Assembly (NCBI GenBank): GCA_018402665.1
Contig: JAGYIN010000001.1
Coordinates: forward strand, 310,001 to 374,000
Source: Schleiferiaceae bacterium
GTDB lineage: Bacteria; Bacteroidota; Bacteroidia; Flavobacteriales; Schleiferiaceae
Length of the DNA: 64,000 nt
Direction: 5' to 3'
Below, one piece after another: positions 1 to 64,000 of the stretch. The position numbers and the translations under genes are program-made. Position 1 is the stretch's first letter; every line of letters starts with the position of its first letter. A model generated the notes under the pieces. The model was given only the letters and a program-made list of their open reading frames with translations, searched no databases and was not told where the DNA came from.

Positions 1-1
1 T

Positions 2-397
2 CGTGAGGTGCGCGCGGGCAATCGCCTTGGCGATATTGGTGCTGCAATTCAAGAATATACGGAAAGCCGAGGTTATGGCGTTGTTCGCGAGCTGGTAGGA
101 CACGGTTTAGGAAAAAAAATGCATGAAGAACCACAAGTACCCAACTACGGTAAGCGCGGGCGAGGAAAGAAAATTCAGGAAGGATTGGTCATTGCCATTG
201 AGCCTATGATCAACCTAGGTACACAACGGATCAAACAACTAGAAGACGGCTGGACCATCCTTACAGCGGATGGGAAAAACAGTGCGCACTTTGAACACGA
301 TGTAGCCGTCGTGAACGGCGAGCCTGAAATTCTAAGTACCTTCCAATACATTTATGACGCGTTAGGTATGGAACCTGCGGAATACGAGAAACTATGA
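2..397 (+). CDS. map: Methionine aminopeptidase, type I (C-terminal part)
   Basis: C-terminal 131 residues of a methionine aminopeptidase, the cytosolic two-metal enzyme that removes the initiator Met from new proteins. The start lies left of the window. Visible family residues are GHGLGKKMHEEP (His34 and His41 of the fragment, metal and substrate contacts), AIEPM with a metal-binding Glu, and HFEHDVAVV with the last metal Glu. The reading frame is open from base 2. It ends in an ATGA overlap with the methyltransferase gene, so the two are probably co-transcribed. In many bacteria map sits in the spc operon; here it lies apart from the ribosomal block, about 12 kb from infA. Confidence 0.96.
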   Translation, partial: REVRAGNRLGDIGAAIQEYTESRGYGVVRELVGHGLGKKMHEEPQVPNYGKRGRGKKIQEGLVIAIEPMINLGTQRIKQLEDGWTILTADGKNSAHFEHDVAVVNGEPEILSTFQYIYDALGMEPAEYEKL

Positions 398-1386
398 TTT
401 CCAGCATTATGAAATGGGCCTTGGCTAAAGTGCCTCGTCCTCTTCTTATTCGATTGAGTTATTTGGTACAATGGGTTGCACCCGTGCTTTTCAAAGGCTC
501 TAGGTTTGTAGACCCCATAGACGGAAGAGGCTACAGCAGGTTTTTTCCGTACGGCTACGGCCCTAACCAGCGTGAAAATGCACTATGTCCGGGAACCAAT
601 TCATTGGAGCGTCACCGTCTCTTATGGCTCTACCTTAAAGACTATACGGACTTCTTAACCAAACCACAGAAGCTTCTTCACATTGCACCCGAACAGTGTT
701 TTTATGGTCGCTTTAAGAAAATGAAGCATCTGGACTATACGACAGCGGATCTCTTTTCACCATTGGCCGATCTTCGCTTTGATGTACAGAACATTCCGTT
801 AGAAGACGATACCTATGATACTATTTTCTGTAATCATGTTTTAGAACATGTGGACGACGACCAACAAGCCATGCGCGAACTGCGTCGTATTTTAAAGCCA
901 GGCGGTTTGGCCATCATGCAGGTTCCTCTGGACCCAGATTACGCGAAAACAGATGAAGACCCCAGCATTAAAGACCCTGCAGAGCGCGAGCGTCGTTTCC
1001 GTCAGTACGATCATGTACGACTTTACGGTCAAGATTACCCCGAGCGCTTAACTGCAGCAGGTTTCAAAGTAACCATCTTTGATGCAGCTAAAGAATTGCC
1101 GGCGGAATCGTTCTCAAAATACGCACTCCCTAAGCGAGAGTTGTTGTACGTCTGGCCGCCAAATAATACTCCGGAAACCGCGCATGATTCTGGAGGCGAG
1201 CGCAAGCGAACCCTGATAGTCTCGCTGGCGCATCGGGAAACCGCGCCCTGGGCGGGTATTTTAGTATCGGTCATGCAGTTTGCGGTTATTTCAACCAACC
1301 TGCAATCATCTGTTGCATTTTCTCTTCTTCCTCTTGAGCCAATAAAGGATCAACTAGAATACGACCACTGTGCTCATCAATCATGA
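394..1386 (+). CDS. Class I SAM-dependent methyltransferase with an abnormal C-terminal tail
   Basis: SAM-dependent methyltransferase of unknown substrate. The N-terminal 60 residues resemble a Bacteroidota family that carries either a small Cys-rich knuckle or, as here, a degenerate form (VDPIDGRGY and CPGTNSLERHR). The Rossmann core follows: LLHIAPEQCF (motif I region), FDVQNIPLEDDTYDTIFCNHVLEHV, then LRRILKPGG. From memory, homologues end soon after the equivalent of LPKRELLYV (near base 1155, about 250 residues). Here the frame runs on for about 79 more codons with no recognisable domain. Its last 100 bases are antisense to the end of the next gene. A lost stop codon is the simplest reading. 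The start overlaps map (ATGA). Confidence 0.8.
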   Translation: MISSIMKWALAKVPRPLLIRLSYLVQWVAPVLFKGSRFVDPIDGRGYSRFFPYGYGPNQRENALCPGTNSLERHRLLWLYLKDYTDFLTKPQKLLHIAPEQCFYGRFKKMKHLDYTTADLFSPLADLRFDVQNIPLEDDTYDTIFCNHVLEHVDDDQQAMRELRRILKPGGLAIMQVPLDPDYAKTDEDPSIKDPAERERRFRQYDHVRLYGQDYPERLTAAGFKVTIFDAAKELPAESFSKYALPKRELLYVWPPNNTPETAHDSGGERKRTLIVSLAHRETAPWAGILVSVMQFAVISTNLQSSVAFSLLPLEPIKDQLEYDHCAHQS

Positions 1387-2074
1387 TTTTCTTGCGCTGT
1401 GCCAATTCCATTTGACGCTGCGGTGGAATCACGAAGAACGAACCTGCAGAAGCACCACGCTCCACAGAGACAACGGCTAGCTTATTCTTAGTTGCACTAC
1501 GGATGCGATCATAAGCTTCAACCAAACGCACTTCAATAGTACTTTTCGTTTCTTCCGACTTCGCTAAAAGCATTCCCTCTTCTTTCTGCGTCTCAGACAT
1601 AATGCTGTCCAATTCCGCAACCTTATGCTCAAGGTGTTGCTTACGCTCCGCTAGACGCTCTCCTGCCTCTGCATTCACTTCTTTTTTAGAATCAATTCGC
1701 GCGTTGAATTCCTTGATGCGCTTCTCAGCCAATTGGATTTCCAACTCCTGGTACTCAATCTCTTTAGCGATGGCCTCAAACTCGCGATTGTTGCGAACTT
1801 GCTCCTGATCCTTGGCGTATTTCGCCATTTTCTCCTCGCTCTCCTTGATTAAGAGTAATTTGTCTTTGATATCTTGTTCTAGATCTGCAATCTCGTTGTT
1901 TACTTTCTCCATACGAGTTTCCAAACCGGCTACTTCACTTTCCAAATCTTCTACTTCCAATGGAAGTTCACCGCGCATTGCGCGAATCTCGTCGATGCGA
2001 CGATCAATGATCTGAAGATCGTAAAGTGCTCTTAGCTTGTCTTCTACGCTGATCTCTTTTGCCTTCTTAGCCAT
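1286..2074 (-). CDS. Coiled-coil protein of the C4-type zinc ribbon family, cysteines absent
   Basis: 262-residue cytosolic protein. Residues about 20-180 form a long antiparallel coiled coil rich in Glu, Lys and Leu. A C-terminal module with IPPQRQMELAQRKKI and GRILVDP marks the family usually annotated as zinc ribbon domain protein. The four zinc cysteines expected there are missing: the first pair reads GASAGSF and the second DEHSGRIL, so this copy should not bind zinc. To my recollection other flavobacterial members look the same. The Met at 2074 is chosen because the protein starts AKKAKEISVEDKL there, 1 base after the Nif3-like gene ends. Function is not established; translation or nucleic-acid roles have been proposed for the family. 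Confidence 0.85.
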   Translation of the reverse strand: MAKKAKEISVEDKLRALYDLQIIDRRIDEIRAMRGELPLEVEDLESEVAGLETRMEKVNNEIADLEQDIKDKLLLIKESEEKMAKYAKDQEQVRNNREFEAIAKEIEYQELEIQLAEKRIKEFNARIDSKKEVNAEAGERLAERKQHLEHKVAELDSIMSETQKEEGMLLAKSEETKSTIEVRLVEAYDRIRSATKNKLAVVSVERGASAGSFFVIPPQRQMELAQRKKIMIDEHSGRILVDPLLAQEEEEKMQQMIAGWLK

Positions 2075-2075
2075 A

Positions 2076-3167
2076 CTAATAGTACTGAATAGGATTTGTG
2101 TTGACCTCAGTTGTGAGGACGGCAAATTTAGGGAATTTTTTCTCAATGAACTCAGCAATTAGACCGATTGTAAACTGCTCACTTTCAAAATGTCCGACAT
2201 CCAATATTGCTATCGTCCCGTCCGCATCAAAGAACTGGTGGTATTTGTAATCTGCAGTGAGAAAAACATCCGCTTTTACAGCTTTAGCTGCGCCGAGCAA
2301 AAAACTACCGGAGCCCCCGCAAACAGCGACTGTACGCACATCTTTTGCCACAGGTTTTGTATAGCGAATGGTCGTGCCAAAGGTCGTTTTGACGTGCGCT
2401 AGAAAAGCATCAAAAGCGATTGATTCTTCCAAGTCACCAAAGGCACCTGCACCGTAGTCGGTGGCATTATTTGAAATCTTTATCCACTCAAAGGCCATCT
2501 CCTCATACGGATGCGCAGCACGAGCAGCGCGCTCTACAGCAAATTTCGCGAAATTAGGGACTATAAATTCTAATTTAACCTCTTCTACCTCCTCACGCGA
2601 TCCAATTTTCCCAACAACCGGGTTCGTACCCTGCGTTGGCTTAAATGTCCCTACACCCGAGGTCGTAAAGCTACACTCTTCATAGGCGCTTACCTTACCT
2701 CCACCTGCTGTAAATACAGACTCAGCAAGCAGTTCACGAGCATCTACGGGCACGTATACTTGGAATTTATACAGCGCATCGGGCATGGGACTAAGTACCT
2801 TGTGATTACTCACCCCAAGCAAAGACATGATTTTCGCGTTCACTCCCCACAACACATTATCTAAGTTCGTATGAATGGCATAAATAGCAATGTGGTGCTT
2901 GATCGCCTTCATGATCACGCGTTCTATATAGGTGCGTCCGTTAAAACGTTTCAAACCACTGAAAACGATGGGATGATGGACGATAATGCAGTGTACGTTT
3001 TTTTGAATGGCCTCATCTACGACAGATTCCAAACAATCCAATGCCACTAACACACCATCGGTTTCCCAATCCAGCGCACCCACAATAAGTCCACTATTGT
3101 CATAGGACTCCTGCAAAGCAGGCGGCGCCCACTCTTCTAAAGCTTTAATTATTTTTTCTATTCTCAT
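2076..3167 (-). CDS. Nif3-like dinuclear metal center protein
   Basis: 363-residue member of the Nif3/YbgI family (often annotated GTP cyclohydrolase I type 2 homologue), which forms hexameric rings with a dinuclear metal site. Metal-ligand motifs are visible: IIVHHPIVF (two His), IYAIHTNLDN, and near the C-terminus DVGHFESEQF (His and Glu). Between the two halves, about residues 125-230, is the CutA/PII-like inserted domain (KFQVYVPVDARELL to AAHPYEEMAFE) found in the long form of the family. It lies directly upstream of the coiled-coil gene with 1 base between them, a pairing common in Bacteroidota and likely one transcript. The biological substrate is unknown. Confidence 0.93.
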   Translation of the reverse strand: MRIEKIIKALEEWAPPALQESYDNSGLIVGALDWETDGVLVALDCLESVVDEAIQKNVHCIIVHHPIVFSGLKRFNGRTYIERVIMKAIKHHIAIYAIHTNLDNVLWGVNAKIMSLLGVSNHKVLSPMPDALYKFQVYVPVDARELLAESVFTAGGGKVSAYEECSFTTSGVGTFKPTQGTNPVVGKIGSREEVEEVKLEFIVPNFAKFAVERAARAAHPYEEMAFEWIKISNNATDYGAGAFGDLEESIAFDAFLAHVKTTFGTTIRYTKPVAKDVRTVAVCGGSGSFLLGAAKAVKADVFLTADYKYHQFFDADGTIAILDVGHFESEQFTIGLIAEFIEKKFPKFAVLTTEVNTNPIQYY

Positions 3168-3211
3168 CTGTCGAATTTAGGGCTCTTCTGCGGCATCTCA
3201 ATAACGGGCAT

Positions 3212-3247
3212 AAAAAAAGTCCCCGAACCGAAAGGGCCCGAGGACTT
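3212..3247 (-). terminator. Rho-independent terminator after rpsA
   Basis: Read on the minus strand, AGTCCTCGGGCCC pairs with GGTTCGGGGACT around a short loop (one G-T pair) and is followed by seven T. It lies 20 bases past the rpsA stop and ahead of the Nif3-like gene. Confidence 0.85.
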
Positions 3248-3266
3248 CATACTACTCCAACAAGAA

Positions 3267-5162
3267 TTACTTGTTTTCGTTATCCATTTGCTCTTTCAAC
3301 GCAGCTAAAGCATCGAGATCACCCATAGTTGAGCGTTCTACGTTTTGGTTAGGAACTGCAACGTTTCCGCCTTTATTACCACCACCAGCGCTACGGCCTT
3401 TCTTCACCTCAACCTCTTTGTAGGTACCTACGTGAGATACGACAATACGGCGGTTATCCTTATTGAATTCGATTACTTTGAATTCAGCCGTTTCACCTTT
3501 TTCAAGCTTCGTACCATCTTCCTTTGTGATGTGACGTGCAGGACAGTAAGCTTCAACGCCATCATAGCCGTCAAACTTAACATCACCACCCTTATCACCA
3601 GAGTTGATCATTGTACCAGTTACCGTCTGACCTACTGCAAATGCATCAGTATATGCATCCCACGGGTTAGACTCAACTTGCTTGTGACCTAGACTTAAAC
3701 GACGGTTATCCGCATCGATATCAAGAACTACAACTTCTAGCTTTGCACCAATTGAAGTAAATTCCGATGGATGCTTGATTTTCTTCGTCCAGCTCAAATC
3801 AGAAATGTGAATCAATCCATCAATTCCTTCTTCTAGCTCTAGGAAGATTCCAAAGTTCGTGAAGTTACGTACGGTACCCTCATGCTTAGAGCCTTGTGGG
3901 TATTTTGTAGTAATATCAGTCCATGGATCTGTAGTCAATTGCTTAATACCTAAGCTCATCTTACGATCTTCACGGTCTAAAGTCAATACTTCAGTTTCAA
4001 CTTCATCACCAACTTTCATGAAATCACCAGCACTACGCAAGTGTGCTGACCAGCTCATTTCACTAACGTGAATCAAACCTTCAACTCCTGGAAGAATTTC
4101 AACGAATGCACCATAATCTGCCAATACGACTACTTTACCTTTCACTTTGTCTCCAACGCTTAGGTTTTCATCTAGGGCATCCCATGGGTGCTTCTCAAGT
4201 TGCTTGAGACCTAATTGGATACGTGTTTTACCTTCATCGAAATCAAGGATTACCACATTAATTTTTTGATCCAATTCTACTACTTCAGACGGATGGTTGA
4301 TACGGCTCCAGCTCAAATCAGTGATGTGAACTAAACCATCTACACCGCCCAAGTCGATAAAGACACCGTACGAAGTAATGTTCTTAACGGTACCTTCGAG
4401 AACTTGACCTTTCTCCAATTTACCAATGATCTCTTTTTTCTGTTCTTCAAGGTCTGCTTCAATAAGCGCCTTGTGAGAAACAACAACGTTTTTAAATTCG
4501 TGGTTGATTTTAACCACTTTGAATTCCATTGTTTTATCTACGTATTGGTCGTAATCGCGGATTGGCTTAACGTCAATTTGCGATCCTGGCAAGAATGCCT
4601 CCAAACCGAATACATCTACGATCATACCACCTTTAGTACGTGCTTTAACGTAACCTTTAACAATCTCATCGTTATCATGCGCTTCGTTAACACGGTCCCA
4701 AGCTTTGATAGAACGCGCTTTTCTGTGTGACAATACCAACTGACCATTTTTATCTTCTTGACGGTCAACCAATACCTCTACCGAATCACCTACTGCAAGT
4801 TCTGGATTGTAACGGAACTCATTCAAGCTCACTACACCTTCACTCTTTGAGTTGATGTCGATAATTACTTCACGGTCAGTCATCACGGTTACTTTACCAT
4901 CAACGACCTGGTGTTCTACAGAAGTCCCTAAAGTTTCAGCATATAGATCAACCAACGCTTGACGTTCGCCGCTATCTGCATTCGCATCACCTTCAACATC
5001 TGCCCAACTAAATGCAGGTGCTTCAGGAACAACTTCCTCAGCAACTTCTTCAGTTGCAGCTGCAACAGGTGTTTCTACTACGGTTTCTTCTGCTTTTGTA
5101 GCCTCCTGAGCTGGAGTCTCTTGCTGTACCTCTTCTGCTGGTACTTGATTCTCTTCTGACAT
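3267..5162 (-). CDS. rpsA: 30S ribosomal protein S1
   Basis: S1 binds mRNA on the 30S subunit and helps initiation, which matters more where Shine-Dalgarno pairing is weak, as in Bacteroidota. The protein has 631 residues. The first 60 are an acidic Ala/Glu/Pro/Val-rich tail, then come six S1 OB-fold repeats. Typical repeat cores are VKNITSYGVFIDLGGVDGLVH, VVLADYGAFVEILPGVEG and VRNFTNFGIFLELEEG, each followed by a SWS/SWT and an LGLKQLE or LGIKQL ending. It is a single-gene unit: an upstream promoter box, a leader of about 105 bases and a strong terminator just downstream. The long leader would suit autogenous control, which is known for S1 in E. coli but is not shown here. Confidence 0.97.
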   Translation of the reverse strand: MSEENQVPAEEVQQETPAQEATKAEETVVETPVAAATEEVAEEVVPEAPAFSWADVEGDANADSGERQALVDLYAETLGTSVEHQVVDGKVTVMTDREVIIDINSKSEGVVSLNEFRYNPELAVGDSVEVLVDRQEDKNGQLVLSHRKARSIKAWDRVNEAHDNDEIVKGYVKARTKGGMIVDVFGLEAFLPGSQIDVKPIRDYDQYVDKTMEFKVVKINHEFKNVVVSHKALIEADLEEQKKEIIGKLEKGQVLEGTVKNITSYGVFIDLGGVDGLVHITDLSWSRINHPSEVVELDQKINVVILDFDEGKTRIQLGLKQLEKHPWDALDENLSVGDKVKGKVVVLADYGAFVEILPGVEGLIHVSEMSWSAHLRSAGDFMKVGDEVETEVLTLDREDRKMSLGIKQLTTDPWTDITTKYPQGSKHEGTVRNFTNFGIFLELEEGIDGLIHISDLSWTKKIKHPSEFTSIGAKLEVVVLDIDADNRRLSLGHKQVESNPWDAYTDAFAVGQTVTGTMINSGDKGGDVKFDGYDGVEAYCPARHITKEDGTKLEKGETAEFKVIEFNKDNRRIVVSHVGTYKEVEVKKGRSAGGGNKGGNVAVPNQNVERSTMGDLDALAALKEQMDNENK

Positions 5163-5274
5163 GAGAGATTTACTTGTATCTCAGAGCCTTGCACACACTT
5201 CCCATTAACTCTAAGAGTGGTTGTAGTTTTTAGTATTCCCTTCCGGTGGTGTGCTTCATGTCCGAAAAGGGGTG

Positions 5275-5282
5275 CAAATATA
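5275..5282 (-). promoter_or_regulatory. Candidate -7 box of the rpsA promoter
   Basis: On the minus strand TATATTTG matches the Bacteroidota TAnnTTTG box exactly. The -33 position, about 20 bases upstream, reads TGGTTTT rather than TTG. Transcription would begin near 5269, giving a leader of about 105 bases before rpsA. Confidence 0.5.
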
Positions 5283-5316
5283 TAAACTTATTACACATAA
5301 AACCACTGTAAATCAA

Positions 5317-5350
5317 ACAAAAAGCCCCGGGAAACGAATTTCCCGAGGCC
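5317..5350 (-). terminator. Rho-independent terminator after gltA
   Basis: On the minus strand GCCTCGGGAAA and TTTCCCGGGGC form an 11-bp stem (one G-T pair) with a TTCG tetraloop, followed by TTTTTG. It ends the carA-eno-gltA unit and lies just before the rpsA promoter region. Confidence 0.92.
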
Positions 5351-5373
5351 TGTGTTTCTGTCATCTGATCGAA

Positions 5374-6675
5374 CTACTTCAATTGCTCTTTGAGCAACTC
5401 AGTCGTTGTTGAACCTGGACGTTCAATCGGCATACCCATTGCACGATCCCAAATCAAATTTGATAAGGTTCCGAGCGAACGCGCCACACCAAACAATACC
5501 GTATAGAATTCATATTCTACTAGGCCGTAATGCGTAAGTAATTGACCACTATGCGCATCGACATTCGGCCAAGGATTCTTGACTTTACCGGTCGCACTTA
5601 AAATATCTGGCACCACCTCGTAGATCATGCTGACAATTTTAAACAACTCTGAATTAGGCATTTTCGCTTTTGCAAACTCACGCTGCGCGGTGTAACGTGG
5701 ATCGGTCTTACGCAGTACCGCGTGTCCGAAGCCTGGAATAACTTTACCGTCCGCCAACGTCTTTTTACAATAGCTCGCAATCTGCTCTTTCGTAGGCAAA
5801 CCACCACCCAATTCCTGACGCATGTTGTTGATCCAACGAATCACCTCTTGGTTTGCAAGACCGTGTAACGGACCTGCCAGACCGTTCATACCGGCTGCAA
5901 AACTCAAATACGCGTCACTAAGTGCTGAACCTACTAAATGAACCGTATGTGCACTCACGTTTCCACCCTCGTGATCTGCATGAATAGTCATATACAAACG
6001 CATCAACTCTTTGAACTCGTCGTTATCAAAACCCAACATGTGCGCAAAGTTACCTGCCCAATCTAAGCTTGGATCTGGTTCAATATGCTGATCGTTGTGG
6101 TACATACGACGGTAGATGTACGCAGCCACACGCGGTAAACGTGCTATAAGATTCATTGAATCTTCGTACGTCGCATCCCAATATTCGCTTTTGTGTACCC
6201 CGCGGCTGTATGCCTTTGCAAATTCACTCTCTGTACGCATCGCCATAATGGCCACAGTAAACTGCGTCATTGGGTGCGTACGGGTAGGAAGTGCATCTAT
6301 TGCTTTGAATACGTGCACTGGAACGTTATTACGACGCACCCAGTTATTACTCAAACGGCGTGCTTCTGCCTCTGTAGGCACCTCGTTCATTAACATCAAA
6401 TGAAACAATCCTTCAGGCAAAGGCTGTTCGCCACCAGGATACTTAGGGAGTTTCTCCTGAAGTTCTGGAATGCTGTAGCCACGGAATCGAATACCTTCGT
6501 CAGGGTCCAATTTTGAGGTCTCACAAATGAGCGCCGGCATGCCGCGCATACCACCATAGAGTTGGCTCACCTTAATCTCACCGATAGTTTTATCCCCATT
6601 GGCTTTCAGAAAAGCCTTGGTATCGGCTACAATGTCTGGAAAGATGTCTCTAAACTGTTCTTTTATTTTTTCCAT
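5374..6675 (-). CDS. gltA: Citrate synthase, mitochondrial-like type I form
   Basis: Condenses oxaloacetate and acetyl-CoA to citrate, the entry step of the TCA cycle. The 433-residue sequence closely follows the animal mitochondrial enzyme along its whole length: [16 protein letters not shown] near the N-terminus, [31 protein letters not shown] with a catalytic His, [16 protein letters not shown] with the second catalytic His, and [11 protein letters not shown] with the catalytic Asp. Most bacteria carry the hexameric NADH-regulated form, which lacks these stretches. It lies 23 bases downstream of eno and shares its transcript and a strong terminator. By analogy with the mitochondrial type, a dimer without NADH control is expected. 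Confidence 0.96.
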
Positions 6676-6698
6676 GATAGATAGGTTTTCGGGGGTTA

Positions 6699-9129
<2,431 letters not shown>

Positions 9130-9143
9130 GAGTCGTTATCTTC

Positions 9144-9180
9144 AAAAAAAAAGGGAAACCAGGCTTGCACCTAATTTCCC
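9144..9180 (-). terminator. Rho-independent terminator between rplQ and carA
   Basis: On the minus strand GGGAAATTAGG pairs with CCTGGTTTCCC (two G-T pairs) around a six-base loop and is followed by nine T. It closes the long ribosomal block. Its 3' end is only 14 bases from the carA start codon. Confidence 0.85.
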
Positions 9181-9225
9181 CTCGAAATTACTTAACAATG
9201 ACCGATTTGGTGCATTAATTCTTTG

Positions 9226-9729
9226 TTATTCAGCAGATTCTTCTTTTGGCTCTTCTACTACAGCAGGTGCTTCAGCTACCGGTGCAGCCTGTTCAACTGC
9301 AAGTGCAGTTTCAGTTTTTGCACGACGGCTACGACGAGTCGTTTTCTTCTTCTCATCTTTCCCGTACATATCATTGAAGTCAACCAATTCAATCATACAC
9401 ATCTCCGCATTATCACCTTGACGGTTTCCTGTTTTGATGATACGCGTATATCCACCTGGACGATCACCGACCTTAGGACCTACAACATTGAATAATTCAG
9501 TTACCACTTCTTTCTGACGCAATACTGCAAAAGCAATACGACGGTTATGCGTTGTGTTTTCTTTTGAACGAGTTACTAGAGGCTCAACTACTTTACGTAA
9601 TGCCTTTGCCTTCTGCACCGTCGTCATTACACGCTTGTGCTCAATAAGTGAGCCAGCCATGTTGCTCAACATCGCTTTTCTGTGCGCAGTCTTTCTACCG
9701 AGGTGGTTAAATTTTTTACCGTGTCTCAT
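9226..9729 (-). CDS. rplQ: 50S ribosomal protein L17 with acidic C-terminal extension
   Basis: L17 is a large-subunit protein near the exit tunnel. The first 120 or so residues are a normal L17 ([20 protein letters not shown], then [37 protein letters not shown]). A basic stretch, [13 protein letters not shown], is followed by about 30 residues rich in Ala, Glu, Val and Pro that plain L17 of about 120 residues lacks. Such tails occur in Bacteroidota, and the N-terminus of S1 in this window has similar composition. It is the last gene of the block, 2 bases after rpoA, and is followed by a terminator. Confidence 0.97.
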
Positions 9730-9731
9730 GC

Positions 9732-10724
9732 TTATTCTTTATCGAGCTTATATTTAGAGATATCCATCCCGAAGCTCAAGTTTTTATTTTCAACTAACTC
9801 CTCTAGTTCAGTAAGAGACTTCTTACCAAAGTTGCGGAATTTCATTAAATCCGATTTAGAGAATGTCACTAAATCACCCAATGTATCTACCTCTGCTGCT
9901 TTCAAACAGTTCAATGCACGAACACTTAGGTCCATATCATGAAGTTTTGTTTTCAGCAACTGACGCATGTGCAATGCTTCTTCATCGTAGCTCTCAGTTT
10001 CTGAAGACTCTTCATCCTCTAAACTGATACGCTCATCACTGAACAACATGAAGTGGTGAATTAAAATCTTCGCTGCTTCAGTTAATGCATCTTTCGGGTG
10101 AATTGAACCGTCCGTATCGATTTCAAAAACCAATTTTTCGTAATCGGTCTTCTGTTCTACACGATAGTTCTCCACTGAATACTTGACATTCTTGATTGGA
10201 GTATAGATACTGTCTAAAGCGATTGTTCCGATTGGAGCATCTACTTTCTTGTTCATTTCAGCACCAACGTATCCACGCCCTTTCTCTATAGTCATTTCCA
10301 TTGTCAAGCTTATGCTTGGATCCATGTTACAAATGACGTGATCTGGGTTCAATACTTGGAACGCACTAATGTGTGAAGCGAAATCGCCCGCTACTAGTTG
10401 TTCCTTTCCAGTGATTGTGAACTTAATAGTTTCAGTATCCTGAGCCTCAATCTGCTGCTTGAAACGTACTTGCTTCAAGTTTAGGACGATCTCTGTTACG
10501 TCTTCTACAACACCTTCGATGGTTGTGAATTCGTGGTCAACACCTTCAATTCTCAATGAAGTCAAGGCAAAACCTTCAAGACCGGAAAGCAAAACTCTAC
10601 GGAGTGCATTACCAACGGTAAGACCGTAACCAGGCTCCAAAGGTCTAAACTCGAACTGACCACTGAAATCAGTGGAAGCGTTCATTATTACTTTTTCGGG
10701 CTTCTGGAAATTAAGGATAGCCAT
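9732..10724 (-). CDS. rpoA: DNA-directed RNA polymerase alpha subunit
   Basis: Alpha dimerises to start RNA polymerase assembly, and its C-terminal domain contacts upstream DNA and activators. In 330 residues, the N-terminal domain (about 1-230) shows [21 protein letters not shown] and [14 protein letters not shown]. An acidic linker ([13 protein letters not shown]) leads to the alpha-CTD helix-hairpin-helix fold with [20 protein letters not shown] and [13 protein letters not shown]. It lies between rpsD (22 bases) and rplQ (2 bases), the usual alpha-operon order. Confidence 0.98.
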
Positions 10725-10746
10725 ATAAGAGAGTATAAGGTGATTA

Positions 10747-11352
10747 TTATTTTGAGTACAATTCGACGATCAACTGCTCCTTGATATTCTCAGGGATTGC
10801 ATCACGTGAAGGAACGCTTAGGAAGGTACCTTCCATCTTGCTTTCATTCCATTCTAACCATGGGTACTCGGTTCCATGACCAGCTAAAGCATCAGCGATA
10901 ACTACTAAAGACTTCGATTTCTCACGTACACCGATAACATCACCTGGGTTCACATTCATTGAAGGAATGTTTACGATCTCCCCGTTCACAGTGACGTGAC
11001 GGTGACCCACAAGCTGACGGGCAGCATCGCGTGTTCTACCAAGTCCTAAACGGAATACTACGTTATCTAAGCGACTCTCACACAACTGAAGTAAAACATC
11101 ACCCGTTTTGCCTTTGCTGCGAGAAGCTTTATCAAACATGCGTGCAAATTGACGCTCTAAAATACCGTAAGTGTATTTTGCCTTTTGCTTCTCTTGGAGC
11201 TGCACTGAATATTCACTCTTCTTTCCACGACGACGCGTGTTACCGTGCTGACCCGGAGGGTACTTACGCTTTTCGAAAGAGCTATCTGGGCCGAAGATAG
11301 GCTCACCCATGCGGCGAGCAATCTTTGTTTTTGGTCCTCTATATCTTGCCAT
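10747..11352 (-). CDS. rpsD: 30S ribosomal protein S4
   Basis: Primary 16S rRNA-binding protein that nucleates 30S assembly. 201 residues. The N-terminus [20 protein letters not shown] is the zinc-free form without the Cys knuckle. The S4 RNA-binding domain follows ([20 protein letters not shown], then [12 protein letters not shown]). In E. coli S4 represses the alpha operon; no repressor-binding pseudoknot was identified here. It lies 21 bases after rpsK. Confidence 0.98.
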
Positions 11353-11373
11353 AATACTGTTCTTCTCTAATTA

Positions 11374-11766
11374 TTAAACGCGACGTTTCTTAGGTGCACG
11401 ACAACCATTGTGTGGAGTTGGAGTGATATCAATGATTTCAATCACCTCTATTCCTAAGTTGTGTAGTGAACGAATCGCACTCTCACGTCCATTACCTGGA
11501 CCTTTAACGTAAGCCTTCACTTTCTTAAGTCCAGCTTCTAGTGCTACACGACCACAATCTTCAGCTGCCATTTGCGCAGCGTAAGGAGTGTTCTTTTTAG
11601 AACCACGGAAGCCCATCTTACCAGCCGACGACCAAGAGATTACTTGCCCTTGATTGTTCGTCAACGAAATAATGATGTTATTAAAAGAAGATCCAATGTG
11701 CGCTTCACCGACAGCGTCGATACGCACTTTACGCTTCTTAGTCTGTTTAGTCTGTTTCTTAGCCAT
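11374..11766 (-). CDS. rpsK: 30S ribosomal protein S11
   Basis: Platform protein of the 30S subunit that contacts 16S rRNA near the E site. 130 residues, normal length. Signatures are [25 protein letters not shown] in the fold (seen as [16 protein letters not shown]), [15 protein letters not shown], and the terminal [17 protein letters not shown]. It starts with a Lys/Thr/Gln-rich basic leader ([13 protein letters not shown]). Nine bases separate it from rpsM. Confidence 0.98.
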
Positions 11767-11775
11767 AACTAACTA

Positions 11776-12153
11776 TTATTTAGTCGCTTTCTTCTTGTTA
11801 GCAACCGTTTTTCTCTTACCCTTTCTAGTACGCGAATTGTTCTTCGTACGCTGTCCACGTAGTGGAAGTCCCAAACGGTGACGAATACCACGGTTACAAC
11901 CGATGTCCATCATTCGCTTGATGTTCAACTGAACCTCTGAACGCAATTCACCTTCTACTCTGTACTCGTCAGCGATTACACCACGAATAGCAGTTAACTG
12001 CTCATCCGTCCAATCCTGAACTTTTACATCTTCACTTACACCTGCCTTGTCCAAAATCTCTTGAGAGCGGCTTAAGCCAACTCCGTAGATATAAGTCAGG
12101 CCAATAACACCACGTTTGGTTCTGGGTAAGTCTACACCTGCAATCCTTGCCAT
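11776..12153 (-). CDS. rpsM: 30S ribosomal protein S13
   Basis: Head protein of the 30S subunit that bridges to L5 and touches the P-site tRNA. 125 residues: [20 protein letters not shown], a helix-two-turn-helix with [36 protein letters not shown], and a very basic tail ([15 protein letters not shown]) that reaches the tRNA. It follows rpmJ by 22 bases and precedes rpsK. Confidence 0.98.
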
Positions 12154-12175
12154 AGTCTTTTTCTTCTATTATTGG

Positions 12176-12292
12176 TTAACCCTGACGTTGCTTGAACTTG
12201 GGGTTCTTCTTGTTAATTACATATAAGCGCCCTTTACGGCGAACGATCTTACAATCCGCGCTACGCTTTTTAACTGATGCTCTTACTTTCAT
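12176..12292 (-). CDS. rpmJ: 50S ribosomal protein L36
   Basis: 38-residue L36, found by translating the gap between infA and rps[21 protein letters not shown], then [18 protein letters not shown] and TAA. L36 normally holds a zinc ion with three Cys and one His. Here only Cys14 remains and the other ligand positions are replaced, so this is the zinc-free form. The place in the operon (infA-rpmJ-rpsM) and the NPKFKQRQG ending make the call firm. It starts 4 bases past the infA stop. Confidence 0.97.
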
Positions 12293-12296
12293 TTCT

Positions 12297-12512
12297 CTAG
12301 TATCTGTACGTTATACGAGCCTTTGATAAATCGTATGGGCTCATTTCTAGTTTTACTTTATCACCGGGTAGTAGTTTGATATAGTGCATTCTCATTTTAC
12401 CTGAGATATGCGCTGTCACAACGTGACCATTTTCTAACTCTACACGAAACATAGCATTTGATAATGCCTCTGTTACAGTTCCGTCTTGCTCAATCGCGCT
12501 TTGCTTCGCCAT
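12297..12512 (-). CDS. infA: Translation initiation factor IF-1
   Basis: IF-1 binds the 30S A site and helps IF-2 and IF-3 select the initiator tRNA. 71 residues forming a single S1-like OB fold: [58 protein letters not shown]. Length and ending (TYRY) are normal. It lies 1 base after secY and 4 bases before rpmJ. The map gene often found between secY and infA is absent here. Confidence 0.98.
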
Positions 12513-12513
12513 A

Positions 12514-13857
12514 TTAACTAAACGTACTTTGTGTATTTCTACCTCTCAACTTTCCGGTCTTCATCAAACCGTCATAGTGTCTATTCAACAAATAGCTTTC
12601 AATCTGCTGTAATGTATCTAGAATGACACCCACGGTAATAAGCAATGAAGTACCTCCATAGAAGTATGCCCACTGCGTATTCAAACCTACAGTCATTGCT
12701 ACTGCCGGTAAAATTGCAACCAAAGCGAGTAATAACGAACCTGGGAATGTTATTCTACTTAATACAGTATCAAGAAATTCTGCCGTTGGCGCCCCTGGCT
12801 TAATACCCGGAACAAAACCGCCATTGCGCTTGAGATCATCCGCAATAGAGTTCGTATTTACCTGAATTGCTGTGTAGAAATAAGTAAATACAATAATCAA
12901 AACAGCGAATGCGACATTGTACCACAAGCCTTGGATGTTACCAAATACCGTAATCAACCAGCTTACACTATCACCTTCAGCTCCACTATACTGTAGTACA
13001 GTAATTGGAATGAACATGATTGCTTGAGCGAAAATGATAGGCATTACACCCGCAGCATTTACCTTCAAAGGTAAATATTGACGAGCAGAAGGCGTTGAAA
13101 CGGCACGACCACCAGCAGCTTGTTTCGCATACTGCACCGGAATCTGACGAACTGCCTGAGTGAGCGCGATTGCAAACATTGTGATGACAAAAAGCGTAAA
13201 CAACTCAATAATGAATGCAACCCAACCTGCACCTTGACCCACCTGACTCAACATCTCCTGAAGGAATGCTTGTGGCAAAGTAGCAATGATACCTACCATA
13301 ATGAGTAAGGAAATACCGTTGCCAATTCCTTTATCGGTAATACGCTCACCTAACCACATTGCGAAGATGGTACCAGTGGTTAACGTAACCCATGCAAGGA
13401 ACCAAAATGTTCCAGGATCTAAGGTTAACGAAACACCTTGAGCACTCAAGTTTGCCAAATACGACGGTGCCTGAACACCAGCAATAAGAATGGTCAAATA
13501 ACGAGTAATTTGATTCAACTTACGGCGACCACTCTCCCCATCCTTTTGCATCTTCTGTACGGCAGGAACTGCCATACCCATTAATTGTATAATGATGGAA
13601 GCAGAGATATAAGGCATAATTCCTAAGGCCATAACTGAGGCGCGAGAGAACGCACCACCAGTAAACGCATTTAAAACACCCAACAAACCTTCTGAGGTTT
13701 GTGCTTGCAACTGCGTTAAACTTTCAGGATCTACACCAGGAAGAAGAACCGTAGAACCAATTCTATATATCAATAGTAATCCAAGAGTCGTAAGGATCTT
13801 GTCCTTCAACTCTGAGATTGCCCAGATATTTTTTATGGTTTCTATAAAACGTTTCAT
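12514..13857 (-). CDS. secY: Protein translocase subunit SecY
   Basis: Central channel of the SecYEG translocon in the inner membrane. 447 residues with ten predicted membrane helices. Motifs: [18 protein letters not shown] in the first helix, the plug region around [47 protein letters not shown], and the C-terminal [18 protein letters not shown] that faces the ribosome and SecA. It follows rplO by 4 bases. adk, a common spc-operon neighbour, is not present. Confidence 0.98.
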
Positions 13858-13861
13858 CTAA

Positions 13862-14311
13862 TTACAAAGTAGTTGCTGTACCACCATTTGCTTCAATAGC
13901 AGCAGTAGCAGTTTTACTAAATGCGTGAGCAGTAATGTCCAATTTCATGGTTACTTCACCACGTCCTAAAACCTTCACCAACTCTTTTTTGCCAACAAGA
14001 CCGTTGTTTACTAAATCAGCAACAGTGATGGTCGTTGTTAATTTTTTCGCTTCAACAAGAGCCTGGAGCGTATCCAAGTTCAATCCCTTGTATTCTACAC
14101 GGTTTGGATTAGTGAATCCGAACTTTGGTACACGACGCTGAAGTGGCATTTGACCACCTTCAAAACCGATTTTACGGCTGTAACCTGAACGCGACTGCGC
14201 ACCCTTGTGACCACGCGTAGAGGTACCTCCGTGTCCGGAGCCTTCACCTCTACCTACTCGCTTACGGCTGTGGGTTGCACCCTCCGCAGGTTTGAGATTT
14301 GATAAATCCAT
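13862..14311 (-). CDS. rplO: 50S ribosomal protein L15
   Basis: Late-assembly protein of the 50S subunit. 149 residues. The N-terminal arm is glycine-rich and basic ([20 protein letters not shown]), as in all L15 proteins, followed by [20 protein letters not shown]. The globular part ends with [19 protein letters not shown]. Operon spacing is 13 bases from rpmD and 4 bases to secY. Confidence 0.98.
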
Positions 14312-14324
14312 TTTATCTATTTAA

Positions 14325-14504
14325 TTAAAGTTCAACAACTTCTACAAGGTGACTCACCTTGCGCACCATACCAAGAACCTGTGCCGTAGCCTCAACTTCT
14401 ACTGATGCATTCATCTTACGCAGACCTAAAGCATCCATCGTTGCTTTCTGACGTGCAGTACGCCCTATGACGCTGCGTTTTTGTGTAATCTTAATTTTTG
14501 CCAT
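14325..14504 (-). CDS. rpmD: 50S ribosomal protein L30
   Basis: 59-residue L30 of the 50S subunit. The Met at 14504 is chosen because MAKIKITQKRSVIGRTARQK is the normal L30 N-terminus. The frame is open further upstream, but that stretch is antisense-like sequence inside rpsE. Core motif: MDALGLRKMNASVEVEAT. It lies 13 bases after rpsE and 13 before rplO. Confidence 0.96.
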   Translation of the reverse strand: MAKIKITQKRSVIGRTARQKATMDALGLRKMNASVEVEATAQVLGMVRKVSHLVEVVEL

Positions 14505-14517
14505 TTCCTCTGAGGAA

Positions 14518-15042
14518 TTATCCGTTAAAAACTTTGTCCACAGAAATACCACGAGTTTTCGCGATCTCCTTAACATCACGCAATTTCAACAAAGCATCAA
14601 AAGTTGCTTTAACTACGTTTTGTGGATTAGAAGAGCCCTTACTCTTTGCCAGTACATCATGTACACCAACACTCTCAAGAACCGCACGCATTGCACCACC
14701 TGCAATAACTCCAGTACCGCTTGACGCAGGACGAAGAAATACACGTGAACCAGCGAACTTACCGTTCTCTTCGTGTGGAATAGTACTCTTAACTAAAGGA
14801 ATACGGAACAAATTCTTTTTAGCATCCTCAACAGCCTTAGCAATTGCCTCACTAACTTCTTTTGATTTACCACTACCGAAACCAGCAGTGCCGTTTTCAT
14901 CACCTACTACTACGATAGCAGAAAAGCTGAACGTACGGCCCCCTTTGTTAACTTTCGTTACACGGTTTACCGCTACCAAGCGGTCTACCAATTCAATACC
15001 CGTAGGCTTTACTTTACGTGCGTTATGCATTGTATTCGCCAT
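14518..15042 (-). CDS. rpsE: 30S ribosomal protein S5
   Basis: S5 takes part in decoding accuracy and in the mRNA entry helicase site. 174 residues: a double-stranded-RNA-binding N domain ([40 protein letters not shown]) and the C domain ([36 protein letters not shown]). It begins [20 protein letters not shown]. One base separates it from rplR. Confidence 0.98.
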
Positions 15043-15043
15043 T

Positions 15044-15400
15044 TTAGAATTTCAAGCCGCCTTTACGAGCGCCTTCAGCCAATTGTTTAACACGACCATG
15101 GTAGAGGTAACCACCGCGATCGAAACAAACTTCCGTTATACCTTTTTCCATAGCGAGCTTAGCTAAACCTTCACCTACCTGGAAACTCTTATCACTTTTA
15201 GTACCTGTAGCACTTTCCAACTCTTTGTTTCGAGATGAGAAAGACATTAGGGTTACTTGATTTACGTCATCAATCAATTGCGCGTAAATTTCTTTGTTAC
15301 TTCTGAACACAGATAGACGTGGCTTCTGAGCTGTTCCTGTAACTACCTTGCGAATTCTTCTGCGAATGCGAAGTCTTCTTTCTGATTTAGTTAATGCCAT
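15044..15400 (-). CDS. rplR: 50S ribosomal protein L18
   Basis: L18 binds 5S rRNA together with L5 and L25. 118 residues: basic N-terminus ([19 protein letters not shown]), [19 protein letters not shown], and the signature [20 protein letters not shown] followed by RKGGLKF. Ten bases after rplF and one base before rpsE. Confidence 0.98.
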
Positions 15401-15410
15401 TTCCTATCTA

Positions 15411-15962
15411 TTATTTACTTGCAGATTTACCTGCTTTTCTGCGGATTTGTTCACCCACGAATTTGACACCTTTTCCTTTGTATGGTTCTGGTTTACGCAA
15501 TGAACGGATTTTCGCCGTGATTGCACCTACCAACTGCTTGTCGTGAGACGTAAATTTGATGGTAGGGTTTTTACCTTTTTCCATAGCCGTTTCAACGCTC
15601 ACCTCTGAAGGAATGTTGATCAGGAAGTTATGAGAATAACCTAAGGATAAATCTAAGATTTGACCTTGGTTAGATGCACGGTAACCAACACCCACTAATT
15701 CTAACGAATGGGACCATCCTATACTAACTCCTAGGACCATGTTGTTGATTAGCGCACGGTATAAACCGTGTTTTGCCTTGTGCTCTTTCGATTCAGAAGG
15801 ACGCTGTACTGTGATGATGTTCTCTTCCATCGATACAGTGATACCACCGCTCAATTCTTGAGTGAGTTCACCCAATTTACCTTTTACAGTAACTACGTCT
15901 CCATTGATTGAAACGTCAACTCCTGTAGGCACGGCAATTGGGGCTTGACCTATTCTTGACAT
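15411..15962 (-). CDS. rplF: 50S ribosomal protein L6
   Basis: L6 lies near the GTPase-associated centre of the 50S subunit. 183 residues with the two repeated L6 folds: SRIGQAPIAVPTGVDVSING and VKGKLGELTQELS in the first, the LVGVGYRA stretch and LGYSHNFLINIP in the second. The C-terminal signature is KIRSLRKPEPYKGKGVKF. It lies 11 bases after rpsH. Confidence 0.98.
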   Translation of the reverse strand: MSRIGQAPIAVPTGVDVSINGDVVTVKGKLGELTQELSGGITVSMEENIITVQRPSESKEHKAKHGLYRALINNMVLGVSIGWSHSLELVGVGYRASNQGQILDLSLGYSHNFLINIPSEVSVETAMEKGKNPTIKFTSHDKQLVGAITAKIRSLRKPEPYKGKGVKFVGEQIRRKAGKSASK

Positions 15963-15973
15963 AATATTAAATG

Positions 15974-16372
15974 TTAACTAACGGTACACAAAACCTCGCC
16001 GCCGATATTCTCTTTGCGAGCTTGCTTGTCAGTCATTAAACCTCTAGAAGTACTAACTACTGCAATTCCTAATCCGTTCTTCACACGTGGCAATGTTTCA
16101 CTGCCTGTGTACTGACGAAGACCTGGTTTAGAAATACGCTTTATTTCGCGAATTGCTGGCGTCTTAGTTATTCTATCATATTTCAAAGCAACCTTCAAAA
16201 CATTTTGAGGAGCTACTTCTTCAACCTTAAAGTCATGGATAAACCCCTGATCTTTTAGGATTGCAGCGATCGCTACTTTTGTTTTGCTTGAAGGGATTTC
16301 TACCACACGCATTCCAGCCGTTTGGCCATTGCGAATACGCGTTAGGAAATCTGCAATTGGATCTGTATTCAT
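15974..16372 (-). CDS. rpsH: 30S ribosomal protein S8
   Basis: Primary 16S rRNA-binding protein; in E. coli S8 is also the repressor of the spc operon. 132 residues: MNTDPIADFLTRIRNGQTAG at the N-terminus, IKRISKPGLRQYTG, and the signature GIAVVSTSRGLMTDKQARKE near the end (with GGEVLCTVS). No repressor target was identified around rplE. It follows rpsN by 19 bases. Confidence 0.98.
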   Translation of the reverse strand: MNTDPIADFLTRIRNGQTAGMRVVEIPSSKTKVAIAAILKDQGFIHDFKVEEVAPQNVLKVALKYDRITKTPAIREIKRISKPGLRQYTGSETLPRVKNGLGIAVVSTSRGLMTDKQARKENIGGEVLCTVS

Positions 16373-16391
16373 AATTTTGTTTAATCTAAAA

Positions 16392-16661
16392 TTACCAGCT
16401 AGCTTTCTTCACACCTGGGATCAAACCCTGGTTAGCCATTTCACGGAATGTTACACGAGAAAGTCCAAACTGACGCATGTATCCGCGCGGACGACCTGTT
16501 AACTTACAACGATTTCTTCCTCGTACTGGAGAAGCATTCTTAGGAAGCTTCTGCAATCCTTCATAATCGCCTGCAGCTTTAAGTGCTTCACGCTTGGCAG
16601 CATATTTAGCAGCTAGTTTTGCACGTTTGACCTCACGGGCCTTCATTGATTCTTTAGCCAT
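16392..16661 (-). CDS. rpsN: 30S ribosomal protein S14, zinc-free form
   Basis: 89-residue S14 of the long, C-minus type without the CxxC...CxxC zinc site of the short 61-residue form. The signature is [20 protein letters not shown] followed by [20 protein letters not shown] and the usual SW ending. It lies in the 30S head. Seven bases separate it from rplE and 19 from rpsH. Confidence 0.98.
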
Positions 16662-16668
16662 TGTTCAA

Positions 16669-17217
16669 TTATTTTGTAAATGGAAGACCAAATGCCGTTA
16701 ACAATGCCTTTGCTTCTTTATCCGTTGAAGCAGAGGTTACAAATGTGATATCCATACCTGAAATACGATTCACTTTATCAATATCAATTTCCGGGAAAAT
16801 GATTTGCTCAGTGATACCAAATGTATAGTTACCACGTCCATCAAAGCCAGAAGCCTTGATACCACGGAAATCGCGGATGCGCGGCAAAGAAGCACTGATT
16901 AAACGGTCTAAAAATTCGTACATGCGCTCTCCACGTAACGTTACTCGAGCACCAATAGGCATCCCTTTACGCAACTTGAAGTTACTTATGTCTTTCTTAG
17001 ATTTAGTAGGTACCGCTTTTTGACCAGTGATTGTAGTCATTTCAACGATCGCTTGATCTACTAGTTTCTTGTCTGCTACAGCTGCACCAATACCTTGGCT
17101 TACCACGATCTTCTCTAGTTTAGGAACCATCATTACATTGCTGTAGTTGAATTCCTCTACCAATTTAGCGATGATCTCTTCGCTGTACTTAGTCTTAAGT
17201 CTAGGTGTCATACTCAT
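16669..17217 (-). CDS. rplE: 50S ribosomal protein L5
   Basis: L5 binds 5S rRNA and bridges to S13. 182 residues. Motifs: [75 protein letters not shown] and the terminal AFGLPFTK. The start codon overlaps the rplX stop by one base (TAATG), which suggests coupled translation. A second Met two codons in (MTPRLK) is an equally possible start. Confidence 0.97.
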
Positions 17218-17537
17218 TATGATAATACCTCACCGGATTTTTTAGCGTAACGTACGATGTTACCGTTTTCATCCAATTTTCTTCCAACGCGTGTTGCCTC
17301 GTTTGTAGAAGGATCTACTAGAGCTACGTTAGAAATGTGAATTGGAGCTTCCATTTCGACAATTCCACCTTGTGGATTCGACGCGCTTGGTTTCTGGTGT
17401 TTCTTAATCATGTTAAGACCTTCAACAACCACGCGGTTCATTTTAGGGATCACGCGCACAATACGGCCTTCTTTACCTTTGCTTTCGCCGGCAAGAACCT
17501 TTACTTGATCTCCCTTTTTTACTTTAAACTTTGCCAT
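17217..17537 (-). CDS. rplX: 50S ribosomal protein L24
   Basis: Assembly-initiating 50S protein located near the exit tunnel. 106 residues with an N-terminal KOW motif ([20 protein letters not shown]) and [20 protein letters not shown], as usual. It lies 20 bases after rplN and ends in a TAATG overlap with rplE. Confidence 0.98.
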
Positions 17538-17557
17538 CTTAATCTGTATCGTTAAGA

Positions 17558-17926
17558 TTATAGTACCTCAGGTGCAAGAGAAACAATCTTCATGTATTGC
17601 TTGTCACGTAACTCACGAGCTACAGGACCGAATACACGAGTACCTCTCATTTCACCACCGGTATTTAATAATACACATGCGTTATCGTCAAAACGGATAT
17701 AAGATCCATCCGGGCGACGCACTTCTTTCTTCACGCGTACAACAACGGCAGTTGATACTTGACCCTTCTTCACTGTTCCAGCTGGCGTAGCAGCTTTAAC
17801 TGTGACAACGATCTTATCGCCTACGCTTGCATAGCGTCTTTTCGTTCCGCCTAACACACGAATTACCAATACTTCCTTGGCACCTGTGTTATCCGCTACT
17901 CTTAATCTTGATTCTGTCTGTACCAT
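17558..17926 (-). CDS. rplN: 50S ribosomal protein L14
   Basis: 122 residues, the usual L14 length. L14 forms part of bridge B8 to the small subunit and is the binding site of the silencing factor RsfS, whose gene is also in this window. Motifs: [40 protein letters not shown] and [20 protein letters not shown], ending SLAPEVL. Two bases after rpsQ. Confidence 0.98.
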
Positions 17927-17928
17927 GA

Positions 17929-18189
17929 TTATTTAGCTCTTTCGATAACTTCAACCACTCTCCAATTTTTTGTCTTGGATAATGGACGAGTTTCCATAAT
18001 TCTTACAGTATCACCCATATTGCAGTCGTTTGTCTCGTCATGAGCGTGGAATTTGCTCGTAAACTTCACAAACTTCCCATACTTTGGGTGCTTTACTTTG
18101 CGCTCAACCTTCACAACAACAGACTTATCCATCTTGTTGCTCGCTACTACGCCGACACGCTCTTTACGCAAGTTTCTTGTGTTTTCCAT
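17929..18189 (-). CDS. rpsQ: 30S ribosomal protein S17
   Basis: 86-residue OB-fold protein that binds 16S rRNA early in assembly. Motifs: [60 protein letters not shown]. Seven bases after rpmC, two before rplN. Confidence 0.98.
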
Positions 18190-18196
18190 GATACTC

Positions 18197-18391
18197 TTAT
18201 TCTTCAGTTGAGCGAGTACTCAATTCAGTGCTCAAACGAGCTATATTTTTTCTAGCAATTTTAATTTGCATAGGATTTTCTAATGGGCTTAAGCTATGTG
18301 TTAGCTTCATGCTCATGTAGTTGGCCTTCTCCTCAGCCAAACGCTCTGCTAATTCAGCAGTCGCCAATTCTTTCATCTCTGTGTACTTCAT
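18197..18391 (-). CDS. rpmC: 50S ribosomal protein L29
   Basis: 64-residue two-helix protein at the tunnel exit, where it helps dock SRP and trigger factor. Sequence features: [53 protein letters not shown]. Normal length and position (5 bases after rplP, 7 before rpsQ). Confidence 0.97.
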
Positions 18392-18396
18392 GACTT

Positions 18397-18816
18397 TTAC
18401 TCTTGTAAATCTCTACGTACTACGAACTTGGTGCGAACGGGTAACTTCTGTGCTGCAAGACGCAAAGCTTCTTGAGCGATATCGAAAGGAATCCCGTCGA
18501 TTTCAAACATGATGCGTCCTGGTTTAACAACAGCAGCGTAATATTCAACACCACCTTTTCCTTTACCCATACGAACCTCTAAGGGTTTCTTTGTGATTGG
18601 CTTGTCGGGGAATATACGGATCCACATCTGCCCTTCACGCTTCATGTAACGCGTTGCAGCGATACGTGCAGCTTCTATCTGACGGGCAGTAACCCATTTA
18701 GAATCTAAAGACTTTAAACCGTAAGCGCCGTATACAAGTTGTGCACCACGCTGCGAGTTGCCTTTCATTTTGCCTTTAAATACTTTTCTGTGTTTTGTGC
18801 GTTTTGGCTGTAACAT
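18397..18816 (-). CDS. rplP: 50S ribosomal protein L16
   Basis: 139 residues. L16 is placed late in 50S assembly and touches A-site tRNA. Motifs: [20 protein letters not shown] at the N-terminus, [20 protein letters not shown], the [20 protein letters not shown] loop and [18 protein letters not shown] at the end. Nine bases after rpsC. Confidence 0.98.
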
Positions 18817-18825
18817 CTCTAAAAG

Positions 18826-19533
18826 TTATTTACGGTTAGTACGCTTAGCACGTCCACCTCGCGCAGCCCCAGGCTTCGTAGAACCCAACTGATTGCTTAG
18901 ATCACGTTTGCCATAAACTTCACCTTTCATAATCCACACCTTAATACCTAGACGGCCGTAAGTTGTATGTGCCTCACTTAAATGGTAATCAATGTCTGCA
19001 CGGAAAGTACTCAACGGTGTACGACCATCTTTATACATTTCTGAGCGCGCCATTTCAGCACCGTTTACACGACCTGAAATCAATACCTTAATGCCCTCAG
19101 CGCCCATACGCATTGCTGCAGAAATAGCCATTTTGATGGCACGACGATGACTCACACGACCTTCAATCTGACGTGCTATAGAATCTGCTACAAGCTTCGC
19201 GTCTAACTCAGGACGCTTGATCTCGTAGATGTTGATTTGAACTTCCTTACCAGTAAGTTTTTTCAACTCCTCCTTAAGCTTATCAACCTCTTGACCACCT
19301 TTACCAATAATCACGCCTGGACGAGCCGTAGTAATGGTCACAGTAACTAAGCGCAGAGTGCGCTCAATGATGATACGGCTGATACTTGCTTTCGCAAGAC
19401 GAGCGTACATGTAATTTCTAATCTTGGCATCCTCGGCGATTTTATCACCATAGTTACGACCTCCGTACCACTGACTATCCCAGCCACGGATGATTCCTAA
19501 TCTATTACCAATAGGGTTGGTTTTTTGTCCCAT
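18826..19533 (-). CDS. rpsC: 30S ribosomal protein S3
   Basis: S3 lines the mRNA entry channel. 235 residues. The Met at 19533 is used because [20 protein letters not shown] is the invariant start; ten more in-frame codons upstream overlap the end of rplV and have no family support. A KH domain is visible ([20 protein letters not shown]) and the C domain shows [20 protein letters not shown] and [20 protein letters not shown]. The C-terminus ends in a basic tail. Ten bases after rplV, nine before rplP. Confidence 0.97.
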
Positions 19534-19543
19534 TCTTCCCTTT

Positions 19544-19942
19544 TTAAGATTCTTTACTACCAACGATGAGTGTCACATGGTTGCTACGCTTGCGAATGCG
19601 ATGCGCACGACCTTGTGGAGCAGCTTGGATACGCTTCAGCATACGACCACTATCAACACTAATCTCTTTAACTATCAAACCAGCTTCCTCTAGATCTGCT
19701 CCTTCGTTCTTAGATTGCCAGTTCGCGATAGCGCTCAACAACAGTTTCTCTAAACGATTCGATGCCTCTTTCGGGCTGTACTTAAGAATGGCCAATGCCT
19801 TCTCTACCTCTACGCCACGGATTTGGTCAGCGACCAAACGCATTTTGCGAGGAGAAGTTGGGCAATCATTAAGCTTAGCAATTGCAATAGCTTTCTTCGC
19901 TGTCTTCAGCGCTTCAGCTGCATGTTTCTTTCTAGCTCCCAT
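19544..19942 (-). CDS. rplV: 50S ribosomal protein L22
   Basis: L22 sends a hairpin into the exit tunnel. 132 residues: [40 protein letters not shown] and the C-terminal loop [20 protein letters not shown] followed by [10 protein letters not shown] helical basic leader of about 25 residues precedes the fold. Six bases after rpsS. Confidence 0.98.
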
Positions 19943-19948
19943 CTCTTA

Positions 19949-20215
19949 TTACTTCTTATTTTTTCCGTGACCACGGAAGTTGCGGGTTGGAGAGAATTCA
20001 CCAAGCTTGTGTCCTACCATGTTTTCTGTCACATAAACGGGAATAAATGTCTTTCCGTTATGAACTCCAATAGTCTGACCTACGAAATCTGGTGAAATCA
20101 TAGATGCACGTGACCAAGTCTTGATCACTGTGTTTTTACCGCTCTCCACATTAGCGAGTACTTTCTTCTCTAACTTGTAGTGGATGTAAGGTCCTTTTTT
20201 AAGCGAACGTGCCAT
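19949..20215 (-). CDS. rpsS: 30S ribosomal protein S19
   Basis: 88-residue head protein that forms a complex with S13. Motifs: [60 protein letters not shown] then FRGHGKNKK. Eleven bases after rplB. Confidence 0.98.
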
Positions 20216-20226
20216 ATACTTTCAGA

Positions 20227-21051
<825 letters not shown>

Positions 21052-21056
21052 TGTAA

Positions 21057-21347
21057 TTAAATATTACCGTATAAATCGATGGTCTCTCCACCAGCTACTT
21101 TAACCATCGCTTTTTTATAAGCAGATTTACGTCCTCTCACTAAACCAGCCTTAGTATACTTCGTCTGGAATTTTGCAGGAACAATAGCAGTGCGTACACT
21201 TTCTACACTAACACCGTAGAACTCTTCTACAGCTTTCTTTATCTCAACCTTATTAGCAGATCGAGCCACCTCAAAAGCATAGACGTTTTCGTCTTCGCTC
21301 TGAGCTGTTGCTTTTTCAGTAATGATTGGTTTAATCAAAATATTCAT
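21057..21347 (-). CDS. rplW: 50S ribosomal protein L23
   Basis: 96-residue tunnel-exit protein, the main docking site for trigger factor and SRP. Motifs: [57 protein letters not shown] and the [17 protein letters not shown] loop. Seven bases after rplD, five before rplB. Confidence 0.98.
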
Positions 21348-21354
21348 GGCTCTC

Positions 21355-21981
21355 TTAGCTTAAAATCGCTGTAATCTTCTCAACTGCACCCACTGATAAA
21401 ACGACTTCTGAAGCGTTCATTATGTCGTAAGTGCTTATTTCTGAGGAGTTTACAACTTTAACCCCTTGTAAATTGCGGGATGACAAATATAGGTTTTTAT
21501 CGTAGTCACCAACAATGAATAGCGATTTTTTCTTATCTAAACCTAAAGCAGTCATCACATTGATGAAGCTCGTCGTCTTTGGCACCTCGAATGTAAAGTT
21601 CTCTACGACCTTCAAATTCTCAGATTTCACCTTCATTGACAAGGCTGATTTACGCGCCAATTGCTTGACTTTCTTATTCAATTTAAAGCCGTAGTTACGC
21701 GGACGGGGACCGAAAACAGTACCACCACCACGTTGAACAGGCGACTTTAATGAACCTGCACGTGCGCCACCAGTACCTTTCTGCTTGTGGTGCTTCTTTG
21801 TCGTACGATTAACTTCAGCACGCTCTTTAGACTTGTGCGTACCCTGACGAGCATTCGCCAAGAACTGCTTAACATCTAAATAAATGCTATGATCGTTAGG
21901 CTCAATACCAAAAACACTTGCGTCTAACGTGACGCTATTTTTGGTCTCTTTTCCGTTTATGTCTAATACCTTCAATTCCAT
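21355..21981 (-). CDS. rplD: 50S ribosomal protein L4
   Basis: L4 extends a loop into the exit tunnel; in E. coli it also represses the S10 operon. 208 residues. The tunnel loop is visible as KQKGTGGARAGSLKSPVQRG followed by GGTVFGPRPRNYGFKLNKKV. The N-terminus is [14 protein letters not shown]. The start overlaps the rplC stop by one base (TAATG). No L4 regulatory leader was recognised upstream of rpsJ, which follows fusA by only 12 bases. Confidence 0.98.
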   Translation of the reverse strand: MELKVLDINGKETKNSVTLDASVFGIEPNDHSIYLDVKQFLANARQGTHKSKERAEVNRTTKKHHKQKGTGGARAGSLKSPVQRGGGTVFGPRPRNYGFKLNKKVKQLARKSALSMKVKSENLKVVENFTFEVPKTTSFINVMTALGLDKKKSLFIVGDYDKNLYLSSRNLQGVKVVNSSEISTYDIMNASEVVLSVGAVEKITAILS

Positions 21982-22598
21982 TATTTCTCGATAATTACAG
22001 TTGAATTCTTAGCTCCTGGAACAGAACCCTTAACTACTAGCAAATTCTTTTCAGCATCCACTTTCAAAACAACTAGGTTTTGAACCTTAGCACGCTTACC
22101 ACCCATACGGCCGGCCATGCGCATACCTTTGAATACTCTCGAAGGATCTGAACCCGCACCAATTGAACCCGGCGCACGTAGACGGTTGTGTTGACCGTGC
22201 GTCGCTTGACCAACACCGGCGAAGCCATGACGCTTCACAACACCTTGAAAACCTTTACCCTTAGAAGTACCAACTACATCAACGTAGTCACCTTCTTCGA
22301 ATAAGTCAGCTGTCAAGACTTGTCCTAGTTCTAATCCACCTTCGAAGTCAGTGAATTCAACAAATTTCTTTTTAACAGAGGTGCTTGCTTTCTGCACGTG
22401 TCCTTGCAATGCTTTCGAAACGTTTTTCTCTTTCGCCTCTCCCCAACCTAGTTGGATTGCATTGTAACCATCGACATCTTCAGTTTTCACCTGAGTAACT
22501 ACACATGGACCTACCTCTAGGACAGTACATGGCAAGTTCTTACCCTCAGGGCTGAAAATGCTGGTCATTCCGACTTTTTTACCAATTAATCCTGGCAT
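21981..22598 (-). CDS. rplC: 50S ribosomal protein L3
   Basis: One of the first proteins to bind 23S rRNA. 205 residues: [60 protein letters not shown] and [20 protein letters not shown]. The central extension carrying the methylatable Gln of enterobacteria (GQ in [14 protein letters not shown]) is present. 29 bases after rpsJ. Confidence 0.98.
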
Positions 22599-22627
22599 CT
22601 CTTCTGGAATTTAAATTTCGTCTACTG

Positions 22628-22933
22628 TTAGACCTTGATTTCTACTTCAACACCACTCGGCAACTCTAACTTCATCAATGCATCAATAGTCTTTGATGAA
22701 GAGGAGTAGATGTCCAACAAGCGCTTGTAATTGCTTAGTTGGAACTGCTCGCGTGATTTCTTATTAACGTGCGGTGAGCGGAGCACAGTGTAAATACGCT
22801 TGTTTGTCGGCAATGGAATAGGACCATTAACAACAGCGCCAGTACTCTTCACAGTCTTCACGATCTTCTCAGCAGACTTATCTACTAAGTTGTGATCGTA
22901 AGACTTAAGCTTGATGCGAATTTTTTGACTCAT
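22628..22933 (-). CDS. rpsJ: 30S ribosomal protein S10
   Basis: 101-residue 30S head protein, also known elsewhere as NusE in transcription antitermination. Motifs: [71 protein letters not shown]. It follows fusA directly; tuf, which separates the str and S10 operons in many bacteria, is missing here. Confidence 0.98.
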
Positions 22934-22945
22934 TATCGTCTATTA

Positions 22946-25051
22946 TTAAGCTTTTGTTTCTTCAATTACTTTTTCAGAGATGTTGCTTGGGGTTTCAGCA
23001 TAGTGTGAGAACTCCATAGTAGAAGCTGCACGACCTGAACTCAGCGTACGTAATGTAGTTACGTAACCAAACATTTCTGATAATGGCACATTTGCCTTGA
23101 TAACCTTAGCGTTGTTACGATCAGACATATCATTTACCTGACCACGACGACGGTTCAAATCACCAACGATATCACCCATGTATTCTTCCGGAGTTACTAC
23201 CTCCATCTTCATAATAGGCTCCATGATTACAGGAGATGCTTTTTTCGCACTTTCCTTGAAACCAATCTTCGCCGCCAATTCAAAAGATAATTGGTCAGAA
23301 TCCACCGGGTGGAAAGAACCATCCTTAAGTACAATTTTGTAGCTATCTACTTTAAAGCCTGCTAAAGGACCATTTACCATTGCTGCTTTAAAACCGTTCT
23401 CAATAGATGGAATGAATTCCTTAGGAACGTTCCCTCCTTTGATTTCGTTTACAAACTGAAGTCCTTCACCTTCAAAACTTTCGTCTGCCGGAGAAATTTC
23501 AAATACGATGTCCGCGAATTTACCACGACCACCCGTTTGCTTCTTGTAAACCTCACGGTGACTCGCTGATCCCTTAAGCGCCTCTTTGTATTCAACTTGT
23601 GGCTCACCTACGTTCACCTCAACCTTAAATTCACGTCTCATACGATCAATCAAGATGTCCAAGTGAAGCTCACCCATACCAGAGATAATGGTTTGTCCTG
23701 AAGCCTCATCAGTTTGAACACGGAACGTTGGATCCTCTTCTGACAATTTAGCCAAAGCAGTACCCATCTTATCTACATCGGCCTTTGATCTCGGCTCAAC
23801 CGCAATACCAATTACTGGCTCAGGGAATGTCATCGATTCGAGAACGATTGGTGATTTCTCATCACATAAAGTATCACCAGTACGGATATCCTTAAAGCCT
23901 ACTCCAGCACCAATATCTCCTGCAGTAATTGCATCGATAGGTTGTTGCTTGTTTGAGTGCATCTGGAAAATACGAGAGATACGCTCTTTTTTACCAGAAC
24001 GTGTGTTTTTAACGTATGAACCTGCATCCAAAGATCCAGAGTATACACGGAAGAAACACAAACGACCTACGAAAGGATCCGTTGCAATCTTAAAGGCCAA
24101 TGCAGAGAATGGCTCATTCACAGAAGGCTTACGGAAATCAGGGTTACCTGTATCCGGATTCGTACCTTCAATTGCTTCCACATCCATTGGAGATGGCAAA
24201 TAACGCATTACTGCATCAAGCATTGCCTGTACCCCTTTGTTTTTGAAAGCTGAACCACACATCATAGGAATGATGCTCATATCAATAGTCGCTGCACGAA
24301 GTGCTGCGATAATCTCATCTTCAGTAATGCTGTCCTCGTCTTCGAAGAATTTCTCCATCAAAGTTTCGTCGTATTCAGCAACCGCTTCGATTAATTCTCC
24401 GCGCTTTTCGTTTACAACATCTACTAAGTCAGCTGGGATTTCGATAGTCTCGTAAGTCATACCGTTATCCTCTTCGTTCCATACGATTGCTTGTTTGCTG
24501 ATCAAATCAACAACTCCTCTAAAGTCAAGCTCGTCACCGATAGGAACTTGAAGTGCTACAGGATTACCCCCTAGCATTTCTCTCACCTGGTTACATACCA
24601 TGAAGAAGTCTGAACCCTGACGGTCCATCTTGTTCACAAAGCCTAAACGCGGTACGCGGTATTTATCCGCTTGACGCCAAACTGTCTCAGATTGTGGCTC
24701 AACACCATCAACCGCTGAGAACAATGCCACCACACCGTCTAATACACGCAATGAGCGCTCAACTTCCACTGTGAAGTCAACGTGCCCTGGGGTATCAATA
24801 ATGTTGATTGCATAAGTCTGGTCGCGGTAAATCCACTCACAGTGTGTTGCAGCAGAAGTAATGGTAATACCACGCTCTTGCTCTTGCTCCATCCAGTCCA
24901 TCGTTGCAGCACCATCGTGTACCTCACCAATTTTGTGGCTCACACCTGTATAGTATAAAATACGTTCAGTAGTAGTAGTTTTACCCGCATCAATGTGGGC
25001 TGCAATACCTATGTTTCTAGTGAACGTTAAATCTCTATTTCCTTTTGCCAT
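22946..25051 (-). CDS. fusA: Elongation factor G
   Basis: GTPase that drives translocation and, with RRF, ribosome recycling. 701 residues in five domains. G motifs: [20 protein letters not shown] (G1), [13 protein letters not shown] (G2), [20 protein letters not shown] (G3), [14 protein letters not shown] (G4). Domain IV shows [16 protein letters not shown] and the C-terminal domain V shows [32 protein letters not shown] and [20 protein letters not shown]. Translation efficiency as part of the operon is expected to be coupled to rpsG (13 bases upstream). Confidence 0.98.
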
Positions 25052-25064
25052 GATATAGTGTCAA

Positions 25065-25532
25065 TTAGAATCTAAAGTGTGAAAATGCTTTGTTCGCTTC
25101 TGCCATACGGTGAACTTCCGTACGCTTCTTAACTGCAGCACCTTCTTCTTTCGAAGCAGCGATGATTTCTGCAGCCAATTTCTGAGCCATCGAACGCTCG
25201 TTGCGCTTGCGCGTTGCGAGAATCAACCACTTCATTCCTAAAGTAACCTTGCGCTCAGGACGAACCTGCATAGGGATTTGGAAGTTCGCACCACCAACGC
25301 GACGACTACGTACTTCTACGTGAGGCATAACATTGTTGAGTGCTTCTTTCCATGTTTCTAAACCATTTCCTTCAGTCTTTTCTGAAACAATATCAATTGC
25401 ATCGTAGAAAATATTGAAAGCGATAGACTTCTTTCCGTCTAACATCAAGTTGTTTACAAAACGTGTTACGAGCGTATCGTTAAACCTTGGATCCGGAAGT
25501 AACGGACGTTTTTTAGCTCTTGCTTTTCTCAT
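25065..25532 (-). CDS. rpsG: 30S ribosomal protein S7
   Basis: Nucleates assembly of the 30S head; the str-operon repressor in E. coli. 155 residues: MRKARAKKRPLLPDPRFNDT, LVTRFVNNLMLDGKKSIAFN, EVRSRRVGGANFQIPMQVRP, RNERSMAQKLAAEIIAASKE and KKRTEVHRMAEANKAFSHFR. 23 bases after rpsL, 13 before fusA. Confidence 0.98.
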   Translation of the reverse strand: MRKARAKKRPLLPDPRFNDTLVTRFVNNLMLDGKKSIAFNIFYDAIDIVSEKTEGNGLETWKEALNNVMPHVEVRSRRVGGANFQIPMQVRPERKVTLGMKWLILATRKRNERSMAQKLAAEIIAASKEEGAAVKKRTEVHRMAEANKAFSHFRF

Positions 25533-25555
25533 GAGTTCTTAAAGTCTACAGTAGT

Positions 25556-25930
25556 TTATTTCTTTGGTCTCTTAGCACCATACTTAGAACGACGCTGCGT
25601 TCTTCCGCTTACACCCGCTGTATCAAGTGCACCACGTACAATGTGGTAACGCACACCCGGAAGATCTTTTACACGACCGCCGCGAACCAGTACAATACTG
25701 TGTTCTTGTAGGTTGTGACCTTCACCTCCGATGTAGGCGTTAACTTCGTTTCCATTACTTAGACGTACCCTGGCCACTTTACGCATTGCCGAATTTGGTT
25801 TTTTCGGCGTCGTTGTGTAGACACGAGTACATACACCCCTGCGTTGTGGGCAGGAATCCAGCGCAGCAGATTTACTCTTTTGTTTGATCTGTTTGCGACC
25901 TTTTCTTACAAGCTGTTGAATCGTTGGCAT
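25556..25930 (-). CDS. rpsL: 30S ribosomal protein S12
   Basis: Decoding-centre protein and streptomycin target. 124 residues: [40 protein letters not shown] (streptomycin-dependence Lys), [40 protein letters not shown] (second resistance region) and [11 protein letters not shown]. Both classical resistance positions carry the sensitive Lys. First gene of the 16.7-kb ribosomal block, about 55 bases downstream of the likely transcription start. Confidence 0.98.
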
Positions 25931-25989
25931 ACGTACCTTTTGATTTCTAGTTTATTCCAATAATCAGTTACCCCATTTTTTGGGGACTG

Positions 25990-26015
25990 CAAATGTATGG
26001 TAAATATTTCCACAA
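25990..26015 (-). promoter_or_regulatory. Candidate promoter of the ribosomal block
   Basis: On the minus strand a TTG, 15 bases and TACATTTG match the Bacteroidota -33/-7 pattern. Transcription would begin near 25984, giving a leader of about 55 bases before rpsL. A small inverted repeat (CCCC, loop AAAAAAT, GGGG) lies right at that start region, 25972-25986. No other promoter this clear was seen inside the 32-gene block. Confidence 0.6.
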
Positions 26016-26117
26016 CCAAACCGGGTGTGGATAAAATAATTGGCTCATTCTGAATTATTTGTGATTATTGGCGAATAGTGGGCTGCGGCCGGCTAGAAAT
26101 TGGTCCGATTTTGAGGG

Positions 26118-26147
26118 TTGTAAAGGCGTTAAATAGGTGTAACTTTG
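26118..26147 (+). promoter_or_regulatory. Candidate promoter of the UvrD-like helicase gene
   Basis: TTG, a 19-base spacer and TAACTTTG, an exact match to the Bacteroidota consensus. The start would be near 26153, leaving a leader of about 27 bases before the TTG start codon at 26180. It is divergent from the ribosomal-block promoter 100 bases away. Confidence 0.7.
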
Positions 26148-26179
26148 TACATCTTGTCGAACGGTAAAGTTTCCCCTAA

Positions 26180-28573
26180 TTGGCACATTTTTTAAAAGAA
26201 CTAAATGACGCACAGCGAGTTGCTGTGGAAAAGATTGACGGTCCGGTCATGGTAATTGCTGGTGCAGGTTCGGGTAAAACCAGAGTGCTGACTTACAGAA
26301 TTGCCTATTTATTGGATAAAGGGGTCGATGCATTCAACATTCTTTCATTAACCTTCACAAATAAAGCTGCTCGAGAAATGAAGGAGCGCATTGGGAAGAT
26401 TGTGGGCGATGGTGAAGCAAAGAATTTGTGGATGGGAACTTTTCACAGTGTTTTTGCCAAAATCCTCAGAATAGAAGCTGAACGACTCGGGTATCCTACA
26501 AATTTTACCATTTATGATGCGGACGACAGTAAGAAATTGATCACCACCATCATTAAAGAGAAACAACTGGATAAAGACATTTATAAAGCCAAAAGTGTCT
26601 CTTCTAGAATTTCATCATTAAAAAACAACCTTTTAACACCGAAGGCTTATTTCCAAAACGGTGAATTGCAGGCACAAGATAGTGCGGCGAAGATGCCTAT
26701 GTTCGGCGAAATCTACCAGGCCTATACGGAGCGTTGTTTTCGAGCCGGCGCTATGGATTTCGATGATCTACTTTTGAAAACCAATGAGTTACTCTATAAA
26801 TTTCCCGAAGTACTCGCGAAATATCAAAACAGATTCAAATACATTTTAGTTGACGAGTATCAAGATACCAATCACAGTCAATATCTGATTGTCAAAGCAC
26901 TGGCAGCGAAATATGAGAATATATGTATTGTCGGGGATGACGCACAGTCTATTTATGCCTTCCGTGGCGCGAACATTCGAAATATTCTAAATTTCCAGAA
27001 GGATTATCCGAACACGCAACTCTTCAAACTGGAGCAAAATTACCGCTCCACAAATACCATCGTACAAGCTGCTAACAGCATAATTGCGAAGAATAAGGAG
27101 CAGATTGAGAAGAACGTTTGGACTCAAAATGGGAGCGGTGATAAAATCATTGTACACAAGAGTATTTCAGATTCTGATGAAGGAAATTACGTCGCGACCA
27201 ACATCTGGCAAACCGCCATGAATGACGGAGCGAAACACGATGATTTCTGCATTTTATACCGCACGAATGCACAGAGCAGAAGCTTTGAAGATGCCTTGAG
27301 GAAGAAAAACATACCGTATAAAATTTACGGAGGCTTGAGCTTTTACCAGCGTAAAGAAATCAAAGATGTGCTGTCCTACTTGCGTTTGGTGATTAATCCA
27401 AAGGATGAGGAGGCTTTTAGGAGGGTGATCAATTATCCAACACGCGGAATTGGCGCTACTACTCTAGCGAAGCTCGCAGTTGCCGCTGAACAGCAGCAGT
27501 GGTCCTTGTGGGAAACCTGCGAAAAATTGGGCACGATCAGCAGTGGTGTCGGAACTGCAGCTGCTCGAAAGATCATAGACTTTACTGCGTTGGTAAATAG
27601 TTTCGCGATTTTCGCGAAAAACCATGATGCCTTTGATACGGTTGCTCACGTCGCGAAAAGTGTTGGCTTGATCAAAGTACTGGGAGAAGATAAAACACCG
27701 GAAGGTGTAACGCGCTACGAAAACGTTCAGGAATTGCTCAATGGAATAAAGGACTTTAGCGAGCAGCAGAAAGAATTGGCCGATGGAGACCCTTCCCTTT
27801 CTAACTTCTTATCCGATGTAGCGCTATTAACCGACAGAGACAACGAAATAGATGATGGACAGCCAAAGGTCAGTATGATGACCATACATTTGGCCAAAGG
27901 ATTGGAGTTTCCCTACGTATACATGGTAGGGCTTGAAGAAAATTTATTCCCAAGCATGATGAGCATGGGAAGTCGAAGTGAATTGGAAGAGGAGCGCCGA
28001 TTATTCTACGTAGCTTTGACCAGAGCCGAGAAACGGGCGCACATCACCTATGCACATACGAGATATCGCTGGGGAAAACTGATCGATTGCGAACCTTCGC
28101 GCTTCATTGATGAAATAGATGAGCGTTATTTAGATATTCACATTCCCGAGTTCGCACCAACCAGCTTTAGTTCCCCTGCATTAGATAGCGCCTTCGGCGG
28201 GAGCTTTGGAGGGAACCAGAAGGGGCAAACGGTTTACCAAGGCAGCAATAAAAACTGGGGATCGAAAAAACCCGAAAGCAAAAGCGGGAGAAGTGCTTTA
28301 GGATCCGGCAGTGGTTTCGCACTGACTCAGCCTACCTTGCGAGGAAAGCCACTGAAAAAAGTGAGTGCATCAAGCGGCAGTTTTGAAGCGAGCGGAGATC
28401 ACTTAAAACCCGAGGAACTTGCCGTTGGGATGCGTGTGGTTCACGGCAGATTTGGACTGGGAACCGTTAAAGATTTAGAAGGTGCAGGTGCGGATGCCAA
28501 AGCCATCATCACATTTGATAATGCCGGTGAAAAAAGATTGTTGCTAAAATTTGCAAAGGTCCGGGCGGTATAA
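26180..28573 (+). CDS. UvrD/PcrA-type 3'-5' DNA helicase
   Basis: Superfamily 1A helicase for nucleotide excision repair, mismatch repair or removal of blocked replication and transcription complexes. 797 residues: Walker A AGAGSGKT (residues 27-34), LTFTNKAAREMKERI (motif Ia), ILVDEYQDTNHSQY (motif II), GDDAQSIYAFRGAN (motif III), LEQNYRST (motif IV), MTIHLAKGLEFPYVYMVGLE (motif V) and VALTRAEKRAHI (motif VI). A Gly/Ser-rich linker (about 665-740) leads to a C-terminal Tudor-like domain (GMRVVHGRFGLGTVKDLEG) that in PcrA/UvrD binds RNA polymerase. The start codon is TTG: no ATG lies between the promoter and the conserved N-terminus LNDAQRVAVEKIDGPVMVI. Confidence 0.95.
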   Translation: MAHFLKELNDAQRVAVEKIDGPVMVIAGAGSGKTRVLTYRIAYLLDKGVDAFNILSLTFTNKAAREMKERIGKIVGDGEAKNLWMGTFHSVFAKILRIEAERLGYPTNFTIYDADDSKKLITTIIKEKQLDKDIYKAKSVSSRISSLKNNLLTPKAYFQNGELQAQDSAAKMPMFGEIYQAYTERCFRAGAMDFDDLLLKTNELLYKFPEVLAKYQNRFKYILVDEYQDTNHSQYLIVKALAAKYENICIVGDDAQSIYAFRGANIRNILNFQKDYPNTQLFKLEQNYRSTNTIVQAANSIIAKNKEQIEKNVWTQNGSGDKIIVHKSISDSDEGNYVATNIWQTAMNDGAKHDDFCILYRTNAQSRSFEDALRKKNIPYKIYGGLSFYQRKEIKDVLSYLRLVINPKDEEAFRRVINYPTRGIGATTLAKLAVAAEQQQWSLWETCEKLGTISSGVGTAAARKIIDFTALVNSFAIFAKNHDAFDTVAHVAKSVGLIKVLGEDKTPEGVTRYENVQELLNGIKDFSEQQKELADGDPSLSNFLSDVALLTDRDNEIDDGQPKVSMMTIHLAKGLEFPYVYMVGLEENLFPSMMSMGSRSELEEERRLFYVALTRAEKRAHITYAHTRYRWGKLIDCEPSRFIDEIDERYLDIHIPEFAPTSFSSPALDSAFGGSFGGNQKGQTVYQGSNKNWGSKKPESKSGRSALGSGSGFALTQPTLRGKPLKKVSASSGSFEASGDHLKPEELAVGMRVVHGRFGLGTVKDLEGAGADAKAIITFDNAGEKRLLLKFAKVRAV

Positions 28574-28598
28574 CAAAAGAATTTACTTATTTGAAAGC

Positions 28599-29234
28599 AT
28601 GGAATACAATACTGAACGTACAACATTAAAGATTCCAGAATACGGGCGCAATGTGCAGCGTATGGTGGATTATTGTCTTACAATAGAAGATAGAGAGCAC
28701 CGTAATAAAGTTGCACAAAGCATCATTGATGTCATAGGAAACTTGAACCCAGCGATTCGAGATGCGCCGGATTACACGCATAAATTATGGGATCATCTAT
28801 TCATTATGTCTGATTTCCAATTGGACGTAGAAAGCCCCTATCCTATTCCCACGGCTGAAAATTTTGTGGGTCTGCCGGATGAAGTGCCTTACCCTCAAAA
28901 ATCGCGTAAATTCCGTCATTACGGTGGCGTGGTAAAAACAATGGTAAAGCACGCTATCGAAATGGAGGAAGGTGAAGAAAAGGAAGCGCTGATCTATGGC
29001 ATCGCGTATGCCATGAAACGCAACTACCTCAAATACAATAAGGACACCGTTTCAGACAGTACAATTTTAACCGACCTCGATGAAATCTCTGAGGGTAAAT
29101 TAAAAACTGAGGGGATTGATTTGCCGCATTCAAAATCGTTCAACATCTCTCCCGCAGAACGCAATACAACCGTTGTTCGCAAAAAAACCAACAACAATCA
29201 CAACAATAACAAGAAGAAGAAAAGAAGATTCTAA
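28599..29234 (+). CDS. DUF4290 family protein
   Basis: 211-residue protein of a family found in Bacteroidota, function unknown. It starts MEYNTERTTLKIPEYGRNVQ, continues with CLTIEDREHRNKVAQSIID and NPDYTHKLWDHLF-like sequence (PDYTHKLWDHLFIMSDFQLD), and has PYPQKSRKFRHYGGVVKTMV. The C-terminus is low-complexity and basic, with Asn/His/Lys runs, suggesting RNA or nucleic-acid contact, though that is only an inference. The Met at 28599 is chosen over an upstream one that overlaps the helicase gene. It ends 5 bases before murA; this pairing recurs in Bacteroidota. Confidence 0.9.
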   Translation: MEYNTERTTLKIPEYGRNVQRMVDYCLTIEDREHRNKVAQSIIDVIGNLNPAIRDAPDYTHKLWDHLFIMSDFQLDVESPYPIPTAENFVGLPDEVPYPQKSRKFRHYGGVVKTMVKHAIEMEEGEEKEALIYGIAYAMKRNYLKYNKDTVSDSTILTDLDEISEGKLKTEGIDLPHSKSFNISPAERNTTVVRKKTNNNHNNNKKKKRRF

Positions 29235-29239
29235 ACTAC

Positions 29240-30544
29240 ATGGGGACATTTAAAATTACGGGTGGCAAAAAGTTAAAAGGAGCCATAACTCCGCAAGGAG
29301 CTAAGAACGAAACGTTGCAAATTCTTTGCGCAGTATTGCTCACACCGGAAGAGGTACGCATTACAAACATCCCCGATATTGTAGATGTCAACAAACTCAT
29401 TGATCTTATGGGTGATTTGGGAGTAGATGTCAAAAAGAACGGTCCTGGCGACTACACCTTTAAGGCGGAACATGTTAACCTTGATTATTTAACTTCAGAA
29501 ACCTTCAAACAGAAAGGCGCGAGTCTACGCGGTTCCATCATGATAGTAGGACCGCTATTAGCTCGATTTGGAAAAGCATATATACCGAAACCTGGAGGAG
29601 ATAAAATTGGCCGCAGAAGACTGGATACGCACTTTTTAGGTTTTGAAAAGTTAGGCGCAAAATTTGAATACGACGCGAAGGATACGTTCTACAGCGTGGA
29701 TGCCTCGCAACTCAAAGGAACCTACATGCTTCTTGATGAAGCTTCGGTTACCGGAACTGCAAATGTCGTTATGGCGGCAGTGATGGCCAAGGGTAAAACT
29801 ACTATTTACAACGCAGCTTGTGAGCCGTATTTGCAGCAACTTTGTAAGATGCTTGTTCGTATGGGCGCGAAAATTGAAGGCATCGGTTCGAACATGCTTC
29901 ACATTGAGGGCGTCTTGGAATTAGGAGGTACCTCACATCGTATTTTACCTGATATGATTGAGATAGGGTCTTGGATTGGCATGGCTGCTATGACCGGGTC
30001 CGAAATCACCATTAAAGACGTAAGCTATCCGGATTTAGGCATTATCCCTACTGTTTTCAGAAGATTGGGAATTCATACCGAATTGCGCGGTGATGATTTA
30101 TTTGTTCCGGCGCACGATCACTATGAGATTGAAAGCTTTATTGACGGCTCTATTATGACTATCGCCGATGCGCCTTGGCCAGGTTTTACCCCAGACCTTT
30201 TAAGTATTATTCTCGTAACGGCCACTCAGGCTAGAGGATCTGTTCTTATTCATCAAAAGATGTTTGAAAGCCGATTATTCTTTACAGATAAGCTCATAGA
30301 TATGGGCGCTCAAATCATTCTTTGTGATCCACATAGAGCAACGGTGATCGGATTAGACAAGCAATCTCCACTTCGTGCTACGACAATGACCTCTCCAGAC
30401 ATTCGCGCCGGTGTGAGTTTGCTTATTGCAGCTTTAAGCGCAGAAGGAACGTCCACTATTCATAATATTAACCAAATCGATCGCGGATATCAAGATATTG
30501 ACGGCCGTCTGCAGGCCTTAGGTGCTGATATTGTTCGATTGTAA
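29240..30544 (+). CDS. murA: UDP-N-acetylglucosamine 1-carboxyvinyltransferase with Asp at the active-site Cys position
   Basis: First committed step of peptidoglycan synthesis: transfers enolpyruvate from PEP to UDP-GlcNAc in the cytosol. 434 residues with the EPSP-synthase-like double fold. QGAKNETLQI holds the PEP-site Lys (Lys22). KGASLRGSIMIVGPLLARFG and GFTPDLLSII (catalytic Asp) follow. The mobile loop that in E. coli carries Cys115 reads PGGDKIGRRRLDTH, with Asp121 in that place. In other bacteria with Asp there, the enzyme is active and is not alkylated by fosfomycin, so intrinsic resistance of the enzyme is expected. Five bases after the DUF4290 gene. Confidence 0.96.
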   Translation: MGTFKITGGKKLKGAITPQGAKNETLQILCAVLLTPEEVRITNIPDIVDVNKLIDLMGDLGVDVKKNGPGDYTFKAEHVNLDYLTSETFKQKGASLRGSIMIVGPLLARFGKAYIPKPGGDKIGRRRLDTHFLGFEKLGAKFEYDAKDTFYSVDASQLKGTYMLLDEASVTGTANVVMAAVMAKGKTTIYNAACEPYLQQLCKMLVRMGAKIEGIGSNMLHIEGVLELGGTSHRILPDMIEIGSWIGMAAMTGSEITIKDVSYPDLGIIPTVFRRLGIHTELRGDDLFVPAHDHYEIESFIDGSIMTIADAPWPGFTPDLLSIILVTATQARGSVLIHQKMFESRLFFTDKLIDMGAQIILCDPHRATVIGLDKQSPLRATTMTSPDIRAGVSLLIAALSAEGTSTIHNINQIDRGYQDIDGRLQALGADIVRL

Positions 30545-30556
30545 ACACAGAAACAA

Positions 30557-31123
30557 ATGAAATCCCTTAAACGACTACTTACTGGTACTACCCTAGCGAT
30601 TCTAGGACTCATTACTACCTCTTCTCAAAACATTTATGAGTTTGCCCGCCCTGCCGACCTTGCTGCTACGCAAATGGCAACGGTAGGTATTGGTGATAAA
30701 GCTCCGGATATTGCTATGCGCGACCCACAAGGAACTATCCGAAAATTGAGTGATCTCAAAGGTCAAATCGTATTGATTGACTTTTGGGCATCGTGGTGTC
30801 GTCCGTGTAGAATGGAAAATCCGAACGTGGTACGCACGTACAACACTTACAAAGACGCAGCATTTAAAAACGGTAATGGATTTACAGTGTTCTCTGTGAG
30901 TCTTGACCAAAATAAAGCTGCTTGGATGAACGGTATAGAAAAAGACGGTCTAGTTTGGGACAACCACGTCAGCGATCTGCAAGGCTGGAGAAATGCCGCT
31001 GCAGGACTGTACGGCGTCAACAGTATACCGGCAACCTATTTGATTGATGGCGACGGTATTGTCATTAAGAAGAATTTACGCGGTCAAGCGCTGGAAAACA
31101 CATTGGCTACACTAAAAAAATAA
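30557..31123 (+). CDS. TlpA-like exported thioredoxin-fold protein
   Basis: 188-residue thioxredoxin-fold protein with an N-terminal hydrophobic segment (residues 6-24), a signal peptide or anchor that would place it in the periplasm. The AhpC/TSA/TlpA core begins VGIGDKAPDIAMRDPQGT. The active site is FWASWCRPCRMENP with Cys81 and Cys84. A cis-Pro loop is visible (NSIPATYLIDGDG). It most likely reduces or isomerises protein disulfides or supports cytochrome c maturation. It lies 12 bases after murA, and a strong terminator follows, so it ends the helicase-murA unit. Confidence 0.9.
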   Translation: MKSLKRLLTGTTLAILGLITTSSQNIYEFARPADLAATQMATVGIGDKAPDIAMRDPQGTIRKLSDLKGQIVLIDFWASWCRPCRMENPNVVRTYNTYKDAAFKNGNGFTVFSVSLDQNKAAWMNGIEKDGLVWDNHVSDLQGWRNAAAGLYGVNSIPATYLIDGDGIVIKKNLRGQALENTLATLKK

Positions 31124-31140
31124 ATAACCTAAGAGTGTCG

Positions 31141-31167
31141 AGGCGCGGCGTCCCGCCGCGCCTTTTC
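31141..31167 (+). terminator. Rho-independent terminator after the TlpA-like gene
   Basis: AGGCGCGGCG and CGCCGCGCCT form a 9 to 10 bp GC-rich stem with a TCC-type loop, followed by TTTTCT. It lies 17 bases after the stop codon. Confidence 0.88.
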
Positions 31168-31193
31168 TATGCCCGAAATTTTGCCTGCGTTGG

Positions 31194-31224
31194 GCCTTTC
31201 GCTGACACGTTGTCAGCGAAAGGC
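31194..31224. repeat. Perfect 14-bp inverted repeat upstream of grpE
   Basis: GCCTTTCGCTGACA and its exact complement TGTCAGCGAAAGGC are separated by only CGT. No T run follows on either strand, so it is not a standard terminator. It lies between the TlpA-gene terminator and the grpE start, 56 bases before the ATG, where an operator would sit. It is not the CIRCE element (TTAGCACTC-N9-GAGTGCTAA). I did not see a second copy in the window. Confidence 0.75.
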
Positions 31225-31279
31225 GACTTGGCTAACATTTTGCTTTAAAAGCTAGTAAGAGTAAAAAACTACCCCAAAA

Positions 31280-31855
31280 ATGTCTGAAAAGGAAGCACAT
31301 AAAGAAGAGGAACTGAATCAAGAAAGCGTCAATCACACCAATGAAGATGTACAGCCGGTTGATGAAGAAACTACTGATAACCAATCCGTTGAGGTTGATC
31401 CTATCGAAAAACTTCAAGACGAAGTACAAGATCTAAAAGACCAAAATCTTCGTTTGTACGCTGAATTCGAGAATTTCAGAAAGCGCACAGCGAAAGAGCG
31501 CCTTCAAATGATGGACAGTGCAAATAAAGACACTTTAGCTGCTTTGTTGCCAGTGTTGGACGATTTTGACAGAGCCTTAAAAAATACAGAGGCTACACCT
31601 GAGAACGAAGCAGTTCTTGAAGGTTTGAAATTAATTCAACACAAATTGGGCGAAACACTCAAGAATAAAGGATTGATTGCAATGGAGAGCACCATAGGAA
31701 AAGGCTTTGATGTTGAAGAAATGGAAGCCATCACACAAATCCCTGCACCGACTCCTGAACTTGCGGGTAAGGTGATTGATGAAGTTGAAAAAGGCTATAA
31801 AATTGGTGAGCAAGTGTTGCGCTACGCGAAGGTAGTCGTGGGTAAAGAAGCATAA
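31280..31855 (+). CDS. grpE: Nucleotide exchange factor GrpE
   Basis: Co-chaperone that releases ADP from DnaK. 191 residues: an acidic, disordered N-terminus (about 1-45), a long helix ([20 protein letters not shown] then [10 protein letters not shown]), and the beta-wing domain with [42 protein letters not shown] and [20 protein letters not shown], the usual GrpE ending. It is followed by dnaJ after one base. dnaK is not in the window. A perfect inverted repeat lies upstream. Confidence 0.97.
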
Positions 31856-31856
31856 A

Positions 31857-32981
31857 ATGGCAAAAAGAGATTATTACGACATACTAGGCGTCTCCAAAAG
31901 TTCAAGTCAAGACGAAATCAAAAAAGCCTACCGCAAGGTGGCTTTAAAGTACCATCCTGACCGCAATCCGGACAATAAAGAAGCTGAAGATAAATTCAAA
32001 GAGGCCGCAGAAGCCTATGATGTGCTCGGCAACGATGAAAAACGTCGGAAGTACGACCAGTTTGGACACCAAGCTTTTGGCGCAGGTGCCGGCGGTGGTG
32101 GGTTCGGTGGCAATATGAACGACATCTTTGATATGTTCGGTGATATCTTCGGCGGTGGCGGAGGTGGCGGCGGCTTCGGAGGTTTTGGTGGTTTTGGAGG
32201 CGGCGGTCAGCGTCGACAAGCCAAAGGATCGAATCTTCGTGTTAAAGTAAAACTAACGCTAGAAGAGATTGCTGAAGGCGTAGAGAAGAAGATGAAAATT
32301 CGTCGCGCCAAAATTGCAGAAGGTGTAACGTTTAAAACGTGCAGCACGTGTAACGGAGCGGGTCAGGTGCAGCAGGTGACGAATACAATTTTAGGGCAAA
32401 TGCGCACTGCCGCTACCTGTTCTACATGCAGTGGGAGCGGAAAAATTGTTGACCAAAAGCCTTCTGGTGTTGGAAGCGACGGTCTAGACCGCAAAGAAGA
32501 AGTAGTAAGCGTAAAAATTCCAGCCGGTGTTCAGGATGGCATGCAGTTGCGTGTTGGTGGAAAAGGAAATGAAGTTCTCGGTGGTGTTGCTGGCGATTTA
32601 ATCGTTTTAATTGAAGAGATTCAGCACGATCACCTCACGAGAGATGGCGAGAATCTGCACTACGAACTGAACCTGAGTTTTCCGGATGCAGCCTTAGGTA
32701 CACAAGTTGAAATTCCGACCGTGAGCGGTGTGGTGAAAATTGGTATTGATGCAGGTACACAACCTGGTAAAATCCTTCGACTTAAGAACAAGGGTCTTCC
32801 AAGCGTACAAGGCTATGGCAAAGGCGACCAACTCATTCACGTGAATGTCTGGGTCCCGAAAAACCTAAACGGTGACGAAAAGAAGGCAATCGAAAAGCTC
32901 AAAGGCAATGAAAATTTCGAGCCTAATCCAAGTAAATCGGATAAAGGCTTTTTTGACCGAGTCAAAGAGATGTTCTCTTAA
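31857..32981 (+). CDS. dnaJ: Chaperone DnaJ with a reduced zinc-finger region
   Basis: J-domain co-chaperone that stimulates DnaK. 374 residues: J domain 1-70 with the HPD motif at 33-35, a Gly/Phe-rich region (about 73-118), a cysteine region, and the two C-terminal substrate domains ([20 protein letters not shown], then [20 protein letters not shown]). Classical type I DnaJ has four CxxCxGxG repeats making two zinc centres. Here only two occur, CSTCNGAG (Cys162, Cys165) and CSTCSGSG (Cys188, Cys191), so one centre is expected. This matches what I recall of flavobacterial DnaJ. One base after grpE; a terminator follows. Confidence 0.96.
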
Positions 32982-32999
32982 TTAGGTTTCGTAATTTAC

Positions 33000-33027
33000 A
33001 CTCCCACCTCACCGGTGGGAGTTTTTT
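33000..33027 (+). terminator. Rho-independent terminator after dnaJ
   Basis: ACTCCCACC and GGTGGGAGT form a perfect 9-bp stem with a five-base loop, followed by six T. It lies 18 bases after the dnaJ stop. Confidence 0.92.
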
Positions 33028-33047
33028 ATATCCTAGAAATAACAGCC

Positions 33048-33956
33048 ATGATAACTGCTAAAAAGGTCACCAAAGAATACAGCTCGAAACTTGCGCTGGA
33101 CGGCGTGGACCTCTGTATACCGAAGGGAAGCATTTACGGATTGCTGGGGCCAAACGGGGCCGGCAAGACGTCCTTCATTCGCATTATGAACCAGATAACC
33201 GCACCGGATAAGGGTGAGGTGTACTTTGGATCGGAACTTCTGCAACCAAGAGATATCGCACGAATTGGGTATTTACCGGAGGAGCGTGGGTTGTACAAGA
33301 AAATGAAGGTTGGTGAGCAGGTGCTTTATTTAGCACGCTTGAAAGGACTCACAACAAGCGAAGCCAAAAACAGGGCTAAAGAATGGTTCGAACGCCTAGA
33401 AATGAGCGGCTGGTGGGACAAAAAAGTAGAAGACCTCAGTAAGGGAATGGCCCAAAAGGTCCAGTTCGTGACTACGGTTTTGCACGAACCCGAGCTGTTG
33501 ATTTTTGATGAACCATTTACCGGTTTTGATCCCATCAATACCAACCTTATTAAAGGTGAAATTCAACGCCTCAATGAAAACGGTTCAACCGTAATTTTTT
33601 CAACGCACCGCATGGAAAGCGTGGAGGAAATTTGTAATCATATTGGCTTGATCGACAATGGAAAGGTGATGATTGAAGGAAACCTACTGGACATCCGTAA
33701 ACATTATAAAGACGGAACGTTTGCATTCACAACACGTACGCAAATCGATAACTGGGGCGGACATGAAGTGCTCTCTCAGAAGGAAGATCACATGGGTTAC
33801 CGCACGGTACTAAAATCAGCTGCGTTCCCAAAAGAATTGGTCATCGCTTTAAGTGAAAAAGAAGCGTTAGTTGCCTTTGAAGAAGTACTCCCGACGGTCA
33901 GTGATATTTTCATTGAAATCGTAAAGAACGGACCTAAACCTTGGAATCATGAGTAA
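33048..33956 (+). CDS. ABC transporter ATP-binding protein (exporter of the NatA type)
   Basis: 302-residue ATPase subunit of an ABC-2 exporter. Motifs in order: Walker A GLLGPNGAGKTSF, Q-loop MNQ in IRIMNQIT, signature EDLSKGMAQKVQF, Walker B LLIFDEPFTGFDP, switch FSTHRMESVEE. The C-terminal domain of about 90 residues resembles the accessory DUF4162 domain. The ATG at 33048 is chosen because it opens MITAKKVTKEYSSKLALDGV; an earlier ATG lies inside the dnaJ terminator. It overlaps the permease gene by 8 bases. The exported substrate is not known; NatAB exports sodium. Confidence 0.93.
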   Translation: MITAKKVTKEYSSKLALDGVDLCIPKGSIYGLLGPNGAGKTSFIRIMNQITAPDKGEVYFGSELLQPRDIARIGYLPEERGLYKKMKVGEQVLYLARLKGLTTSEAKNRAKEWFERLEMSGWWDKKVEDLSKGMAQKVQFVTTVLHEPELLIFDEPFTGFDPINTNLIKGEIQRLNENGSTVIFSTHRMESVEEICNHIGLIDNGKVMIEGNLLDIRKHYKDGTFAFTTRTQIDNWGGHEVLSQKEDHMGYRTVLKSAAFPKELVIALSEKEALVAFEEVLPTVSDIFIEIVKNGPKPWNHE

Positions 33957-35256
33957 CCCTATTTTCCTCATCATACAGCGTGAATTCCTTTCACGAGTAC
34001 GTAAGAAAACGTTCTTACTCGTCACCTTAATAGGTCCCCTAGCATTTGCTGCATTGATGATTGCTCCGGGACTTTTGGCTTCCATGCCTGAAGACGCGAA
34101 AAAAATCATAGTTCTTGACGAGCCTTCTCTGTTATTGCCTCATGAAGGAAAGGAACAATATGCTTTAGAGTATTTAGACCCTAGAGAAAACGATCTGGAA
34201 TTGGCAAAAGAATTGTTGCGCGACTCGCAGTACGACGCCCTTCTCTACATTCCTTCAGGAGAAAATTGGGACCCCGATTTCATCAAAAACAACATCCTCC
34301 TTTTTGGAAAGGAAGACCCCTCGATGGAAATGCAAGGGTATTTAGACTACCTACTGGAAGAGAAAATCAACAAAGCCAAACTACTTAAAAACGGCGTGGA
34401 TCCTGAAGTGGTTGCGCAAATCAAAACGAATGTTTCAATCAAAAGCTTTACCCTAGGTGAAGAAGGAACCGATGAGCAAAGTGCTGTACCTATAAAAATG
34501 GCGCTTGGCTACATTACGGGCATGCTCATTTACTTCTTCATCTTTTTCTATTCCGTCCAAGTCATGCGCGGTGTGATGGAAGAAAAAAGCAGCCGCATCG
34601 TGGAGGTCATCATATCCAGCGTTCGTCCCTACCAACTTATGATGGGTAAGATTTTAGGCATCGGACTAGTTGGGGTGGTCCAATTCATTATTTGGATCGG
34701 GCTTTCTGGAATCCTCTATACCGTGATCAGTACATTCTTATTTCCAGAGTTATTTGCAGAGCAAGCTGCCGCAGGGGCTGCGGGTAATCCTGCAGCAGAT
34801 ATGGTTGGACTAGAAGTGCTCGACATGCTTCGCTCCGTTGATTTCACTACCGTACTGTTTGGATTCGCCTTTTACTTCTTTGGTGGGTATTTCCTCTACA
34901 GTGCCTTGTTCGCCGCCGTGGGCAGTGCCGTTGATCAAGAGGCGGACTCGCAACAGTTCATGTTACCTGTGACCATTCCAATGATTCTTGCGATTGTCAC
35001 GGCAATGAATGTTATTCAAGAACCGAACGGCGCATTGGCCTTCTGGATGAGTATGATACCATTGACTTCTCCCATTACCATGATGATACGACTACCGTTC
35101 GGCATTCCACTATGGGAGGTATTCTTAAGTGGTGCCATATTAGTCATTACCTTTTTTGCTGTGGTGGGACTCGCCGGTAAAATCTACCGCGTTGGTATTT
35201 TAATGTATGGCAAAAAAGTAACCTGGAAAGAATTATTCAAATGGCTGAAATACTAG
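33949..35256 (+). CDS. ABC-2 family permease
   Basis: 435-residue inner-membrane subunit paired with the preceding ATPase. One N-terminal membrane helix (about 21-43) is followed by a large extracytoplasmic loop (about 45-175), then five or six helices, as in NatB and other ABC-2 type 3 permeases. Typical features are REFLSRVRKKTFLLVTLIGP, GVMEEKSSRIVEVIISSVRP just after the second helix, and QLMMGKILGIGLVG. Its last 16 bases overlap the start of the channel gene. Substrate unknown. Confidence 0.93.
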   Translation: MSNPIFLIIQREFLSRVRKKTFLLVTLIGPLAFAALMIAPGLLASMPEDAKKIIVLDEPSLLLPHEGKEQYALEYLDPRENDLELAKELLRDSQYDALLYIPSGENWDPDFIKNNILLFGKEDPSMEMQGYLDYLLEEKINKAKLLKNGVDPEVVAQIKTNVSIKSFTLGEEGTDEQSAVPIKMALGYITGMLIYFFIFFYSVQVMRGVMEEKSSRIVEVIISSVRPYQLMMGKILGIGLVGVVQFIIWIGLSGILYTVISTFLFPELFAEQAAAGAAGNPAADMVGLEVLDMLRSVDFTTVLFGFAFYFFGGYFLYSALFAAVGSAVDQEADSQQFMLPVTIPMILAIVTAMNVIQEPNGALAFWMSMIPLTSPITMMIRLPFGIPLWEVFLSGAILVITFFAVVGLAGKIYRVGILMYGKKVTWKELFKWLKY

Positions 35257-36179
35257 AAAACATCAGTGCCTTCATAGATTCATTTCTTAGTTATAAGATT
35301 TGGGGCTACGATACCGTAAGACTATCCGTAAAAGGGGTGCTTCAAGTCGTATTTCTATTTCTATCGGCGCGCTTAGGCATCTGGACCATGGGGCGGGTAT
35401 TCATGAGAAGCCGCATGGGTGTGAACTACGACGAGGGACGTCGATACACCATTCTTCAAATCTCTAAATACCTGATTTATACCGTGGTCATCGTCATGGC
35501 CCTGGAAACGGTTGGTGTAAAAGTCACCACGCTTTTAGCTGCATCAACAGCCCTTTTTGTTGGTTTAGGTTTGGGGTTACAAGATGCCTTCAAAGATTTA
35601 AGTTCAGGCGTAATTATTTTGATGGAACGGACCCTTTCCGTTGGCGATATTATTAAACTTCAAGACCAATTTGGTAAGGTGGAAGCCGTAGGTCTGCGCA
35701 CTACTACGGTACGCACCCGAGATGATATTCTAATCATCGTCCCCAACAGTAAGCTAACGAATGAAATTGTAGTTAACCTGACCCATAGTGAAGAAACGAC
35801 CCGTTTCTCGGTCAATGTAAGCGTGGCTTTTGGTAGCGACACGCATCAGGTTGCCACCCTATTAAAACAGGTGGCATTGGATCACCCAGAATCTGAACCC
35901 GGTCAGGAACCTTTGGTGATTTTGAAAGATTTCGGCGATAGTGCGCTGATTTTCGAATTGAACTTTTACACTCGGAATCTATTTCACGTTGAAAAAATCA
36001 AGAGTGAATTGCGCTTTGAAATCGACCGTGAATTCCGTGAAAATAAAATCATTATTCCATTCCCGCAGCGTACCGTTTGGCAAGGACCTGAACGTGTTAA
36101 GCAATTTGGTGACGGAATTGTGGGTGCTGGCGAGAATATTGCATCAGAAAACGATGACACCACATCTGGTGCCCTTTAA
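35241..36179 (+). CDS. Small-conductance mechanosensitive channel, MscS family
   Basis: 312-residue inner-membrane channel that releases solutes on hypo-osmotic shock. Three membrane helices are predicted (about 30-50, 65-90, 95-115). The pore helix shows the family pattern ALFVGLGLGLQDAFKDLSSG followed by VIILMERTLSVGDII. The beta domain contains VEAVGLRTTTVRTRDDILII and VPNSKLTNEIVVNLT, and the C-terminal domain ends at IIIPFPQRTV. The last 30 residues are low complexity. The gene overlaps the permease by 16 bases and precedes the regulator by 9 bases. Confidence 0.94.
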   Translation: MAEILENISAFIDSFLSYKIWGYDTVRLSVKGVLQVVFLFLSARLGIWTMGRVFMRSRMGVNYDEGRRYTILQISKYLIYTVVIVMALETVGVKVTTLLAASTALFVGLGLGLQDAFKDLSSGVIILMERTLSVGDIIKLQDQFGKVEAVGLRTTTVRTRDDILIIVPNSKLTNEIVVNLTHSEETTRFSVNVSVAFGSDTHQVATLLKQVALDHPESEPGQEPLVILKDFGDSALIFELNFYTRNLFHVEKIKSELRFEIDREFRENKIIIPFPQRTVWQGPERVKQFGDGIVGAGENIASENDDTTSGAL

Positions 36180-36188
36180 GAATTGAGC

Positions 36189-37352
36189 ATGAGCAGAATA
36201 TTATTGATTGAAGACGAAGAAGCCATTCGTCGCGTACTGAAAAAAATACTCCTCGAAGAAGATGCGTCGAACGACGTCCAGGAAGCTTCGGACGGCAAAC
36301 AAGCCATTGAAGTTTTTGGCGACGGTGCTTGGGATCTCGTTTTCTGCGACATCAAAATGCCTCACATGGATGGAGTGGAAGTGCTAGAGCGCATGATGGC
36401 TATAAATCCTGAAGTCCCCGTGATCATGATCAGTGGACATGGTGATATTAATACAGCTGTAGATTGCCTAAAAAAAGGCGCGTTCGATTATTTACCCAAG
36501 CCTCCTGACTTAAACCGATTATTAAGTACTGTTCGCCATGCACTAGAAAAAAAGACGCTCGTGCAAGAGGTAAAGACGCTTAAAAAGAAGGTCAGCAAGA
36601 AGTACACCATGATTGGCGAGAGCAGTGGCATGCTAGAGCTGCGCGGACTTATTGAAAAAGTCGCACCTTCAGAAGCGCGTGTATTGATCACAGGACCTAA
36701 CGGTTCTGGAAAAGAATTGGTCGCCCATCAAATGCATGAGCAAAGCCCTCGATCGAAAAATGCCATGGTGGAGGTGAATTGTGCCGCTATACCTGCAGAA
36801 TTAATTGAGAGTGAGCTTTTTGGTCATAAAAAAGGTGCCTTTACAGGCGCTCAAAAAGACCGTAAAGGGAAATTTGAATTGGCCCACGGCGGCACCCTTT
36901 TCCTCGATGAGATTGGCGATATGAGCCTCAGTGCCCAAGCTAAGGTATTGCGCGCATTACAAGAACATCAAATCATGCCCGTGGGCGGTGACCGCAGCAT
37001 TAAGGTAGATGTTCGCGTATTGGCTGCGACGAACAAAGATTTGAGAAAAGAAATTGAGCTCGGTAAGTTTCGCGAAGATTTGTACCACCGTTTGAGTGTC
37101 ATTCTTATTGAAGTACCTGGTTTGAACGATCGTAGAGAGGATATCCCCCTATTGGCGCAACACTTCTTACAGCAAATCGCAGACGATTATGGGGTTCCCG
37201 CTAAGTCCATCAGCGCAAAGGCAGTTACCGCTTTACAAGGCTACGACTGGACGGGTAACATTAGAGAATTTAGAAACGTCATCGAACGCTTACACATTTT
37301 AGGCGGTTCGGAAATTAGTGCGACAGATGTAAGTACGTTCGCACGTAAATAG
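36189..37352 (+). CDS. NtrC-type sigma-54 response regulator lacking a DNA-binding domain
   Basis: 387 residues. The receiver domain (1-120) has the phosphorylation Asp54 in [13 protein letters not shown] and the conserved Lys in YLPKP. After a short coiled linker comes an AAA+ sigma-54 activator domain (about 140-375): Walker [14 protein letters not shown], the sigma-54 loop [17 protein letters not shown], Walker [22 protein letters not shown], and [18 protein letters not shown]. The protein stops 25 residues after that last motif, so the Fis-type helix-turn-helix of classical NtrC is absent. It may act from solution or with a DNA-binding partner. The ATG at 36189 is preferred to a TTG two codons upstream. 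No sensor kinase is adjacent. Confidence 0.93.
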
Positions 37353-37355
37353 GCG

Positions 37356-37363
37356 TACTTTTG
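37356..37363 (+). promoter_or_regulatory. Candidate -7 box before the small acidic gene
   Basis: TACTTTTG matches TAnnTTTG exactly, beginning just after the regulator stop codon. The start would be near 37369, about 14 bases before the ATG at 37383. No clear TTG lies at the -33 position (GTTC instead). Confidence 0.4.
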
Positions 37364-37382
37364 CCATACAAAACGGATACAA

Positions 37383-37610
37383 ATGGACTTTCCTAAATTC
37401 TTAGTTGCAGACAATACCGATCTACCTGAGGCGGTATACATCGTTCATACTGAATTCCCCTCATTCATTCTTAATCTTGAGAACGATGAAGTGAAATGGT
37501 TAGACGATATCGGCGATGAAAGCGAGGGGGATTTGACTAAAATTCTAGAAGGATTGATCGCGGAGGCAGAAGCGTTTTATACTCGTGAGGTAGAGCGCTA
37601 CAATCTCTAA
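37383..37610 (+). CDS. Small acidic conserved protein
   Basis: 75 residues, no known domain and no membrane segment. Acidic overall, with FLVADNTDLPEAVYIVHTEF and PSFILNLENDEVKWLDDIGD, a Glu-rich middle and a helical C-terminus. I recall short proteins of this shape (starting FPKFLLADN) in flavobacterial genomes, but not a function. It has its own -7 box and ends 6 bases before the MATE gene, so they may share a transcript. Confidence 0.75.
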   Translation: MDFPKFLVADNTDLPEAVYIVHTEFPSFILNLENDEVKWLDDIGDESEGDLTKILEGLIAEAEAFYTREVERYNL

Positions 37611-37616
37611 GCCGAA

Positions 37617-38963
37617 GTGGCCTATCAATGGAACACATATAAATCCCAATACGGGATTAGCTTGAAATTGGCCTATCCGGTCATGATTGGCCAATTGGGC
37701 CAAATTCTCGTTTCTGTCGCTGATTCCATCATGGTAGGTAAATTTCTAGGTACCATCCCATTAGCCGGCATATCGCTTGCGGTCTCCATACTCATCATCC
37801 CCATGGTATTCGCTATCGGGGTCGCCTATGGACTGACCCCTTTAATTGCAGGTGCAGATGGAAAAGAAGCCCCTGCAGAGGCTGTAAAGTATTTTAAAAA
37901 CGGGCTCGTATTAAATTCTGTATTGGGTTTGCTTGTGTACGGCGTACTGGCACTTTTCGCTCAATTCGCGCACCTACTGGGTCAAGACGTACGGGTCGTT
38001 GAAGCTTCGCTCCCGTACATCCATTTAGTCGGTTTATCCATCGTCCCAATGATGAGCTTTTTCGCATTCAAGCAGTTTGCAGAAGGGCTCAGTGATACGA
38101 AAGCAGCCATGCGCGTGAGCCTAGTTGCGAATGTGTTGAACATCTTATTAAACTATCCCCTAATCACAGGATGGGGACCGTTCCCTGAGCTGGGCCTTGC
38201 AGGGGCAGCGCTAGCAACCTTGAGTACGCGCTTTCTTATGTTGGCAGGGATGGCCGTATACATCCGTAAGCATAAAAAATTCGCCAGCTATTGGAGCCAT
38301 TGGCGCAGCAGCAAAATTTCTTGGAAAAGCATTAAGGATATATTAGTCATCGGTGTGCCGAGCGGATTACAATATGTGTTCGAAGCCGGTGCATTTGCGA
38401 TGAGTGGAGTGATTGTAGGGATGATCGGTCCGGTACAACAAGCCGCCCACCAGATTGCACTAAACATTGCTTCCGTGAGCTACATGATGGTCAGTGGATT
38501 AGGTGCCGCCGCAACCATTCGAGTGGGCAACCAATTGGGTAAAAGAGACATACCCATGCTTCGTTTGGCAGGACAAAGCCTATTTCATTTGACGTTAACC
38601 ATGATGGTGTTAACCATGGGTCTGCTGATTGTATTGCGCAATATCGTGCCCGAATTTTACAGCTCAGATCCCGAAGTATTGCAATACACGGCAGTACTGA
38701 TGATTGCTGCTGGGATTTTCCAATTACCCGATGGACTGCAAGCCACCACCCTAGGAGCCCTGCGTGGTATTCAAGACGTGAATATCCCAACAGTGATTGC
38801 GTTTATTGCATATTGGGGCATCGCTGTACCTCTTTGCTACTACCTTGGGGTAGTTATGAGCATCGGTCCTTTAGGTGTTTGGATCGGGCTAGCGATTGGG
38901 CTGCTGCTTGCGGCAATTGCCTTGTATTGGCGTTTCCAGTATAAAGTCCGCAGTCTCCTTTAA
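37617..38963 (+). CDS. MATE family multidrug exporter
   Basis: 448-residue inner-membrane antiporter with twelve predicted helices in two bundles. N-half signature: LAYPVMIGQLGQILVSVADS then IMVGKFLGTIPLAGISLA. C-half counterpart: VIGVPSGLQYVFEAGAFAMS and GPVQQAAHQIALNIASVSYM. MATE proteins expel cationic drugs or metabolites in exchange for Na+ or H+. The start is GTG at 37617; the next Met is already inside the first helix. Its stop overlaps that of the convergent M3 peptidase gene by 4 bases. Confidence 0.93.
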   Translation: MAYQWNTYKSQYGISLKLAYPVMIGQLGQILVSVADSIMVGKFLGTIPLAGISLAVSILIIPMVFAIGVAYGLTPLIAGADGKEAPAEAVKYFKNGLVLNSVLGLLVYGVLALFAQFAHLLGQDVRVVEASLPYIHLVGLSIVPMMSFFAFKQFAEGLSDTKAAMRVSLVANVLNILLNYPLITGWGPFPELGLAGAALATLSTRFLMLAGMAVYIRKHKKFASYWSHWRSSKISWKSIKDILVIGVPSGLQYVFEAGAFAMSGVIVGMIGPVQQAAHQIALNIASVSYMMVSGLGAAATIRVGNQLGKRDIPMLRLAGQSLFHLTLTMMVLTMGLLIVLRNIVPEFYSSDPEVLQYTAVLMIAAGIFQLPDGLQATTLGALRGIQDVNIPTVIAFIAYWGIAVPLCYYLGVVMSIGPLGVWIGLAIGLLLAAIALYWRFQYKVRSLL

Positions 38964-40984
38964 GCGAGAATTCCTGCACGCTTTAACAACGCATCCACTT
39001 TAGGATCGCGGCCTCTAAAGTTTCGATACAGTTCATCCGGCGCAACGGTTCCTCCACTTTGTAGGACCATGGCAAAATCTGCTGCTACTTGCGGGTTGAA
39101 TAAGCCTTCTTCTTCGAATCGTTCGAAAGCATCGGCATCCAATACCTCAGCCCATTTGTAACTGTAATATCCTGCACTGTATCCACCTTGGAAAATATGG
39201 CTAAATGCCGTGCTGGAAAGCGTCCCTCCGACTTCTGGAAATAATGAAGTGTGCGCAGTTGCGGCCTTTTCATGTGAAGCCACATCGCCTTCAAATGATT
39301 CTTTCCTATCGTGCCAACTCATGTCTAAATAGCCAAAGTTCAGCTGGCGCAAGGTCATATATCCCTCCAAGAAGGTCTGACTTTCTTTAATCTTATCAAT
39401 GTATGCTGTAGGTAAGACGGCACCGGTATCATAGTGCTTCGCAAATAGTGCTAATGCTTCAGGCTGGTAGCACCAATTCTCCATGATTTGTGAAGGGAGT
39501 TCCACAAAATCCCAATACACGCTCGTCCCTGTAAGTGACGGATACGTTCCACGCGCCATCATTCCGTGCAATGCATGTCCAAACTCGTGAAATAAGGTGG
39601 TGACCTCATTAAACGTAAGAAGCGAAGGCTTTGAAGCGGTCGGCTTTGTGAAATTGCAAACAATACTGATATGAGGACGTACTTCGATGCCCTCTTTGGT
39701 ATACATACTCTGATAGCTCGTCATCCAAGCACCAGCGCGTTTACCCTCCCTAGGGAAAAAGTCTGTGTAAAAGAGACTCAAGTAATTACCGTCGGCATCA
39801 AAGACTTCATAGGCATCTACATCTTCGTGGTAAACCGGTACACCAGAATGTTGCTTGAAATGAAGTCCAAACAACCGGCCTGCCACAGTAAAGGCACCCT
39901 CCAAAACATTTTCAAGCTTGAAAAAGGGCTTCAAAGCTTGATCGTCAAGGGAAAGACGCTCCATCTTCAACTTTTCTGACCAATAACTAAAGTCCCACGG
40001 TTGAATAGGAAGATCCGCACCCTGAGCGGCTGCAAAGTCTGATACAGCCTTTAAATCCCGCTCTGCCGCTGGCTTAGCTACCTCCAGTAAATGATCTAAA
40101 AAGTTCAAAACGGTATGCGGGGTTTTCGCCATACGCTTGCTCAAAGTCAGCTGGGCATGAGAATCGAACCCGAGCAATTGGGCCCGCTCCATGCGCTTAT
40201 TGACCACATCTTTGATGACCTGTTCATTGTTATTTTCGTTCTCCTTAGCGGCGCGCGAACCAAAAGCTCGGTAAAAATGAGCACGCAATTCTGAACGGTC
40301 GGCATATTTCATAACAGCCATGTAGGTAGGCATATCTAGACCTAAGACATAGCCTTCTTTACCTTGCTGCTGCCCGAGTTGAGCCGCAGCTTCAATCACA
40401 TCTTCTGGCAATCCTTGAAGGTCCTGGGTGGCCGTAGTATAGTACTGAAACGCTTTTGTTTCTGCTAAGACATGTTCTCCGAAAGTCAATGACAATGTGC
40501 TTAATTCTTCATTTAAAACCGTCAATCGTGTGCGATCCTCACCTTCGAGTGCAGCACCGTTGCGCACAAAGCTTTCATAGGTTTCATTGAGCAAGCGCTG
40601 TGCTTCCGTGGTATCCAGGTCTTGCCCCGATTCGTAAACGCTTTTAATCCGTAGGAATAAGGGTTCGTTCAATAACGTCTCGCTACTAAATGCCGTCAAT
40701 TTTGGTGAAAATTCGCGCGCGATTTCCTGAATGGCATCGTTCGTTTCGGCACTATTTACGTTGAAAAAACAGCTGCTCACTTTATTTAACTCTAAGGAGG
40801 AGAATTCTAATGCGGCCACAGTATTCTCGAAGGTGGGGGCTTCAGAATTGGCCACAATGGCTGCTTGGCGTGCTTTAGCAACCTGGATCCAATGCTCCAA
40901 TGCCGGCAAGAAATGTTCGGGCTTAATACGGTCGAAAGCTAAAGCTTCGTGCGGTGTGGACGGAAAATCTATAAGTGGATTCAT
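38960..40984 (-). CDS. M3 family oligopeptidase (Dcp / oligopeptidase A type)
   Basis: 674-residue zinc metallopeptidase that degrades short peptides, including remains of signal peptides. The N-terminal helical domain starts MNPLIDFPSTPHEALAFDRI and the catalytic domain carries HEFGHALHGMM, with both zinc His and the catalytic Glu, followed by the third ligand region ELPSQIMENWCYQ. FTKPTASKPSLLTFNEVTTL precedes it. The Met at 40984 is used because the family N-terminus begins there. No signal peptide is visible, so it is cytosolic. The gene is divergent from copA and convergent with the MATE gene. Confidence 0.95.
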   Translation of the reverse strand: MNPLIDFPSTPHEALAFDRIKPEHFLPALEHWIQVAKARQAAIVANSEAPTFENTVAALEFSSLELNKVSSCFFNVNSAETNDAIQEIAREFSPKLTAFSSETLLNEPLFLRIKSVYESGQDLDTTEAQRLLNETYESFVRNGAALEGEDRTRLTVLNEELSTLSLTFGEHVLAETKAFQYYTTATQDLQGLPEDVIEAAAQLGQQQGKEGYVLGLDMPTYMAVMKYADRSELRAHFYRAFGSRAAKENENNNEQVIKDVVNKRMERAQLLGFDSHAQLTLSKRMAKTPHTVLNFLDHLLEVAKPAAERDLKAVSDFAAAQGADLPIQPWDFSYWSEKLKMERLSLDDQALKPFFKLENVLEGAFTVAGRLFGLHFKQHSGVPVYHEDVDAYEVFDADGNYLSLFYTDFFPREGKRAGAWMTSYQSMYTKEGIEVRPHISIVCNFTKPTASKPSLLTFNEVTTLFHEFGHALHGMMARGTYPSLTGTSVYWDFVELPSQIMENWCYQPEALALFAKHYDTGAVLPTAYIDKIKESQTFLEGYMTLRQLNFGYLDMSWHDRKESFEGDVASHEKAATAHTSLFPEVGGTLSSTAFSHIFQGGYSAGYYSYKWAEVLDADAFERFEEEGLFNPQVAADFAMVLQSGGTVAPDELYRNFRGRDPKVDALLKRAGILA

Positions 40985-41013
40985 GGAGGTTCTTAACAAA
41001 TTATGCGATTGCT

Positions 41014-41021
41014 CAAAGATA
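41014..41021 (-). promoter_or_regulatory. Candidate -7 box of the M3 peptidase gene
   Basis: On the minus strand TATCTTTG matches TAnnTTTG. A TTG lies only 14 bases further upstream, a shorter spacer than usual. The start would be near 41008, about 24 bases before the ATG. Confidence 0.45.
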
Positions 41022-41042
41022 CTTTTTACCATCCGCAATACC

Positions 41043-41050
41043 TACCTTTG
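41043..41050 (+). promoter_or_regulatory. Candidate -7 box of copA, very close to the start codon
   Basis: TACCTTTG matches TAnnTTTG and ends 4 bases before the copA ATG at 41055. If used, transcription would begin at or next to the A of the start codon. The -33 region is T-rich (TTTTT) but has no TTG at normal distance. Confidence 0.35.
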
Positions 41051-41054
41051 AACC

Positions 41055-43190
41055 ATGGCAAAAGAGCAAATACAGTGGGCATTATCAGGAATGACTTGTG
41101 CAGGCTGTGCGCACAGTGCGCATAGCATTGCCGCAGGCACGCCCGGTATGGAAAACGTGCAGGTTCGCTACGCCAGCGGCAGCTTTAAAGCAACTATAGA
41201 TACAGAAGTTTTAGACGTTCCTGCACTCCAAAAAAGTTTAGCTGCAGCAGGGTACGAACTTACGACCAGCTACATCAGTCCACGAACGCGGATAAAGCAT
41301 CAAAAAGAAGCGGTAGACCGCAAACGCAATGAACTGATTGCTGCTTCAGCCCTTGCCGTTCCCTTATTCATTGTGGGCATGATGCACATGCATGCGAGTT
41401 GGAGCATTGTACTCCAATTTTTACTTGCTACCGCACTCAGCATGTACTTCGGAAGGAACATTCACGCAAAGGCTTTTGCACTCGCTAAAATGGGCAGCAC
41501 GAATATGGATACTTTAGTGAGTTTAGGCTCCTTAGTGGCATACGGATACTCTATAGCGGGATGGGCTATGGGCAGGCACGAACAGGTCTATTTCGAAAGT
41601 GCAGGCTTGATTATTTATTTTATACTCATCGGTAAGCTTTTGGAAGACCGTGGAAAGTTATCGAACAGTAAAGCATTAACTGCGCTCCTCTCGATACAGC
41701 CCAATGAGGCTATTTTGGTGGACGAGGGTTTGCAGCGAACGGTAGGGGTTGAATCGCTGGAATTGGACCAATTGGTCTGGATTCCGCCCGCACAACGCGT
41801 GCCGGTAGACGGAAAAGTCGTCGAAGGCAGGAGCACCATCGATGAAAGCACATTTACCGGGGAACCTATTCCGGTGGAAAAAGGAATTGGATCGAAAGTT
41901 TGGGCAGGTACCATGAACGGCCATGAAGGGTTGCTGGTACGCGTGACTCATACAGGACGAAGCAGTGCTTTGGGCGGCATTATCGATGCTGTTGTGGATG
42001 CACAGGGCACCGCAGCCCCTATTGAAGCATTAACCGATCGCATATCTAAGGTGTTTGTGCCTACCATTTTAGGTTTGAGTTTGCTTACCGGGTTAGTGTG
42101 GTATTTTGGCTTTGATTCGCAGAAGGCAGTGGTCTATGCCGTTGATGTGCTCGTCATCGCATGTCCATGCGCACTGGGATTAGCCACACCACTGGCCGTA
42201 GTAGCGGCAACTGGAATAGGTAGTAAAAATGGATTGTTGATCAAGGACGCTGCCGCCTTGCAATTGGCCGGCGAAGTAAAATTTGCGATTCTCGATAAAA
42301 CCGGGACACTCACCCTAGGAAAACCCGTCGTTACCGGGATTGACTGGAGCGACAAGGAATCGCGTTCCATCGTGGCAGCTTTGAATGAAAAGGGTACGCA
42401 TCCGCTCAATCATGCCTTAGCTACCTACTTTGGAAATGCGGATGGATTACCTAGGGTGACGCGTTTTAAGGCAGTTCCAGGTAAAGGGATTCAAGGAAAG
42501 ATTGATGGACACCAGTACTACATAGGTTCGGGACAATTTTTCACTGAAGTCACAGGGACGCCCCCTCCGATCGCACCCTATACACACACCCTCTGCTTTA
42601 GCGAAAAAGGTCTCATTGCCTTAGTATCCTTTGAAGATACCTTGCATCCTGATGCACCGCTATTAATACGGGAACTGCAGCAACGTGGCATCACCCCCAT
42701 TATCGCATCGGGAGATGTGGAAGAAGCGGTTGCAAAAACGGCCAAAGCTTTAGGTATAGTGAAGTACCACGGCGGATTACAGCCGCACGACAAGGTAGAT
42801 TTGGTAAAGGCGTACCAAGAGCAAGGCCGAACCCTAATGCTTGGCGACGGGATCAATGATAGTATTGCGCTGAATGCCGCCGATGTAGGTGTTTCCCTAG
42901 CCCACGGAACTGCGGTAGCGCAAGAAAGTGCTGCTGTGGTTTTGACGCGAGAAGGATTACCGCAATTGGCACACTATTTCAAACTGAGCACGCTGACCAT
43001 GCAAACCATTCGAGGCAATTTATTGTGGGCTTTCGGCTATAATCTTATCGCCATTCCTATCGCTGCAGGTCTCTTGGCCGCCCCAATCGGATTAGAATTA
43101 ACCCCAATGATGGCGAGTATTGCCATGAGTTTTAGTAGCTTGGGCGTAGTGGTTAACTCACTGCGACTTCATAAAAAACCATTACAATGA
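41055..43190 (+). CDS. copA: Copper-translocating P-type ATPase
   Basis: 711-residue P1B-1 ATPase that exports Cu(I) across the inner membrane. An N-terminal heavy-metal-binding domain has GMTCAGCA (Cys15, Cys18). Eight membrane helices are predicted. Core motifs: DESTFTGEPIPVEKG (actuator domain), IACPCALGLATPLA (transport Cys-Pro-Cys), ILDKTGTLTLGKP (phosphorylated Asp), KGTHPLNHAL (HP motif) and MLGDGINDSIALNAADVGVS. Only one metal domain is present. It overlaps the next small metal-binding gene by 4 bases (ATGA), so transporter and partner are coupled. No copper-responsive regulator is adjacent. Confidence 0.94.
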   Translation: MAKEQIQWALSGMTCAGCAHSAHSIAAGTPGMENVQVRYASGSFKATIDTEVLDVPALQKSLAAAGYELTTSYISPRTRIKHQKEAVDRKRNELIAASALAVPLFIVGMMHMHASWSIVLQFLLATALSMYFGRNIHAKAFALAKMGSTNMDTLVSLGSLVAYGYSIAGWAMGRHEQVYFESAGLIIYFILIGKLLEDRGKLSNSKALTALLSIQPNEAILVDEGLQRTVGVESLELDQLVWIPPAQRVPVDGKVVEGRSTIDESTFTGEPIPVEKGIGSKVWAGTMNGHEGLLVRVTHTGRSSALGGIIDAVVDAQGTAAPIEALTDRISKVFVPTILGLSLLTGLVWYFGFDSQKAVVYAVDVLVIACPCALGLATPLAVVAATGIGSKNGLLIKDAAALQLAGEVKFAILDKTGTLTLGKPVVTGIDWSDKESRSIVAALNEKGTHPLNHALATYFGNADGLPRVTRFKAVPGKGIQGKIDGHQYYIGSGQFFTEVTGTPPPIAPYTHTLCFSEKGLIALVSFEDTLHPDAPLLIRELQQRGITPIIASGDVEEAVAKTAKALGIVKYHGGLQPHDKVDLVKAYQEQGRTLMLGDGINDSIALNAADVGVSLAHGTAVAQESAAVVLTREGLPQLAHYFKLSTLTMQTIRGNLLWAFGYNLIAIPIAAGLLAAPIGLELTPMMASIAMSFSSLGVVVNSLRLHKKPLQ

Positions 43191-43378
43191 CCCTAGATTC
43201 AAAAATCAATTGTGGCGGATGTATCGCCAAAGTACAATCGGACCTTAATGCTTTACTCGGCGAAGGAAACTGGAGTGTAGATACTGCGCTTCCAAATAAA
43301 CCATTGACATTTTCTGATGATGTAGATGTTGATGATGTCCTCGACGTCTTAGAAGCACACAATATGATCGCCGAATAA
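43187..43378 (+). CDS. Small heavy-metal-associated domain protein
   Basis: 63 residues forming one ferredoxin-like HMA domain. The metal motif is NCGGCIAKV (Cys9, Cys12), close to the GMTCAGC of the neighbouring ATPase. A Cu(I) chaperone handing copper to CopA is the likely role, by analogy with CopZ. The usual Met and Thr before the first Cys are replaced by Ile and Asn. The C-terminal half is unusually acidic (SDDVDVDDVLDVLE). It overlaps copA by 4 bases and the glycosyltransferase by 1 base (TAATG). Confidence 0.82.
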   Translation: MTLDSKINCGGCIAKVQSDLNALLGEGNWSVDTALPNKPLTFSDDVDVDDVLDVLEAHNMIAE

Positions 43379-44427
43379 TGCATGTAGTGCTTCTGGCACG
43401 AAAAACCCTGTATACACAGCCCGGAGGCGATACAGTGCAAGTGGAGGAAACGGCTTCTGCATTGCGCCGCTGTGGGCACGAAGCGACCATCATTACCGCA
43501 GGGCAATCCCTGCCCCTTTCAGCCACTGTACTTCACGGGTTCAACCTTGGGAGACCGGCGGACCTATTGCCTTATTTTAAATCGTTCAAAGGCAAGAAGA
43601 TTCTCAGCAGTATTTATGTCGATTACAGTCTTGCAGACCAGCAGCGTTTCCCACGGTTATATTCACTGTTGGGCAAGCACGGTTTAGAATATGCAAAAAC
43701 CCTTGGGCGTGCACTCAACGGCAGTGACCGATTCCCAGGCGTATGGTTTCTGGCACACGGCCAAAAATCCTGCGTGCGTGGACTCCTAAGATTAACGGAC
43801 CTGTTAATCACCTCCTCCAAAAGTGAGGCGCAACGCATTGAAAGTGACTTTGGGCCCCTGCATTGTGCAGTTAAGACGGTACCGCTTGGTATTGGCGCAT
43901 CGTTTCTATCGCCCTTTGAGCAGCGCCAAAAACGTGAAGGTTTATTGCTTTTAGGCAGGCTTGAATGGCTGAAAAATCAAAAAACCATAATCAATTGGGC
44001 TACTGAAAATAATTGGCCGCTTACTGTTGTGGGCGATGCCAATGCGAATCAGAAAACCTATTACCATGAGTGCCTTGACCAAGCCGGGTCGAACGTATCA
44101 TTCCTGCCCTTTACCGCTGGCGACGAACTTAAACGTTTGCTTCGCTCGCACCGCGTACTTATCATACCCTCGCATTTCGAATCCTTTTCACTGGTGGGCT
44201 GGGAAGCCGTTTCACAGGGAATGCACGTACTGTACAATGACGTTGCAGACATGAATGAAACACTCGCTCCTGTTGGCACGCCCATTCATATGGCAGATAA
44301 AAAGGCAGCTGTGTCTGTAATTACCGCAGCACTCAACGGAAACCCCGCGCAAAAAAAATCCCACGATCTGCTCTCGAGCAGATCGTGGGACGCTATAATT
44401 CTTGAGTTGCTTGACGCGTACGTGTAG
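43378..44427 (+). CDS. Glycosyltransferase, family 4-like
   Basis: 349-residue GT-B fold enzyme. The N-terminus MHVVLLARKTLYTQPGGDTV followed by VEETASALRRCGHEATII is typical of GT4 enzymes. The C-terminal donor domain shows LLLLGRLEWLKNQKTIINWA, VVGDANANQK and the RVLIIPSHFESFSLVGWEAV motif with the conserved Glu. Acceptor and sugar are unknown; envelope polysaccharide or lipid glycosylation is plausible. It starts in a TAATG overlap with the metal-binding gene, an odd operon partner for copper export. Its 3' end contains the terminator of the convergent lipoprotein gene, encoding residues near HDLLSSRSWD. Confidence 0.9.
   Translation: MHVVLLARKTLYTQPGGDTVQVEETASALRRCGHEATIITAGQSLPLSATVLHGFNLGRPADLLPYFKSFKGKKILSSIYVDYSLADQQRFPRLYSLLGKHGLEYAKTLGRALNGSDRFPGVWFLAHGQKSCVRGLLRLTDLLITSSKSEAQRIESDFGPLHCAVKTVPLGIGASFLSPFEQRQKREGLLLLGRLEWLKNQKTIINWATENNWPLTVVGDANANQKTYYHECLDQAGSNVSFLPFTAGDELKRLLRSHRVLIIPSHFESFSLVGWEAVSQGMHVLYNDVADMNETLAPVGTPIHMADKKAAVSVITAALNGNPAQKKSHDLLSSRSWDAIILELLDAYV
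44351..44390 (-). terminator. Rho-independent terminator lying inside the glycosyltransferase gene
   Basis: TCCCACGATCTGCT and its exact complement AGCAGATCGTGGGA form a 14-bp stem with a CTCG loop. On the minus strand the stem is followed by eight T; on the plus strand no T run follows. It therefore terminates the LPP20-like lipoprotein gene, which ends at 44428, yet it lies within the last 26 codons of the convergent glycosyltransferase. Confidence 0.88.
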
Positions 44428-44982
44428 TTACCTACCTGCGCGTTCCATCTCTTTTTCGTAGGTCTCTTTGAACTTTTCATAGTTGTAATCAACCATGATC
44501 TTATCGTTTTTCGAAAGTGCCTTGTAATAGTCCTTCACGATTTTCTCTCCGTCCAATTCTATCGCAATGTAGTATTTGAACTTGTCGCTAGACTGCACTT
44601 GAGTCACACGATCACAAACTACCACAGCACCACTGATGCGTTCATTGATTACCGTGCGTGAATTTTCTTCAAAACGCTCCAATACCTCTTCAACGTTATT
44701 GACTTCCATGCTCTTCACATAGTTGTCTGCGACTACTTTCATGGTACTGTTTACCATTCCAGCGAGCTCAGTACGCGCATTACTCAGCGCTTTTTTCTTA
44801 GCAACATTCATATCGGCACTTTCACCGAAACTGTAGACGCGGAACGTCTTGTTATCACTTTTAAACTCTGAACATGGCAAAACTTGTTCTATTTCACCCT
44901 TTGGCACTTTTGTTTTAGAACCACAGCTAGCTAATAATAGTCCTGCGCTGGCCACAGCCACTAAAAGGATTCTCGCTTTCAT
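44428..44982 (-). CDS. LPP20-like lipoprotein
   Basis: 184-residue lipoprotein. Signal peptide with lipobox LLASC, the lipidated Cys at residue 20. The body resembles the LPP20 fold: RVYSFGESADMNVAKKKALS, then NARTELAGMVNSTMKVVADN, and a C-terminal helical, highly charged stretch (YEKFKETYEKEMERAGR). Members are envelope lipoproteins of unclear function. It abuts the convergent glycosyltransferase with no intervening base, and its terminator lies inside that gene. Sorting to the inner or outer membrane cannot be told from the sequence. Confidence 0.85.
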   Translation of the reverse strand: MKARILLVAVASAGLLLASCGSKTKVPKGEIEQVLPCSEFKSDNKTFRVYSFGESADMNVAKKKALSNARTELAGMVNSTMKVVADNYVKSMEVNNVEEVLERFEENSRTVINERISGAVVVCDRVTQVQSSDKFKYYIAIELDGEKIVKDYYKALSKNDKIMVDYNYEKFKETYEKEMERAGR

Positions 44983-45081
44983 AATACACGGTTTTACTGT
45001 TTGTTAATTTAGGTAGGTTAAGGTACGGAGTCCTTGAAAGATTTTATCCAAAAGGCGTGCCAAAATCTACCACTTCCCTTT

Positions 45082-45464
45082 TTAGACCCATTTCTCTCGC
45101 TCCGCTTCAAAGAATTCCAACGCCCGTTCTACGACTTCATCTTGCGCAAGAAGCGCGTTGAGCACTTCGGGCACCGCAACACCGAGAGGATCTGGGTCTT
45201 CAAAAATTTCAAAAGCAACCTTTTCGCCGGTGAGTATACCTAAATCGGACATGTTTTTTTACTGATCATCATGCAACGCATGCCCGGGATATGGGAGTTT
45301 AGTCCGCATTGAATGTGCCCTTCCCCGTTAATTTTTAACACAATTCGGGTACGGTGCTTTTGAGGAAAATCCGCAATAATCCTCGTCGAAATACTCGACA
45401 CGTTGTGCGGCATGTTAGGGAACATGGGTTCTATAAAGGCTGAGCCGGTATAGAGTAATTTCAT
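45082..45464 (-). pseudogene. DUF1905/YdeI-like protein split by a frameshift at a seven-A run
   Basis: Two overlapping frames together make one protein. The first (45240-45464, 74 codons) starts MKLLYTGSAFIEP and reads RIVLKINGEGHIQCGLNSH and MMISKK, then ends after TCPI. The second (45082-45252, 56 codons) reads MSDLGILTGEKVAFEIFEDP, LGVAVPEVLNALLAQDEVVE, ERALEFFEAERE. Shifting -1 at the A run (45254-45260) joins them as MMISKKN-MSDLGILTGEKV, 127 residues. From memory this follows the DUF1905 family (ING, SKK..LGI..G..V, PE.L..LL.QD). Past the stop, the same frame continues to 45004 with two stops in a stretch resembling the family C-terminus, so the end may be decayed too. It follows the peroxidase gene by 1 base. 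A sequencing error or programmed slippage is possible. Confidence 0.6.
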
Positions 45465-45465
45465 T

Positions 45466-46530
45466 TTACCAGGGATCTGTAAATGACGTATCCGTTAAAA
45501 ATACGGGGTCTGAAAACGTCTTTAAGAAATCTAATAATCCTTGTTTTTGTGCAACAGACCAGTTCCGTCCAACGCCCACCGCTTTCATGTTTGGATCAAG
45601 CGTCGGTGATGGATGGCCGCCCATTTCATAAAAATCTAGCACCTCGGCAAGCGTCTGAAAACGACCGTCGTGCATGTAGGGGTAACTGTATTCAACATTG
45701 CGCAATGACGGGACCTTAAATTTACCACGGTCGGAAGGGTCCCCCGTAACCGCCTCACGTCCTGCGCCTACAGCATAAATGCTATCTAATCCATTGTTAG
45801 TGAATTGCAGCAGTCCGTGTGCACCCAATTGGTATCCTGTGGTCGCTAAACCGTGACAATGGAAACAATCGCCTTGTTCGTTGTTGAAAATATCAAAACC
45901 CAATTGTTCTGAAGGCGTAAACGTATAGGTACCCTGTACATACTGATCGAGCTTGCTACCCCCACTTACGATAGTACGAACGAACTGAGCCAAAGCTTTC
46001 GCGGTATGTTGTCTAGTGATAGGGTCATCCGTACCAAAAGCGTCTGCAAACAGCTCAACATAGGTGGGATCCTGGGCCAATTTCGCGATGACATCCGGCC
46101 ATTGCGCATGCATTTCAATAGGATTCACCACCGGATCCTGCACTTGATCTTCTAGACTATTTTCGCGTCCGTCCCAAAAAAAGAACTCTTGCCAAGCCAT
46201 ATTCGTTAATACCATGGCATTCACTGTACCTGTGATACCGTCAATTCCCGTAGAGTATTGAAAGGGCTCCGCAAATCCATGCTCTTGACTGTGGCACGAT
46301 CCACAACTTTGGGTATTGTCGCCAGAAAGTCTTGGATCAAAAAACAGATGACGACCCAGCTTTACACCTTCTTCAGTAAGTGGATTATCTGCAGGGACAT
46401 CGGGAGTAGGGAAATGGGATGGGTATGCTAAAGACAGTGGCGTAGGATTGTGCAATGGTTCATCGGGTCCACAGCTCGCAGCTATGAACAAAAAGACCAA
46501 TGGCACTAAAATTAACCTACTCTTCTTCAT
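45466..46530 (-). CDS. Di-haem cytochrome c peroxidase / MauG family lipoprotein
   Basis: 354-residue periplasmic protein. The signal peptide ends in a lipobox (FIAASC, Cys20), so it is membrane-anchored. Two haem c sites: CGSCHSQ after the conserved LGRHLFFDPRLSGDNTQS, and CFHCHGL in the second half. Other family features are FFWDGRENSLEDQVQDPVVN, PIEMH and VPSLRNVEYSYPYMHDGRFQ, with an axial Met candidate in that last stretch. The Met at 46530 gives the signal peptide; longer in-frame sequence upstream lies within the RluD-like gene. The start overlaps that gene by 14 bases. It likely reduces hydrogen peroxide using periplasmic electrons. Confidence 0.93.
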   Translation of the reverse strand: MKKSRLILVPLVFLFIAASCGPDEPLHNPTPLSLAYPSHFPTPDVPADNPLTEEGVKLGRHLFFDPRLSGDNTQSCGSCHSQEHGFAEPFQYSTGIDGITGTVNAMVLTNMAWQEFFFWDGRENSLEDQVQDPVVNPIEMHAQWPDVIAKLAQDPTYVELFADAFGTDDPITRQHTAKALAQFVRTIVSGGSKLDQYVQGTYTFTPSEQLGFDIFNNEQGDCFHCHGLATTGYQLGAHGLLQFTNNGLDSIYAVGAGREAVTGDPSDRGKFKVPSLRNVEYSYPYMHDGRFQTLAEVLDFYEMGGHPSPTLDPNMKAVGVGRNWSVAQKQGLLDFLKTFSDPVFLTDTSFTDPW

Positions 46531-47581
46531 CTTTATGCGGTTCAACAGCGCTCGTATAGTTTTCAAATTTACGAATGACTTCCTGCATATCCTCTGGTAA
46601 AACACTTTCATAGCGGTGTTGTTCGCCTGTTTTTGGATGCGTAAAGCCTAAACTCTTTGCGTGCAGGGCATGACGGGGACAAGCTTTGAAGCAATTCATG
46701 ATGAACTGCTTGTATTTTGTAAACGTTGTTCCTTTCAAAATTTTATCCCCACCGTAGCGCTCATCATTGAACAAAGGGTGGCCTAAATACTTCATATGAA
46801 CACGAATCTGGTGCGTTCGACCCGTTTCTAGTTTACAACTGACAACCGTTACATAACCAAAGCGCTGGAGCACCTTGTAATGCGTTACTGCATGTTTTCC
46901 TTCGCTTCCGTCTTCGAAAACTGCCATTTGTAATCGGTCGGATAGACTTCTACCGATGTGGCCTGTGATGGTTCCTTCGTTTTCCTTCACATTGCCCCAG
47001 ACAATCGCGATGTATTCACGTTGTGTGGTGCGGTCATAAAATTGCTTCGCAAGATGGCTCATGGCCAATTCTGAAGCGGCCACCACCATAACACCTGTGG
47101 TATTCTTATCTAATCTGTGAACCAAGCCAGGGCGTTCTTCGCCGCTAGATCCTATGGGTAGGTTTTCAGCCAAATACGCTAAAGCATGGACCAAAGTTCC
47201 GGTGTAATTTCCATGACCAGGGTGACAGACCAAGCCTGCTTCTTTATTCACGACAATAACGTGCTCATCACGGTACAACAAATCCAACGGAATGTTTTCT
47301 GGAATAATCTCTGTATCGCGCGGCGGATCTGCCAGCACCAATTCTACCGTATCGCCTGCCTTTACTTTATAATTGCTCTTCACAGGCAGACCATTCACGT
47401 GAATGGACGCTGCATCGGCAGCCTTTTGAATTCGACTGCGCGAAGTGTCCTCTAAAAAATTGAAAAGGAATTTATCTACGCGCAGGGGATTCTGACCTTT
47501 ATCTGCAGTAAAGCTGTGGTGGACGTACAATTCGTCATTAGAAGTACTGTCGTGCTGCTCGTCCATTAAATTTTCATCCAT
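46517..47581 (-). CDS. RluD-like 23S rRNA pseudouridine synthase
   Basis: 354 residues of the RluA/RluD family, which convert uridines of 23S rRNA to pseudouridine. The N-terminal S4 domain (about 35-95) shows LRVDKFLFNFLEDTSRSRIQ and SNYKVKAGDTVEL. The catalytic domain has LLYRDEHVIVVNKEAGLVCH, the motif HRLDKNTTGVMVVA with the catalytic Asp, LETGRTHQIRVHMKYLGHPL and HAKSLGFTHPKTGE. Two starts are possible: the ATG at 47581, or the one at 47566 that overlaps the stop of the upstream T9SS gene (TAATG). Length fits RluD better than RluA or RluC, but the target site is not certain. Confidence 0.93.
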   Translation of the reverse strand: MDENLMDEQHDSTSNDELYVHHSFTADKGQNPLRVDKFLFNFLEDTSRSRIQKAADAASIHVNGLPVKSNYKVKAGDTVELVLADPPRDTEIIPENIPLDLLYRDEHVIVVNKEAGLVCHPGHGNYTGTLVHALAYLAENLPIGSSGEERPGLVHRLDKNTTGVMVVAASELAMSHLAKQFYDRTTQREYIAIVWGNVKENEGTITGHIGRSLSDRLQMAVFEDGSEGKHAVTHYKVLQRFGYVTVVSCKLETGRTHQIRVHMKYLGHPLFNDERYGGDKILKGTTFTKYKQFIMNCFKACPRHALHAKSLGFTHPKTGEQHRYESVLPEDMQEVIRKFENYTSAVEPHKDEEE

Positions 47582-49383
47582 TTAGTATAAGTTAACGCGC
47601 CATTTTGAAGGGTGCGTATGAGGTACAGTCCTCTAGGTACTGCGGAGATGTCCAATTCTATTTCGCCTTCGCCACTCGCCTGCAAGAGTACTTGTCCATT
47701 CAAATTCAAAAATGCAACGTCGAAGGAATCCATTTTTTTTGAAGCAACGCTCACCATGTGGGTTGAGGGGTTAGGATACACTTGGAATGCTGCTGCTGAA
47801 GTAACTTCTACGGCCATATCTGCGGGAGTGTACCGGAAAAAAGGTCGAAGCAATAACGCACCCGGTTCTAAAGACGGGTACCAATTAAAGCCGTCGCCAT
47901 AATAACGCTGCATAGCATTGGGCAATGTACGTTCCTGATCGAGCCCTACATACAGGGTAGTGGCCGCAGAAACATCGACATAACCGATCCATACAGACGA
48001 ATAAGCACTAATGTCCACGGCAGAGTCCAATGCAAAATGGAAGAAATCATTGCGATTCCAATGGTCGGAATGCTGGTACACAGAATCTGTCAAATAGATT
48101 AGTGCACCGGGCGCTGAACCTGAATCCGCAGGCGCCCAAACCGCCAATCTAAAGGAATATACTGAATCCCTAAACCAGGCGAAGTTCATGGAAACACCTT
48201 TCAAAGAATCGTTTGACCCTAAACCACCGGTATTGAATTTTTGCGCCACACGCGAGCCAGTAACATTATCAATGCCGTATGCGCGCTCTGCCGAGCCATC
48301 GTCAAGGGCAAGGTAATTGTCTAACTCAAGCGTGCCGTGTACGGTATCATTTTGTCGCGTCCCTGCCGCCGAACCGTCAAACCAAACTTTAGTCGTGACG
48401 TTTGTAGGACCACTCAACGTACCTAGCGCCCCGGATGGCACAGCGACATCAAAGGTTAAATCCTGATCGTGCTGCGTCGTCGTGATTACTGGAACCGCCG
48501 TTTGTTGTTGTATGAGCACTCCGTTTTCCTCCCAACGGAATTGGCCCAAGTTTAAACTCCAACCTCCAGAAGGTACTGTCCCTAGTCTGCGGTAGGTAAA
48601 GGTGAGGGTATTGGGGCGGTTCGCTATCGCATTACTCATGCTGAGCCACCACGGCCAAGAGGTATAGGGTCCATTGCCTAAAAGGAGTGGGTGGGGTCGA
48701 GCAAAAGCAGGCTCAGTCACAACGGAATCCCCTGGATTTCTATCTTTATCGAGCTGCACGTAATCTACATTCCAAACATCGTATGCACCACCGCGTGCGC
48801 CGTAGGTGGCCAATCGGAATCGGAAACCCTTCTTTAAATATTGATTGCCCAGAACCGGTATCATGGCCGTTTTAAAAGCATCTGCATTTCCCGTTCCTTT
48901 CTCGCCCCAAACCTGAGTCCAAGTCGAATCTTCGGGCGAATAAAAAGAGACGACTAAACTGTCTGCAGATGAAGGTGCCTCGCCTCTACCGGCGCGTTGG
49001 TATTGAAATGAAAGCCAAACATCCGCCGCCCCCTGGAGATTGATGTAGTTCGAGGTTAGTCGGTCTGAAATACCATTAGTGGTTATGTTGCCAGGTTGAT
49101 AGGGCTTTCCATAGGCATTACATCCATCGAACGTAGCGACGCCAATAGAGTTTTGGAACAGGGGCATGGCATCATTGATCCACACATCCTGATCACTCCA
49201 CAATTCCGTCGAAGGTCGATCAGAGCGGTAGCTAAAATCATCAACAAAAGGAGGATTCAATGTATCCGTCGTTTCTATACTAAAGGGCGCTGTCGTTGCG
49301 CCGCTCAACGGAAGTGTTTGTTCGAACACTTGCGCTTGCGCAATACTACATGCACCAAAAAAAACGAGGAGATAAAGTCGCAT
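47566..49383 (-). CDS. Large secreted protein with type IX secretion sorting domain
   Basis: 605 residues. A signal peptide (about 1-17, ending IAQAQ) sends it to the periplasm. The C-terminal 75 residues form a type A sorting domain: FQVYPNPSTHMVSVASK, FLNLNGQVLLQASGEGEIEL, VPRGLYLIRTLQNGALTYTK and the terminal WMKI. It should thus cross the outer membrane by the T9SS. The middle has no domain I recognise; it has many Trp, Tyr and Asp and a beta-rich look, with ADVWLSFQYQRAGRGEAP that resembles MAM-like or jelly-roll adhesins. It lies between the PASTA gene (7 bases) and the RluD-like gene (overlap). Confidence 0.88.
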   Translation of the reverse strand: MRLYLLVFFGACSIAQAQVFEQTLPLSGATTAPFSIETTDTLNPPFVDDFSYRSDRPSTELWSDQDVWINDAMPLFQNSIGVATFDGCNAYGKPYQPGNITTNGISDRLTSNYINLQGAADVWLSFQYQRAGRGEAPSSADSLVVSFYSPEDSTWTQVWGEKGTGNADAFKTAMIPVLGNQYLKKGFRFRLATYGARGGAYDVWNVDYVQLDKDRNPGDSVVTEPAFARPHPLLLGNGPYTSWPWWLSMSNAIANRPNTLTFTYRRLGTVPSGGWSLNLGQFRWEENGVLIQQQTAVPVITTTQHDQDLTFDVAVPSGALGTLSGPTNVTTKVWFDGSAAGTRQNDTVHGTLELDNYLALDDGSAERAYGIDNVTGSRVAQKFNTGGLGSNDSLKGVSMNFAWFRDSVYSFRLAVWAPADSGSAPGALIYLTDSVYQHSDHWNRNDFFHFALDSAVDISAYSSVWIGYVDVSAATTLYVGLDQERTLPNAMQRYYGDGFNWYPSLEPGALLLRPFFRYTPADMAVEVTSAAAFQVYPNPSTHMVSVASKKMDSFDVAFLNLNGQVLLQASGEGEIELDISAVPRGLYLIRTLQNGALTYTKWMKI

Positions 49384-49390
49384 AACTAAC

Positions 49391-50212
49391 TTATTGGGGT
49401 AACGAATCTACGGGTAGTGCGTCCGGCACATAGGCGGCAGTGCTGTCCGAAGTCAACCACAAATCAACTGAACTGCCCACAGGCACCTCAGCATCTGTAT
49501 TAAATTCCGGAAACTGCCGCAATACAAACGCAGCAGCAGTGTCGTTTATTTCCCCATCTATGATAGTCGCTCCTAAATTTAGACTGTAGGTCATCAGCGT
49601 CTGCTGGGCTTGCGCATAAGTCAATCCCGTTAAATCAGGTAAGAATGCATTGCGATCACTTTCACCTGCACTGACGTATAGCACAAAATGGCTCCCCGTT
49701 TGATAAGGGGCTTGTTCTGCTGCAAGTACTCCTTTTGAGTCTACCACCTTTAAAACGAGGTCATGACTGAGGTCGGGAATGGGCACAAGACTATCTACAA
49801 AAAAACCTTTGTCTTGAAACTTGCTGATCACATAACTGACCAGCTGGTCTTTATAATTTGGCAGCGGATATTTCGGCAAGGAAGATGGATTGGTACTCAA
49901 AAAAAGTGTACGTCCCAATTTCACCTCTGCATAGGCTTGCGGAAACACCTCGACGACTGCCCCTTCTTTTACTCCAGGGACATAATGTGTTGAATCGATC
50001 ACTTCATAGTTCAACCCCACTGCTTCGAGTGCTTCGACCGCTTCCGACAATTGCATCAATCGAATATCCGGTACACTCACTGTTTTTCCATGATGCGTCG
50101 TACTGTGCATCCACCACAATACCCCCGCAACGACCAACAGCACACCCAAAACAGAGAAGAGCGCTGTCCTTAAAAAGGTCTTGCTAAAAAGAAAAAGTAT
50201 CCACTGCTTCAT
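49391..50212 (-). CDS. Membrane-anchored PASTA domain protein without kinase
   Basis: 273 residues: one N-terminal membrane helix (about 15-35), then three PASTA domains facing the periplasm. Signatures are VSVPDIRLMQLSEAVEALEA with GLNYEVIDS, a second divergent one from about 113 (YPLPNYKDQLVSYVISKFQD), and a third, LPDLTGLTYAQAQQTLMTYS with QFPEFNTDAEVPVGSSVDLW. PASTA domains are known to bind peptidoglycan in PknB kinases and PBPs. Here no kinase or transpeptidase is attached. It sits back to back with ddl, so a cell-wall role is likely. This gene pair recurs in flavobacteria. Confidence 0.9.
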   Translation of the reverse strand: MKQWILFLFSKTFLRTALFSVLGVLLVVAGVLWWMHSTTHHGKTVSVPDIRLMQLSEAVEALEAVGLNYEVIDSTHYVPGVKEGAVVEVFPQAYAEVKLGRTLFLSTNPSSLPKYPLPNYKDQLVSYVISKFQDKGFFVDSLVPIPDLSHDLVLKVVDSKGVLAAEQAPYQTGSHFVLYVSAGESDRNAFLPDLTGLTYAQAQQTLMTYSLNLGATIIDGEINDTAAAFVLRQFPEFNTDAEVPVGSSVDLWLTSDSTAAYVPDALPVDSLPQ

Positions 50213-50216
50213 GAGG

Positions 50217-50224
50217 TAAAGATA
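50217..50224 (-). promoter_or_regulatory. Near-consensus -7 box before the PASTA gene
   Basis: On the minus strand TATCTTTA differs from TAnnTTTG at the last base only. It ends 4 bases before the ATG at 50212. A TTT about 21 bases upstream could serve as the -33 element. Confidence 0.3.
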
Positions 50225-50260
50225 CTTTTTATCGTCCCGCTATCGAAAGCAGAGTTGCAT

Positions 50261-50268
50261 TACATTTA
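50261..50268 (+). promoter_or_regulatory. Near-consensus -7 box before ddl
   Basis: TACATTTA differs from TAnnTTTG at the last base. It ends 5 bases before the ddl ATG at 50274. No TTG is seen at the -33 distance. Confidence 0.25.
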
Positions 50269-50273
50269 CAACT

Positions 50274-51263
50274 ATGGAAAATGGCGTTAAAACCGTAGTC
50301 GTTCTCGCAGGAGGATACTCTTCCGAGCACGAGATCAGTCTTGCCTCAGGGCAGACGGCGTATGCTGCTTTTGAATCGGCAGGATATCGAACTCTATTCG
50401 TAATCGTAGACCGTTCAGGCTATTCACTCGAAGGCAAAAGTGTGCGTATTGAGGATTTAGGGGCCGATTACGTCTTTAACAGTATTCACGGCTCACCGGG
50501 CGAAGACGGTCACATTTCTGGCGTTTTGGAACTGCTGAACCTGCCGCACAGCACCTGCCCGACCTTTCAGAGTGCGTTGACTTTTAACAAAGCCCAATGC
50601 AATGCGGTCCTAAGAGATGCGGGTATCCGTGTGCCGAAGGGACAGCTATTCAATGCATTTCCTGGAATAACCACATTCGAGCACTGGCGTTTCCCGGTTT
50701 TTGTTAAGCCCAATTGCGCTGGATCCAGTTATGGTGTTTCTCGCGTTGAAGAACCCGAGCAACTCGAATCCGCGTTTGCCTACGCATTTACAGAAGGTCC
50801 ACAAATTCTTGTCGAAGAAGGCATCACTGGAAAAGAAGTAGGCTGTGGCGTGGTGCGCACTGCGTTCAATTTTGATACAAAAAGCATCGAATCGGACCAA
50901 AGCAGAGCTATTGCCATTACTGAGATCGTCCCCACCGAAGGGGCCTTTTTTGATTACGAAGCAAAGTATAAGGGAAAATCCCAGGAAATTACTCCCGCAA
51001 GAATTTCTGCTGCACTAAGTGCAAAAATCGAAGCGACTTCTGAGCGCGTTTACGATCTGCTCAACCTGAAAGGGATCGTCCGTATCGACTACATCATTGA
51101 TGAAAAGGAGGAACCCGTACTGATTGAAGTGAACAGCATACCTGGACTGAGTCCTGCGAGCATTATTCCACAACAGGTGGCTTCACGAAATTGGTCGTTA
51201 AAAGACGTGTTGAGCACACTCGCAGAAGAGCACATAATGGCTCATCAAGAAAAGAATCGCTAA
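50274..51263 (+). CDS. ddl: D-alanine--D-alanine ligase
   Basis: ATP-grasp enzyme that joins two D-Ala for the peptidoglycan stem. 329 residues. VVVLAGGYSSEHEISLASG marks the N-terminal substrate region, NSIHGSPGEDGHISGVLELL follows, then the ATP-binding stretch FPVFVKPNCAGSSYGVSRVE and the metal-ligand end IRIDYIIDEKEEPVLIEVNS followed by IPGLSPASIIPQ. The latter reads IVRIDYIIDE in this copy. It starts the plus-strand unit ddl-coaD, 9 bases apart. Confidence 0.97.
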   Translation: MENGVKTVVVLAGGYSSEHEISLASGQTAYAAFESAGYRTLFVIVDRSGYSLEGKSVRIEDLGADYVFNSIHGSPGEDGHISGVLELLNLPHSTCPTFQSALTFNKAQCNAVLRDAGIRVPKGQLFNAFPGITTFEHWRFPVFVKPNCAGSSYGVSRVEEPEQLESAFAYAFTEGPQILVEEGITGKEVGCGVVRTAFNFDTKSIESDQSRAIAITEIVPTEGAFFDYEAKYKGKSQEITPARISAALSAKIEATSERVYDLLNLKGIVRIDYIIDEKEEPVLIEVNSIPGLSPASIIPQQVASRNWSLKDVLSTLAEEHIMAHQEKNR

Positions 51264-51272
51264 CTTCAACTT

Positions 51273-51731
51273 ATGACACGCATTGCACTTTTTCCAGGAT
51301 CCTTTGACCCCATCACACTAGGACACGTTGATATAATCCAACGTGCACTGCCGCTGTTCGATGAAATTAGAATCGCCGTGGGAACCAACAATGCTAAAAA
51401 CTACCTCTTTTCATTGGCGCAGAGAATTGCTTGGATCGAGGAAACTTTTGCCGCTGAGTCGAAAATTAAAGTCGTCAACTACGAGGGTTTAACGGTAGAT
51501 TTTGCACAACAAGAGGGTGTGAACTTTTTATTGCGCGGCCTCCGTAATCCCGCGGATTTTGAATTCGAAAAAGCCATTGCTCAAGCGAACCGCGAAATGA
51601 CCCCTGAACTTGAAACCGTCTTTCTTTTAACGAGTGCGCGCTATGCGTACATCAGTTCTAGCATTGTCAGAGAAGTCTTCAATTATGGTGGAGATTTCAC
51701 AAAGTTTGTACCTTCTTCGGTGAAGCCTTAG
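51273..51731 (+). CDS. coaD: Phosphopantetheine adenylyltransferase
   Basis: Fourth step of coenzyme A synthesis: transfers AMP from ATP to 4'-phosphopantetheine. 152 residues with the nucleotidyltransferase motifs GSFDPITLGHVDIIQRA (HxGH-type TLGH) and ISSSIVREV (usual ISSTxVRE, here with Ser). FLLRGLRNPADFEFE is the family core. Nine bases after ddl. Its stop overlaps that of the convergent NUDIX gene by 4 bases. Confidence 0.97.
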   Translation: MTRIALFPGSFDPITLGHVDIIQRALPLFDEIRIAVGTNNAKNYLFSLAQRIAWIEETFAAESKIKVVNYEGLTVDFAQQEGVNFLLRGLRNPADFEFEKAIAQANREMTPELETVFLLTSARYAYISSSIVREVFNYGGDFTKFVPSSVKP

Positions 51732-52345
51732 GCCTCTTGAATTGCGAAATCTTGAAAAACTTCTTCTAGGCTGTTATACGATGGGATTTCTGTAAGACGC
51801 TGCTTGATCAGCTCAGGAGTCGCCCAGTATACGGCGCTTATCCCTTCAGCGGTTTGCGGCTTAAGTTTTTTCGCGTAATCCGTTTTCATTGGGAACCAGT
51901 ACGTCGTCTTCAGTGCAAACGAACCTTTGTGAATGTAGCAATGGTAGGTCTTAACCGCTGGCCCCGTAATTTCACATCGCTTGACACGACATTCTTCTTC
52001 TACCTCACGAACGGCACATACGGCAATAGTTTCTCTCAACTCTAACTTACCTTTAGGAAGGTCCAATTTCCCATTACGCTCAATGACCAACAAATGTCCA
52101 TCGGCATTTCTAACCCAACCGCCACCGGCGATAATATGATGGTGTAAGGTCAAAAACAGGGACCAGAAATCGTGTTCGATGCCGATCTCAATCACCTGAT
52201 TCACAGGCTCTTTATAACATCCTTTTAGCCACTTTTGGACTTGCCTAGCGGTGGATAAAGTGTTGATAAACTCCGGTGCAACAGCACCCGGCACCACGAC
52301 CAATATGGCCTTATGAATGAAAACTTTGGTGTAATTTTGGAGCAT
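51728..52345 (-). CDS. NUDIX hydrolase
   Basis: 205-residue hydrolase of nucleoside-diphosphate-linked substrates. After an N-terminal extension of about 85 residues, the NUDIX domain has GGGWVRNADGHLLVIERNGK and the NUDIX box GKLELRETIAVCAVREVEEE with the REVEEE metal-binding Glu residues. Substrate unknown. The ATG at 52345 (MLQNYTKVFIHKAIL) is used; it shares CATG with the divergent pyrE start, so promoters must lie inside the neighbouring coding sequence. The gene is a regular neighbour of pyrE in flavobacteria. Confidence 0.9.
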   Translation of the reverse strand: MLQNYTKVFIHKAILVVVPGAVAPEFINTLSTARQVQKWLKGCYKEPVNQVIEIGIEHDFWSLFLTLHHHIIAGGGWVRNADGHLLVIERNGKLDLPKGKLELRETIAVCAVREVEEECRVKRCEITGPAVKTYHCYIHKGSFALKTTYWFPMKTDYAKKLKPQTAEGISAVYWATPELIKQRLTEIPSYNSLEEVFQDFAIQEA

Positions 52346-52985
52346 GATACAAAACAAACAAGTTGCCCTTCGAACTGCGGAGAGCTTATTGCAAATTAAG
52401 GCCATCAAATTACAACCGGAAAATCCATTTACCTGGGCTAGTGGGTGGAAAAGTCCAATTTATTGTGATAACCGCCTCACACTGAGCTTTCCAACCATTC
52501 GAAATTTCTTGAAAATTGAATTTGCGAAGCAGATCGAAGAGATTTATGGCAAGCCCGATTACATCGCCGGAGTTGCAACAGGTGCCATTGCTATAGGCAT
52601 GCTCGTTGCGGAATACTTAGGGGTACCGTTTGTTTATGTACGCGACAAAGCCAAAGGTCATGGACGTCAAAATCAGGTAGAAGGCTATTTAGAAAGCGGC
52701 GCATCTGTCATCGTAATAGAAGATTTGATTTCCACTGGAGGCTCGTCTTTAAAGGCGGTTGATGCTTTGAAGGAGGCCGGTGCCCGTGTTATGGGGATGT
52801 TGGCCATTTTCACGTACGATTTTGAATTGTCACGAACCAATTTTGAGAAAGCAGGCGTTCGACTCAACACCCTAAGCGACTACCACCATCTTCTTGAGCA
52901 AGCGGCACAGCAGGGAGCCATTCTAGAAGACCAGATTGCGCTTCTCAAAGAATGGAGAGAACAGCCTGACCAGTGGGGAAAATAA
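52344..52985 (+). CDS. pyrE: Orotate phosphoribosyltransferase
   Basis: Adds phosphoribose from PRPP to orotate to make OMP in pyrimidine synthesis. 213 residues: LLQIKAIKLQPENPFTWASG, WKSPIYCDNRLTLSFP, the loop RDKAKGHGRQNQVEG, and the PRPP motif VIVIEDLISTGGSSLKAV. The N-terminus matches the family, so ATG at 52344 is firm although it overlaps the divergent NUDIX start by 2 bases. carA, the pathway's first-step gene, is elsewhere in the window. Confidence 0.97.
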   Translation: MIQNKQVALRTAESLLQIKAIKLQPENPFTWASGWKSPIYCDNRLTLSFPTIRNFLKIEFAKQIEEIYGKPDYIAGVATGAIAIGMLVAEYLGVPFVYVRDKAKGHGRQNQVEGYLESGASVIVIEDLISTGGSSLKAVDALKEAGARVMGMLAIFTYDFELSRTNFEKAGVRLNTLSDYHHLLEQAAQQGAILEDQIALLKEWREQPDQWGK

Positions 52986-52988
52986 TCT

Positions 52989-53714
52989 TTAATTAGGATC
53001 TACCCACTTTACTTCATCCATATCATAGGATTGTATATTACCGTCCTCAAAGCGGAGCGATAAACGGCCGTTATTTGCAACGGCATCTACCGTTGCTGCC
53101 ATTTCCTTTCCATGAATGAGGTAGGGTTGCGGTTGATCTTGACCCCACAAGACTTCTTTGAAGGCATTGGCTAGTTCCCCCGCACCAAAACTGCGCGTGA
53201 GCTCATGCGCAAATCGCTGTTGAATTGCTCGCGCTACCTCTTCAGGAGTCCGTTTAGCGCCAACCCACTCATTTAGAAATGCCGCCCGTTCAAGCGCTTC
53301 TTCCGTACGGTTTACGTTGATGCCTATTCCAATACTGCTGCTTTTAATTCCCATACCCGACCAGTGATTTTCGATCAACATACCGCCCAATTTTTTCGTT
53401 TTAATCATAAGATCGTTGGGCCATTTGAATAAGACCTCTTCTGGTAACAGTGGCCTCAAGGCGACGCAAACCCGCTGGTTTACCTCAAAACTCTCCTTTA
53501 ACGGAACAGGCCATTTGACATAAATGGACAATAACATGCTACTTTCAGGGCTGTCGTGCCACTTTGACACCCCGCGGCCACGCCCCATACTTTGGTGCCC
53601 TGCGAGCACTGCGCTGAAAGATTCTAGACCTCCATGCTGCCGCAGCATACGCTTTAATTCAAGCTGCGTACTATCTACTATTTTTAACTGATAAAAGGGA
53701 AGAATTCCCGACAT
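52989..53714 (-). CDS. birA: Biotin--[acetyl-CoA-carboxylase] ligase, without the DNA-binding domain
   Basis: Activates biotin with ATP and attaches it to the carboxyl carrier protein of acetyl-CoA carboxylase. 241 residues, class I: it lacks the N-terminal helix-turn-helix of E. coli BirA and so should not repress biotin genes. Motifs: VDSTQLELKRML, GHQSMGRGRGVSKWHDSPES (biotin and AMP site, with an extra V after the usual GRGR), LFKWPNDLMIKTKKLGGMLI and SIGIGINVN. It is convergent with pyrE (3 bases apart) and divergent from rsfS. Confidence 0.95.
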   Translation of the reverse strand: MSGILPFYQLKIVDSTQLELKRMLRQHGGLESFSAVLAGHQSMGRGRGVSKWHDSPESSMLLSIYVKWPVPLKESFEVNQRVCVALRPLLPEEVLFKWPNDLMIKTKKLGGMLIENHWSGMGIKSSSIGIGINVNRTEEALERAAFLNEWVGAKRTPEEVARAIQQRFAHELTRSFGAGELANAFKEVLWGQDQPQPYLIHGKEMAATVDAVANNGRLSLRFEDGNIQSYDMDEVKWVDPN

Positions 53715-53790
53715 TGTGCCCCATTATTGATCGAATGCCGAAGATGGCATATGTTTTGGTAATTTAAGAACAAATACACAATACATTTTA

Positions 53791-54162
53791 ATGCATACAA
53801 AACCCGAAGCTTCGTCTGAGCTCGTCAAAAAATTTGTCGTAGAAGGACTACAGGAAATCAAAGGACAGAACATTACTGTCTTAGACCTACGAGAAATAGA
53901 AAATGCAGTCACCGATTTTTTCATCATAGCAGAAGGGAATTCGAATACGCAGGTAAATTCTTTATCCGACAGCGTGCACAAAGTGGTACGTGAAAACGTT
54001 GGAGATAAACCGTGGCACATCGAAGGACGTGATAATTCAGAATGGGTACTCATGGACTATGTCACCGTTGTCGTGCACATCTTCCAAAAAGGAATCCGCG
54101 AGTTTTATGATTTAGAAAGCCTTTGGGGTGATGCGGAAATAACAACTATAGAAAACGATTAG
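53791..54162 (+). CDS. rsfS: Ribosomal silencing factor RsfS
   Basis: Binds L14 on the 50S subunit and blocks joining of the 30S subunit under starvation. 123 residues: LVKKFVVEGLQEIKGQNITV, LDLREIENAVTDFFIIAEGN, SNTQVNSLSDSVHKVV, and WVLMDYVTVVVHIFQKGIRE followed by FYDLESLWGDA, the family core and ending. It precedes ftsH by 5 bases, a common arrangement in Bacteroidota. Confidence 0.96.
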   Translation: MHTKPEASSELVKKFVVEGLQEIKGQNITVLDLREIENAVTDFFIIAEGNSNTQVNSLSDSVHKVVRENVGDKPWHIEGRDNSEWVLMDYVTVVVHIFQKGIREFYDLESLWGDAEITTIEND

Positions 54163-54167
54163 GCCTT

Positions 54168-56333
54168 ATGGCAGATAATCCCAACCAGAATCAAATCGAC
54201 AAGCTGAAGAAGCAGTTTGCAAAAAACAAAGGCTCAATCGGCGACGGTAAAAAGCCCGGTAGTCCAAAAAAAGGCGGTAATAAGTTCAACTTCTATTGGA
54301 TCTATATCATCGTATTTGCCTTATTCATTGGCATGCAGATCTATACCGCAATGAGTTTTAGCACTAAAAGCTCCACCTACCAGGAATTTGAGCAGGCGCT
54401 TGAACTAGGTGATGTCGACCATGTAAATATTTTGAATGATCGCAAGGTCCAGGTCTTCATTAAAGAAGAAAGCCTGCGCGAGAGTGAACGCTATGATGAC
54501 GTGAGCAAGACGAATTACAGCGACGCGATCAATCCCGGCCCACACTATGTCTTTGAAATGCCTTCCACAACTTTCGAAGACCGGATTAAAGGTTACTACG
54601 AAGAACGGGGCATCAAAGACCGTATACCCGTCAACTACCAAACGCAGGATAATTTCCTCACCGATATCATTTCGTGGGTTTTTCCATTGGTATTGATGGT
54701 CGCAGTATGGATGTTCCTGATGCGTCGAATGTCGGGAGGAGCCGGCGGTGGCGCTGGTGGCGGTTCTCAAATTTTTAATATCGGAAAATCGCGCGCCAAA
54801 GTATTTGATAAGGATACCGAAGTAAAAACCACCTTTAACGATGTTGCCGGAATGACTGGCGCTAAAGAAGAGGTTTTAGAGGTTGTAGACTTTCTGAAAA
54901 ATCCAAAGAAATACACTGACCTCGGTGGTCGCATCCCAAAAGGTGTCATGCTATCCGGCCCTCCGGGAACCGGTAAAACATTGCTTGCAAAGGCAGTAGC
55001 CGGTGAAGCAAAAGTTCCCTTTTTCTCGCTATCAGGTTCTGATTTCGTCGAAATGTTTGTAGGTGTAGGCGCGTCACGAGTTCGCGACCTGTTCAAACAA
55101 GCCAAGGAAAAATCCCCTTGTATCATCTTCATTGATGAGATTGATGCGATCGGAAGAGCCCGAGGAAAAAACAACTTCTCCGGAGGTAATGATGAACGTG
55201 AAAATACGTTGAACCAATTACTCACCGAAATGGACGGCTTTGGCACCAATGAACACGTGATTGTTATGGCTGCCACTAACCGTGCAGACATTCTCGATCG
55301 TGCATTGATGCGTGCTGGCCGATTCGACCGCATCATCTATGTGGATTTACCGGAATTGACCGAACGAGAAGCCATCTTCGGCGTTCACCTTAAGGGCATC
55401 AAGACCGACGATACTGTCGATGTAGCGCTCTTAAGTAAACAAACCCCTGGATTCTCCGGTGCGGATATCGCCAACGTATGTAACGAAGCAGCACTTATTG
55501 CAGCGCGTAAGGAGAAGAAGGCTGTAGGAAAACAGGATTTCCTAGACGCCGTTGACCGCATTGTGGGTGGTCTAGAAAAGAAAACAAAAATCATTACTGA
55601 AGCTGAAAAGAAAGTCATCGCCTACCATGAGGCAGGACATGCTGCCACGTCTTGGTTGCTCGAACATGCAGCTCCGTTAGTAAAAGTTACCATCGTTCCT
55701 CGTGGTCGTTCCTTAGGTGCAGCTTGGTACTTACCTGAAGAGCGTCAAATCACAACGGCCGATCAAATGCTGGACGAAATGTGCGCTACTATGGGCGGTC
55801 GCGCTGCTGAGAAAGTCATCTTTAACAAAATCTCCACCGGTGCCCTAAGCGACCTTGAAAAGGTGACTAAACAAGCGCGCGCAATGGTCACGGTTTACGG
55901 ATTAAATGATGTGCTCGGAAATGTAACCTACTATGATAGTCAGGGTCAGAACGAATACGCTATGGATAAACCGTATTCAGAACAAACCGCTGAAACCATA
56001 GATCAGGAAATCAGTAAAATCATTGAAAAGCAGTACGAGCGCGCCATTGAGATGCTGGAAAACAACCGTGAAAAATTAGACCAGCTCGCGAATCTATTGC
56101 TTGAAAAGGAAGTCATCTTTAAGGAAAATGTAGAAGAAATCTTCGGAAAGCGTCCGTGGGACAAAGAGGAAGAAAAAAAGGAAGTTACCGCTGAGGCAAT
56201 ACCCGCTGCAGCAGCCGAAGCGCCTACCTCTGATGAGGTAAAAACAGAGGAATCTACTGAGGATACTAACAACGTAGGGATTGAAGAAGAAGCGGATACC
56301 TACACTGATGTCGCTGCAGCGAAGGAAGAATAA
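54168..56333 (+). CDS. ftsH: ATP-dependent zinc metalloprotease FtsH
   Basis: Membrane AAA+ protease that degrades short-lived and damaged membrane proteins. 721 residues: a cytosolic leader, two membrane helices (about 43-63 and 160-182) around a periplasmic domain, then the AAA module with Walker [20 protein letters not shown], pore loop [17 protein letters not shown], Walker [17 protein letters not shown], arginine fingers in [12 protein letters not shown], and the protease site [17 protein letters not shown]. The third zinc ligand lies in [10 protein letters not shown]. The last 60 residues are Glu/Ala/Thr-rich. A strong terminator follows. Confidence 0.98.
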
Positions 56334-56357
56334 GCCTTTAGGATAAACAAGCACCGC

Positions 56358-56389
56358 AAAACCGCGGCCCGTTGGGCCGCGGTTTTTTG
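56358..56389 (+). terminator. Rho-independent terminator after ftsH
   Basis: AAAACCGCGGCCC and GGGCCGCGGTTTT form a 13-bp stem with a GTT loop, and the T run continues to TTTTTTG. It lies 24 bases after the ftsH stop. Confidence 0.94.
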
Positions 56390-56413
56390 TTAATAGCTAC
56401 GGGGCGCGGGCAG

Positions 56414-56442
56414 TTGTATTTGCTTTACACGTATTATTTTTG
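56414..56442 (+). promoter_or_regulatory. Candidate promoter of the LUD-cdsA-psd unit
   Basis: TTG, an 18-base spacer and TATTTTTG, a full match to the Bacteroidota pattern. The start would be near 56448, about 14 bases before the ATG of the LUD gene. It directly follows the ftsH terminator. Confidence 0.65.
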
Positions 56443-56461
56443 ATAAAACGTCAATCGTGCT

Positions 56462-57079
56462 ATGGGAAAATCCTCTGGATTTCTTTCTAAACTTAGATCC
56501 AGTCTCCTCGGTAAAAGCGAGAGGACAGCCGAAAGTGCTGCAGGAAAGTTCGCACCTAAACAAGAGGAGCCTTTAGACGTGAAGTTCGTTCAGACGTTCA
56601 CGGAAGGCGGTGGTAATTTTATGTATTGTACGAGCTTACAAGAAGCCGTTCATGCACTAGAACAATATGCTGGTGATCAGCAATGGCGTGGTGTATATAT
56701 TTCAAGTCCAGCCATTGCAGATTGGAGTAATCACACGAAATTGGACACCACGTTTGAGAACGACGGCCAGTATCCCGCAGTACTGAGCACCTGTGAAGCG
56801 CTCATTGCATTCAATGGTGGTATTATGATCCATTCGCACCACACCGGCGGCAGAAAATTAGGAGATCTGCCGAAGCACCACATTCTTATTGCGCACACTT
56901 CTCAAATCGTACCCAATCTTAGAGACGGTCTGACTGCAATTAATCAAAAATACCGCGATAATAGACCTTCTAACATTGCGGTAATCCGAGCGCCACACGA
57001 TCAAGCCGTTGAATTGGCCTCTGCAGACCCAAACAAAGGAAGAACAGTCTTTTTAATTTTGATTGAAGACGAAGCCTAA
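56462..57079 (+). CDS. LUD domain protein (LutC/YkgG family)
   Basis: 205 residues. The LUD fold is seen in EQYAGDQQWRGVYISSPAIA, VLSTCEALIAFNGGIMIHSH, ILIAHTSQIVPNLRDGLTAI and the C-terminal GRTVFLILIEDEA. LutC is part of lactate oxidation complexes in other bacteria; no lutA or lutB lies nearby, so this copy probably has another role. It opens the unit and overlaps cdsA by one base (TAATG). Confidence 0.88.
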   Translation: MGKSSGFLSKLRSSLLGKSERTAESAAGKFAPKQEEPLDVKFVQTFTEGGGNFMYCTSLQEAVHALEQYAGDQQWRGVYISSPAIADWSNHTKLDTTFENDGQYPAVLSTCEALIAFNGGIMIHSHHTGGRKLGDLPKHHILIAHTSQIVPNLRDGLTAINQKYRDNRPSNIAVIRAPHDQAVELASADPNKGRTVFLILIEDEA

Positions 57080-57849
57080 TGGGAAAGCGCGCACTCTACG
57101 GAGGGATTTACGCCCTTGTTCTTATCGGAACCTTCGGCTACAGTAACTTCGGACCGTACTTATTGGCAGTATTTACATTGCTTTTGCTAAATGAAGTTGC
57201 GCGAATTTTAGACGTTCAAAGCAGGTTTCCATTACTCGCGTTTACCGCTTCTGCCCTTGTGCTTGGCGTATATTTTGGCTGGGGTAGCCCCATGGAACTC
57301 CTTTCCTCGACTCTATTTATTGGTGTATTGCTCGCCCTTACACTACTGCGCGCTGAACGTCCAGCGCACGAAATGCGTCGAGGTTTATTCGCACTAGCCT
57401 ATATATGGTTGCCTATGGCGTATCTCATTCAAGTCGCTGAAGATTTCCCCTGGCTCATTCTTTTCATCTTCATTATGATTTGGTCCAGCGACACCTTCGC
57501 TTACCTCGCAGGCCGACAGTTCGGCAAACGTCCTTTGGCTCCAAAACTCTCTCCCAAAAAAACCATTGAGGGTTTTATTGGAGGCATCATCGGCACCTTG
57601 ATTGTCGGCGTGGTAGTGAATCATTACATCGGATGGACCTCTGCATCGGCAGCGCTCTCCCTAGCCTTGACTGTAGCGATTACTGCGCCTTTTGGAGACC
57701 TGGTTGCCTCTTCCTTAAAGCGGGAAGCGGATATCAAAGATTCAGGTGTATTTTTACCGGGTCACGGTGGCGCTTTAGATCGCCTTGATAGTTTTATAAC
57801 CGCCGCTCCCGTGGCCGCTTTAGTTTATTATTACATACAACTCATATGA
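57079..57849 (+). CDS. cdsA: Phosphatidate cytidylyltransferase
   Basis: Makes CDP-diacylglycerol from phosphatidate and CTP, the branch point of phospholipid synthesis, in the inner membrane. 256 residues with about seven membrane helices. The family signature is SSLKREADIKDSGVFLPGHG followed by GALDRLDS. IMIWSSDTFAYLAGRQFGKR and LSPKKTIEGFIGGI are also typical. It overlaps psd by 4 bases (ATGA), so the two membrane-lipid enzymes are translated together. Confidence 0.96.
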   Translation: MGKRALYGGIYALVLIGTFGYSNFGPYLLAVFTLLLLNEVARILDVQSRFPLLAFTASALVLGVYFGWGSPMELLSSTLFIGVLLALTLLRAERPAHEMRRGLFALAYIWLPMAYLIQVAEDFPWLILFIFIMIWSSDTFAYLAGRQFGKRPLAPKLSPKKTIEGFIGGIIGTLIVGVVVNHYIGWTSASAALSLALTVAITAPFGDLVASSLKREADIKDSGVFLPGHGGALDRLDSFITAAPVAALVYYYIQLI

Positions 57850-58502
57850 CCATCCATAAAGAAGGAAAAGGAACACTAACGGTGTCGTTCATCGCTCTGT
57901 TCATCATTAATGCCCTGGTTCAATATTTGACCGATATACAGTGGCTACACATCGCTACACTCGCCATCAGTGTCGTACTCTATGCTATTGTACTGCAGTT
58001 TTTCCGCAATCCTAAGCGTACAGTAACCTTGAATCCTGATGCTATTATCTGCCCTGCAGATGGCAAGGTAGTAACCATTGAAGAAGTCTTTGAAGATGAA
58101 ATTCTAAAAGACAAGCGCATACAGTTATCCATTTTTATGTCCCCGTTTAACGTACACGTTAATCGTTATCCATTAGGCGGAAAGGTGGCAGAAGCCATTC
58201 ATCACGAGGGAAAATTTCTTGTAGCGTGGCACCCAAAAAGCTCGACACTCAACGAACGTACAACGGTCACAATCGATAATGATCGTTGGGGAAAAGTACT
58301 GTTTCGTCAAATCGCTGGCGCCGTTGCGCGCCGTATCGTCATGTATGCAAAACCAGAAGATCTCGCTCTTCAAGGTTCGGAATACGGCTTTATCAAATTT
58401 GGCTCTCGCGTGGATTTATTCCTGCCACTTGATAGCGAAATTCTTGTCAAAGAAGGTGAAGTGGTAAAAGGCGGCATTACGGAATTGGCAAAACGTCCTT
58501 AG
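57846..58502 (+). CDS. psd: Phosphatidylserine decarboxylase proenzyme, short form
   Basis: Makes phosphatidylethanolamine from phosphatidylserine. 218 residues, the short type A form. Two N-terminal membrane helices (about 12-50) precede the catalytic domain: NPDAIICPADGKVVTIEEV, RIQLSIFMSPFNVHVNRYP, NERTTVTIDN, and the self-cleavage site IKFGSRVDLFLPL, where the pyruvoyl group would form at Ser of Gly-Ser. It ends with VKEGEVVKGGITELAK. Convergent with cmk, 14 bases away. A gene for phosphatidylserine synthase is not in the window. Confidence 0.96.
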   Translation: MTIHKEGKGTLTVSFIALFIINALVQYLTDIQWLHIATLAISVVLYAIVLQFFRNPKRTVTLNPDAIICPADGKVVTIEEVFEDEILKDKRIQLSIFMSPFNVHVNRYPLGGKVAEAIHHEGKFLVAWHPKSSTLNERTTVTIDNDRWGKVLFRQIAGAVARRIVMYAKPEDLALQGSEYGFIKFGSRVDLFLPLDSEILVKEGEVVKGGITELAKRP

Positions 58503-58516
58503 ACGCTTTTTAAAGC

Positions 58517-59206
58517 CTAGGAAAGTAAGTTCTGAGCCCAACCCAGGACCAATTCGAATTGATCCTCACGATTCATGGTACTGTTATCTAAAGTACGTGC
58601 ATCCTCAGCCGCTATGAGCGGAGAATCCGAACGTTCCATATCCGCTTTGTCTCGGGACTTCAGATTTTCGAGCACCTCTTGAAAGGAAACGGCTTGTCCT
58701 TTTTGATCCAATTCTGCTTTACGCCGCGCAGCTCGTACATCGTCAGATGCGGTCATAAAGATCTTGAGCTCTGCGTTTGGAAAAACTACCGTTCCAATAT
58801 CGCGGCCGTCCATCACCACACCCCCATTGCGACCCATGGCCTGCTGTAAGGCAACCAAATGACGTCGTACTTCAGATAGTTTTGCCACATGGGAAACGAC
58901 ATGACTCACCGCCATTTCTCGAATTTCCTCTTCAACGCGCTCGCCATTCAAGAAGGTAACGTTGCTACCGGCCGCGTCCAACTCAAAGGTGATTTGCACT
59001 TGATCCAGTGCACCTTCAATCGCAGCAGCATCACAACCGCTTTCTTTGCTCACCCAACCCTTACGTAAGGCATACAAAGCCACTGCACGATACATCGCTC
59101 CAGAATCTACATAGACGTACCCCATGGATTTTGCAAGTGCCTTTGCAAGCGTACTTTTTCCGGTCGAGCTGTGTCCATCAATGGCAATTGTGAGCGGCTT
59201 GGTCAT
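58517..59206 (-). CDS. cmk: Cytidylate kinase
   Basis: Phosphorylates CMP and dCMP. 229 residues. P-loop AIDGHSSTGKSTLAKALAKS, then YVDSGAMYRAVALYAL, NGGVVMDGRDIGTVVFPNAE with the CMP-binding Asp/Arg residues, KIFMTASDDVRAARRK and DKADMERSDSPL. It lies 10 bases downstream of porQ in the lon-porQ-cmk series, an arrangement I recall from other Bacteroidota. Confidence 0.97.
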   Translation of the reverse strand: MTKPLTIAIDGHSSTGKSTLAKALAKSMGYVYVDSGAMYRAVALYALRKGWVSKESGCDAAAIEGALDQVQITFELDAAGSNVTFLNGERVEEEIREMAVSHVVSHVAKLSEVRRHLVALQQAMGRNGGVVMDGRDIGTVVFPNAELKIFMTASDDVRAARRKAELDQKGQAVSFQEVLENLKSRDKADMERSDSPLIAAEDARTLDNSTMNREDQFELVLGWAQNLLS

Positions 59207-59216
59207 GAAGGAATAC

Positions 59217-60218
59217 TTATAAATTTAGGTTTAAAGATAGGGTATTCATACGCCCAGCAACACTGCGTAATTCATTGGCAAAGTGCAACTGGAATTTGGA
59301 AAAATAGACCGACGCACCCAGCGTAAAGCCGCCGCTCGTTCTCCGGTCAGCTAAGGCCATCTCAAATTGACGTCTAAAGCTGTACCCTGCCATAATATGC
59401 AAGCGTTGTGTAGGTAAAAATTCCAACGATCCACTTATATGACGTAAACCCAGATTTAATAAAGATTGGGTGCCCTGTGTCGTTTGACCCGTAACGGGAT
59501 CTACTGTCACAAGATTAGGATCGTCGTAGCCTAAATTTGGTCGGTTCAGCTGATCTGCTACCAGTACCCAACGAAATGGCGCATGTTCCAATTTTTGACC
59601 GAATGCCACTAAAAGATTTACAGGCAGTGCTTCTCGAGTTCCTGCAAAAGTAGACAATTGCCTACCCGAATTCTTCAATAAAACAGCAACATCTATTCCG
59701 CTCTCTAATCGGGTCATCGCTTGAAGATCCATCGCCAATGCCCAGCTCTGGTAACTTTCATAAGTTCCGTTAACTAACTTACCGGTCATCCCAAAGCGCC
59801 AGTTACGCCATTCCGCCAATGGTGTTCCCAGGGATAATGCTATATCCCCGGCATAGAAGATGCCTAAGTTATTTCCCCAGACATCTGTAGCCGTAAACTC
59901 CCCATACTGAATGGTCTGTGCAGCCGCAATTACAGGATGTCCTTTAATCTTAAAACCATAACTGCCCTGAAGCAACTGAATGCCCTCCCCAAGTGCCGCT
60001 GCACTCATCTCAAGTTGAAACAAAGTGCTATCATTTAGTAGCAGCGGGTTTTGCACCGCAAAGGCGCCTACAGGACCAGGGTTGATGTAAGAGGTATTAC
60101 CTAGAGCAGAGCTCCCAGCAAAAACGCTCCTGTCTAGAAATGCGAACACGCCGGTTCCTCCGCTTTGGGCGAGGGCCAGCGAACTCCAAAAAACAGTTAT
60201 AACAAGGGCTCTTATCAA
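59217..60218 (-). CDS. porQ: PorQ-like type IX secretion system protein
   Basis: 333 residues with a signal peptide (about 1-17, ending ALAQ). The body is a predicted outer-membrane beta-barrel of the PorV/FadL-like type. Family features are GGTGVFAFLDRSVFAGSSAL, GNTSYINPGPVGAFAVQNPL, SYGFKIKGHPVIAAAQTIQY and GIFYAGDIALSLGTPL. PorQ is needed for secretion by the T9SS in Porphyromonas. It overlaps the lon stop by 4 bases (ATGA) and precedes cmk. The call rests on sequence pattern and the lon-porQ-cmk context. Confidence 0.82.
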   Translation of the reverse strand: MIRALVITVFWSSLALAQSGGTGVFAFLDRSVFAGSSALGNTSYINPGPVGAFAVQNPLLLNDSTLFQLEMSAAALGEGIQLLQGSYGFKIKGHPVIAAAQTIQYGEFTATDVWGNNLGIFYAGDIALSLGTPLAEWRNWRFGMTGKLVNGTYESYQSWALAMDLQAMTRLESGIDVAVLLKNSGRQLSTFAGTREALPVNLLVAFGQKLEHAPFRWVLVADQLNRPNLGYDDPNLVTVDPVTGQTTQGTQSLLNLGLRHISGSLEFLPTQRLHIMAGYSFRRQFEMALADRRTSGGFTLGASVYFSKFQLHFANELRSVAGRMNTLSLNLNL

Positions 60219-62671
60219 GGCTTTTTAACTTCCACAGGTACTAGCTTCTTTGCATTTTTCACCTTTTGGTCTAAGATAGCTAAATCCAAAACTTCCCGCA
60301 TTTCACCAACGTAATGGAACGTCATTCCTTTTAAATAATGCGCCTCAATTTCCTCGATGTCCTTACGGTTCTTATCGCTAAGTATGATTGTCGTAATCTT
60401 CGCACGCTTTGCAGCTAAGATTTTTTCCTTGATCCCACCCACCGGCAATACCTTACCGCGAAGGGTAATTTCGCCAGTCATGGCAAGTTTTGCTGCCACA
60501 CGTCTTTGTGTAAATAAGCTCGTCAATGCGGTGAGTAAGGTGATGCCTGCTGACGGACCGTCTTTCGGTATGGCACCCTGAGGTACGTGGATGTTGATGT
60601 CGTACGACGTGAAAAGTTTAGGGTCGATACCCAGTTCTTCCGCATTGCTCTTTAAATAGGCCAGGGCAATGGTTGCACTCTCCTTCATCACATCGCCTAA
60701 ATTTCCGGTAACGATTACTTTTCCACTACCTCTACTTATAGAGCTTTCTATAAATAAAATATCACCACCTACAGGGGTCCACGCCAATCCAGTAACTACT
60801 CCCGCATGGTGGTTGCCTTCATAACTGTCTCGTTCTCTGGAAGGGCCGAGTATAGTACCAATGGTATCTTTCTCTATTTTGACGACCTCCGCATCACCCA
60901 TGGCGATGTCCTTTGCGGTGTGACGAATGAGTTTTGCCACCTTTTTGTCTAATGAACGAACGCCACTTTCACGAGTATAACCTTCGACGACCGCCTTTAA
61001 TTCGGGCTTTCCAATGCTGAATTGATCCTTCGTTAATCCATGGTTTTCAAGCTGCTTCGGCACCAAATGACGTTTAGCGATTTCCACCTTCTCCTCAGTT
61101 GTATAACCGGAGACATCAATGATTTCCATACGATCCAGCAAGGCGGGTTGAATGGCACCAAGATTATTTGCGGTAGCAATAAAGAAGACCTTACTCAGGT
61201 CGTAACCCATTTCCAAATAGTTATCGTAGAAACTGTTGTTTTGCTCTGGATCTAAAACTTCCAACATGGAGGAAGAAGGATCACCACCTACGCCGAAGCT
61301 TAATTTATCTATCTCGTCCAAAATAAACACTGGGTCATTCGAACCGGCCTTCTTCATATTTTGCAAAACGCGTCCTGGCATTGCGCCGATATACGTTTTT
61401 CGATGTCCGCGAATTTCTGCTTCATCACGAAGCCCGCCTAAGGACATGCGCACATAAGGACGACCTAAGGCCTCTGCTATGGACTTACCTAATGAAGTTT
61501 TACCTACCCCAGGAGGCCCCGCTAAACAAAGAATAGGGCTTTTCATATCTCCCTTAAGCTTGAGAACAGCAAGATGCTCTAAAATGCGTTCTTTCACTTT
61601 TTCCAAACCGTAATGGTCGTTATCCAATGCCTTTTGAGCCGATTTCAGATTTATACTTGCATCGCCCTTGCTTTCGAAAGGCAAGTCCAGCATGAACTCT
61701 AAATAGTTTCGCTGGATGGCAAATTCAGGCATCTGCGGATTCAACCGTTGCAACTTACGCAACTCCTTCTCAAAGTGTTCTGCGGTCTTATCGTCCCAAG
61801 TCTTTCCTTTTGACTTTTGACGCATTTCTTCGATATCGCCTTCACTACTATTCCCACCCAATTCTTCTTGAATGGTTTTCATCTGTTGGTGCAGGAAATA
61901 TTCGCGTTGCTGCTGATCGAATTCGTGCTTTACTTTATCGTGAATTTCATTCTTCACCTCGAGCATTTTCAGTTCGAGATTCAATCCTTCCAACACCTTT
62001 ACTGCCCGATCTTTCAGCGAATCTAACTCCAGAACCTCTTGCTTTTTTTCGAGATTCATGCTGCTGTTCGATGCAATAAAATTGAGTAGAAACGTATTGC
62101 TCTTGATATTATCCAATGCCGTTTGCGCCTCACTAGGAATGTGCGGGCTTTCTTGAATTAATCTTGCCGCGATCTCCTTAATCGAATCCATAAGTACGGT
62201 AAATTCCGCATCATCCTCAGCTGGAACAAACTCGGGTAGGAACTCCACCTTCGCCATGTTGAACGGTTCGGTCTCCACCCACTCTAAAATCCTAAAGCGT
62301 TTTTTACCCTGAATGATGATCGTAGTATTGCCATCGGGCATTTTAAAACTCTTTACGATCTGCGCTAGCGTTCCAGTCGGAAATACCTCAGCTTGACCTG
62401 GGTCTTCCGTATTGCCGTCGCGCTGAGCAATCATCCCAACAAATTTCTGATCTTCTTTAATGCTCTTAATCAAGCGAAGACTTTTATCGCGACCGGCAGT
62501 GATCGGCGCAACCACACCCGGAAAAATCACCGTATTTCGCAAAGGCAAAATAGGGAGTAACTCTGGGAGTTGGTCGTCCTGAATTTCAACCTCTTCGTCA
62601 GAGGTCATTAACGGAATAAATTCCGTGTTTTCGCTGATAATATCGCTAAGTGACAATGTGTCCATATTCAT
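60215..62671 (-). CDS. lon: ATP-dependent Lon protease
   Basis: Cytosolic AAA+ protease for damaged and regulatory proteins. About 818 residues: LonN domain (LPILPLRNTVIFPGVVAPIT), a coiled helical part with FDQQQREYFLHQQMKTIQEE, the AAA module with Walker A LAGPPGVGKTSLGKSIAEAL and Walker B PVFILDEIDKL, and the C-terminal Ser/Lys protease with the catalytic Ser in PKDGPSAGITL and Lys in IKEKILAAKRA. Start choice is uncertain among three close ATG codons; 62671 gives MNMDTLSLSDIIS. It is the head of lon-porQ-cmk. Confidence 0.96.
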   Translation of the reverse strand: MNMDTLSLSDIISENTEFIPLMTSDEEVEIQDDQLPELLPILPLRNTVIFPGVVAPITAGRDKSLRLIKSIKEDQKFVGMIAQRDGNTEDPGQAEVFPTGTLAQIVKSFKMPDGNTTIIIQGKKRFRILEWVETEPFNMAKVEFLPEFVPAEDDAEFTVLMDSIKEIAARLIQESPHIPSEAQTALDNIKSNTFLLNFIASNSSMNLEKKQEVLELDSLKDRAVKVLEGLNLELKMLEVKNEIHDKVKHEFDQQQREYFLHQQMKTIQEELGGNSSEGDIEEMRQKSKGKTWDDKTAEHFEKELRKLQRLNPQMPEFAIQRNYLEFMLDLPFESKGDASINLKSAQKALDNDHYGLEKVKERILEHLAVLKLKGDMKSPILCLAGPPGVGKTSLGKSIAEALGRPYVRMSLGGLRDEAEIRGHRKTYIGAMPGRVLQNMKKAGSNDPVFILDEIDKLSFGVGGDPSSSMLEVLDPEQNNSFYDNYLEMGYDLSKVFFIATANNLGAIQPALLDRMEIIDVSGYTTEEKVEIAKRHLVPKQLENHGLTKDQFSIGKPELKAVVEGYTRESGVRSLDKKVAKLIRHTAKDIAMGDAEVVKIEKDTIGTILGPSRERDSYEGNHHAGVVTGLAWTPVGGDILFIESSISRGSGKVIVTGNLGDVMKESATIALAYLKSNAEELGIDPKLFTSYDINIHVPQGAIPKDGPSAGITLLTALTSLFTQRRVAAKLAMTGEITLRGKVLPVGGIKEKILAAKRAKITTIILSDKNRKDIEEIEAHYLKGMTFHYVGEMREVLDLAILDQKVKNAKKLVPVEVKKP

Positions 62672-62723
62672 CCAAATCAATTAGGGTTTGCCTCAAATTC
62701 TGCGTCATGCTGTCATTTAAGGT

Positions 62724-62752
62724 CAAAAAAGGGCCGCTCTTTTGGAGGGCCC
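62724..62752 (-). terminator. Rho-independent terminator before lon
   Basis: On the minus strand GGGCCCTC pairs with GAGCGGCCC (one bulged C) around a CAAAA loop, followed by six T. It ends the YaaA and outer-membrane protein unit, 29 bases past the stop of the barrel gene. Confidence 0.82.
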
Positions 62753-62780
62753 AATATATGGTTCAAAGGCTGTGCCGAAC

Positions 62781-63485
62781 TTATTGCTCGAAGAAACCTA
62801 AACTCATTCCGAATTTAAACGTGATGCTTCCATCGAGTGCATTGCGCTCTGCAGGGTTCGCTTCTAAATATTCCGCAGTGTAGTTAAAACCTTCCACGTT
62901 AGAAACGCCAAATCCATTGTAATAGATACCTAGGTTGTAAAAACTTTTCAGCGACCTACGAATTCTCCAACCAAAACCAACGGCATACGTGTAGGTATGA
63001 CCGGTGCCTGGATACAAGGCAATTTCCTCAGGGTATTGCGCATTCGTATTTAAATGCGGCTGGTAGGTCAATGCACCAACTCCAACATGAATAAAGGGGG
63101 TATGGTGGTTGCGTTGATTGTATTTTCCAAACGGGATAAAATGCACATTCGTAAACAGGTTTACATTTAAAAGATCCGTATCAACCTGGTAATCTCGCGT
63201 TGCGTTCCCATGCAGGTTATCGTGACTGTAGATACTTCCATAGTTTACATCTGCACCTACGCTGAGCAAACTGTTGAAATTATATTTGAGTTGAGTCCCT
63301 AATCCAAAGCGAGCCTCTTGGGTCAATGCCCCTAAACTTCCTCCGTTTACATCACCGAGGTAATTTTGTGTCATTGCATATCCACCCCACTCTAAAAAGG
63401 CAGTTGTGCGCTGTGCTGTTGCATGAATAGTCGTTCCTGCTATTGCCACCACAAGGGCGATGTGTTTTATATTCTTCATAATCAT
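62781..63485 (-). CDS. Outer-membrane beta-barrel protein, DUF6089-like
   Basis: 234 residues with a signal peptide ending ATAQ (residue 25). The mature part is rich in alternating aromatic and polar residues, consistent with an eight-stranded barrel: FLEWGGYAMTQNYLGDVNGG, TQLKYNFNSLLSVGADVNYG, DLLNVNLFTNVHFIPFGKYN and GFGWRIRRSLKSFYNLGIYY. The C-terminus ends in Phe-rich strand sequence. This resembles the DUF6089 or PorG-like group, not certain. The start overlaps the yaaA stop (ATGA), favouring 63485 over the Met at 63479. Confidence 0.8.
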   Translation of the reverse strand: MIMKNIKHIALVVAIAGTTIHATAQRTTAFLEWGGYAMTQNYLGDVNGGSLGALTQEARFGLGTQLKYNFNSLLSVGADVNYGSIYSHDNLHGNATRDYQVDTDLLNVNLFTNVHFIPFGKYNQRNHHTPFIHVGVGALTYQPHLNTNAQYPEEIALYPGTGHTYTYAVGFGWRIRRSLKSFYNLGIYYNGFGVSNVEGFNYTAEYLEANPAERNALDGSITFKFGMSLGFFEQ

Positions 63486-64000
63486 TGTGAATCCCTCAAA
63501 AATACCAATTTATTATCGTCAAACGTGTGCATTCTGTACCCCATTTCACTGAAGGATGTTAACGCCTCCATTTTTTTTATATTGTTTTCTAAACACCAAC
63601 GTACAAAAGCACCTCGTGCCTGCTTACTAAAGGCAGACACCGACTTTAATTGACCGTTTTTCATTTGCTTAAAATCTATTTGAACATACGGGTGCTTCAC
63701 GTTTTTCCAATCAATGGCCTTACTGTATTCGCCACTGCAGGCGTCTAAAACGAAGGATGCATCTGTAGCATTGACCCATTGGGTTAAAATAGGACGCCAC
63801 AAACTGTATAAGTTTTTATGCGCTGCTACTTGCAACCGGGATTGCATTTCAAGGCGGTAGGGCACAATATACGTGGCACTAGAAACGACACCATACAATG
63901 CACTCATTACGTACAAAGACCGCAGAGCATTTGCCTTTCCTTCAGCAGTCAATTCCGCCGAATTAAGAAATTTAAACGCTTCACCATTGTAGGCCGTTAA
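63482..64000 (-). CDS. yaaA: YaaA family peroxide stress protein (partial)
   Basis: The frame is open from the right edge (LTAYNGEAFKFLNSAEL), so the N-terminus lies outside; 172 residues are visible. Family pattern: ALRSLYVMSALYGVVSSATY, IVPYRLEMQSRL, VLDACSGEYSKAIDW, KSVSAFSKQARGAFVRWCLE and FSEMGYRMHTFDDNKLVFLR. YaaA (UPF0246/DUF328) binds DNA and lowers free iron under peroxide stress in E. coli. It is followed by the barrel gene with a 4-base overlap; a mechanistic link between the two is not evident. Confidence 0.92.
   Translation of the reverse strand, partial: LTAYNGEAFKFLNSAELTAEGKANALRSLYVMSALYGVVSSATYIVPYRLEMQSRLQVAAHKNLYSLWRPILTQWVNATDASFVLDACSGEYSKAIDWKNVKHPYVQIDFKQMKNGQLKSVSAFSKQARGAFVRWCLENNIKKMEALTSFSEMGYRMHTFDDNKLVFLRDSQ

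Follow-up and report, generated by a model that had tools for sequence, protein, structure and literature searches.

Lone frameshifts confirmed by BLASTp are expected to be mostly sequencing errors rather than real mutations, according to the part of the GeneTack survey on which we draw here (PMC3711429), and the same part describes one of the closest known counterparts of the locus reported below, the frameshifted singleton pseudogenes of bacteria. A second point of comparison is offered by frameshifts in poly-A tracts of Blochmannia, for which correction through transcriptional slippage has been proposed; in both Blochmannia and Buchnera, slippage in such tracts is held to rescue frameshifted genes (PMC3017870, in the passages used here). 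For homopolymer runs, Baranov et al. find selection to be evident, in a large proportion of genomes, once nine bases are reached (PMC1088944, in the part consulted).

Our locus resembles the singleton pseudogenes in its lone, homology-confirmed frameshift, which is absent from relatives and is accompanied by further lesions, and it differs from them in nothing of kind as far as that source describes them. What it has in common with the Blochmannia genes is a run of A altered by a single base; apart from that change the Blochmannia genes keep their frame, whereas the gene described here adds a deletion and a nonsense codon. Judged against its relatives, the locus is very probably a small OmdA/YdeI-like gene that was inactivated recently and is now decaying.

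Layout of the locus and its intact orthologues

The stretch analysed, hereafter the window, comprises 64,000 nucleotides of contig 1 of a 1.95-Mb genome that is assembled into 26 contigs and is 89% complete. All features of the locus lie on the minus strand. Positions 45067–45464 hold what comparison with relatives identifies as the remnants of a single gene, whose orthologue in related species is intact, has 161 codons and is OmdA/YdeI-like. Open reading frames divide these remains into a first frame of 74 aa (45240–45464), whose stop lies shortly past a run of seven A, and a second of 56 aa (45082–45252), which has an ATG start at 45252 and ends with TAA at 45084–45082. The two overlap at the seven-A run (45260–45254), and a −1 step there fuses them as SKKN-MSDLG, just as the initial annotation had given it. 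Upstream stands an intact gene of the di-haem cytochrome c peroxidase/MauG type (45466–46611) and downstream an intact gene for a putative lipoprotein of 184 aa (44428–44982). A scan for promoters and terminators returned hits no more numerous than in shuffled sequence.

With the read-through protein as query, matches were obtained in 18 of the 25 genomes of the genus, including the window genome itself, where the match falls into two pieces. The matched stretch contains no stop in any of the 17 other matching genomes, and in all 17 the gene for the 184-aa lipoprotein adjoins the orthologue on the same contig. In the four closest relatives (G002, G017, G006 and G016) the peroxidase gene is followed directly by an unbroken frame for a protein of 161 aa, which shows that the two frames of the window are one gene and bears out the earlier proposal to that effect. 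The proteins of G017, G006 and G016 are 81–91% identical to the G002 copy, and dN/dS among the four intact relatives is 0.036–0.052 in five of six pairs and undefined in the sixth. No match was found in seven genomes. Two of these, G011 and G020, have both neighbours and no such gene between them, thus indicating that life without the gene is possible; a search for the lipoprotein gene in the other five (G018, G019, G021, G023 and G024) gave a partial match or none.

Three lesions relative to the nearest relative

The first lesion is the run itself (45254–45260), seven A followed by C in the window copy, one A fewer than in the nearest relative, G002, where a run of eight keeps the frame; the loss produces the frameshift. 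In G017, six A are followed by CAC, and the run is shorter or absent in G006, G016, G022 and G001. An ancestral run of eight is suggested by the arrangement in G017 and the shorter runs of G006 and G016: in the common ancestor of G002 and the window, the run was probably lengthened to eight through a His-to-Asn codon change, and the window lineage would then have lost one A, most likely by replication slippage.

The same pattern bears on programmed slippage, either −1 ribosomal frameshifting or transcriptional slippage joining the frames, which the initial annotation had kept as an option and which we regard as very improbable. Runs of A are slippery, a tRNA paired with AAA in the P site could shift back by one base and pair again, and the rescue proposed for genes in the two genera named above offers a precedent; the relatives, however, make a single-frame protein and none of them needs a shift, and the run is not conserved among the six relatives aligned. 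Slippery heptamers follow the rule X XXY YYZ. The zero-frame codons here read AGT AAA AAA ACA, so that no tandem slip of that form lies in phase, and the downstream RNA folds worse than its shuffles (z +1.25 and +1.72, for nested structure only, without pseudoknots). Seven A are also fewer than the nine bases from which many genomes show selection against slippage (PMC1088944), and even with the frames joined, 29 core residues would be missing from the product. A phase-variable contingency gene with the length of the A run as its switch could be read from the open frame with eight A in G002 and the closed frame with seven in the window. That run length is absent from the other five aligned species, however, and a deletion and a nonsense codon are foreign to such a switch, which leaves this explanation with next to no probability.

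The second lesion, missed in the initial annotation, is an in-frame deletion of 87 nt with its junction at 45132–45125, where the window has a single copy of GTAGAACG and G002 has two copies 87 nt apart. Loss between two short repeats is a usual mark of slipped-strand deletion. The deletion itself is plain from the alignment, and the repeats suggest that slipped-strand deletion between the two 8-nt copies took the 29 codons. The missing residues correspond to about 112–140 of the G002 protein, with ends that are ambiguous owing to the repeat; they are mostly invariant in the four relatives and fall inside the OmdA match (residues 96–144, L001 numbering).

The third lesion is the TAA at 45082–45084, which takes the place of the Gln codon present in G002 and lies five codons upstream of the natural stop of the family; a separate nonsense mutation would have cut off the last five codons. 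This natural stop is the TAG at 45067–45069, common in the alignment to G002, G017, G006 and G016. It had been counted as one of two further stops breaking up the C-terminus, a reading that does not survive the comparison, since the next stop lies beyond the gene in 3′ untranslated sequence. The preference for real decay that had been built on these stops is retained as the best reading, although the argument from them was wrong; it is better based on the internal deletion, the true nonsense codon and the excess of amino-acid changes, all measured against relatives.

The deletion keeps the frame and the nonsense codon costs only five residues, so that without the frameshift a frame of 127 codons would be open. 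Frameshift, 87-nt deletion and nonsense codon together nevertheless give the gene more than one inactivating lesion, one of the marks by which we recognize a pseudogene, and a working protein is most likely no longer made from it.

Soundness of the sequence and constraint on the gene

A missing A through sequencing or assembly error is, in our estimate, unlikely. It would make the 127-codon frame the true gene, whose product, an OmdA-like protein with an internal stretch missing, could be functional or not. Runs of A are a classic site of sequencing error. The state of the assembly, the fact that the frame stays open despite the other two lesions and the GeneTack expectation for lone frameshifts all lean the same way. 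These points were weighed against an alignment of 63,983 bases of the window to G002, which contains 71 indels inside alignments; the 87-nt deletion sits between two alignments. A crude filter was applied to the 73 G002 ORFs that reach 70 aa and were at least 60% covered, and it flagged eight. Besides the gene under study, these comprise one ORF that leaves the end of the window and six that align in a single frame by tblastn, their differences lying in extended start sites, a gap at the N-terminus or alignment gaps that are compensated locally. The A-run gene is thus the only truly broken ORF of the 73.

The window contains 22 A/T runs of at least seven bases, of which 20 fall within ORFs of 70 aa or more, so that the run alone is unremarkable. 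That a single ORF in 73 lost its frame despite these 20 runs speaks against a generally error-prone sequence, while being no proof for the seven-A run itself. The gene with the broken frame is also the one that carries the deletion and the nonsense codon, both of which would remain if the run were corrected. A repeat of 8 nt should not be long enough to make an assembler collapse 87 nt. Even with an error in the run, the gene would be damaged, since the 127-codon frame would lack an internal stretch and end slightly early.

In the same comparison with G002, a frame elsewhere in the window (394–1386) has 330 aa as against 256 aa in G002 (C4, near 114136), and similarity drops at about 1159; a stop codon has probably changed in either the window or the G002 copy.

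Decay of the gene is also the reading with which the pattern of substitutions agrees. Changes were assigned to lineages with G017, G006 and G016 serving as outgroups to the window copy and its sister G002, and the count, over 131 comparable codons in the broken gene, excludes the codon touching the run, the deleted codons and sites at which the outgroups leave the ancestral base undecided. On the window lineage the broken gene has five silent and seven altering changes, the nonsense mutation being one of the seven. The corresponding counts are 11:1 in the lipoprotein gene and 45:6 in the peroxidase gene (340 codons), a sum of 56:7 for the flanks. The difference between gene and flanks is significant (Fisher p = 0.0008, or p = 0.003 with the nonsense mutation left out); on the G002 lineage the counts are 2:3 in the gene and 47:22 in the flanks (p = 0.33). 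We take this as moderate support for relaxed constraint on the window lineage, from counts that are small and with a ratio of 2:3 on the G002 lineage as well.

Synonymous divergence from G002 is very uneven over 44428–46611, with dS of 0.09 in the pseudogene, 0.21 in the lipoprotein gene and 0.62 in the peroxidase gene. Such unevenness across three neighbours suggests recent recombination with the G002 lineage.

Family assignment and a second OmdA-type gene

The intact orthologues match the OmdA/YdeI-type family (PF13376), whereas in the window copy the domain core is gone, and Pfam returned no PF13376 match for its pieces or for the joined protein. The four closest relatives score 24.2, 24.0, 17.4 and 20.4 bits against a cut-off of 25.6. 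When the sequences are taken with neighbours, G002 and G017 come marginally over it (26.1 versus 25.6) and G006 and G016 stay below. Seven other genomes of the genus exceed the cut-off more clearly at the same locus.

The label given initially, DUF1905 (PF08922), could not be upheld, as Pfam found no match in the window pieces, in the joined protein or in the window's own genome, and the four intact relatives yielded one score, in one of them, of 16.0 bits against a cut-off of 24. Absence of DUF1905 similarity had been named as grounds for abandoning the single-gene reading; there is none in the window, yet that reading holds. Searches of NCBIfam and of PDB sequences with the intact family returned nothing (best PDB E-value 0.82), and AlphaFold2 models of the four intact relatives, with a mean pLDDT of 34.5, were not used.

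The remains of a second OmdA-type gene, which combines DUF1801 and OmdA in G017, are present in the same genome (L057:1950–2212; G000:C12, about 128.0–128.2 kb). Relative to G017, these remains lack about 201 nt in frame, between short repeats, and a further 158 nt out of frame, and one of the deletions is flanked by the short repeat TTAAAGA. The gene is intact in G017 as 206 aa, and eight of the 11 matching genomes, G017 included, align over the full 206 residues. Two OmdA-type genes are therefore broken in this genome. That both were lost by separate deletions, or that slippage at the run still gives some shortened protein, we hold to be possible at low probability.

Annotation should record a pseudogene here, in place of two small genes or a candidate for recoding. 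The locus offers a tidy case in which relatives decide among error, decay and programmed slippage, and it illustrates that an A run alone is weak evidence of recoding. If both OmdA-type genes have indeed been lost, the two unstudied proteins would seem to have shared a function that is now dispensable.
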